Shown here: one piece after another, positions 1 to 36,154 of the stretch
How the letters are laid out: every line of letters begins with the position of its first letter
Position numbering within the stretch: the stretch's first letter is position 1
Source: Polyangiaceae bacterium
GTDB lineage: Bacteria; Myxococcota_A; Polyangia; Nannocystales; Nannocystaceae
Length of the DNA stretch: 36,154 bases
Direction: 5' to 3'
Assembly (NCBI GenBank): GCA_026989935.1
Contig: JALSIN010000471.1
Span: 1-36,154 of the forward strand
Made by a program: the position numbers and the translations under genes
The notes under the pieces: generated by a model
What the model was told of the DNA's origin: nothing
The model's database searches: none
Seen by the model: the letters and a program-made list of their open reading frames with translations, nothing else

Positions 1-717
1 CGGTCGGGCGGAGGTGCAGACCTCGTAGAATGTCGTCCGCCCTGCGGGCCGGCCCCCAAGGCCTCCGCCGCGCGCCACCCACGGGCCTTGGAGGTGGGTC
101 GGACATCGGTATGCGGCGGGGGGCGGGCCTCCGGGTGGACCGAACGCCCGTGGCCGCCGCGGTCTCCGTTTCGGTGCCGGTGCCTGTGCGCGTCGCTGTC
201 CCCGTCCCCGTCCACCGGAGCGCCGGAGGCACCGCCGAACGGGGTCGGGTACGGGAACGCGTACGGGTTCGGCCACGGCCACCGACACGGCCACGGGCGC
301 CCGTCCCGGTCCCGGTGCTGTTGCCGGTGCGCGTTGCTGTCCCCGTCCCTGTAAACCGGAGCGTCGGATGCACCGAACCGCCGCGGTGTCGGTGCCGGTG
401 CCTGTGCGCGTCCCTGTAACGACCAGCGCTGGATGCATCGAGCCGCCGCGGTTTCCGTGCCTGTGCCGGTGCGCGTCGCTGTCCCCGTCCCCGTACACCG
501 GAGCGCCGGAGGCACCGCCGAACGGGGTCGGGTACGGGAACGCAGACAGGTTCGGCCACGGTCACCGACACGGCCACGGGTGCCCGTCCCGGTCCCGGTG
601 CGCGTTGCTGTCCCCGTCCCCGGAAATCGGACCGCTGGAGTTACCGCCGAGACCCGGCCGGCGGGCGGCGCCGGGTGTTGGGGGGCTGCGGAGTTCGGCC
701 CGTGAGGCCCGTCGCGG
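1..717. other. Noncoding stretch with repeat, no convincing gene
   Basis: I see no believable gene here. The open frames present translate to Val-Pro and Arg-Pro low-complexity strings created by the hexamer-rich repeat at 153-631, and none has a ribosome binding site or a recognisable domain. The stretch lies downstream of the minus-strand gene ending at 718. No U-tract terminator is visible on either strand. Confidence 0.7.
153..631. repeat. Degenerate direct repeat, two long copies plus a partial
   Basis: Two long copies (153-360 and 442-631) are direct repeats about 289 bases apart. They share near-identical blocks, for example CGTCGCTGTCCCCGTCCCCG and GGAGGCACCGCCGAACGGGG. A shorter partial copy, with its GTGCGCGTCCCTGTAACGACC end, sits between them at about 376-425. 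Inside each unit is an imperfect hexamer array (GTCCCC, GTGCCG and similar). A diverged fragment of the same element occurs at 3578-3651. Whether this is a mobile or structural element is not known from this sequence. Confidence 0.75.
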
Positions 718-1344
718 CTACCCTTCCGGCAGGAGGGTCCAGCGCAGGGTGTAGGCGAGGGGGATCGGGGCGTTCGGGTCGAGGTGGGTGACCGTCAGGC
801 GGTAGGTTCCGGCCGGCAGGCGGCGGTGGATCGGGTTGAAGGCCCGCGCGGTGGCGTCGCCCGCGGCGGCCAGGACCGTGCCGGCCGCGTCCTCCAGGGT
901 CAGGTGCAACGTGCCGGGGGCGGTCGCCTGGCCGTCGGCCGCCAGGGGGCGGACCGCGTCCACCCCGACGTAGCCGGGGGCGTCGAGGATCACCCACACG
1001 TGGTCCACGTCGCCGGCACACAGGGTGCGCGACTCGACGGCGCCGTCGTCGGCGAACCCGACCGCCGGGGCCGACGCCGGATCGTCGTCGGGCTCGAAGG
1101 GGTCCGGCAGGCACGGGTCGAGGCCGCCGCCGCCCGTCGTGCCGGCGGTCGCCGTGCCCGCGGTCGCCGTGGTCCCCGCGGTCGCGGCGCCCCCGGTGGT
1201 GGCCGTGCCCGCCGTGCCGCCCCCGCCGCCGCCGTCGGGGCAGGCGGCGAGCAGCGCGGCGAGGGCCGCGGTCGCACACGGCGGCACGAGGCGGCGGGCG
1301 CGAGGCGGCGGTTCGGGATGGGGGGGCATCGGGGATGGCCTCAT
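718..1344 (-). CDS. PPC-like domain lipoprotein
   Basis: This 208-residue protein is predicted to be exported and lipid-anchored. An Arg-containing N-terminus and a short hydrophobic run lead to a textbook lipobox, LLAAC, with the acceptor Cys at about residue 35. A Gly/Thr/Ala linker (about 37-70) then leads to a beta-rich domain with the pattern of bacterial pre-peptidase C-terminal (PPC) domains: FEPDDDPASA at its start, an AGDVDHVWV strand, TLHLTLEDAAGTVLA, and a closing LPAGTYRLTVTH. PPC domains usually form the C-terminal tail of secreted proteases. Here the domain is a separate protein encoded last in an operon with a secreted metalloprotease, so a role in that protease's surface retention or substrate contact is an inference. 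The ATG at 1344 overlaps the previous gene's stop as ATGA. The frame stays open further upstream, but only inside that gene. Confidence 0.8.
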   Translation of the reverse strand: MRPSPMPPHPEPPPRARRLVPPCATAALAALLAACPDGGGGGGTAGTATTGGAATAGTTATAGTATAGTTGGGGLDPCLPDPFEPDDDPASAPAVGFADDGAVESRTLCAGDVDHVWVILDAPGYVGVDAVRPLAADGQATAPGTLHLTLEDAAGTVLAAAGDATARAFNPIHRRLPAGTYRLTVTHLDPNAPIPLAYTLRWTLLPEG

Positions 1345-1958
1345 GGTTGGGTGCAGCAGCAACTGACGACCTCGACGACGATGTCGTCCGCCGGCGGCGG
1401 CAGCGGGCCCCAGGGGATCGGCTCGGCGCACTCGGCGACGGCCATGACGTTCCCCGCATTCTGTTGACACTGGTACATGTCATCACGCCGGAAGGTGCCC
1501 CGCTGGGAACAGGGGTAGGTCTCCGGCGGGTCGTTCTTGCGCTCGACGCACTGCTCGCCGAGGCTGGCGCAGTACTCGTCGCAGGTCTGGAAGCCGTCCT
1601 CCGGGCGCAGGCAGCCGAAATAGGATGCCTCGCACCGGCCGCTCTTGCAGTAACCGGCCGTGTTGTAGCGCACGCACACGTGCCCACAGGCGCCGCAGTT
1701 GTCGTAGTCGGAGAGCAGGTTCACGCACTGGCCGTCGCAGACGTCGGGGTCGTCCGGCGGGCACTCGAGGGGGCCGGTCGTGCTCGTGGCGCCGAGGGTG
1801 CCGGCCTGGGTGCTGCCCGAACCGCCCGTGGCGCCGCCCGAGCCCTCCGACGTCCCCGCGTCGTCCGGCTGGGCCCGCCGCGTCACGCACTCGCACCGCA
1901 CGCCCGCCAGCAGCGCCAGCGCCAGGACCCCGGGCGCCCACCGCCTCGGGCCCGTCAT
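1341..1958 (-). CDS. Cys-rich exported protein
   Basis: This is a 205-residue exported protein of unknown function. The N-terminus (PRRWAPGVLALALLAGVRC) is a clear signal sequence, but the residues before Cys22 (GVR) do not form a good lipobox, so soluble secretion is as likely as lipidation. A Gly/Ser/Thr linker (about 35-62) is followed by a dense Cys-rich region. This includes CVNLLSDYDNCGACGHVC (about 78-95), a pattern widespread in myxobacterial secreted proteins, presumably a disulphide-bonded repeat. The chain ends in an unusual CCC cluster (200-202). It is the middle gene of a three-gene unit. Its ATG overlaps the upstream protease stop as ATGA (1955-1958) and its own stop overlaps the next start (1341-1344), which implies translational coupling and a shared role. 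Confidence 0.8.
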   Translation of the reverse strand: MTGPRRWAPGVLALALLAGVRCECVTRRAQPDDAGTSEGSGGATGGSGSTQAGTLGATSTTGPLECPPDDPDVCDGQCVNLLSDYDNCGACGHVCVRYNTAGYCKSGRCEASYFGCLRPEDGFQTCDEYCASLGEQCVERKNDPPETYPCSQRGTFRRDDMYQCQQNAGNVMAVAECAEPIPWGPLPPPADDIVVEVVSCCCTQP

Positions 1959-3352
1959 TGCGCCACCCCCATCTGCGGTCCCAGCGTCAGCGCCGCCAAC
2001 CATGCCTGCGGGGACCGGGCCTGGAGCTTCGACAGGAACGCCAACCAGTAGCTGCAGTCGTCCGGCGCCTGCCAAAGCCCCACGTCCGACAGCAGGTACA
2101 GCAGTTCGCCCGGCTCGATGGCCCCCGTCGCGTGCAGCCGCCACAGGAAGTTCGCCCAGTCCAGCTCCACCGCCACGCCCCGCCGGCAGGGCAGCATCCC
2201 CGGAAGCTGGGGGCACGTGCGAACGTCCGCGCCGTCCCCGGGGCAGTACATGGCCTCGTGGACGCTCACCATCGTCACGGTGGGCGAGCAGTCGGGCGAG
2301 ACGGCCGACTCGGTCCCCTGGCACAGGTCGAACATTCCGTTGCCGCCGTCGGCGCGGCCGAAGACCGCCGTGGGCTCGTCCTCGCGGTTCCAGGCCAGGT
2401 ACGTGACGTAGTGGGCAAACCCCTCCGCGGTCGCCGTGGCCTGCCACTCGCGGCTGTAGATCTTGTGGTCGCCCTGGCCCGGGGGCTGGTTGAAGCCATA
2501 GTCCAGCGTCGGTGTGAACCCGGCGGGTAGCTGCATCGTCAGCAGGTGCCCCAGCTCGTGGGAGACCGTGGCCTTCGCGTGCTCGTTGTTCTGTGCGAAC
2601 AGGGGGTTGCCCTGGCCGTCCGTGCAGCCGGTGGAGCGGTTCTGGAATTCCACCGTGGGGCGCCCGCCGAAGATGTGGCTGGCGCGGGTGCCCCGGCGGA
2701 AGCAGCCGTTCTCCGGCGCGCGCGGCGGCCAGTACACGCCGTAGAGGGCCTGCCCGGCGTCCGTGGCCGGCACGGACGCCTGGGCCGCGAGGGCGTGCGT
2801 GCGCTGGAGGGTGAAGGCCATGCCGTACGCGAGGGCGTGGGCTCGGTTGGGAAGTTCGATCACCCACGCAAGGGTGCCGTCGGGGGCCTCCAGGAGGTCC
2901 TCGACCATCGCCATGTCGCGCCGGAGGCCGCACTGGGTGAAGTCGAAGGGCTCGTCTCCCGGCCCGCCGGAATCGCAGTCGTAAACGACCAGGTCGGTGC
3001 CGGTGTCGTCGTAGTGGTGCCAGGAGACGGAGCGGACGAGCGCGACGCCGGTGCCCTCGTCGAACCACGGCGTGCAGCCGTCGGCGCCGAGGGGGCGCCA
3101 GCCGAACAGGGCGTCGCCCGCCGCATCCTCGACCCGGACGAGAAGGTTGCCCAGGGCGAAGGGAAAGGGGTCGTCCGTGCGGCCGAAGTCCTCGCCGATG
3201 TCGAGGACCTCCCCGGCGGCGACGCCGCCGCCGAGCCCCCCGATGTCCCGCACGGAGGCATCCCAGAGCATCTCGGCCAGATCCGCGCGGATGCACACGC
3301 GCCGCTGGGCTCCGAGGACCGTCCCGGGCACGAGCACGAGCACGACGGTCAT
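1955..3352 (-). CDS. Secreted HELGH zinc metalloprotease
   Basis: This 465-residue putative zinc metalloprotease is secreted or periplasmic. The N-terminus TVVLVLVPGTVLGA looks like a short signal peptide cleaved after the alanine near residue 15. The zinc-binding motif is HELGH at 265-269 (two His ligands and a catalytic Glu). A plausible third ligand is Glu310 in TAEGFAHYV, 41 residues after the last His, as in gluzincin-type peptidases with a downstream EGxAxY helix. The many Cys residues fit an oxidised, extracellular protein. The N-terminal 200 residues match no family I recognise. It is the first gene of a unit with two further exported proteins, each start overlapping the previous stop. 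Possible -10 elements (TACGCT, TATTTA) lie 27-50 bases upstream but are weak. Substrate unknown. Confidence 0.82.
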   Translation of the reverse strand: MTVVLVLVPGTVLGAQRRVCIRADLAEMLWDASVRDIGGLGGGVAAGEVLDIGEDFGRTDDPFPFALGNLLVRVEDAAGDALFGWRPLGADGCTPWFDEGTGVALVRSVSWHHYDDTGTDLVVYDCDSGGPGDEPFDFTQCGLRRDMAMVEDLLEAPDGTLAWVIELPNRAHALAYGMAFTLQRTHALAAQASVPATDAGQALYGVYWPPRAPENGCFRRGTRASHIFGGRPTVEFQNRSTGCTDGQGNPLFAQNNEHAKATVSHELGHLLTMQLPAGFTPTLDYGFNQPPGQGDHKIYSREWQATATAEGFAHYVTYLAWNREDEPTAVFGRADGGNGMFDLCQGTESAVSPDCSPTVTMVSVHEAMYCPGDGADVRTCPQLPGMLPCRRGVAVELDWANFLWRLHATGAIEPGELLYLLSDVGLWQAPDDCSYWLAFLSKLQARSPQAWLAALTLGPQMGVAQ

Positions 3353-3474
3353 GGCGCACTCAACGCCGAGCCGAGCCGAGCGTATCCATGCTCGCTAAAT
3401 ACCGCACGGCCGGCGCCCCGTCAAGCCCCCCGGCGGCACCCCGGCCGGTGGCGCCTGGAACGGCGTTTTCCGAC

Positions 3475-3516
3475 CTCCCCCCGCCGGCCTCCCCCCGCCG
3501 GCCTCGCCCCGCCGGG
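3475..3516. repeat. Tandem 14-mer, three copies
   Basis: The unit CTCCCCCCGCCGGC occurs at 3475-3488 and 3489-3502, followed by the variant CTCGCCCCGCCGGG at 3503-3516. It is noncoding and immediately precedes a G-run with which it could fold. Confidence 0.85.
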
Positions 3517-3577
3517 GGGCCCGCACGGCGCCGTCGGGGCCGGCCGCCCGGTGCACCGAAGGGCCCGGTCCGATCCC

Positions 3578-3651
3578 GCCGCCGTGTCGGTGCCCGTGCG
3601 CGTCCCTCTTCCGTCGCCGTAACCTCGAACGTTGGAGGCACCGCCGGCGAC
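3578..3651. repeat. Diverged copy of the 153-631 repeat
   Basis: The segment has GCCGCCGTGTCGGTGCCCGT, then GTGCGCGTCCCT, and closes with TTGGAGGCACCGCCGGCGACC. These match, in the same order, blocks within 376-424 and 225-240. The element therefore lies on both sides of the protease operon in the same orientation. Confidence 0.65.
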
Positions 3652-3894
3652 CGGCCGGCGGGTGTTCCCGGGCGCCGCCGAAGGTCCCTTGCCTGCAGCG
3701 GGCCCGCGAACCACCCCATCGACCCCGGGGTTCGGTGGGGGTTCGAGCCGTGGTCCCGCTCGGGATGGGGTCGGCTGGGGCGCCGAAGGGAACGCACCGG
3801 GGGCCGGCCACGCCCACGCCCGCGCCGACCCGCAACCGCGCGCCGAGGTCCCGCCCCGCTCGCAGCGCTCGTGCGGCCCCAGGCGCGGGCGCGG

Positions 3895-5370
3895 TCACCG
3901 GGCGGAGGGCGGCGAGGCGAGGCACAGGTCGGCCACGGCTTCCCCCACCGCGGCGAGGAACGGCCGCGTGCGGCGATCGTAGTCGTAGCGGTCGTCGTTG
4001 AGCACGCCGTCGCGGTTGCCGTAGATCGAGACGGTGACGGCGGCGGTCCGCGCCTCGTGTCGCACCACGGCGTTTTCGACGTGGAACCCGTAGGCCCGGC
4101 CGGCCTTGTTCGTGTAGACGACCGGCGCGCCCGGCAGACGCCGCGCGATCCCCGGCAGCATGGGCTTGAAGGCCGCCGCGCCGCGGTGCGGCGGGGGATA
4201 GGCCGGGTCGGGCGAGGCGTTGGGATCCTCGGTCATGGCCGCGACCAGGCGTGCCCGCAGGTCCTCGTCGATGCCGGTCTCCACCAGATCCAGCGCCGGC
4301 ACGGCGCGCAGGTCGGGGCGGACGATGGACAGCAACAACCGGTGGTGATCGACGAGGCTGGCGTAGTTCTTGTGGGAAAAATCCATGGGGGCCGCCACGC
4401 GCCGCTTCGTCTCGGGGTCGATGTGGGCCCGTCCCACGGTCGTGGTCTCGAACGGCAGGGGCGGCGGGTCGAGGGCGCTCGTGCGCTTCGGGAGGTGCAG
4501 GGCATCGGGCGGGACACCCACCCGAAACCCCGGGCTCGTACGCTGGACCCGGGGCGGGGCCCAGGAGAACATCCGGTGGTGCACGCGCAGGGAGCCGAGC
4601 CCGCGGTCCCAGGCGTAGCGGTGCAGAGCCTCGTGCCCCACCAGATCGTACAGGAGGTTGTAGGCCACGTTGTCCGAGACGAGGTGGACGCGGCGCACCA
4701 GGTGCCCGACGGTGGCCACCTTTGCGTGGGGCGGCAGGCGGTTCGACGGATCCTCGATGGGGCGGCAGCGCCCCGCGTCGTCGCAGGCCGCGATCGGGCT
4801 GTCCCAGCCGAGGTCCGGGTGGGCGGCCCGCTCGGACGAGACCATGGCGAGGGCCGCGGCGGTCACGAACAGCTTGATCGCGCTGGCGGGGTAGACCAGC
4901 TCGGCGCCGGCGCGGTACCGGGCCGTGCGGATCGACGGGGCCGGGCCCCGTTCGTCGAGGCAGGTGATCACGAGCTGGAACCGGGCCTCGTGCGGGTCGG
5001 CCAGGACGTCCGGGAAGCGGCGACCAAGGGCGGCGAGCATCGGCGCGAGGTCGAACGGCTCGACCGTCGCCGCGGCCTCGGCCGCGGGACCCGGGGCCGG
5101 GCCCTTCGGTCGCGCCGTCTTTCCAGGTGGTTCCTCCATACGTGGAGGTTCGGCCGGCGACGCCACCCGCCTCGGCGCGGGAGCGGCCTCGCCTTCGATC
5201 CCGGTGGCCGCGCCGGCCGCCGGCGTCGCGGGTGGGGTGGGGCGGCACGAAAGCAACGCGAGCACGGCGGCGGCCGCCCGGCCCGTCGCGTGGCCCGTGG
5301 CCCCACGGGGGGCGGCGCGGCCCGCCCCGTCCCGTCCCGAACCGCCCCGAGGCGACGTGCGGCCGGTCAC
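3895..5370 (-). CDS. Beta-lactamase-fold serine hydrolase lipoprotein
   Basis: This 491-residue protein has the three active-site boxes of the class A beta-lactamase / penicillin-binding fold: Ser-x-x-Lys in PASAIKLF (Ser163, Lys166), the SDN triad at 232-234 (VSDNVAYN), and a third box TNKAG at 420-424, where Ala replaces the usual Thr of KTG. The SDN-to-KTG distance of about 188 residues is longer than in typical class A enzymes (about 100), so a peptidoglycan-directed or unknown hydrolase is as likely as a lactamase. An Arg-rich leader ends in LALLSC (Cys42), indicating an outer-membrane lipoprotein. About 80 Pro/Ala-rich residues then form a spacer. The start is the GTG at 5370, whose GTGA overlaps the upstream gene's stop; the frame is open further upstream but lies within that gene. 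Confidence 0.82.
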   Translation of the reverse strand: MTGRTSPRGGSGRDGAGRAAPRGATGHATGRAAAAVLALLSCRPTPPATPAAGAATGIEGEAAPAPRRVASPAEPPRMEEPPGKTARPKGPAPGPAAEAAATVEPFDLAPMLAALGRRFPDVLADPHEARFQLVITCLDERGPAPSIRTARYRAGAELVYPASAIKLFVTAAALAMVSSERAAHPDLGWDSPIAACDDAGRCRPIEDPSNRLPPHAKVATVGHLVRRVHLVSDNVAYNLLYDLVGHEALHRYAWDRGLGSLRVHHRMFSWAPPRVQRTSPGFRVGVPPDALHLPKRTSALDPPPLPFETTTVGRAHIDPETKRRVAAPMDFSHKNYASLVDHHRLLLSIVRPDLRAVPALDLVETGIDEDLRARLVAAMTEDPNASPDPAYPPPHRGAAAFKPMLPGIARRLPGAPVVYTNKAGRAYGFHVENAVVRHEARTAAVTVSIYGNRDGVLNDDRYDYDRRTRPFLAAVGEAVADLCLASPPSAR

Positions 5371-6551
5371 GGTGCGATCACCGGCGGGCGCGGGGACGGA
5401 GGCGGATCGTAGTCCAGGATCGAACTGCCCGGCACGTCCGTCGGGCGTTTCCTCGACAGCATGATCCCCGCCGAGGGCACCCGCCGCACCCGCATCCAGC
5501 GGGCGAAGTTCGCCGCGGGCTGGACGTTGTAGTGGTACTTCTCCCCCTCGACGAACCCGTGCCCGGACCAGCCGAGGGTCCGCAGCACGACCGCGTGCGG
5601 GCCGAACGGCAGGGCCAGGACGTTGCGGCGAAACGACGGCCCGTACTCGAAGTACTGCTCGGCGTTCGACAGGTACAGGACGTTGACCGGGACGTTCGCC
5701 GCGGCGAAGGCCGCCGCGACGGAGCGCATGGCGCGGTCGCCGGTGAGATCGCCCCGGATCGTGAACACGCGACCTCGCAAGACCAGCGACCGCAGGTGCT
5801 CGTACTGCGCGGCGTCGGTGAGGAAGGTGCCGACCACGAGCCTGCGGTACGTTCGCGCGACCCGGCGAAGCCGTGCGTAGACCAGCTTGCGGCTGCGGCG
5901 AAACGCGCGGGTGATCGCCTCGCGGCGGGGGTGCTCGGCGTAGACCAGGGCGATGCGCGCCTCGACGTGCGGCGCGGCCTCGGGGCGCCAGGAGGCCAGG
6001 AAGTCCTCGGGGGTGGCGGCGTCGCGCAGCAGCAGGAAGTAGACGTGGTGCAGATCCGAGATCGCCTGGTCGAAGTCGAGCAGGACCACGACCTCGCTGC
6101 GGGCCCAGGCGGCCAGCAGATAGTTCTGGTCCGTGCCCACCCCCACGTAGCCGCCGCCGAGGCCCTCGACGGCCTCCCGCCACAGGTGATGGCCGTGCTC
6201 GTTGGAGACCCAGTAGTGCGAGTTGCGGGTCAGCGAAGGGGGCGGGGGGTCGGGCTCGAGGGCGTCGAAGGCGGTGAGGTTGGGGCCCCGGGCGGCCGTG
6301 GGCTCCGGCGGCTCGGGCGAATCGGCGGTCGCCTCGGCGTCGCCTCCGGCGGGCGTGGCCGCGACCGCGACGGGCGGGTGCGCGACTTGCGAAGGGGCGG
6401 CCGGGGGCGATGGTGTGGTCCGGGGGCCCGGGACGGCCGGGGGCGCGATCTCGGCTTCCGCGCGGGCCGGGGCCGGACCGTGGGCCGTGCAGGCGGCGAG
6501 CGCGAGGGCCCAGGACACCCGGCGCAGCGCGTGGGGCATGGCGTGGGGCAT
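5367..6551 (-). CDS. LIC_10091-like lipoprotein
   Basis: This 394-residue protein has a lipoprotein leader (RRVSWALALAAC, Cys21) and a Pro/Ala-rich spacer to about residue 105. Its conserved domain contains NSHYWVSNEHGHH and GVGTDQNYLLAAWARSEVV followed by a hydrophobic Asp-containing strand (VVLLDFDQAISDLHH). This resembles the family named after Leptospira LIC_10091, thought to have a methyltransferase-like Rossmann fold with a GxGxxQNY loop. No enzymatic activity is assigned. Three in-frame ATGs are possible (6566, 6551, 6539). I chose 6551 because AGGA lies five bases before it and a TACGAT -10-like hexamer overlaps the 6566 codon. It precedes the serine hydrolase gene with a GTGA overlap, so the two lipoproteins are probably made together. 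Confidence 0.72.
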   Translation of the reverse strand: MPHAMPHALRRVSWALALAACTAHGPAPARAEAEIAPPAVPGPRTTPSPPAAPSQVAHPPVAVAATPAGGDAEATADSPEPPEPTAARGPNLTAFDALEPDPPPPSLTRNSHYWVSNEHGHHLWREAVEGLGGGYVGVGTDQNYLLAAWARSEVVVLLDFDQAISDLHHVYFLLLRDAATPEDFLASWRPEAAPHVEARIALVYAEHPRREAITRAFRRSRKLVYARLRRVARTYRRLVVGTFLTDAAQYEHLRSLVLRGRVFTIRGDLTGDRAMRSVAAAFAAANVPVNVLYLSNAEQYFEYGPSFRRNVLALPFGPHAVVLRTLGWSGHGFVEGEKYHYNVQPAANFARWMRVRRVPSAGIMLSRKRPTDVPGSSILDYDPPPSPRPPVIAP

Positions 6552-6564
6552 GACCGTCCTGTGC

Positions 6565-6570
6565 ATCGTA
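6565..6570 (-). promoter_or_regulatory. Candidate -10 for the 5367-6551 gene
   Basis: On the minus strand the hexamer is TACGAT, preceded by CGT. It ends 13 bases before the preferred start at 6551 and overlaps the alternative start at 6566. The same hexamer precedes the giant gene at 24251. No clear -35 is seen. Confidence 0.35.
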
Positions 6571-6686
6571 ACGCCCGCGGGGCCCGCCGTCTTCCGCGGC
6601 GGATCGCCGGCGCCGTCCGTTCGGGCCGGGGGGGCGGCCCCCCGGCCGAGGTGCGGGCCCCGGGGACCGTTTCGGGCGCGCAGGTG

Positions 6687-6695
6687 TGCTAGACC
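6687..6695 (+). promoter_or_regulatory. Extended -10 element for ccmB
   Basis: TGCTAGACC fits an extended -10 (TGnTAnnnT-like). The hexamer TAGACC ends nine bases before the GTG start at 6705, so transcription would begin within a few bases of the start codon. No Shine-Dalgarno sequence is present. Confidence 0.45.
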
Positions 6696-6704
6696 TTCGC
6701 CGGC

Positions 6705-7418
6705 GTGCGCGGACTCCGTCAGACCTTCCTGCTCGCGGCCAACGATGCGCGCCAGGAGGCGCGGCACCTCGAGGTCCTGGCGACCGCCCTGTTCTTCGAC
6801 GTGGTGGTCCTCACCCTGTTCGGAGTGGGCTTTGCGGGGCTTTCCGCCGCGGCGCTTCGCGTGGCGCTCCCGGCGATGCTGTGGCTCGCCGTCGCGTTCG
6901 TGGGGACGCTGGCGCTGTCCCGGCTGTTCGAGCGCGAGCGCGAGCACGAGACCTTCGTGGCCCTGCTGGTCGCGCCGGTGGACCGACTTACGATCTACTG
7001 GGCCAAGGGCCTGGTGGGGCTCGTGGTGCTCGTGCTGTGCGCCGGCCTGCAACTGGCGGGGCTGCGCCTTTTGTTCCCGGAGGCCGCGGCCCTGTTCGCC
7101 CGCCCGGGTCTGCTGGCGCTGCTGGTCACGGGCGGCTGCGTGGCGTACGTGGCCGTCGGCTCGGTCTTCGCCAGCGCGCTCGCCACGGACCGCACGCGCG
7201 GCGTGCTGCTTTCCCTCGTGCTCTACCCGCTGTCCACGCCGATCCTGCTGTTTGCGCTCGTGGCGACCCGGGCCCTGCTCGAAGGGCACCCCGCGGCCGG
7301 CGTGTACGTCGGGCAGCTTTGGGCGCTCGCGGTCCTGCTGGCGGCCGCCGGCGCGCTGACCTTCGAGTCGGTGATGGTCCCCGCCCGCCCCGGCGGCCGA
7401 TCCGGGAGGCGACGATGA
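6705..7418 (+). CDS. ccmB: Haem exporter ABC permease CcmB
   Basis: This 237-residue integral membrane protein has about six hydrophobic segments. Its N-terminal stretch LLAANDARQEARHLEVL and the later FEREREHETFVALLVAPVDR loop are characteristic of CcmB, the membrane subunit of the CcmABCD complex that releases holo-CcmE during cytochrome c maturation. The length matches the family (about 220). The start is GTG at 6705, with no ribosome binding site but a -10-like hexamer nine bases upstream. The stop overlaps the ccmC start as ATGA. The ATPase gene ccmA, usually immediately upstream, is absent: the neighbour is divergent and unrelated. Confidence 0.9.
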   Translation: MRGLRQTFLLAANDARQEARHLEVLATALFFDVVVLTLFGVGFAGLSAAALRVALPAMLWLAVAFVGTLALSRLFEREREHETFVALLVAPVDRLTIYWAKGLVGLVVLVLCAGLQLAGLRLLFPEAAALFARPGLLALLVTGGCVAYVAVGSVFASALATDRTRGVLLSLVLYPLSTPILLFALVATRALLEGHPAAGVYVGQLWALAVLLAAAGALTFESVMVPARPGGRSGRRR

Positions 7419-8077
7419 GCCGGGCGCTTTGGGCGATCCTCTTGGTGGCCGCCGCCGCCCTGTTTCCGCCGGCCGCGGCGCGCGTCTTCCTCGACACGCC
7501 CATCGAGCGCGAGATGGGCACCGTGCAGAAGATCTTCTACTTCCACGTCCCGATGGCCTGGTGCATGATGCTCGCGGCCGTCGTGTCCGGGGTCGCCGCC
7601 GCGGTGTGGCTCTTTCGCGCCAGCCGCGCGGCCGAGGCGCTCGCCCGGGCGTCGGGCGAGGTGGTGCTCGTCACCGGCGCCTGCGTGCTGCTGACGGGGC
7701 CCATCTGGGGCCACGCCACCTGGGGCACCCCCTGGACGTGGGACGCCCGCCAGGTCAGCACGGCGCTGTTGTTCCTCGTGTTCGCGGCCTTCGTGCTCCT
7801 GCGCGCATACGGCGCCGCCGGCTCCGAGCGCCTCGCCGCGGCGCTGGCCGTCTTCGGCGCCCTGGACGTGCCGATCATCTATTACGCGGTCAAGGTGTGG
7901 AAGACGACCCACCCGACCACGGACGTCGTGGGCACCTTGCCGCCGTCGATGTGGCGCACCCTCTTCTTCGCCCTTTCGCCCATCGCGGCCTGCGTGGCCG
8001 GGCTCGTGGCCGTCCGATACCAGGTCGAGCGGGCCGAGCAGCGCCTCGACGACCTTTACCTCGCGAACGAACGGTAG
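7415..8077 (+). CDS. ccmC: Haem-handling protein CcmC
   Basis: This 220-residue, six-helix membrane protein is CcmC, which loads haem onto CcmE in the periplasm. The tryptophan-rich haem motif is intact (IWGHATWGTPWTWD, about 97-110), and it is flanked by the two conserved His ligands, His44 in YFHVPMAW and His166 in KTTHPT. The ATG sits inside an ATGA overlap with ccmB. CcsA/ResC proteins share the WWD motif, but the short length, the position after CcmB and the six segments favour CcmC. Confidence 0.92.
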   Translation: MSRALWAILLVAAAALFPPAAARVFLDTPIEREMGTVQKIFYFHVPMAWCMMLAAVVSGVAAAVWLFRASRAAEALARASGEVVLVTGACVLLTGPIWGHATWGTPWTWDARQVSTALLFLVFAAFVLLRAYGAAGSERLAAALAVFGALDVPIIYYAVKVWKTTHPTTDVVGTLPPSMWRTLFFALSPIAACVAGLVAVRYQVERAEQRLDDLYLANER

Positions 8078-8184
8078 ACGACCGTGCACGCCCCCTCCAC
8101 ATCCCCGTGTCCGCAGATGTACCCCGACCGCGGCCGGCACGCGTCGGGCGCCCGGACCACGGGCTAGCCCCTGGACGCGAATCC

Positions 8185-8190
8185 AAAGGA
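8185..8190 (+). promoter_or_regulatory. Ribosome binding site for the CcmD-like gene
   Basis: AAAGGA lies seven bases before the ATG at 8198. This fixes the start of the CcmD-like gene. The 120 bases between it and ccmC hold no other recognisable signal. Confidence 0.6.
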
Positions 8191-8197
8191 CTCCTCC

Positions 8198-8470
8198 ATG
8201 CGAACCGGCTCCCTCTCCCAGCAGGCAGCGGCGCCCCCCTCCGGCGACGGCTACGAGAAGGTCGTCGGGCGGGATCTGCGTTCGATCGAGCTCGAGCGCC
8301 AGATCGAGGCCCGCGCGGCCGCCAAGACGGCCTCCGACTACGCCCACATCGTGTGGGCCTACGGCATCTTGTGGAGCGTCGTGGCCCTGTACGTCCTGTA
8401 CCTGTACCGGCGTGTGCTCCGCCTGCGAAGGGACATGGAGGGTATGCTCCCCAAGGACGCGCCGCCGTGA
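8198..8470 (+). CDS. CcmD-like small membrane protein
   Basis: This 90-residue protein has a hydrophilic N-terminal half, one transmembrane helix (about 50-70, IVWAYGILWSVVALYVLYLY) and an Arg-rich cytoplasmic side (RRVLRLRRDMEGM). The helix followed by the RRxxRLRRD pattern is typical of CcmD, the small subunit that stabilises CcmABC and helps release holo-CcmE. It has about 45 extra N-terminal residues compared with usual CcmD proteins (50-70 residues). It follows ccmC and has a good AAAGGA site seven bases upstream. The assignment rests on topology and context more than sequence identity. Confidence 0.75.
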   Translation: MRTGSLSQQAAAPPSGDGYEKVVGRDLRSIELERQIEARAAAKTASDYAHIVWAYGILWSVVALYVLYLYRRVLRLRRDMEGMLPKDAPP

Positions 8471-8628
8471 CCCTCGCCCACTTCGTCTACATCCCCGGCG
8501 TGCTGCTGCTCGGGATCGTCCTCGGCTACGTGCTGGGCGGCCGGGCCGCCGAACTGGCGGCGCGCGAGCGCGACGAGCGGGACCGGCGGCGCAAGGCCCG
8601 GGCCGCACGCCGGCAGCGGGGCGCGTAG
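8467..8628 (+). CDS. 53-residue single-helix membrane protein
   Basis: A GTG start at 8467 forms a GTGA overlap with the CcmD-like stop and gives 53 residues. One hydrophobic helix, with the core FVYIPGVLLLGIVLGYVLGG, is followed by a highly charged tail of alternating Arg, Glu, Asp and Lys. It matches no named family that I can assert. The overlap and the last position in the ccm unit suggest an accessory subunit of the haem-handling complex. The helix ends in LGG, followed by AAELAARERDERD, which may form a cytoplasmic coiled helix. No other frame covers this DNA convincingly. Confidence 0.65.
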   Translation: MTLAHFVYIPGVLLLGIVLGYVLGGRAAELAARERDERDRRRKARAARRQRGA

Positions 8629-8669
8629 GGCGCAGGGGGCCTCGGGCGGGCCCGTGTCTGCGGCGGCTG

Positions 8670-8678
8670 TGCTATAGC
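8670..8678 (+). promoter_or_regulatory. Extended -10 element for the acyl-CoA dehydrogenase gene
   Basis: TGCTATAGC is an extended -10 (TGn plus TATAGC). Its hexamer ends seven bases before the ATG at 8686, so the transcript would start at or next to the start codon. No Shine-Dalgarno sequence is present between them. Confidence 0.5.
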
Positions 8679-8685
8679 CCGCGCG

Positions 8686-9831
<1,146 letters not shown>

Positions 9832-9845
9832 GGAAGCCGAGATCG

Positions 9846-10658
9846 ATGGCCTTCGATCCGCGCCCCATCGGGGTGTTCGACTCCGGGGTCGGCGGTCTGA
9901 GCGTGGTCCGGGCGATCGTCGAGGCGATGCCCTTCGAGTCCATCGTCTACCTCGGGGACACGGCCCGGCTGCCCTACGGCACCAAGAGCCGCGAGACCGT
10001 GATCCGCTACGCCCGCCGGGCCGCGCGGGTGCTCGCCGAGCGCGACGTCAAGATGGTGGTCGTCGCGTGCAACACCGCCTCGGCCGTGGCGCTCGGGGCG
10101 CTGTCCGACCTACTCGCTCCCGTACCCGTGGTCGGGGTGGTCGAGCCGGGCGCTCGGGCCGCCGTGGCCACGGGTGCGCGGCGGATCCTCGTGCTGGCGA
10201 CGGAGGGGACGGTCCGCGGTGGGGCCTACGAGCGGGCGATCGCCCGGATCCGGCCAGAGGCCAGCGTCGCGTCCGTGGCCTGCCCGCTGTTCGTGGGACT
10301 GGCCGAGGAGGGCTGGACGGATGGTCAGGTTCCACGACTCGTGGCCGAGGCCTACGTCGCCCCGCACCGAACCCCGCCGCCCGAGGCTGTCGTGCTCGGG
10401 TGCACCCATTTCCCGCTGTTGGCGGACGCCATTGCCGAGGCCTGCGGGTCGAAAGCCGTCCTGGTGGACTCTGCGGCCACCACTGCCGCGCAGGTGAAGG
10501 CACGCCTTCGTGCCCGGGAGGCCGAGGCTCCGATTGGGCCCCCGGGCCGGATCGAACTGTTTGCGACGGATGGGGTGGATCGCTTCGCGCGGGTGGGCGG
10601 ACGTTTTCTGGGCCGTCCGATCGACCCCACGGATGTTCAACTGGTGAACTTGCCGTGA
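9846..10658 (+). CDS. murI: Glutamate racemase
   Basis: This 270-residue glutamate racemase converts L- to D-glutamate for peptidoglycan precursor synthesis in the cytoplasm. Family signatures are intact: IGVFDSGVGGLSV at the N-terminus, GDTARLPYG, the first catalytic Cys in VVACNTAS, and the second catalytic Cys in VLGCTHFPLL. The length is normal. The ATG at 9846 has AGGAAG nine bases upstream, overlapping the stop of the acyl-CoA dehydrogenase. Its stop overlaps the GTG of the next gene as GTGA. Confidence 0.95.
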   Translation: MAFDPRPIGVFDSGVGGLSVVRAIVEAMPFESIVYLGDTARLPYGTKSRETVIRYARRAARVLAERDVKMVVVACNTASAVALGALSDLLAPVPVVGVVEPGARAAVATGARRILVLATEGTVRGGAYERAIARIRPEASVASVACPLFVGLAEEGWTDGQVPRLVAEAYVAPHRTPPPEAVVLGCTHFPLLADAIAEACGSKAVLVDSAATTAAQVKARLRAREAEAPIGPPGRIELFATDGVDRFARVGGRFLGRPIDPTDVQLVNLP

Positions 10659-11722
10659 AACGACCTGCGCTGCTAACGTCCGACGTCGTGCGACGGTTCA
10701 TCGCAGCATGCTCCACGGCGGCTTTCCTCTCGGGGGCGCCCATGTCGGTGTCGGCCGCCGGGTACGAGCCCGACGCCGCCGACCCCGTCGCCGAGGCGAA
10801 GGCCCTCTATCGCAAGGGCAAGACGGCGTTCGACGTCGGCCGCTGGGAGGACGCGGTCAAGTACTTCGAGGAGTCGTATGCCCAAAGCGGCAACGAACTG
10901 CTGCTGTTCAACATCGGGCTGTCGTACTACCGGTGGTGGGAGGAAACGGGGGAGATCGCGCACCTTCGCAAGGCCCGTAGCGTGCTCAAGACCTTCGTGG
11001 CGCGGGCTCAGCGCAACCCGGACAAGCTGGGGGACCCGGCGGAGGCGGTGGCTCAGCTCAACGAGGTGGAGGCCAAGCTCGAGCAGGCCGAGACCGAGGC
11101 GGAGGCCCGGCGTACTCGGGGGGCCGCGGGCGATGGCACCGAACAGGGGGCCGACACGACGCCCCCGGCCCCGTCTCCGGATCCGGCCGACCCAGCGGCG
11201 CCCGTGGACACGGGACCGGCAGCACCGACTGGGGAGGATCCGGGCAAGGGGCTGCGTCTTGGCGGCGTCGTGTCGATGGCGCTCGGCGGGGTCGGGATCG
11301 TGACCGGGGTCATCGTGGGGGCGATCCACGTAGGGAACAGCGTGAAGTTCGACCGGCAGCTACGTGATACGGACGAGGAGATCGAGATGATCGTGGCAAC
11401 AGGGATCACGCAGAAGTTCGTGGACGACACGCTCGGGGGCTGCTCGCAGGTGGACGCGGACGTCAACCCCGACGCAGCGAAGTTTTGTGACTTGCAGGAT
11501 CGGCGCAACGCCATCGTGAACAACGGCAAGCGGGCGAATCTCTTCGCCGCGCTCGGCTTCGGTCTCGGCGGAGGGCTCGGTGTGGCGCTGCTCGCCACGG
11601 GCGGCGCTCTGTACGCCATCGGGAACAAGAAGACGAAGGCCTGGAAGGAACGGCACGCGCTGCGTGTCGCGCCCGTGTTCGACGGACGGTTCGCGGGGAT
11701 CGGGGTCACCGGCCGCTTCTAG
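10655..11722 (+). CDS. TPR-like exported or membrane protein
   Basis: This is a 355-residue protein. A signal-like N-terminus (FIAACSTAAFLSGAPMSVSAA) precedes a helical tetratricopeptide-like segment (about 45-135; EAKALYRKGKTAFDVGRWED begins the first unit). A Pro/Ala/Asp-rich linker (about 150-195) and two hydrophobic segments (about 205-230 and 290-320) follow, separated by a polar loop with two Cys residues. This TPR-plus-membrane-hairpin layout is common among uncharacterised myxobacterial envelope proteins; the role is unknown. The GTG at 10655 overlaps the murI stop. An alternative in-frame GTG at 10688 would give a more compact signal peptide. Confidence 0.75.
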   Translation: MKRPALLTSDVVRRFIAACSTAAFLSGAPMSVSAAGYEPDAADPVAEAKALYRKGKTAFDVGRWEDAVKYFEESYAQSGNELLLFNIGLSYYRWWEETGEIAHLRKARSVLKTFVARAQRNPDKLGDPAEAVAQLNEVEAKLEQAETEAEARRTRGAAGDGTEQGADTTPPAPSPDPADPAAPVDTGPAAPTGEDPGKGLRLGGVVSMALGGVGIVTGVIVGAIHVGNSVKFDRQLRDTDEEIEMIVATGITQKFVDDTLGGCSQVDADVNPDAAKFCDLQDRRNAIVNNGKRANLFAALGFGLGGGLGVALLATGGALYAIGNKKTKAWKERHALRVAPVFDGRFAGIGVTGRF

Positions 11723-12090
11723 CCGCCTGCTGCAGGAGGGGATCTCCCCATGGGGCGCGACCGTCGGCGACGGTGCCGTGCCGCCGGGGCCCGGGGTTCT
11801 CGAAGGGGGCCGGGGGCCGTGCAGGGGGGCTCCCCGGTCGTCCTGGCGGTGCTGTAAGCCGCCCGGGACGTCGTCGTTGGGGTGGTGGATGCAGCTCGCG
11901 CCCCGCCTCACCGGATGCCGGCCCCCCTCGTGCCCGCCCCCCAGCCTGCGGTTGCCCGTAGGGCGTGTCCTGCCCTGCCTGCGGGGGCGTGGCGGCATCC
12001 TGGGCGCCGGGCCGGACGCGGCGAGGGATTCTGGGCGTCCCAGCGTGCCTCGGCGTCCCGACCGCGGAGGTGATCACGGGCGCGAACTCG

Positions 12091-12099
12091 TGTTATACC
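12091..12099 (+). promoter_or_regulatory. Extended -10 element for the Oar-like receptor
   Basis: TGTTATACC fits TGnTATAnn. With a 17-base spacer the -35 position reads TGATCA, a weak match to TTGACA. The leader to the GTG at 12170 would be about 65 bases and contains a ribosome binding site, unlike the short-leader genes in this window. Confidence 0.5.
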
Positions 12100-12154
12100 C
12101 GCGCACGCTCGCCGCGACGCCTCCATCCGTCGCTCCACGCACCACGGCTCAATG

Positions 12155-12160
12155 AAGGAG
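12155..12160 (+). promoter_or_regulatory. Ribosome binding site deciding the receptor start
   Basis: AAGGAG lies nine bases before the GTG at 12170. It directly follows an in-frame ATG (12152-12154), so that ATG lies upstream of the site and cannot use it. The GTG is therefore the better start. Confidence 0.6.
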
Positions 12161-12169
12161 TCCCCTCCT

Positions 12170-15100
12170 GTGACGCGCGCTCGCTTTCTCCCCACGAAGT
12201 CGCTGTTCGGCTATCTGGCCGTCGCCGTCCCAACCCTCGCCGCCGCCGGAATATTCCTCGGGGTGTCCAGCCGCGCCGAAGCCGCGGACACGGGGTCGAT
12301 CAGCGGGGTCGTGACCGACTCCAAGACGGGACAGCGGATCAAGGACGCCATCGTCATCTTGCAGTGCACCTGCTTGCAGGGAGAACGAGAGACGACCACG
12401 AACGAGCAGGGGCTGTACGTTTTTCGTGACCTGCCGCCCGGCACGTACCGGATCCAGGTGGTCTTCGGCAAAGCCGACGTCTCGAAGGTCACGGAACTGC
12501 CCCGCGGCATGAAGGCCCGGGCGAATTTCAAGATCAACCCGGAGTCCGAGTTCAAGAAGGTCATCGTCGTGGACGCGGCGCCGGTCCGTGCGGACACGTC
12601 GGTCACCACGAAGATCTCGATGGACGAGGCGCGGAACATCCCCGTGGGCGACACGAGCCGCGACTTTACGAACGTGGTCGAGATGTCGGCCACGGCGACG
12701 CGGGACGGGGCGGGGATCTCACTTGCCGGCACCAGCGGCGCCGAATCCAAGTACACCGTGGACGGCGCCAGCGTGAACAACCCGTCCTTCGGTACGGTCG
12801 GCGCCACCATCGTGCAGGAATTCATCGACACGGTGAACGTGACGGAGTCGGGGTACGACGCCGAGTTCGGCGGCGCCTCGGGCGGCCAGGTTCAGGCGCG
12901 CCGGATCTCGGGCAGCAACAAGGTGCGCGGCATTGCGCGTTTTACGGTGACGCCGCGTATCGCGAAGCCGCGCTTCATCATCCAGACGGACGAGGCGCTG
13001 CGCGTGACGCAGGTGCCGAACTACGCGATGCAAGGGGTCGTGGCCGCCTCGGGGCCGATCATCAAGGACAAGCTGTTCTGGTCGGCCGGCATCCAGATGG
13101 GCGGCACCGCCTACTCGCTGGTCCAGCAGTTCTACAAACGGCTCGACAAGGACGGATCCGGCGGGTTCGAGGACTGTCCCTATCTCAACGGGGACAACGA
13201 CTGCGTGGACGGTGGCAACTACATCGCCACCGAGAAGTTCGCGGAGCAGAAGTTCCCCACGCGCGGAATTGGTGCCGGCTGGGTGCTCGGGCTCGACTGG
13301 GCCATCAACCCCAAGCACCGCATCACCCTGACGGGGCTGGGTGGACCGGGGTTCGTGCGTCGTTCGTACCGGCTGCCGTTCTCCTCGGACCCGAACGCCT
13401 TCGGTGGCAACCCCACGGCCGATCCCCTCGGCGGAGCGTCCCGCGTCGCCAGCGGCGTGATCAACGATCACTTCGGTTGGGACATGAGCAACCAGTTTAC
13501 GGTCACGCTCGGGTACCTGGGCCGGGTCGCCGACGACAAACTGGAGATCGACGCGGGCATCGCGTTTTCGCAGTTTGCCAGTCGGGAGGCATGGAAACTC
13601 GACAACCCCGACTGGTACGATCTTCCCGCCACGCAGGAGCAGGACACCCAGGGCAGGAACCTGTTCGAGTTCCTCGACCGTGACAACGCGGTCGATCTGG
13701 CGCCAGGGGTGCAAGAAGCCTGTAACTCCGCGTCGTTGCCGGGGCTTTCGTGCCCGGTTCGGCGTTGGCTGTCCGGAGGGATCGGGCAATACGGCCGGGA
13801 CACGGCGCGCCGGGTGGAAGGTCGCCTGTCCCTGACCCACTTCTTCACCACGGGGAAGGCGGGGTCCCACCAACTCAAGTACGGAACCCAGATCGAGCAC
13901 ATCGAGCGCAACACCTACACGACGTACTCCGGCAAGAATCTGGCCTCCTTCTACGAGGATTGTCCGGCCGGCCAGAAGGACCTGGGGGAGGGCTGCTACG
14001 ACTCGGCCACCGATAGCTACAACATCGGGATCGGGACCCGGGTCAACAACCGTCGGTTCGTACTGGTGGACGTGGACAACCCGGACCAGCGGACCACCTT
14101 CGGGTTTGGCCGGTCGCGGTTCGAACAAAACGACCTTCGCGCCATCGCCACGGCCAAGGGCGACGGCCTGCGGGCCGACGCCTACGACGTCAAGATCTCG
14201 AACCAGAACTACGCGGTCTACCTGCAGGACAAGTGGGCCATCCTGTCGAACCTCTACCTGAACGCGGGCGTGCGCTGGGAGATCCAGGACATTCGGGATA
14301 TCTTCGGCGAGCGCGCCATGCTCATCTGGGACAACGTGGCGCCGCGTATCGGGATGGTCTACGACTGGACGGACGAGGGGAAATCGCGCCTCTACGCCAG
14401 CTATGGCTGGTTCTACCAGCCGATGCCGTTGCAGTTGTCGAGCCGGGTGTTCGGCGGCCTCATCAACGTCATCCGTACGTATCGAAACTCGGACTGCGAA
14501 GGCCAGTCCGTGCAGACCGCCGAAGGGACCTTCCCCAAGACGCTCAACGGGCAACCGACGGAGTGGTGTGTGGACTTTCCTGCGAGCACGACCGGTCTCA
14601 CGGCTGGATCGGTGGTGCCCCGCCTCAAGGGCATGTACCGCCAACAGTTCCAGATTGGCTACCAGCAGGAGATCGTCGAGGACCTGCTCGTGCGCGTGTC
14701 CTGGCTGCACACGGACCTCGGGCGGGCGGTCGAGGACGTTTCGACGGACGGCGGGCTGAACTTCATCGTTGCGAACCCCGGCGAAAAGATCGACGAAAAG
14801 GACATCCGCAAGAAGGAAGACGAGTGCGCCGCCCTCGAGTCCCAACTCGAGATGCTGCCGATGGATGACGAGAACTTCGCCCCCATCGCGCGCGAGCTCA
14901 AGCAGTGCCAGTTCCTGGCGAATGCCTTCCAACGGATCAACGAGCTGTTCTCCAAGCCGACGCAGAACTTCGACGCCTTCACCCTGGAGGTTCAAAAGCG
15001 CTTTGCGCGCAACTGGATGCTCCTGGCGAGCTACACCTACAGCCGCCTCATCGGCAACTACCAGGGCATCGTCAACCCCATCACGGGCCAGGTGACCCTC

Positions 15101-15670
15101 GGCGTCGATCCGCAGTACGACATCCCGGAACTCGTGCGAAATGCCTTCGGCCCGCTTCCGACGGACCAGCGCCACCGTGTGCGGCTCAATGGCTTCTACA
15201 CGTTCGACCTGCGGGAAGCCGGGCGGCTGACGCTCGGGACCAGCCTGAACTTCCAGTCGGGCTATCCGGTGTCCCTGCGAGCGGACAACAACCGGTACAG
15301 CGGGCAGTATCTCATCTACGTGCTGCCCCGCGGGTCGGCCGGCCGGGTGAAGCCCAATTACCAGTGGAACCTCAGCCTCGGGTACGCCTATCCCCTTCCG
15401 AAGGATCTCGAGTTTGAAATCTCGGCACGTCTGCTCAACGTGACGAACGCCAAGGCGGTCCTGCGGGTGGACGAGGTGTATTCGTTCCAGAACGCGCGTC
15501 CCATTGCGGGCGGCGATCTCGGCGACCTCAAGCACGCCAAGATCCAGTCGCCGTCGGCGCCGACCGATTTCTTCCAGCGAACGGTCCTGGCGCCCCAGGG
15601 CAACTTCGGGGTGGAGACCCAGTTCCAGAACCCGATGGCGGCACAGTTCGACCTCCAGCTGCGCTTCTAG
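12170..15670 (+). CDS. Oar-like TonB-dependent outer-membrane receptor
   Basis: This 1166-residue outer-membrane protein has a signal peptide (cleavage near SSRAEAA, about residue 38). A carboxypeptidase-regulatory-like beta-sandwich follows (about 40-120; SISGVVTDSKTGQRIKDAIV...LPPGTYRIQV), then a TonB plug domain (YTVDGASVNNP, ESGYDAEFGGASGGQV) and a long beta-barrel ending in Phe (FDLQLRF), the usual outer-membrane assembly signal. This is the Oar architecture of myxobacteria; in Myxococcus xanthus, Oar is needed for secretion of the protease PopC and for development. The substrate here is unknown. Two unusual points are a CTC pair inside the N-terminal sandwich and a charged helical insertion with two Cys residues in a barrel loop (about 880-925). 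It has its own promoter and is convergent with the giant gene 49 bases downstream. Confidence 0.88.
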   Translation: MTRARFLPTKSLFGYLAVAVPTLAAAGIFLGVSSRAEAADTGSISGVVTDSKTGQRIKDAIVILQCTCLQGERETTTNEQGLYVFRDLPPGTYRIQVVFGKADVSKVTELPRGMKARANFKINPESEFKKVIVVDAAPVRADTSVTTKISMDEARNIPVGDTSRDFTNVVEMSATATRDGAGISLAGTSGAESKYTVDGASVNNPSFGTVGATIVQEFIDTVNVTESGYDAEFGGASGGQVQARRISGSNKVRGIARFTVTPRIAKPRFIIQTDEALRVTQVPNYAMQGVVAASGPIIKDKLFWSAGIQMGGTAYSLVQQFYKRLDKDGSGGFEDCPYLNGDNDCVDGGNYIATEKFAEQKFPTRGIGAGWVLGLDWAINPKHRITLTGLGGPGFVRRSYRLPFSSDPNAFGGNPTADPLGGASRVASGVINDHFGWDMSNQFTVTLGYLGRVADDKLEIDAGIAFSQFASREAWKLDNPDWYDLPATQEQDTQGRNLFEFLDRDNAVDLAPGVQEACNSASLPGLSCPVRRWLSGGIGQYGRDTARRVEGRLSLTHFFTTGKAGSHQLKYGTQIEHIERNTYTTYSGKNLASFYEDCPAGQKDLGEGCYDSATDSYNIGIGTRVNNRRFVLVDVDNPDQRTTFGFGRSRFEQNDLRAIATAKGDGLRADAYDVKISNQNYAVYLQDKWAILSNLYLNAGVRWEIQDIRDIFGERAMLIWDNVAPRIGMVYDWTDEGKSRLYASYGWFYQPMPLQLSSRVFGGLINVIRTYRNSDCEGQSVQTAEGTFPKTLNGQPTEWCVDFPASTTGLTAGSVVPRLKGMYRQQFQIGYQQEIVEDLLVRVSWLHTDLGRAVEDVSTDGGLNFIVANPGEKIDEKDIRKKEDECAALESQLEMLPMDDENFAPIARELKQCQFLANAFQRINELFSKPTQNFDAFTLEVQKRFARNWMLLASYTYSRLIGNYQGIVNPITGQVTLGVDPQYDIPELVRNAFGPLPTDQRHRVRLNGFYTFDLREAGRLTLGTSLNFQSGYPVSLRADNNRYSGQYLIYVLPRGSAGRVKPNYQWNLSLGYAYPLPKDLEFEISARLLNVTNAKAVLRVDEVYSFQNARPIAGGDLGDLKHAKIQSPSAPTDFFQRTVLAPQGNFGVETQFQNPMAAQFDLQLRF

Positions 15671-15719
15671 GCGGCGCGGGCCGTCGCTCGCCGACCCTGC
15701 GGTTCCCTGGGACAGGTGG

Positions 15720-18700
15720 TCACACGAGGTCGAGGGCACGCAGCACCGAAGCTGCGGCGGGTTCTTCGAGAACCGCCAACGCTTCGTCCGGGTTCGTGGG
15801 CGCTCTGCCCGACAGGGCGTAGAGCACCCCGTCGAGGCGGGCACCGTGGCGTACCGCCTCGACCCACGCGAAGAGTTCCAGACGCTGGCCATGCCATCGA
15901 ACCGATGCGGGCGAGGCCAGGACGGCGACGATCTCGTCGAGCAGGCGATGGCGCGCGTCCACCGAGCCGGCCGTCTCGCGTACGAAGGTGTCGTTGGACA
16001 TCATCCCCCTGAAGATGCGGGCGGCCGTGGGGGTCGCGGGGGTGTGGGACGGGTCGAGGACCGCCGCCAGTGCGTCGAGGAACTCGACGAGGAATGGTTC
16101 CGTGCCCGAGGGGAGGGCGCCGAGCCCACGGCGCGCCAGGGCCCAGGCCACCGCAAGGCGCGCCTGGAACTCGGCGGGGTCGAGCACGGCACAGCGCGGG
16201 TCGATACAGAGGATCGGTTGCTCGGCGGCGTGTCCCGTCACGCACGAGCCAGCCTCGCGCAGGACGAGACGGAGGACGGGTGTGGGACCCGGCAGGCGAA
16301 GGGATGCCAGCAGGTCGGCCGCCACGGACACGAGGTCGGCGACGTGGGGGGCGTTGGCCGCAGGTGGAGGCGGGGCCAGACGACCGAGGGCGGGGGCGGC
16401 CCGTTCCAGCGCGAGGACGACCCCTTCGGGAAGCCCGAAACGCCCCGGCGAGAGATCGGGTGGCCACGGGGGCGTGGGGCGGGGAGGCAGGCGGCGGACC
16501 CAGCGCGCGAGCGGTCCAGTTGGCGTCAGGAAGGCCGCGAGTTGGTACAAAAGATGCGCCTTGGCGCCGTGCCGGGCGGCTTCTTCGAGGCGACCGAGGG
16601 CGAGGTAGAGGCCCGCATGGTGGGGGCGCTTTCGGCAAAACGCACGCACCCGATCACGCAACTCGTGCGCCCCACCGAGCAGGTGGGCCGCGCTTTGCAG
16701 TACGGCGTCGAGGTGGGCCAAAGGCCCCTGCTCCGCCACGGCCGAAAGGGCGTCCCCAAGGGCCCCCAAGACGGCCGAAGACCCGCGGCGCTGGGCTGGC
16801 AGCGGCGCAAGGCCGAGCGACCAGGCACTCTTTCCTTCCAGCAAGGCGGAGGCCAGACCACCGAGGAGTGCGGCCCCCTCGTTCGGACCGTGTGCAAGGA
16901 GACCGACGGCGCAGGCCTGGGTCCTGGCCCAGTCGCGGCGCCCGAACGCCACGGGGAGGAGTGCGGCGAGCACGGCGCGGTTGCCGGGGTCGAGTTCTAG
17001 GGCCGTGCGCAGGTCGTCGAAGGCGGAACCCAGCGGGTCGCGTTCGACGACGTGGGGGTGGTCGATGGTCAGTTCGGCCCGTGTTCGCAACAGTTCGGCG
17101 CGATCCCTTGGGAGGGGCACGTCCGTGCGTGCGCCGGTGAGGAGCCGGTGCAGGTCGTGCGGGCGGCCCAACTCGTCCGACAGGGCTCGAAGGTCGGCCA
17201 GGTCGGACCGACGCAGGGGGCGGCGGTGCCGCAGCGCGACGGCCAGGACGTCGAACGCCACGTCGAGCTTCCCGAGCCGCCGGGCACGGGCCAGCGCCGC
17301 GTTTGTGGCGTCGTCGAGCCGGTCCGGTGCCATGCGTGCCGCCAGTGCCTGCGCGCGTCGGGATGCCACCAGCGCCTCGCCCGATCGCCCCGTTGCCTCC
17401 AGGGCGTCGGCGTAGGCGAGCAGGACCTGGACTGCCGTGGACCCTTCGAGTGGGTGTTCGGCAGCGCGCGCCAGGGCGGGGGCCGCGACCCCAGGGGTTC
17501 CGGCTCGTCGTGCGAGGTCCGCGAGCGCGAGCGCGAGCGCAGGCGTGCCGGCAGCCTCGATCGCCGGTGCCACCTGCTCGACTGCGCGTCGAGCCGCGTC
17601 TGGCGAGAGCACGGTGGCCCAGGCCGACAGGATCTCCGCTCCGGGGTCGCCTTCGGCACCTGGCGTTGCCGCCTCCAGGGCTTCGGCGAGGCGTCGTGGC
17701 GCATCGTCCGGGAACGGCCGGCTGCGTCCGAGGGCGCGCGCCGCCTCGAACAATGCCCGGGCCCGCCCGGGGCCTTCGGCCCGATCGGCCAGGCGCACGA
17801 GCGCGCGGGCGAACGTCTCGAAGCGACCGGTTTGCTCATAAGCACGACCCAGCGCCCGGGAAAGGAGGTATACGCGGGTGGGGTCGGTGGCGTCGAGGTG
17901 TTCGGCGAGTGCGTCCCGCAGGACCGTTCGGGCGGTGGTGTCGTCCCCCAGCGCCATCGAGACCTCGGCCAATCGAAGCTGCATGTGCGCCCGTTCCTCG
18001 GGATCGTCTTCCTCCTCGAGACACCGGCGGATCATGGTTCGCTCCGTTCGCAGGTCGCGGTGATCCACTTGCTCGATGTCGGACAGGAGTGTCCGTGCGT
18101 CCCGGGCGAGGGGATCGTCCGAGCTGACATGCCCGAGGGCCCGGCGGGCCGCCTGCTCGGCGGCGACCAGGTCTTCGTCCCGGAGGAACAGGCGGGTCGC
18201 CAGGAGGAGCAGCGCCGCGCGGGCCCTGGGTGAGCGCTCGCTCGGGCCATCTGCGGCGCGCGCCAGCAGCCGCCCGTGCCGGCCGGGGTTGGCGAGCACC
18301 AGCGCTGCGTCCCGCACGTGCCGTTGGACCACCTCGTCCTCCGGGGCGGCGCACAACGCGGCGTCGAGGTTGCGCCGAGCGCTGGCCGCGTCGTCGAGGT
18401 ATCGGGCATAGATGACTGCGAGCTCCGCCTGTAGCCGGGCTCGGTCCGCGCTCGGCCCGAGGTCGCGCAGGCCGAGGAACAGCGTTTGTGCGTAGGTGGA
18501 CCAGTCGCTGCGGCTCCGGGCGAGATCCGCCAGGCGCCGCCGGGCGTCGGCGTGGCGTGGGTCGGCCGTGACGGCCTCGACGAGCAACACCCGAGCCTGC
18601 TCGTTCGTGGCATCCGTTCGAGGGGCGACGGCCCCGTCGAGCAGGAGCCGAGCCCGGCGGTATGCCACCTCGGCCCGGAGCATCGAGGACAGAGGAAGCG

Positions 18701-21700
18701 GCGCGAGGGCTTCGAGCGCGGCCCAGGCCACTGCGGGGCGGCCCGCCTCGTCGGCCAGGCGCACCCGCTCCCACAGCACCTTCTCGGAAGGACCATAGCG
18801 CGCAAGGTGCTTCGAAAGGAGCGCGTCGGCCTCGTCGAATCGACCGAGCCGAACCCCCACGCGGGCGGCGAGTGCGACGGCCTCGCCGCGGTCGGCGTCC
18901 GAAAGGTGCGCGGCGGCGGGACCGGTGGGACGGCCGAGGGGCCGCAGGGCCTGCCAGGCCTCCTCGAGCCGACCTTGGCGTGCGAGCAGCCGGCCCCACC
19001 CGAGCCGTGCGGGCTCGAAGCGCGCCGAGCAGCCGAGGGCCGCCTGGTAGCAGGCTGCGGCACGAGACTCGAACGCCTCGTGCGGTGACAGGACGTCCCC
19101 GAGTAGGGCGTATCCAAAGGGGCGGGCGTTGGGGGAAGCCGCCTCGACGATGGGGATTGCGTTGCGCGCGACGTTTGCGATGGCGTCCGTCCCGGACAGG
19201 AGCACGCGCGCGCGCCGCCCGGCATGGACGCGCGCCACTGGATCTTCGAGATAGGCCGAAAGCCAGAGGTAGGCTGCCTCGTGGGGACGTCCGAGTGGCC
19301 CCTCGAGCAACTCCGCGACGAGCTGCTCCACGTCCGCCGCGCGCGCGCGGTCTCCGGCTTCCACGAGCACGCGCCGGCGCCGTTCGAGCAGGCGCCGGAG
19401 GTCGTCGAAGCGCCCTTGCTCGCGGTAGAAGCGTACGAGGCGAGGCACACCGCGCTCGGGCAGGCGCCCGGCGCGTGCGAGTCGTTCGAGCAGGACCGCC
19501 GCTTTCGTGTCGTCCCCGAGCCCTTCGCCGTACAGCTCCGCCAGACGCTCGACGAGCGCAAGGGTCTCTTCCGGTAGATCGTGCGGTAGCTGCGGGGGGG
19601 AGAGGACTTCGGCCAGGTGGCTCGCGAGGAAGGCGGCCGCGTCCGCCATGCGCCCCTGATCTTGGAGAACTTCGACGAATTGCCCGACGATCGTGCATTG
19701 CATCTCCACGGGCACCTTGCCGTGCTCCATGGCGTCGAGGGCGACCCGGAGCGTACGTTCCGCCGCGGCCGGATCCGCCCGGAAGTCACGCTCGATCCGG
19801 GCAATCTCCTGCAAGGTTTGGACCCGTTCGGCGGGGAGCTGTCGCGGCGCGAGGGCGCGAAGGTGCGGCGCGAGTTCCAGCCACTTGCCCCGGTCACGCA
19901 GCACCCGAATGAGGGCTGTGCGAGCCTCCAAACGGTCGGGGGCCTCGGCCAGCACGTGCACGAGGATTCGCTCGGCTTCCTCCGAGTCGTCGCGCACCTC
20001 GTGCAGCAGAAGTGCACGCTCGATTCGGGCCGCGATCGACGTGGCGCCGGAGGCACGTTCGGCCACCGTCGCCAGCAGGTCGATGCGCGCCTGCGCGTCC
20101 CCGTCGAGGGCGGCCAACTCGGCGGCGCGATCCCGAAGCAACGGGGCGTCGGGATGGCGTTCGACGAGGGCGTCCGCGATGGCGCGGGCGGCGTCGAGGT
20201 CGAACGACGAGAACGCCGCGTCCAGACCGCGGCCTGCCACGTCGGAGGCCGCACGATCGCCCAGCGGAAGCCGCCGGAGGATCTCGACCGTCCAGCGGAC
20301 CGCGTCGGTCGGTCGGCACGAGGCCTCGGCGGTCTCGAACAGCGAGAGCAACACGTCCGGGTCGTCCGGGGCGATCGCTTGCGCTGCTTCGAGGGTGGCG
20401 TAGGCGAGGTCCTCCCGCCCGAGGTGATCGAGCTGAACGTGGGCGAGTCGCTTGAGCACCTCGACGCGTTCGTTCGGTTCCAGCACGTTCACCCACGCGG
20501 CCAGCACGTCGGCCGAGGCCCGATGCGCCCCGAGCTCGTCGAGGGCACCGAGGCAGGCTTCGATGAGGGGGCGGCATTCGATGTGCGCGAGGGCGAGGCA
20601 GCGTATGGCCTCGACCGCGTCCTCGCGCGGCCCGACGCAGGCCTCGGCCTGGACGAGGGCGGCCATCTCGTCGGCCGAAAACGTCTCGAACGGCCGCGCG
20701 CTTGCGATGGCGGCGACGACGCGCCGGCACGTGTCCGAGGCATCGTCGCCGGCACACAGGACCCAAAGTGCGCGGTGGAGCGGCAAGTCGCCCGGGGCCT
20801 CGGCCACGGCGGCGGCGACGGTGCGCACGGCCTCGTCACGTGCGTCGCCGGTCAGGGCGTCCGCCTGGGCGAGGGCTGCGGCCAGATCCGCGAAGCGAGC
20901 GGGCGAAAGCGCCTCGGCCCGGCGCCACGCCGACGCGAGCGCTCGTTCGTAGCATGCGGCGGAGATCCGACCGGCCAGGGCGAGCACGAACGTCGCGTGT
21001 TCGTCGGCGGAGAGGACGGCGGCTGCCGCCCCGAAGACCGCCTCGTCCAGCGGCGCAGCGGCGCCGTTTTCATCGGCCGACAGGGCGCGGGCCACGACGC
21101 GGGCCAGTGCGCGTCCGTCTCGCAGGAGGCGGGCGAGGCGGGCGAGTGCGAGCCGCACCGTTTCGGAGCGGGCGAGATCCCGTAGGCAGACGTCCTCGAA
21201 GACCTGTACGTCGCCGGACTCGCGGGCGGCCCAGACCGCGGCCTCCAAAAGGTCGTCTTGGATCGCGGCGTCCGGCCGGAGGAGGGGCAGCAGTGCCATG
21301 ACGGCTCCAACGTCCGCCTGGGCCACGGCCAGTCGGGTGAGCGCCGTGGCGACGCGGTCCCGCAGGTCCGACGGGGGCAGCGAGGCGGCGGCTTCGCACA
21401 GCGGGGGCCAGCAAACGGGGTCGAGCAGTGCGCTCTCGCAGGCGCGCTCGACCAGATCCGGCAGCACCTCGTCGCCGCCGAGGTGTACGAGGGCCCGCAG
21501 GGCCGCCCGCAGTGCGTCGTCGGGCCGCCCGCACGCCAGGCGACGGCGTACGAACAAACGGGCGGCCGCGGCCCGCGGCGCCGGCCAGGCCACACCGGTG
21601 GCGAGCGGGCACAGGTGGGCGAGCAGGTCGTCCAGCTCTGGGAGAGGGCTCCCCGACGAGACGGACTCGACCGTCTCCCACGACGCGAGCAGGACGTCGA

Positions 21701-24251
21701 ATAGGGGCGCGTCGGGGGCGAGGTGGCCCGCCTCCGTGGCGGCGGTGACGGCGGCGCTCGCGGCGAGTCGAGCGCGGCTTTGCGCCGTGTCGCCGGCGAC
21801 CCGTGCTGCGATCCGCACGGCTCTATCGAGGACATCCGAAGCCGGAGGGGCCTTGGCGGCGGCTTCGAGCGCGCGCCCGATCGCCTCGTCGGTGCCGAGA
21901 ACGCCGGCTGCCTCGACGGCCAGCGTCACCGCGTCGGGCGTTTCGGGGACGGCGCCACCGTCGGGCGCCAAAAGGCTCCATACGATTTTCCACTGTCGAG
22001 CATCGGCCGCCCACCCCGCTGCCTCGACGGCCAGCGCTTGCCGCGCGTCGGCCCCGGGGTGTTCTTCGATCCAGGTCGCCACGAAACGGGCGGCGTCTTT
22101 GGCGAAGCCGAGACGTGCGGCCGCCGCCGCCTCGCGTCGTACCGTATCGGCACCGTCTCGGGGCGGACGATCGGAAAGGAGTAGATCGGCGCAGGCCTTC
22201 GGGTCGGTGATCGCAGCGACGTCCGAAACCTCGGCGATGGCGTCCGCTAGGGCCGCCCGTGCCCGGGCCCGGACGGGGGCGTCGGGCAGGACACAGTTGC
22301 TCCAGCGCACGATGGCGGCGGCGCGTTGGTCTGGGGCCAGCGTCGCCGCCGCCTCGATCCGTGCGGCCGCCTGCGCGTCCGTCACGATCGCGAGAGCCTT
22401 GGCCCGTTCGAGGACGGCCTCGGGTACCGGATCCAGTCGTCGCAGCAGCAGACGCACGAGCGGTGAAGGGAGCGTCCCGACCGGCTCGACGACCGGCCGG
22501 ACAAGCGCCATCGCCGCGTCTTCGCGGGCCGCTTCCAGGCAGGCGACGGCCGCGGCGCGGACGATCCCCCGCAGGTCATCGTCGTGTTGGGCCTCGTCGG
22601 CGACGGTGTGTGCCACGGCGATTGCGCCGTCGAGGTCCCCCGCGTCGAGTCGGGCACGAAGTGTGGCCGCGGCGGTTCGTGTGCGGCGGGGGGTGTCCAG
22701 CACTCCGAGGAACGGTTCGAGGAGCACGGGGGAGGCACCCGTGGCTTCGACGAAGTCGAACAGTGCCCGGGCCGTGTCCGGTTGCACGGCGAGCGCGGGC
22801 GCGACGGCCTCGGCTGCAGCCGGGACCGCGACCGGGGCGACCGTTTGCAGGAGGGAGGCGATGGCCCTTGGATCCTCTGCAAGGGCGCGTGCCGCATCGG
22901 CCAGTCGGTGTGGTGCGGCGAGGATTCGTGCGGCCGCCCGGACTGATTCTGCGGCGGCCGCGAGACGTCGCAGGTCGGCCGCGTCGAGTTCGATCGGAGC
23001 ATGGATGGCGAGCGCGGCCTCGTACCATCGTACGATCTCGATGGCTCGGTCGGGCGCGAGGGCTCGCGCAAGAGCGCGCGCCGCGACCGCGCGGGTTCGT
23101 TCACATAGCTTGGGATCCTTCGTGGCGTTCGCCACGGCCGCTTGCAGGTCGTCCGGTAGGGGTCGTCCGGTTCGAGCGGTCAGCGTCAGGCGAGCGGCCC
23201 GGGCCGCGGTGGCGATCTCACGTTCCCCGTACGCGGCGACTTCGTCGAGGCGGCCGAGGACCGCGGCCCACTCCCCGGCGGCAATGGTGCGGCGGGCGAG
23301 GGGCCCCTGGGCGTTCGAGGCGCCGGGCCGACGCGCGGCCACGGCCCGTGCGGCGGCGAGGGCGTGCGCTTCGACCTCGGCCCCTCGCGCGTCCGACACG
23401 ACGGTCAGGAGCGCGGTGGCGAGGTCCGAAACCCCCATTTCGTCCAACTCGCGGGTGGCCTCGTCGAACGCTCCCGCCGCGGCCGCCCGCGCCGCGCGGT
23501 GCAGGACCCCTTCGGGGACCTTGGGGGGCGCCGAAGCTGTGTCGGCCTCCCCCACGATCACTTCGAGCGCGCCCTCGACGGGTGCGGTCCAGCCGCCGCC
23601 GGTTTCAAAACCGAGCGGCGGACGAAAACCGGCGGCGACGTGGATCCCGACGGGCAGGGTGCGAAGGTCCCACACGAAGGCGTCTTCGCCGGTGGCGGGA
23701 ACGAACGATCCGAAGGAGGGAAGGCGCCGCCCAAGGTGGCTGGCGCATGCCGCGGCCTCCAGGATTTCGTGGACCGTCGCGTGCCGCCCGTCGAAGAACA
23801 AAAGCGGCCTCGCTCGCAGGGTAAGGCGCCACCCTTCCAGGGCGGGGAGCAGGGCGAAGACCGCGAGGGCCGGGCGGGCGTCGGGGAGAAGCCCCGTTGC
23901 CCAGAGCAGCGGGGCGATCGCCGGGCGCGTGACGAGCGAGACCGTGTGCAGGCGGGCGAACGGCGCCACGGGGCCGTGCGGAAGCGGTGTGTCCGCCTGG
24001 GCCGCCAAGGCGAGGCGGACGTGGAGTCGTTCGGCGCAGCAGGCGACGTGGCGGTAGGCGCCGGGCCGCAGGCCTGCCTCGCCCGCGAGCGGTCCATCCC
24101 GGACGAGGGCCCGGTAGGCGGTGACCTGCGCCGCAGGGCCCAGGTCGATGCCCTCGAACGACAGCCGCGCGGCTCTCCGTTCGAGCCACAGGAGCACGCG
24201 CGGTGGCGAGCGAGGAAGGAGGAAGCGCCCCGGTGCGTGCGGTGCAGCCAT
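15720..24251 (-). CDS. Giant TPR-like helical-repeat protein (2843 residues)
   Basis: This is a single uninterrupted 2843-residue frame. The first 230 residues form a mixed domain I do not recognise (LPRSPPRVLLWLERRAARLS, then FVWDLRTLPVGIHVAAGFRP). About 2300 residues of Ala/Leu/Arg/Asp-rich helical pairs follow, with tetratricopeptide-like spacing, for example RDRGKWLELAPHLRALAP and YREQGRFDDLRRLLERRRRV. The last 200 residues are a distinct domain (PILCIDPRCAVLDPAEFQAR, AVAWALARRGLGALPSGTEP). No signal peptide or transmembrane helix is evident, so a cytoplasmic scaffold is likely; partners are unknown. The ATG at 24251 lies 21 bases after a TGCTACGAT promoter-like element, and the open frame upstream of it is Arg/Pro-rich noncoding. 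Similar giant TPR proteins occur in myxobacteria, mostly uncharacterised. Confidence 0.85.
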   Translation of the reverse strand: MAAPHAPGRFLLPRSPPRVLLWLERRAARLSFEGIDLGPAAQVTAYRALVRDGPLAGEAGLRPGAYRHVACCAERLHVRLALAAQADTPLPHGPVAPFARLHTVSLVTRPAIAPLLWATGLLPDARPALAVFALLPALEGWRLTLRARPLLFFDGRHATVHEILEAAACASHLGRRLPSFGSFVPATGEDAFVWDLRTLPVGIHVAAGFRPPLGFETGGGWTAPVEGALEVIVGEADTASAPPKVPEGVLHRAARAAAAGAFDEATRELDEMGVSDLATALLTVVSDARGAEVEAHALAAARAVAARRPGASNAQGPLARRTIAAGEWAAVLGRLDEVAAYGEREIATAARAARLTLTARTGRPLPDDLQAAVANATKDPKLCERTRAVAARALARALAPDRAIEIVRWYEAALAIHAPIELDAADLRRLAAAAESVRAAARILAAPHRLADAARALAEDPRAIASLLQTVAPVAVPAAAEAVAPALAVQPDTARALFDFVEATGASPVLLEPFLGVLDTPRRTRTAAATLRARLDAGDLDGAIAVAHTVADEAQHDDDLRGIVRAAAVACLEAAREDAAMALVRPVVEPVGTLPSPLVRLLLRRLDPVPEAVLERAKALAIVTDAQAAARIEAAATLAPDQRAAAIVRWSNCVLPDAPVRARARAALADAIAEVSDVAAITDPKACADLLLSDRPPRDGADTVRREAAAAARLGFAKDAARFVATWIEEHPGADARQALAVEAAGWAADARQWKIVWSLLAPDGGAVPETPDAVTLAVEAAGVLGTDEAIGRALEAAAKAPPASDVLDRAVRIAARVAGDTAQSRARLAASAAVTAATEAGHLAPDAPLFDVLLASWETVESVSSGSPLPELDDLLAHLCPLATGVAWPAPRAAAARLFVRRRLACGRPDDALRAALRALVHLGGDEVLPDLVERACESALLDPVCWPPLCEAAASLPPSDLRDRVATALTRLAVAQADVGAVMALLPLLRPDAAIQDDLLEAAVWAARESGDVQVFEDVCLRDLARSETVRLALARLARLLRDGRALARVVARALSADENGAAAPLDEAVFGAAAAVLSADEHATFVLALAGRISAACYERALASAWRRAEALSPARFADLAAALAQADALTGDARDEAVRTVAAAVAEAPGDLPLHRALWVLCAGDDASDTCRRVVAAIASARPFETFSADEMAALVQAEACVGPREDAVEAIRCLALAHIECRPLIEACLGALDELGAHRASADVLAAWVNVLEPNERVEVLKRLAHVQLDHLGREDLAYATLEAAQAIAPDDPDVLLSLFETAEASCRPTDAVRWTVEILRRLPLGDRAASDVAGRGLDAAFSSFDLDAARAIADALVERHPDAPLLRDRAAELAALDGDAQARIDLLATVAERASGATSIAARIERALLLHEVRDDSEEAERILVHVLAEAPDRLEARTALIRVLRDRGKWLELAPHLRALAPRQLPAERVQTLQEIARIERDFRADPAAAERTLRVALDAMEHGKVPVEMQCTIVGQFVEVLQDQGRMADAAAFLASHLAEVLSPPQLPHDLPEETLALVERLAELYGEGLGDDTKAAVLLERLARAGRLPERGVPRLVRFYREQGRFDDLRRLLERRRRVLVEAGDRARAADVEQLVAELLEGPLGRPHEAAYLWLSAYLEDPVARVHAGRRARVLLSGTDAIANVARNAIPIVEAASPNARPFGYALLGDVLSPHEAFESRAAACYQAALGCSARFEPARLGWGRLLARQGRLEEAWQALRPLGRPTGPAAAHLSDADRGEAVALAARVGVRLGRFDEADALLSKHLARYGPSEKVLWERVRLADEAGRPAVAWAALEALAPLPLSSMLRAEVAYRRARLLLDGAVAPRTDATNEQARVLLVEAVTADPRHADARRRLADLARSRSDWSTYAQTLFLGLRDLGPSADRARLQAELAVIYARYLDDAASARRNLDAALCAAPEDEVVQRHVRDAALVLANPGRHGRLLARAADGPSERSPRARAALLLLATRLFLRDEDLVAAEQAARRALGHVSSDDPLARDARTLLSDIEQVDHRDLRTERTMIRRCLEEEDDPEERAHMQLRLAEVSMALGDDTTARTVLRDALAEHLDATDPTRVYLLSRALGRAYEQTGRFETFARALVRLADRAEGPGRARALFEAARALGRSRPFPDDAPRRLAEALEAATPGAEGDPGAEILSAWATVLSPDAARRAVEQVAPAIEAAGTPALALALADLARRAGTPGVAAPALARAAEHPLEGSTAVQVLLAYADALEATGRSGEALVASRRAQALAARMAPDRLDDATNAALARARRLGKLDVAFDVLAVALRHRRPLRRSDLADLRALSDELGRPHDLHRLLTGARTDVPLPRDRAELLRTRAELTIDHPHVVERDPLGSAFDDLRTALELDPGNRAVLAALLPVAFGRRDWARTQACAVGLLAHGPNEGAALLGGLASALLEGKSAWSLGLAPLPAQRRGSSAVLGALGDALSAVAEQGPLAHLDAVLQSAAHLLGGAHELRDRVRAFCRKRPHHAGLYLALGRLEEAARHGAKAHLLYQLAAFLTPTGPLARWVRRLPPRPTPPWPPDLSPGRFGLPEGVVLALERAAPALGRLAPPPPAANAPHVADLVSVAADLLASLRLPGPTPVLRLVLREAGSCVTGHAAEQPILCIDPRCAVLDPAEFQARLAVAWALARRGLGALPSGTEPFLVEFLDALAAVLDPSHTPATPTAARIFRGMMSNDTFVRETAGSVDARHRLLDEIVAVLASPASVRWHGQRLELFAWVEAVRHGARLDGVLYALSGRAPTNPDEALAVLEEPAAASVLRALDLV

Positions 24252-24625
24252 GGCGGCGAGCGGCCGCCGGCGATCGTAGCACGGCGTCTTGCGCGGCCCC
24301 GGCGTGCGGGCGAGGGGCGGCGCAGGATGTGCGCCGGGCCGCGGGCCTCGCCGGCGTGTGGCCCCGCCGGGTGGGGGCACGGGCGGGGATCTTCGCTCCG
24401 TTCGCACGTGTGGGCGGCATCCCTGGGCGGTGGTGCAGATTCCTCGATGTCCCACGGCCGTGGGTTCGGCGCCGGCCCGCCCGGCGGTGCGCGGGCCATC
24501 CGGGCGATGGATGGATCGAACCCCGAGCCGCGGCCGGGGGGCGGCGAACCCCGGAGCGCTCGGCCGCCGCCGCGGGTGCGCAGGTGGGTCGCGATCCCGC
24601 GGTTCGAGGCCGGTGGTGGTGGCGC
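24252..24625. other. Intergenic region with promoter of the giant gene
   Basis: It lies between two minus-strand genes. The only signal I can support is the extended -10 at 24273-24281 for the giant gene. The rest is GC-rich without a believable frame or terminator. Confidence 0.6.
24273..24281 (-). promoter_or_regulatory. Extended -10 element for the giant TPR-like gene
   Basis: On the minus strand this reads TGCTACGAT (TGn plus TACGAT). The hexamer ends 21 bases before the ATG at 24251. No purine-rich ribosome binding site is seen in the short leader. Confidence 0.45.
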
Positions 24626-26341
24626 TCAGCCGCCGCCGCCGCGGGCGAGCAGGCCGGTGCGCAGCAGGCCGCCGCGCATCCCGACGCGGTCGCACACCGA
24701 GTACGGGCGAAGGACGCGCTTGCCCTCCTCGTCCGTGGCGAGCTTCGTCTCGTAGGTCATAAGGCGCGCGATGCGGTCTTTCGACGGCACGATGGCGCCG
24801 CGTGCCTTGTCTTCGAGGCAGCTTCGTGCGGCGAAGTGCGACAGGACGCGCTTGGCCTTCTCGCGGGCGAGCCGGCGGGCGATGGTGGGTCGGGCCGCCT
24901 CGAAGCCCTCGTCCGTGGCTTCCTCCTTGCGGTCGATGCCGGCCACCACGAAGCCGGTGGGCGCCTCGAACACCGCGGGGAGCACCTCGGTGCCGGCGGG
25001 CGCATCCCAGGCCGCCGCCACCAGGTCCGGCATGGGGCCGAGGCCCGGGACCGGCTTGCCGCGCGCGAACAGGCCGGTGGTCCGCAGGACCGGCCCCGCC
25101 TGGTCGGGGCTCGCCGCCTCGCCCGCGATCCGTTGCTCGATCCCGGGGGCGCCGGCGCCGGCGGGATCGAACAGGTCGTCGAGCCGCTTGCCGTTCTTGG
25201 CGGCCAGCAGGGCCTCCTCGGCGGCCTGGCGCGCCAGGGCCCGGCCCCGCTTGTCCCGCAGGGCCTCCTCGGCCAGCTCCGCGAGCGCATCGTCTTCGGG
25301 CACGTCGCCTTCGCGGCGGGCCCGGACCCATGCCACGTAGTAGGCGTCCTCGCCGTCGATGACGTCGCTGACGGCCCCCGTGGCGAGCCCGCGGGCGGCC
25401 TCGTCCACCGCCGGCGCGAGCCCCGATCCCGTCCCTTCCTCGTTGACCCAGCCGACCGCGCCGCCGCGCCGGGCCGACGCATGGCTCGACACCTCGCGGG
25501 CCACCGCCTCGAAGCGCTCGCCGCCACGGATCCGTCGCAGGGCCTGTTGTGCGGACTTGCGCGCGCCCGCACGGTCCTTGGGGATCTCGATCACGTACAG
25601 GCGCATCTGCTTGGGCAGTCGGGAGAAGCGCAGGGCCTGCTTCTTCTTGCGCGCCACCAGGTCGTCACGGTTCGCCTCGACGTAGGCGCGGATCTCCTCC
25701 TCGGTGGGGTCTACGAGCTGCGCGTAGTCGGCGGTCTCGAACCGCACGTAGCGCAGGGAGAGCCGGTTCGCCTCGTCTTCATAGGCCTTGCGTACCTCCG
25801 AAGGCGGCACCGTGGTCGCGGCCGCCACCGTGTCCCGCACCGTCCGCGCCAGGATCTCGTCGGCCTGGATCTCCAGGTACCGGGGCTCGGGGACGCGCAG
25901 CGCCCCCAACCATCCGTCCTTGAACAGGGCGTAGTTGAACTTGGCGTCGCCGAGCCAGTCGAAGGTGTCCCCCAGGACGATGAAGTGACCGTTCATGGTG
26001 AGCGTCTCGGCGTCCCACTTCGTGGCGGCCAGGCCCATGGCGCGCCCGATCCGGGCGAGTTCCAGGCGCTCGACGATGGCGTCGAGCACCTCCTCCCGCA
26101 GGCCGATCAGCTCGGCCATGCGTTCGTCCTTGGGCATGGGCAGGACCCGCGCCATCACCGCGTGCTGGTACCGGAAATCGGCGTCCGTCACGTCCTCGCC
26201 GTGGACTTTCACCAGCGGCGAGGCGCCGAAGGTCAGGCTGTCGCTGGGAAGCCCGAAGCTCAACCCGAAGACGAGGGCGAGCACGCCGAGAATGATCCAG
26301 GCGAAGACACTCGAGGCCGAGCGGCGCAGGAATTCGAGCAT
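24626..26341 (-). CDS. PpiD/SurA-like periplasmic peptidyl-prolyl isomerase
   Basis: This 571-residue protein is anchored by one N-terminal transmembrane helix (about 11-33, SVFAWIILGVLALVFGLSFG). A SurA_N-like chaperone segment follows, then a parvulin-type rotamase region (about 250-350; LYVIEIPKD, GGERFEAVAREVSSHASARR, GGAVGWVN, ATGAVSDVIDGEDAYYVAWV). A second helical region and a Gly-rich end complete the chain. This is the PpiD layout: an inner-membrane-tethered foldase helping newly translocated envelope proteins. The length is near E. coli PpiD (623). The ATG at 26341 has no ribosome binding site but a TGCTACCTT element nine bases upstream. It is divergent from the mreB operon, with about 290 bases between the start codons. 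Confidence 0.85.
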   Translation of the reverse strand: MLEFLRRSASSVFAWIILGVLALVFGLSFGLPSDSLTFGASPLVKVHGEDVTDADFRYQHAVMARVLPMPKDERMAELIGLREEVLDAIVERLELARIGRAMGLAATKWDAETLTMNGHFIVLGDTFDWLGDAKFNYALFKDGWLGALRVPEPRYLEIQADEILARTVRDTVAAATTVPPSEVRKAYEDEANRLSLRYVRFETADYAQLVDPTEEEIRAYVEANRDDLVARKKKQALRFSRLPKQMRLYVIEIPKDRAGARKSAQQALRRIRGGERFEAVAREVSSHASARRGGAVGWVNEEGTGSGLAPAVDEAARGLATGAVSDVIDGEDAYYVAWVRARREGDVPEDDALAELAEEALRDKRGRALARQAAEEALLAAKNGKRLDDLFDPAGAGAPGIEQRIAGEAASPDQAGPVLRTTGLFARGKPVPGLGPMPDLVAAAWDAPAGTEVLPAVFEAPTGFVVAGIDRKEEATDEGFEAARPTIARRLAREKAKRVLSHFAARSCLEDKARGAIVPSKDRIARLMTYETKLATDEEGKRVLRPYSVCDRVGMRGGLLRTGLLARGGGG

Positions 26342-26350
26342 GGCGGCGGG

Positions 26351-26359
26351 AAGGTAGCA
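26351..26359 (-). promoter_or_regulatory. Extended -10 element for the ppiD-like gene
   Basis: On the minus strand this reads TGCTACCTT (TGn plus TACCTT). The hexamer ends nine bases before the ATG at 26341, which implies a transcript with almost no leader. Confidence 0.45.
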
Positions 26360-26481
26360 GGCGGAGGGCCCCGGGGCCGCGCATCGCGCGGGGGCGGCGC
26401 AATTCGGCCTGAGGGCCGGATACATCCCGGGGCCGGGCGCCTCGCGTGGCCGGCCGCCGGACGGGGGCGCCCAAGGGGTAA

Positions 26482-27664
<1,183 letters not shown>

Positions 27665-27666
<2 letters not shown>

Positions 27667-27670
27667 GAGG
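27665..27670 (+). promoter_or_regulatory. Strong ribosome binding site for mreC
   Basis: AGGAGG overlaps the mreB stop codon and lies six bases before the GTG at 27677, supporting that start. Confidence 0.7.
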
Positions 27671-27676
27671 GGCGCC

Positions 27677-28561
27677 GTGGCTGCGTCCTGGCGATCCGCG
27701 AAAGACGCCGCCATCGTGGCCGGCTTGTTGCTGATCCCGGTGGCCTTGCTCGTGTCCTTCGTGCGCGGACCCGAGCGGCTCGGCCCGTTCGACCGTGCCG
27801 TGCGCCGGATCGTCGTGCCCCTCGAAGCGGGGGTGTCCTATGCCACCCGGATGGTGGGGGCGTTCTTCGAGCGCTGGATCCTGCAGGCGCGGTTGCAGGA
27901 AGAAAACGCCGTGCTACGCGGGCAGGTGCGGGACCTCGAGCGCATGGTGCGACGGCTCCGATCCCTGGCCGACGAGAACGAGGAGCTTCGCCGTGCGTTG
28001 CAGATGCGGGAGAAGGCCGCGGACGACCTGCTCGTGGCCGAGCGGGTGGGGGTGGAGCAGTCCCCGCACTTTCGTGTGATCGGCGTGCGCATCGACCGCG
28101 GCCGGGGCCAGGTTCGGCCCGACATGCCCGTCATCGCCCCGGACGGGGTCGTCGGGCGCATCGACCGCACCTACGACGACTACAGCGAGGTCATGCTGAT
28201 CACCGACCCCCGCAGCCGCGTCGCGGTGGAACTGCCCCGGACGCGGGCCCAGGGGATCCTCGTCGGCGCGGGCGAGGACCTGTGCGAGGTGGAAGTACCC
28301 GAGGAGTTCGACGTGCGCGCGGGGGATCTGGTGCAGACCAGCGGCGTGGACGACATCTTTCCGAAGGGGCAGCCCATCGGGGCGGTTCGCTCCATCGAGG
28401 CGCGGCCCGACGGGACGAAGCGACTCATGGTGACACCGTTCGTCGCGTTCGACCGGTTGTTCGTGATGTGGGTGGTGCTCGCCCCGGCGCCCCGCCCGGA
28501 TCCGAAGGCCGAGCGGCCCCCACAGATCCCGCCGGCCAGCGGCCTCGCCCCGGCGCGCTAG
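27677..28561 (+). CDS. mreC: Rod shape-determining protein MreC
   Basis: This 294-residue bitopic membrane protein has an N-terminal helix (about 15-33), a coiled coil (about 65-115; QARLQEENAVLRGQVRDLER) and the periplasmic double beta-barrel domain with VIAPDGVVGRID, LITDPRSRVAVELP and GDLVQTSGVDDIFPKGQPIG. MreC activates PBP2 and links the cytoskeleton to the cell-wall enzymes. The GTG start is preceded by AGGAGG. A Pro-rich tail ends the chain. The gap to mreD is 16 bases. Confidence 0.94.
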   Translation: MAASWRSAKDAAIVAGLLLIPVALLVSFVRGPERLGPFDRAVRRIVVPLEAGVSYATRMVGAFFERWILQARLQEENAVLRGQVRDLERMVRRLRSLADENEELRRALQMREKAADDLLVAERVGVEQSPHFRVIGVRIDRGRGQVRPDMPVIAPDGVVGRIDRTYDDYSEVMLITDPRSRVAVELPRTRAQGILVGAGEDLCEVEVPEEFDVRAGDLVQTSGVDDIFPKGQPIGAVRSIEARPDGTKRLMVTPFVAFDRLFVMWVVLAPAPRPDPKAERPPQIPPASGLAPAR

Positions 28562-28577
28562 GATCGCAACCGAAACC

Positions 28578-29123
28578 ATGGTCCGTCTCGCCACGTTCGT
28601 CGTGCTGTTGCTCGCCGGCATCGCCGTTGCCGGTGGGCTGGCCGATGCCCTGCACGGGACGGTCTTCGTCCCCGCGGCCCCGGCGATCCTGACGGTGCAC
28701 CTGGCGTGGTCGGGGGTCACCCTGCCGATGGGAGTGGGCCTGGCGATCCTGGCAGGGTACCTACAAGATCTCGACAGTGGTGGCGTGATCGGTCTTTCGG
28801 CGCTCGCCTACGGCCTCGCCTTCGTGGGATTGCACCGGATCGCCCGCCGGATCAGCGCCCCGGGCGCGGTCGGTCGCGCGCTGTGGAGCGGTCTTTGGAC
28901 CTTGCTCGTGGATGTATGGGTCGCGGTCGGCCTCTACGTCCTGCTTCCCTGGGTGCGCCTTGCCCACCTCGCGGAGCGCTCGGTCTGGCAGGGGGTGTTC
29001 TGGCACGTGGCGGCGACGGCGCTGTGGGCGCCGGCCGTGTGGTTGGCGGCCGATCGGATCTACGCGCGGGTGGGACTTTTTCGCCGGGGGTTGGCCGTCG
29101 AAGGCGGAGGGGCGCGGCGATGA
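28578..29123 (+). CDS. mreD: Rod shape-determining membrane protein MreD
   Basis: This 181-residue integral membrane protein has about five hydrophobic segments and no large soluble domain. The segment GVGLAILAGYLQDLDSGGVIGLSALAYGL corresponds to the conserved MreD core around its acidic residue and glycine pair. It sits between mreC and mrdA, as in most rod-shaped bacteria. The stop overlaps the mrdA start as ATGA. Confidence 0.9.
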   Translation: MVRLATFVVLLLAGIAVAGGLADALHGTVFVPAAPAILTVHLAWSGVTLPMGVGLAILAGYLQDLDSGGVIGLSALAYGLAFVGLHRIARRISAPGAVGRALWSGLWTLLVDVWVAVGLYVLLPWVRLAHLAERSVWQGVFWHVAATALWAPAVWLAADRIYARVGLFRRGLAVEGGGARR

Positions 29124-31111
29124 TCGATCTGCGGGCCGCCGACGACCCGCGACTGCTACGCCCTCGCCTGCAGGTGATGGCGGGCGTCGCCCTGTTGGTG
29201 TTTGCGGCACTGCTCGGGCGCCTTTGTCAGCTCCAGATCCTCGAAGGCGCCCACTACGCGCGGCGGGCGGAGCAGAACTTCGTGGACGTCGTGCCCGTGG
29301 ATGCGCCGCGCGGCCGCATCTTCGCCTCGGGGGGCGAGCCCCTGGCGACGAACCGGCCCACGTACAGCCTGCACGTCACGGCGTGGGTGCGCCGACCGGC
29401 TGATCCCGGACGCGGCGCCGAGGCGACGGTGACCCGGCGAGAACCCATGCCGGATGGGGTTCTCGACACGCTCGCGAGCCTCCTCGACTTCGCCGACGAC
29501 GAGGACCGGCGCAGGTTCCTGGAGAAGGTGCGGGCGCTGGTGGCCGACGAGGCGAGGGGGCGGTACGCCACGCGCGTTCGCAACAATCTGTCGTGGGAGG
29601 AAAACGCCCGCATCCAGGCGCGCCTCGACGATCTCGCGCCCTGGGTCGATGTGCGCGCGTCGGACCGCCGTTTCTATCCGGTGGGGGAGGTGGCGGCCTT
29701 CGTCACGGGCCACATGGGCAACGTGTCCTCCGAACGCCTTCGTCGCCAGGACGGTACCGGCTACCGGCCGGGGGATCGCGTCGGGCACACCGGCATCGAG
29801 CGCCAGTGGGAGAACTACCTGCGGGGTCGCCCCGGGGCGCGCCCCCGCGTGGTGGACGTGCGCAACCGGGAGGTCGAGGATCCACCGAAGGCCGCCGTGG
29901 CGTCCCTGCCGCCCTACCGGGATCCGATCCCGGGGCAGGACATCCACCTGACGCTCGAACTCGACCTGCAACAGGCGGCCTTCGACGCCTTCGAGGGGGT
30001 GCTCGCGGGTGGGCTCGTCGCGATGGACGTGCGCACCGGCGCCATCTTGGCGATGGTGTCCGTGCCTGCCATCGACCCGAACCTCTACGAGCAGCCGATC
30101 CCGCGTGCGCAGTGGGAGGCGTGGACGAAAAGCCCGCTCAAGCCGTTCATCGACAAAACGGTGCAGGAGCACTTCTTCCCCGGTTCGACCTACAAGGTGG
30201 TTTCGGCGCTGACGGCCCTGCAAGACCCGCATTTCGATCCGGAGCGGGAGATCGAATGCGAAGGTTCCGTGCTGTATGGCGGGCGGCGGTTCCGCGACAC
30301 CCACGCCCACGGGCCGATGAACCTGGAGCAGGCCATCGTCCAGTCGTGCAACGTCTACTTTTATACACTTGCCATCGAAGAGATCCTGACGTTGGAACGG
30401 ATGGCGAAGGTGGCGCGTGCCTTCGGGCTCGGGGAGCGGACGGGGCTCGGTCTCAACGGTGAGGTTCGGGGGCGGATCCCCACCGAGGCATTCGAGGCGC
30501 GCACCGGCACCTACCAGCGCGGCGTGCAGCTCAACAGCGCCATCGGCCAGGGCAACGTCAAGTCCACCGTGCTACAGATCGCCGTCTTGTACGCGGCCGT
30601 GGCGAACGGCGGTACCGTGTGGACGCCGTACATCGTGGACCGGATCACGACCCACGACGGGCGTCTGGTCTTCGAGACCGAGCCGCTCGCCAAGCCCCGG
30701 CCCCCCGTGGACCCGGAGGATCTCGCGCGCGTGCGCCGGGGGCTCTACGGGGTCGTCAACGACGAGCGAGGCACCGCCTACTCGGAGCGGCCCCGGGGGA
30801 TCGAGGTGGCCGGCAAGACGGGCACGGCACAGGTGGGGCGCGAGGAGCAGAAGGAGGGCGATGCGGCGATTCCGGGCTGGGAGCCCACGAAGGACCACGC
30901 CTGGTTTGCCGCCTACGCCCCGGCGGAAGACCCGCAGATCGTCGTGGTCGCGCTCGTCGAACACGGTGGCGTGGGGGCCGATGCGGCCGCACCCATCGTC
31001 ATGCGCGTCCTGGAGCATCGCCTCGGCGCCGTCGCGGCCACCGGTACGTCGCGGCCCGCGGGCGTCCCGCCGCCGCTGCCCGGAACGCGCACACCGCGAG
31101 GAGGTTCGTGA
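29120..31111 (+). CDS. mrdA: Penicillin-binding protein 2 (elongasome transpeptidase)
   Basis: This 663-residue class B PBP crosslinks peptidoglycan during elongation. One N-terminal transmembrane helix (about 18-38) is followed by the dimerisation/pedestal domain (DAPRGRIFASGGEPLATNRP; VGHTGIERQWENYLRG). The transpeptidase domain has intact catalytic boxes: Ser-x-x-Lys in PGSTYKV (Ser356, Lys359), SCN (409-411) and KTG (566-568, AGKTGTAQVG). The length matches PBP2. The start lies in an ATGA overlap with mreD; the frame is open further upstream but only within mreD. The stop and the rodA start share one base (TGATG). Confidence 0.96.
   Translation: MIDLRAADDPRLLRPRLQVMAGVALLVFAALLGRLCQLQILEGAHYARRAEQNFVDVVPVDAPRGRIFASGGEPLATNRPTYSLHVTAWVRRPADPGRGAEATVTRREPMPDGVLDTLASLLDFADDEDRRRFLEKVRALVADEARGRYATRVRNNLSWEENARIQARLDDLAPWVDVRASDRRFYPVGEVAAFVTGHMGNVSSERLRRQDGTGYRPGDRVGHTGIERQWENYLRGRPGARPRVVDVRNREVEDPPKAAVASLPPYRDPIPGQDIHLTLELDLQQAAFDAFEGVLAGGLVAMDVRTGAILAMVSVPAIDPNLYEQPIPRAQWEAWTKSPLKPFIDKTVQEHFFPGSTYKVVSALTALQDPHFDPEREIECEGSVLYGGRRFRDTHAHGPMNLEQAIVQSCNVYFYTLAIEEILTLERMAKVARAFGLGERTGLGLNGEVRGRIPTEAFEARTGTYQRGVQLNSAIGQGNVKSTVLQIAVLYAAVANGGTVWTPYIVDRITTHDGRLVFETEPLAKPRPPVDPEDLARVRRGLYGVVNDERGTAYSERPRGIEVAGKTGTAQVGREEQKEGDAAIPGWEPTKDHAWFAAYAPAEDPQIVVVALVEHGGVGADAAAPIVMRVLEHRLGAVAATGTSRPAGVPPPLPGTRTPRGGS
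31099..31104 (+). promoter_or_regulatory. Ribosome binding site for rodA
   Basis: AGGAGG lies within the last codons of mrdA, six bases before the ATG at 31111, supporting that start. Confidence 0.65.
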
Positions 31112-32235
31112 TGCCCCTCGGTTCCACCCTCGGTCCACCGAACAGCCGTCTCCTGCGCGCCCTGCGGAGCATCGACTGGGTGATCGTGGTGATCACGGCA
31201 TCGCTCCTGGTGCTCGCCTTCATCAACCTCAACAGCGCTGCGCCGGCCCCGTTCTCGTCACGGATCGTCACGCAGCTCGTCTGGTGCGGGGTCGGGACCG
31301 TCGCGATGTTCCTGGTGTCGGCGATCGACCCGCGCACGCTCTACGCCGTCGCGTTCCCCGCGTACGGGGCCGGGATCTTCATGCTCGTGCTGGTGGCCTT
31401 GCTCGGGTACACGGCCAAGGGGGCGGGGCGGTGGCTGGTCGTCGGCTCGACGCGATTCCAGCCGTCGGAGATCATGAAGGTGCTGCTCATCCTGGCGCTC
31501 GCGCGCTACCTGCACGGCCTGCCGAGGCACCGGCACAGGCCGTGGCGCAACCTGCTGCAGGCGCTTGCGATGGTGGCCGCACCCGTCGTGCTCATCGTGC
31601 GGCAGCCGGACCTCGGCACCGGCATCTTCCTGGCCCTGGTTGCGCTTTCGATGCTGGCCGTGACCGAGCTGCGTCTCAAGAGCCTGCTGGCCGTGGGATC
31701 GAGCGGCATCGTGGCCCTGGCGCTGATGTGGCGCTACGGGATGCTCGACTACCAGCGCCTGCGCATCGACGTGTGGCTCGATCCCGAGCTGTACGCCGAC
31801 GACGAGGGCTACCAGACGATCCAGGCGATGATCGGCGTGGGCAACGGCGGGTTCTTCGGCCGCGGGGTGGGGGAGGGTACGCAGAACGTGTTGCGCTTTC
31901 TGCCCGAGCGGTTGACGGACTTCCCCTTCGCCATCTTCGCGGAGGAATGGGGCTTTTTGGGGTGCGCCATGGTGCTTTTGCTCTACGCGAGCCTCGTGCT
32001 GTGGTCGTTGCACCTCGCGGCTCGTGCCCGCGACCGTTTCAGCGCCCTGGTCGCCGTGGGGGTCGGGGCCCTGTTCTTCTGGCACGTGGTCATCAACGTG
32101 GGGATGGTCCTGCAGCTGTTCCCCGTCGTCGGGATCACCCTGCCGTTCTTCAGCCTCGGGGGCAGCAACCTCCTGAGCATGATGGTGGCGCTCGGGCTCC
32201 TGCAGAGTGTGTCGCGGTCGCGGATGCCCGGATAG
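31111..32235 (+). CDS. rodA: SEDS glycosyltransferase RodA
   Basis: This 374-residue SEDS-family protein polymerises glycan strands from lipid II together with PBP2. It has about ten transmembrane helices and the family landmarks GAGRWLVVGSTRFQPSEIMK, RQPDLGTGIF, GVGNGGFFGRGVGEGTQN and LPERLTDFPFAIFAEEWG. The essential acidic residue of SEDS proteins corresponds to Asp270 in the TDF motif. The C-terminal PVVGITLPFFSLGGSNLLSMM motif is also typical. Its position directly after mrdA makes RodA rather than FtsW the right call. It is the last gene of the operon. Confidence 0.96.
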   Translation: MPLGSTLGPPNSRLLRALRSIDWVIVVITASLLVLAFINLNSAAPAPFSSRIVTQLVWCGVGTVAMFLVSAIDPRTLYAVAFPAYGAGIFMLVLVALLGYTAKGAGRWLVVGSTRFQPSEIMKVLLILALARYLHGLPRHRHRPWRNLLQALAMVAAPVVLIVRQPDLGTGIFLALVALSMLAVTELRLKSLLAVGSSGIVALALMWRYGMLDYQRLRIDVWLDPELYADDEGYQTIQAMIGVGNGGFFGRGVGEGTQNVLRFLPERLTDFPFAIFAEEWGFLGCAMVLLLYASLVLWSLHLAARARDRFSALVAVGVGALFFWHVVINVGMVLQLFPVVGITLPFFSLGGSNLLSMMVALGLLQSVSRSRMPG

Positions 32236-32365
32236 GTGGCGCGGGCACCCGAGAGCGGGGCGCGGGACGAGGGGCGGCCGTCCGGCCGGTCGGGTTGTCG
32301 GTTCGTTGGCTTCGTGGGGTGAATTACGGTTCTTTGGGGCGAGGATCTTGCGACCCTCGGCGTGC

Positions 32366-32394
32366 TTGACAGGTCCTGGTGTCGGCGGGATCGT
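32366..32394 (+). promoter_or_regulatory. Candidate promoter with perfect -35 box
   Basis: TTGACA at 32366-32371 is a perfect -35. A 17-base spacer leads to GATCGT at 32389-32394, a weak -10 (three of six matches). A leader of about 25 bases would precede the ATG at 32425. The quality of the -35 is unusual for this GC-rich DNA. Confidence 0.35.
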
Positions 32395-32424
32395 CCGGCG
32401 GCTTTCCAACCGGGAGATTTCCGT

Positions 32425-33807
32425 ATGACTCGCATCCGATTCCTTTCGCCGATCCTCATGGCACCCGTTGCCGTGGCCGTGCTCGTGGCTCCTGCGGACG
32501 CCGCGGCGTCCTCGTCTGCGGCCGACTGGGTTCAGGCCGTCCCCGAGCCTCCGCTGCCCGCCGAGAGCTATGATCCGCGCCCCGGCGTGTTGTTCGTGCC
32601 CTTCGAGGACGTCACCGTCCAGCCGCCGCCGTGTGCGGACGGCACCACCCAGTCCAACTCGGCGAAGAACTGCACCGGGGTGGTCTCGGCCGAGACGACG
32701 ATTCCCGCCTGGGGGGACGCCACCGCCCAACAGGACCTCATGACCGGGCTGCAAAACGCTCTGGCGCCCTACAACGTCCGGATCACGAACGAGCGCCCCG
32801 ACGACTACGTGCCGTACCACATGCTCCTGATGACGGACATGGACGACATGGAGGCCATGAGCGAGGTGTGTGCGCTCGCGCCCCTCGGCTGCGACGGCCT
32901 GCCCCGCAACAAAACGGCCATCGTGCTCGGTTCCACGATGAACTGCATGGAGCGCGATCCCCTGGCGGCGGCGCTGTTCGCCTTCGGCCGTCTTTCGGGA
33001 CTCGAGCCGTTGGTGGACGTTCCCGACGATCCCATGACGGTGCCGCAGGACACGATGAATCCTCCCACGATGTACCAGGACATGTGCAACATGCTGGCGG
33101 ATCCGGGGAACCTCCAGTGCCTGTCGTCGATCCACAAGCTGTACTGCAACGACATGGACGGGGTGCAAAACTCCCACCAGGAGTTGCTGGGGGTGTACGG
33201 GCCGGCGCCCGCCGAGCCGGACACGACGCCGCCGACGATCGATTCGATCTTCCCGGAGGACGGGGCCACCTTCTCGACCTCCGATTCGTGGACGGTCAGC
33301 GCCACGGCGAGCGACGACTCGGGGTACGTGGTGGCCCGCTGGGACTGGGTGGATGGGATCCCCGATCCCATCGCCGACTCCTGGTTCTGCAAGGCCACGA
33401 ACCGCGCGTGCCCGCAGGAGTTCATGAACTCGCATGGAGCGGATCCGTCGCTTCCGTGGGATTTCTTCTCGGCGACCGATGGCGCGCCGGCCGGGACGTA
33501 CAAGTTCCGGTTCACGGTGCAGGACATGGCCGGCAACACGGCCACGCAGGAGATCACGGTCACCGTGGAGCCGTCGGGTGGCGGCTCGGCCACCGGCGGC
33601 GGCTCGACCTCGGGTGGCCCGACGACCGCCGGCACCACGACCTCGGGGGGCGGTGACACGACCGGCGGCATCGAGTCCGGGGGCAACATGATGGACGGGA
33701 ACAACTCCGGCGGGTGTAGCTGCCGTACCCCCGCCCGCCCGGTCGATGCGGTCTTCGGTCTCGGGGCGCTCGTGCTGGGCGGCCTCGTGCGCCGGCGCTG
33801 GCGCTGA
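32425..33807 (+). CDS. MYXO-CTERM surface protein, inactivated metzincin-like fold
   Basis: This 460-residue protein has a signal peptide (cleavage near ADA, 26). Residues 50-260 follow the layout of myxobacterial metzincin-like secreted proteases: an N-terminal strand (PGVLFVPFEDVTV), a middle APYNVRIT segment, then a zinc-helix position reading FAFGRLSGLEP (185-195) and a Met-turn-like DTMNPP (209-214). Compared with an HExxHxxGxxH helix, the two N-terminal His/Glu positions are Phe185 and Ala186, the second His is Arg189 and the third is Pro195, so catalysis should be lost. An Ig-like domain (about 268-382), a Gly/Thr/Ser linker and a MYXO-CTERM tail follow (Cys431-Ser-Cys433, hydrophobic helix, RRRWR), which should be processed by a myxosortase and displayed on the cell surface. 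I chose the ATG at 32425 over an upstream frame start at 32362 because the signal peptide begins there and a purine-rich GGGAGA lies nearby. Confidence 0.82.
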   Translation: MTRIRFLSPILMAPVAVAVLVAPADAAASSSAADWVQAVPEPPLPAESYDPRPGVLFVPFEDVTVQPPPCADGTTQSNSAKNCTGVVSAETTIPAWGDATAQQDLMTGLQNALAPYNVRITNERPDDYVPYHMLLMTDMDDMEAMSEVCALAPLGCDGLPRNKTAIVLGSTMNCMERDPLAAALFAFGRLSGLEPLVDVPDDPMTVPQDTMNPPTMYQDMCNMLADPGNLQCLSSIHKLYCNDMDGVQNSHQELLGVYGPAPAEPDTTPPTIDSIFPEDGATFSTSDSWTVSATASDDSGYVVARWDWVDGIPDPIADSWFCKATNRACPQEFMNSHGADPSLPWDFFSATDGAPAGTYKFRFTVQDMAGNTATQEITVTVEPSGGGSATGGGSTSGGPTTAGTTTSGGGDTTGGIESGGNMMDGNNSGGCSCRTPARPVDAVFGLGALVLGGLVRRRWR

Positions 33808-33816
33808 CCGGACCGG

Positions 33817-33848
33817 GGCGGTTCCCCGCGCTCGGGGAATGAACCGCC
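33817..33848 (+). terminator. First hairpin after the MYXO-CTERM gene
   Basis: GGCGGTT (33817-33823) pairs with AACCGCC (33842-33848), with an inner CCCC/GGGG stem and an AATG bulge. There is no U-tract, so it may protect the 3' end or assist the terminator just downstream rather than terminate alone. Confidence 0.45.
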
Positions 33849-33855
33849 CAACCGA

Positions 33856-33892
33856 GACCGCGGGTTCCCCTGGTGGGGACCCGCGGTCTTTT
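33856..33892 (+). terminator. Intrinsic terminator
   Basis: A 14-base-pair stem (GACCGCGGGTTCCCC against GGGGACCCGCGGTC, with one bulged T), a TGGT loop and a TTTT tract form a classic rho-independent terminator for the MYXO-CTERM gene. The T-tract overlaps the TAA stop codon of the convergent DUF2062 gene. Confidence 0.9.
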
Positions 33893-34358
33893 ATGCACGC
33901 GGCGCGGCGTCCGGCGGGTCGAACCCGAGGCGCCGGCGCCCGACGACGACCAAAAGCCACGTAAGGGCGAACGCGACCGGGGCCGCGAGCATGACCACGA
34001 CCGCGGCGCCCAGCAGGAAGTCGGGCAGCGCCGTCTTGAACAGGGTCCACCAGCCGGCACCGTCCAGCGCGGCCACGGTTTGCCACGAGGGCGGCGCGTG
34101 CCCGCGAAGGCGCGTGCCGATCCAGTACTCGGCGAAGTAGAAGGCCGGCCCCGTCACGGGGTTGACGACGGCGGTCCCCAGATACGTTGCGGGGAGGTTC
34201 ACGCGCACGATGGGCGCAAGCGCGAGGGCGGCGGCCATCCCCGCGAACGGGACCGGGACCAGCGAAAGCGACAACCCCAGCGCGACCCCGCCCGCGATGC
34301 GCGGGGGGCTTGCGTGCTGGGCGAGGAGCGTGCGCATCCAGGGGCGCCGGCGCCGCAT
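33891..34358 (-). CDS. DUF2062 membrane protein
   Basis: This 155-residue integral membrane protein has about three hydrophobic segments. The pattern SPPRIAGGVALGLSLSLVPV, followed by NLPATYLGTAVVNPVTGPAFYFAEYWIG, matches DUF2062, a family of unknown function whose core has a Gly-rich helix and an NPxT loop. The frame is also open from a GTG at 34367, but that codon lies inside the TATCGT promoter-like hexamer, so I prefer the ATG at 34358. It is convergent with the MYXO-CTERM gene and divergent from the MATE gene. Confidence 0.8.
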   Translation of the reverse strand: MRRRRPWMRTLLAQHASPPRIAGGVALGLSLSLVPVPFAGMAAALALAPIVRVNLPATYLGTAVVNPVTGPAFYFAEYWIGTRLRGHAPPSWQTVAALDGAGWWTLFKTALPDFLLGAAVVVMLAAPVAFALTWLLVVVGRRRLGFDPPDAAPRA

Positions 34359-34365
34359 GTACGAC

Positions 34366-34371
34366 ACGATA
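34366..34371 (-). promoter_or_regulatory. Candidate -10 for the DUF2062 gene
   Basis: On the minus strand the hexamer TATCGT ends seven bases before the ATG at 34358, the same spacing as for the acyl-CoA dehydrogenase gene. It is preceded by GGC rather than TGn, so it is not extended. Confidence 0.35.
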
Positions 34372-34393
34372 GCCGCCGGCGGCCGCGCGCGCC

Positions 34394-34399
34394 TATGCT
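34394..34399 (+). promoter_or_regulatory. Candidate -10 for the MATE gene
   Basis: TATGCT lies nine bases before the ATG at 34409, with no ribosome binding site between. It is back to back with the DUF2062 promoter, only about 20 bases away. Confidence 0.35.
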
Positions 34400-34408
34400 T
34401 GCGCGCCC

Positions 34409-35818
34409 ATGGCCCGTCTTCGCGCCGCCGCCGTCGCGCCCGACGACCGGACCGTCACGCTCTTGGGCGTCGTGTTGCGCCTGGCATGGCCGGCGGTGCT
34501 GTCGAGCCTCGTGCAGACGCTCGTGTTCCTGGCCGACCGTGTCATGCTGGGGCGTTACGACCAAAATGCCCTCGGCAGCATGCAGGTGCAGGGGCCCGTG
34601 CTGTGGTCGGTGTTCAGCGTGTTCTTCGCCGGGCTCGTGGGCACCGTCGCTCTCGTCTCCCAGAACGTGGGGCGTGGCGACCTGCGGGCCGCGCGTGCGA
34701 CCGCCCGCATCGCGCTTGCGGCGGGGGCGGCGCTCGGGCTCCTCGTCGGGGGGGGCGTGGGCCTGCTGGCCGAACCGATCGCGGTGTTCTTCGGGCCCGA
34801 CGACGCCACCGTCGTGGGCTACGCCACGGGTTACCTGCGTGTGGCGTCCGCCGGGACCGCGGGGCTGTTCGTCGCGAGCACGGCCGCGATGGTCCTGCAA
34901 GGCTATGGCGACACGCGCACGCCCCTGGTCGTGGGGGTGTTCACCAACGGCCTCAACATCCTTCTCGACGCCCTGCTCATCTTCGGCGCCGATACGCCGC
35001 TGGGCCGCATCCCCGAGCTCGGGGTCACGGGGGCGGCGATCGGGACCAGCACGGCGTTCGTCGCGGAGGCCGTGTTGCTTGCGGGCGTGCTCGCGCGCCG
35101 GGACCACCCCATCGGACTGCGTCGCCCGGCGCTCCTTCCCGCGGGGGAGCACGCCCGCCTCGCCCGGAAGATGCTCCGCCTCGCCGGGCCCGCCGTGCTC
35201 GATCGCCTGGCGATCCACGTGGGCTTCCTGGCGTTCGTGCGTGTGATCTCATCCCTCGGCCCGCGCGCCATGGCGGCCAATCAGGCGCTCATCACCCTCG
35301 AGTCGATCTGCTTCCTGACCGCCGACGGATTCGCGGTGGCCGCCGCGGCCGTCATGGGACAGCACCTGGGCGCCGCGCGGACGGCCGGGGCGCGCCGGGG
35401 GACGCTGCTTGCGGTCGCGATGGCCGTCACCGTGCTCAGCATCCTCGGCGTGTCGCTGTGGGCGGCCGGGCCCCGGCTCCTCGCGGTCTTCGTGCCGGAG
35501 GGGGTACCGCCGGAGCCGCTGGTCGAGACGGCCGCTCCCTGCCTCGTCCTCCTGGCGCTCGCGCAGCCGGTGATGGCCATCGCCGTCGTCGTCGCGCAGG
35601 CCCTTCGTGCTGCGGGCGACACGCGCACGCCGTTCGTCGCGGCCTTGCTCGGAAGCCTCGTGGTCCGGGTCGGAGCCGCCCACGCGCTGGCCGTGGGCGC
35701 GGGGCTGGGGCTCGTCGGGATCTGGTGGGCCTCCACCCTCGACTGGAGCGTGCGCACCGTCCTCCTCCTGGGCGCCTTCGCCCGCGGGCGATGGACGCGC
35801 GGCGCCCTCGACCCGTAG
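34409..35818 (+). CDS. MATE family efflux transporter
   Basis: This 469-residue polytopic protein has about twelve transmembrane helices in two related halves, typical of MATE (NorM/DinF-like) antiporters that export cationic drugs or metabolites with Na+ or H+. Repeated signatures mark the halves: ADRVMLGRYDQNALGSMQV and VALVSQNVGRGDLRAARATA in the first, ANQALITLESICFLTADGFA and AAVMGQHLGAARTAGARRG in the second, with QGYGDTRTP and ALRAAGDTRTP as paired loops. Substrate cannot be inferred. It has no ribosome binding site and a -10-like hexamer nine bases upstream. The next gene, on the opposite strand, ends five bases downstream. Confidence 0.93.
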   Translation: MARLRAAAVAPDDRTVTLLGVVLRLAWPAVLSSLVQTLVFLADRVMLGRYDQNALGSMQVQGPVLWSVFSVFFAGLVGTVALVSQNVGRGDLRAARATARIALAAGAALGLLVGGGVGLLAEPIAVFFGPDDATVVGYATGYLRVASAGTAGLFVASTAAMVLQGYGDTRTPLVVGVFTNGLNILLDALLIFGADTPLGRIPELGVTGAAIGTSTAFVAEAVLLAGVLARRDHPIGLRRPALLPAGEHARLARKMLRLAGPAVLDRLAIHVGFLAFVRVISSLGPRAMAANQALITLESICFLTADGFAVAAAAVMGQHLGAARTAGARRGTLLAVAMAVTVLSILGVSLWAAGPRLLAVFVPEGVPPEPLVETAAPCLVLLALAQPVMAIAVVVAQALRAAGDTRTPFVAALLGSLVVRVGAAHALAVGAGLGLVGIWWASTLDWSVRTVLLLGAFARGRWTRGALDP

Positions 35819-35823
35819 CGCGG

Positions 35824-36154
35824 TCAGGCGTCGCCCCGATCCCGTTGTCCCGTTCCCTCCCTCGCAGGAGCGGCGCCCGCCCCTGCCGGCACCGCTCCGA
35901 ACGGTGACAACAACGAGATCGCCGCCGTTTCGCGCCCCTCCTCCGGGACGAGGGCGTACAGATCGTCGAGCCGAAGGCTCAGTTGCTGGGCGAGGCGCCA
36001 CAGGATCTTGGCGCCGATCGTCGAATCCCGCGCCACGAGATCGAGGAAGGCGTCGCGCCCCAACTCCAGCAACTCGGTCGGAGCCCGCGCGGTCACCGTG
36101 GCGGACCGTGGCCGGTTGGAAAGCAGCGCCATCTCGCCGAAGTGGCTGCCCGGT
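35824..36154 (-). CDS. Cyclic nucleotide-binding domain protein (5' end beyond window)
   Basis: Only the C-terminal part is present: the frame runs to the window edge, and about 110 residues are visible. It begins inside the phosphate-binding cassette of a cNMP-binding domain, PGSHFGEMALLSNRPRSATV. Here the Glu of GEM would contact the ribose and the Arg of RSATV the cyclic phosphate, so binding residues are kept. The C-helix (IGAKILWRLAQQLSLRLDDL) and a Pro/Ala/Gly-rich tail of about 30 residues follow. No helix-turn-helix follows the domain, so it is not a CRP-type regulator from this end; any effector domain must be N-terminal. The Met shown after FGE is internal, not the start. Confidence 0.85.
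   Translation of the reverse strand, partial: PGSHFGEMALLSNRPRSATVTARAPTELLELGRDAFLDLVARDSTIGAKILWRLAQQLSLRLDDLYALVPEEGRETAAISLLSPFGAVPAGAGAAPAREGTGQRDRGDA

Follow-up and report, generated by a model that had tools for sequence, protein, structure and literature searches.

PPC and similar binding domains are familiar as parts fused to secreted proteases, and the usual layout of the PPC domain is a C-terminal fusion to the secreted peptidase. The locus studied here places a protease, a Cys-rich exported protein and a PPC-like lipoprotein in three separate overlapping genes, which raises the question of whether the three products work as one cell-attached protease. The locus lies at one end of the stretch of DNA that we analysed (hereafter the window), 36,154 bases with 71.6% G+C from contig C471 of a 4.47-Mb draft genome. 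Relatives of this genome are Nannocystaceae-type myxobacteria, and the source bacterium is a relative of predatory myxobacteria. Genomes placed in the family of the window include Enhygromyxa salina SWB007 (G016), Paraliomyxa miuraensis SMH-27-4 (G009) and the MAG 8_bin.71, a "Polyangia bacterium" (G004); in the NCBI taxonomy, Enhygromyxa stands in Nannocystaceae and Paraliomyxa is incertae sedis.

All three genes are on the minus strand. P1 (1955..3352, -) encodes a predicted exported HExxH metalloprotease, gluzincin-like, of 465 aa, with HELGH at residues 265-269 and the conserved E302 and E310 (AEGFAHY). P2 (1341..1958, -) encodes a Cys-rich exported protein of 205 aa with 20 Cys, composed of a STIG1-like half and a C-terminal domain ending CCCTQP, and P3 (718..1344, -) a predicted lipoprotein of 208 aa with a lipobox at Cys35, a linker (~38-75) and a PPC domain (~78-208). 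The stop of P1 and the start of P2 share an ATGA (1955..1958, -) that is identical in Enhygromyxa and Paraliomyxa; the stop of P2 and the start of P3 share another (1341..1344, -), identical in Enhygromyxa and replaced by a 90-bp gap in Paraliomyxa. An earlier sequence-only reading had described a run of three cistrons (protease, Cys-rich exported protein, lipoprotein) linked by two ATGA overlaps, and the ORF coordinates bear this out. P1, P2 and P3 are all real genes, as each aligns in frame over its length with homologues of other genera. Directly downstream of P3 (159-601) we observed a GC-rich repeat block, in which a 160-base unit occurs twice (92% alike, 283 apart) beside shorter copies of 65-75 bases. 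Upstream of P1, the next gene on this strand encodes a beta-lactamase-family protein (3898-5214, -; PF13354, E 6e-12), and the ~545 bases between the two genes indicate that they probably belong to separate operons.

An HExxH motif with a downstream Glu is the mark of zinc peptidases, and this gluzincin-type combination is found in the P1 family. The stretch SREWQATATAEGFAHY follows HELGH by ~30 residues in P1, and we take E310 (EGFA, as in M1) to be the third zinc ligand. Downstream of HExxH, an SxE...E pattern was observed in 32 of 35 P1-type catalytic domains, a set whose rows were picked for having HExxH. The N-terminus of P1 (MTVVLVLV) is without the usual basic n-region, unlike that of its orthologues. 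Single-protein searches of Pfam, NCBIfam and PDB sequences returned no family for P1 or P3, and with relatives tried as well, P1 reached no Pfam or NCBIfam family above cut-off. The sole Pfam match of the window P1 was DUF6055 (PF19527), a likeness over the HExxH region that scores below the family cut-off (E 0.1, 12 bits against 27); DUF6055 was matched by one of six P1 relatives (best E 0.1), and the gathering cut-off was not reached. The AlphaFold model of P1 has a pLDDT of 42.9, which makes it unusable, and its Foldseek fold matches (best E 1.1 from this low-confidence model) were rejected. A single-protein scan of the genome contigs with the P1 sequence gave no match, and the P1 relatives in the contigs were found with an alignment as the query; the P1 sequence matches 6 of 59 genomes, its own included.

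P3 carries a good lipobox match (LAALLAAC, with Cys35), consistent with lipidation of the protein, followed by a low-complexity linker rich in Gly, Thr and Ala and then by a globular domain. A direct Pfam scan of the window P3 gave no match, and the same scan of eight P3 relatives found PPC in one (E 0.05). When a profile of the eight relatives (A5) was searched against PDB sequences, the best match was the collagen-binding domain of ColG (E 4e-9), with a further match to the Bacillus PPC domain 5sv5 (E 0.001). CheY matches obtained with the single P3 sequence (E 0.17 and worse) were dismissed as chance. The predicted model of P3 has a whole-chain pLDDT of 69.0, with ten-residue blocks at 75-90 over residues 81-208 (one block at 58) and values below 50 for residues 45-74. 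Foldseek ranked 5sv5 first for the predicted domain (E 4e-5). With VIA-align, the five best matches of the model were ColG and ColH collagen-binding domains (Z 12.0-12.8, rmsd 2.1-2.2, 103-107 residues aligned), led by ColG 5iku (Z 12.8, rmsd 2.1, 105 aligned), compared with Z 10-11 for other beta-sandwich domains. Matches to enterotoxin, SID1, p24 GOLD and PliG reflect a general beta-sandwich likeness and are not taken as relatives. Profile and predicted fold, a beta-sandwich of the PPC/collagen-binding type, thus confirm the P3 domain as a PPC domain (PF04151). The last protein had been called PPC-like, and the profile search proposed for it assigned PPC and no other fold. P3-type PPC domains are not fused to the C-terminus of a secreted peptidase: in the window, G004, G009, G011 and G016 they have a lipoprotein gene of their own, and in the G016 fusions described below they precede the protease.

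The signal of the window P2 ends LLAGVRC and has no canonical lipobox, while a lipobox is present, as read by eye from the sequences, in the P2 homologues of Enhygromyxa and G011. The homologues align with P2 over the full length. P2 and its three homologues (4/4) matched NF041328 at E up to 1, which likens them to MXAN_6577-like Cys-rich proteins; the match of the window P2 (E 2e-12) is below the curated cut-off (47.1 bits against 100), and its best stretch stops at residue 156, leaving outside the C-terminal part that ends CCCTQ. PF04885 also matched P2 below cut-off (E 8e-4). P2-type domains occur, in addition, in many lipoproteins distant from P1.

The sequence-only reading had suggested searching for the three-gene order in other myxobacteria, and we found it in two further genera. 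In E. salina (G016:C26), a protease in two overlapping frames is followed by P2 and P3, with ATGA at both junctions; in P. miuraensis (G009:C30), the order is protease, P2 (ATGA) and P3 (90-bp gap). Of the family's 29 genomes, only three, these two and that of the window, were seen to have the full triplet. P2 is missing from G004:C24, where the gene of a PPC lipoprotein overlaps that of the protease. In G011:C25, P2 and P3 were seen with no adjoining protease, and G001, the second genome in the window's genus, contains just a distant P1 relative. E. salina also carries fusions in which PPC comes first and the protease second: G016:C26 and G016:C56 each hold an intact single lipoprotein chain (615 and 633 aa), and in a third copy (G016:C3) the layout is broken by a frame change. 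The PPC branch of the protease family thus occurs in both states, as a split operon and as a single-chain fusion. Two breaks were noted in E. salina: the protease gene at L018 16149-14750 lies in two frames whose ends overlap, and a two-frame break falls inside a PPC-protease fusion at L020 8766-10606. Sequencing error, decay or real splitting may account for these broken frames.

Because alignments A3-A5 contain members that they recover, clean tests of the partnership were those with only the fused domains as query. We built a profile of the three fused PPC domains, with signal and linker left out, and compared it with the 1868 ORFs of the loci. It recovered only its own three rows and four separate P3 proteins, from G004 (E 7e-8), the window (2e-7), G011 (9e-5) and G016 (3e-4); the P3 of G009 was not reached among these ORFs. 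Against 317 genomes of the class, the fused-domain alignment gave matches in 53, and the non-self matches within the family were the window P3, the G004 P3 and one large G005 protein. The first two both adjoin P1. Viewed from the protease side, the seven places scoring >100 bits with the protease profile, five of which are rows of that profile, all have PPC, three as a fusion and four elsewhere in the gene cluster. These seven PPC-associated proteases form one clade (98/99) in a tree of the 35 catalytic domains. The natural fusions strongly support, on the level of sequence, P1 and P3 being partners. Neither a lack of conserved gene order nor an assignment of the last protein to another fold, either of which would have spoken against the sequence-only reading, was observed, and its interpretation is plausible. 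Of the lipoprotein-tethered, multi-subunit protease that had been proposed for the locus, the P1/P3 pairing gains support from the fusions, whereas the strict triplet proved rare.

Downstream of distant P1 relatives in the family, we repeatedly saw that a lipoprotein gene overlaps the protease stop or abuts it. Coupling was scored automatically wherever an ORF with a lipobox began at -60 to +15 bases relative to the protease stop, for family proteases that had been picked by protease similarity and not by neighbour. From 26 family genes, G026:C1 (no ORF passed the filter) and G017:C790 (contig end) were dropped beforehand; the remaining 24 include the three fused E. salina paralogues and the HExxH-less fragment G009:C34. 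A coupled lipoprotein followed 16 of these 24 proteases, while for the background, the other genes called at these loci, the figure was 5 of 224 (P 2e-15). The background number is approximate because a home-made codon-usage gene caller was run on those loci, with a lipobox rule that is also home-made. Against exported-looking genes only (3/88 coupled), the excess was kept (P 6e-11), also after collapsing the fused E. salina paralogues (14/22; P 9e-10). An earlier, stricter lipobox detector with a looser distance (-70 to +60) had given 7 of 15 family genes and 10 of 203 background genes. Eight of the 24 proteases had no coupled lipoprotein by the automatic rule; the P2-P3 pair of the window, G025 and G009:C112 were missed by the rule and counted as coupled by eye only. 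Of 19 loci from the other families of the class, 17 were examined (two were without ORF), and 8 of the 17 P1 relatives had a coupled lipoprotein; the background counts cover the window's family.

The coupled partners are of unrelated types. Mutually homologous receptor-L-domain/LRR lipoproteins follow the proteases of G023, G014, G025, G009:C112 and G005:C55 in the window's family (Pfam on the first four; L017 9419-10645, L163 903-2057, L161 3459-4397, L058 510-1388 and L052 2327-2734). The Cys-rich P2 type is the partner in the window, in G016 and twice in G009, PPC in G004, and a Cys-rich type of 274-280 aa lies downstream of the fused E. salina genes. Elsewhere in the class, outside the window's family, FGE-sulfatase-domain (SUMF1-like) lipoproteins were found in G219, G211, G209 and G120 (by Pfam) and in G220 (by similarity), at L076 2206-2904, L084 2206-3357, L086 170-1306, L093 157-1230 and L080 2457-3287; the remaining cases are single others. 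Partner type tracks the protease tree, with 12 changes compared with 21.5 in shuffles. The family-wide pattern is thus a protease together with any of several lipoprotein types. We tentatively propose, at somewhat less than even confidence, that Polyangia possess a modular surface-protease system, in which each member of one exported HExxH family is translationally coupled to a lipoprotein receptor and the binding domain (PPC, Cys-rich, receptor-L/LRR or FGE-type) has been replaced time and again, which would dock one enzyme chassis on the cell and aim it at different targets.

The best reading of these data is that the gluzincin-like protease is exported and docks on a coupled, exchangeable lipoprotein, which aims it. 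P1 would be a zinc metalloprotease (type HExxH...E) that is exported in soluble form, and P3 would be a lipoprotein whose flexible linker carries the PPC (collagen-binding-domain-like) domain. P3 would hold P1 at the outer membrane and bring it to its substrate or to a matrix, as the fused PPC does in collagenases. The disulphide-rich P2, probably a lipoprotein in at least some relatives, may act as a third binding or bridging subunit, and the ATGA coupling may fix the subunit proportions. In Enhygromyxa, PPC and protease would be held in one lipidated chain, and across Polyangia the protease family would have remained coupled to a lipoprotein while the binding domain was swapped over evolution. 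A PPC-tethered protease is the simplest reading because the E. salina fusions unite lipid anchor, PPC and protease, although gene coupling does not prove a complex. That P1, P2 and P3 form one functional unit, with the protease tethered and aimed by the PPC lipoprotein and P2 as third subunit, we judge to be evenly balanced.

Other explanations fit part of these observations. The genes could form an ordinary operon, in which independent exported proteins share their regulation, in the service of feeding or matrix turnover, and build no complex; the loci are indeed rich in lipoprotein genes, P2-type domains occur in many unrelated lipoproteins, and the partner types are diverse. Fusion of the P3 domain to P1, the retention of PPC by 7 of 7 close P1 relatives and a coupling far above background, exported-looking genes included, all speak against this explanation, which we consider rather unlikely. 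Proteases paired with inhibitors, and enzymes paired with foldases, are likewise tightly coupled to a partner of their own. On this view the coupled lipoprotein (P3, or P2 and P3) would be a periplasmic or outer-membrane inhibitor, an immunity protein or a folding helper, which keeps the protease harmless or aids its folding during export and provides no tether, and the partners do vary between protease clades and track the protease tree as specific inhibitors would. In E. salina, however, PPC and protease are one chain, and the PPC, receptor-L/LRR and FGE-type domains have the folds of binding or scaffold modules, with no known protease-inhibitor family among the matches; we regard such a helper or inhibitor as unlikely.

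Far less probable, in our view, is that P1 is a pseudoprotease or non-proteolytic adhesin whose HExxH fold serves binding, the whole unit being an adhesion complex. P1 matches no family of tested activity above cut-off, and in Paraliomyxa a protease fragment that lacks the HExxH part (G009:C34; L125 7005-8222) keeps a P2-type Cys-rich lipoprotein as its neighbour. Against this, the presence of SxE...E in 32 of the 35 HExxH-bearing relatives argues for a kept zinc site.

Among known systems, the clostridial and Bacillus collagenases ColG and ColH combine an HExxH metalloprotease with a PPC-fold binding domain, as P1 and P3 do between them, and their collagen-binding domains are the best fold matches of the predicted P3 model. 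In ColG and ColH the PPC domain is C-terminal, whereas here it forms a lipoprotein of its own or precedes the protease in a lipidated fusion. P1, in addition, matches no peptidase family of Pfam above cut-off, and the likeness is one of fold that does not imply a collagen ligand. As far as titles and abstract openings describe them, the collagen-binding C-terminal segment of the Grimontia collagenase contains a PPC domain (PMC6168687), and collagenase PPC domains bind matrix (PMC6168687, PMC4356367). SslE/YghJ of E. coli is presented in the same kind of source as a lipid-anchored extracellular metalloprotease (PMC5012682, PMC5790219); it differs in being a single polypeptide with an M60-like domain from a different bacterial group, and those descriptions mention no split PPC lipoprotein partner. 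The sequence-only reading knew of no described system of this kind, and we likewise found, in titles and abstract beginnings, no description of a split protease and PPC-lipoprotein system.

The three-gene arrangement is real and conserved, and apparently undescribed. What is new is that, across the family, the protease is coupled to exchangeable lipoproteins. That the parts are kept together in relatives, and sometimes fused, suggests one cell-attached protease. With related bacteria showing either state, fused or split, a separately encoded lipid-anchored PPC subunit offers a natural test of how proteases are tethered and aimed. If the wider pattern is true, these myxobacteria would retain one protease chassis and exchange its lipoprotein receptors; this would account for part of their large stock of unassigned lipoproteins and provide a design rule for cell-attached proteases. 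Elsewhere in the window, the genes for MreB and MreC adjoin each other (26635-28558, +) in the usual cell-shape cluster.

Follow-up and report, generated by a model that had tools for sequence, protein, structure and literature searches.

A putative non-catalytic relative of a QExxH metzincin-like family, predicted to be surface-anchored, downstream of rodA in Nannocystaceae

Introduction

Why would a bacterium keep, beside its cell-shape genes, a protease-like protein whose metal-site helix has lost all of its catalytic residues? The question is raised by one gene in a stretch of 36,154 nucleotides from a Polyangiaceae bacterium of the Nannocystaceae (contig JALSIN010000471.1), hereafter called the window. 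A sequence-only reading of this DNA had taken its product for a surface-anchored pseudo-metzincin with all zinc ligands replaced.

A protease-like architecture

The gene is an intact open reading frame of the forward strand that encodes a product of 460 residues. Its coordinates, as well as the motif FAFGRLSGLEP at residues 185-195, agreed exactly with the earlier reading when the DNA was read again. Behind a signal peptide come, in this order, a domain of some 220 residues, an Ig-like part, a linker rich in Gly and Thr, and a MYXO-CTERM signal. The features of the locus are the following.

26665..32235, forward: conserved neighbourhood mreB, mreC, mreD, PBP2 (mrdA) and rodA (Pfam, MreD below the cut-off; synteny)
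32365..32412, forward: non-coding block ahead of the gene, conserved in the sister species, CTTGACAGGTC ... GGGATCGTCCGGCGGCTTTCCAACC (alignment)
32425..33807, forward: pseudo-metzincin-like MYXO-CTERM protein, 460 residues (open reading frame; 77% identical orthologue in the sister species; dN/dS 0.20)
32425..32508, forward: signal peptide, approximately residues 1-28 (sequence: MTRIR, hydrophobic stretch, ADAAAS)
32554..33210, forward: metzincin-like domain, residues 44-262 (alignments and hhalign)
32977..33009, forward: degenerate metal-site helix FAFGRLSGLEP, residues 185-195 (family alignment)
33025..33039, forward: Met-turn equivalent DDPMT, residues 201-205 (M204 present in all clade members)
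33226..33573, forward: Ig-like domain, residues 268-383 (Pfam Big_7, Big_13 and Big_9, each below the gathering cut-off; Ig domains are the best PDB matches)
33574..33708, forward: Gly/Thr/Ser-rich linker (sequence)
33706..33804, forward: MYXO-CTERM sorting signal, GGCSC, transmembrane helix and RRRWR (TIGR03901 score and sequence)
33891..34367, reverse: DUF2062 protein, conserved downstream neighbour (Pfam; synteny)

The Ig-like domain, the linker and the anchor announced by the earlier reading were all recovered. Searched alone against Pfam, NCBIfam and the PDB sequences, the protein revealed its Ig-like part and its anchor and nothing else. The TIGR03901 model scored 21.1 bits in the genome scan versus 15.8 bits in the whole-protein hmmscan (cut-off 20), and the signature cysteine, the transmembrane helix and the arginine cluster are directly visible as GGCSC...RRRWR; the host genome contains 23 MYXO-CTERM matches. 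In Myxococcus, a myxosortase directs such proteins to the surface (PMC11980579). By analogy with this work on Myxococcus xanthus, the protein would be exported by its signal peptide and then anchored at the surface through its MYXO-CTERM signal by a myxosortase.

The degenerate helix and its parent family

Does FAFGRLSGLEP resemble a metal-site helix by chance? The comparison by hhalign of the profile of the degenerate clade described below with that of its relatives bearing Gln or His at the first ligand position (the Q/H profile) gave a score of 211.9 (E 5.7e-33, 99.9%) over approximately 206 columns, with a maximum of 19.7 for 40 column-shuffled controls. These values indicate that the resemblance is not due to chance and that the protein is homologous, over its whole domain, to a QE/HExxHxxGxxH metzincin-like family. 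In the family alignment, the motif falls onto QExxHxxGLEH, residues 185, 186, 189 and 195 facing the Gln (or His), Glu, His and His of the relatives, so that neither the ligands of the catalytic HExxHxxGxxH motif nor the general-base Glu are found at this site. The scaffold is thus kept with all four site residues replaced, as the sequence-only reading had proposed. The whole protein has 4 His in total, and there is no HExxH elsewhere in the chain. The helix of the sister-species orthologue reads YAFGRLSGLEP, so that the degenerate motif is no sequencing error.

Two details of the earlier reading had to be revised. The Met-turn is not DTMNPP, whose M211 is not conserved in the clade, but DDPMT, whose M204 is aligned with the Met of DIM or DLM in the relatives and occurs unchanged in all 13 members. 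Furthermore, the relatives do possess a homologous metal-site helix, but it is mostly QExxHxxGLEH and not HEFGHxLGLEH. The family was matched in 29 genomes among 59 relatives searched, mostly of the same bacterial family. Its 79 domain sequences comprise 58 of the QE..H..G..H type, 5 of the HE..H..G..H type and 16 degenerate ones. All 63 intact-site homologues have the Glu as well as the second and third His (first ligand Gln in 58, His in 5), and a 62-sequence alignment of this set shows the motif residues E, H, G, L and H to be invariant. The sequences therefore indicate that QExxH rather than HExxH characterises the family overall, and that Gln had probably taken the place of the first His before the parent line gave rise to the clade. 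We do not assume that the Gln-bearing members are dead, since VMP3 of Volvox, whose site is naturally QEXXHXXGXXH, is reported to be an active, copper-preferring protease (cited in PMC7717551).

The host genome itself contains approximately 10 paralogues in which the metal-site helix is complete or partial, and the best of these matches the protein with an E value of 3e-60. Of the active paralogues that the earlier reading had suggested looking for, intact-site proteins are present, as putative proteases. Eight of them (L002, L003, L004, L005, L006, L007, L010 and L014) have Gln at the first zinc-ligand position.

One degenerate clade, retained downstream of rodA

Thirteen proteins from 11 genomes lack the Gln/His, Glu, His and His together, and they form a single branch (SH-aLRT 99) in a tree from which the motif columns had been removed; this branch is nested in a larger set that also holds a Q clade. 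Across the 13 members, G188, G192, L193, E194 and M204 are invariant. The earlier question whether the inactive residues are conserved across orthologues has a positive answer for the loss (13/13) and a negative one for what replaced the ligands: the four positions carry Y/F/I, A (once V), R/Y/L/S and G/N/P. As these residues vary, nothing suggests that a replacement site arose at the four positions. Comparison with the sister species gave a dN/dS of 0.20 for the whole gene and of 0.19 for the helix and Met-turn, values which indicate that the gene is under purifying selection. The idea of a pseudoprotease deprived of every catalytic residue finds good support in this single clade, its dN/dS and its intact-site paralogues, except that the starting state was probably QExxH and not HExxH. 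Outside the clade, metal-site residues were lost independently in L024 (QGIAHNWGLEN), L063 (WAWGIGHGLEP) and L077 (KVAGHAWGLDM).

The clade gene lies downstream of rodA in all 11 holder genomes, which represent five genera; the spacing is several kb longer in G009, and two of the 11 carry a second clade member at another location. A DAGK-like gene stands between rodA and the clade gene in 9 of the 11; in genomes devoid of the pseudoprotease, it did not turn up near rodA. This putative lipid-kinase gene (L117:1310-2389 and homologues) is absent from that place in the genus of the window. In 17 other family genomes, the stretch analysed downstream of rodA (about 2 to 12 kb, the shortest in G007) contains no member of the protein family. 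The 11 holders form one group on the RodA tree (support 93/86), and a single gain at the rodA locus followed by retention would be the simplest history.

Within the 190 bp that separate rodA from the gene lies a block, starting with CTTGACAGGTC, that is almost identical in the sister species and exists as one copy in the host genome. Neither the block nor the region around the gene matched an Rfam family; the promoter scan did not flag the block and gave no sigma-70-like site, and terminator-like sites were predicted inside the gene only. The block is probably the gene's own promoter and leader, and because of this appearance we do not claim an operon with rodA.

Proposed role and alternatives

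The model that we consider likely is that of a product without catalytic function that is anchored at the surface, acts by binding and derives from the QExxH metzincin-like family, itself expanded in this bacterial family. One ancestral copy of the QE/HExxHxxGxxH family would have come to lie downstream of rodA, lost its metal ligands and its general-base Glu, and been retained ever since for its binding function. A peptide, protein or glycan ligand would most likely be bound by the former cleft region, the Ig-like domain or both. Catalysis is predicted to be absent, and a role other than the cutting of proteins is probable, since the catalytic residues are lost and yet 11 related bacteria keep the gene beside cell-shape genes. 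Binding as the mode of action is suggested by this constraint in the absence of catalytic residues and by analogy with the pseudopeptidases of the ADAM family, described in PMC11266112 as working through protein-protein binding.

Could the dead copy regulate its own paralogues, by competing for substrate or by dimerising with the approximately 10 QExxH surface proteins of the same genome? The genome does provide intact-site paralogues of similar domain order, and pseudopeptidases are described as able to control their active cousins (PMC11266112). However, these paralogues are themselves only putative proteases, and the rodA locus offers no intact-site partner; we regard this regulation as unlikely.

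The constant position behind rodA, seen in all 11 genomes and across five genera, could also designate a cell-envelope factor linked functionally to the MreBCD/PBP2/RodA elongasome, such as a sensor or scaffold at the surface co-ordinated with elongation. One inherited gain accounts for this position; furthermore, transcription probably starts from the gene's own conserved upstream block, the DAGK-like gene intervenes in most holders, and the predicted anchor would place the protein outside, away from the elongasome. Such a factor is in our opinion distinctly improbable. We are as sceptical of the wider proposal that a pseudoprotease inserted once beside mre, PBP2 and RodA now serves at the surface as a partner of wall elongation or of a QExxH protease system of the copper type.

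Is the family metzincin-folded at all, or is the likeness of its QExxHxxGLEH helix and Met-turn a local convergence? The metzincin matches span mainly 33-48 residues, which speaks for convergence. Compared with the PDB, the Q/H profile matched karilysin, matrix metalloproteinases (MMPs), fragilysin and acutolysin, mainly over the helix and Met-turn, but the acutolysin alignment reaches approximately 75 residues. The comparison of the Q/H profile with that of myxobacterial matrixins gave a score of 60.9 over 33 columns, with shuffled controls at 18.6 or less. In addition, the spacing from the third His to the Met is matrixin-like, and L053, an HE member, exceeds the Pfam cut-offs of both Peptidase_M10 and Reprolysin_3. 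We give convergence little credence. The metzincin assignment of the protein itself is transitive, since the profile of its own clade matched no metzincin in the PDB or matrixin profile comparisons and it is the QE relatives that match. Structure prediction with two sequences only (window protein and L016 ectodomain; domain only) gave pLDDT values of 35.1 and 31.3. A metzincin fold is what the protein would be expected to share with the QE relatives.

An enzyme with a re-invented active site is very improbable. Twelve of the 13 clade members share S146, D209 and H251, positions at which the sister clade differs, and this new conservation leaves slight room for a novel reactive site in another part of the domain. 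However, the proximity of the three residues is conjectural, Ser, Asp and His are frequently conserved for structural reasons, and we know of no precedent for such a site. Finally, the lost catalytic residues might have announced a decaying pseudogene, a reading that we reject in view of the dN/dS, the intact frame, the retained secretion and anchor signals and the synteny in 11 of 11 genomes.

Comparison with known systems

The QE/HExxHxxGxxH MYXO-CTERM paralogues, for which we found no family name, share with the protein the domain of about 220 residues, the Ig-like domain, the linker and the anchor, as well as the conserved Cys, the QNSxxELL motif and the Met of the Met-turn; they differ in keeping the Q/H, E, H and H that the clade has lost. 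An inactivated metalloprotease anchored by MYXO-CTERM is already a recognised kind: NF041938 of NCBIfam (RSIGE_not_HEIGH) has likewise lost its HEIGH motif. The window clade is nevertheless indicated to be a different family, the protein giving no match to NF041938 at E values up to 10 (cut-off 375 bits); nor did any genome of its bacterial family. Some relatives matched NF041905 (MXAN_2677/MXAN_2678 myxosortase-dependent metalloprotease) weakly over the helix and Met-turn, far below the cut-off, and the protein itself did not match. The sole match of the viral-contig scan, L086, is a short, unrelated HEFGH protein.

The ADAM pseudopeptidases (ADAM2, 11, 18, 22, 23 and 32; UNC-71) are likewise surface relatives of metzincins without zinc ligands, and are described as binding proteins (PMC11266112). 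Unlike the window protein, they are eukaryotic and carry disintegrin and Cys-rich domains, the comparison being one of lost ligands and binding rather than of close sequence relation. VMP3 resembles the 58 of 63 intact relatives by its Gln as first ligand, a likeness of motif alone; it is reported active (PMC7717551), whereas the window protein has no ligands.

Bacterial pseudometalloproteases appear to be little studied, and a review of inactive metallopeptidases seems to deal mainly with ADAMs and other eukaryotic proteins (PMC11266112). The present family offers a clean natural case, with approximately 10 intact-site paralogues and one dead clade within one genome, a fixed locus and a single origin. 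The parent family is itself unusual, since 58 of its 63 intact members carry Gln in place of the first His, like the reportedly copper-preferring VMP3, and the combination of this site with a dead clade makes metal choice and the loss of catalysis directly testable. The Gln-site family may be of greater interest than the pseudoprotease. Within it, L053 (HEIGHNFGLEH) lies inside a Q clade as sister to L024, and the tandem paralogues L004 and L005 (G000:C228), both with the motif QEVAHSYGLEH, have near-identical metzincin-like domains, which suggests a recent duplication or gene conversion.
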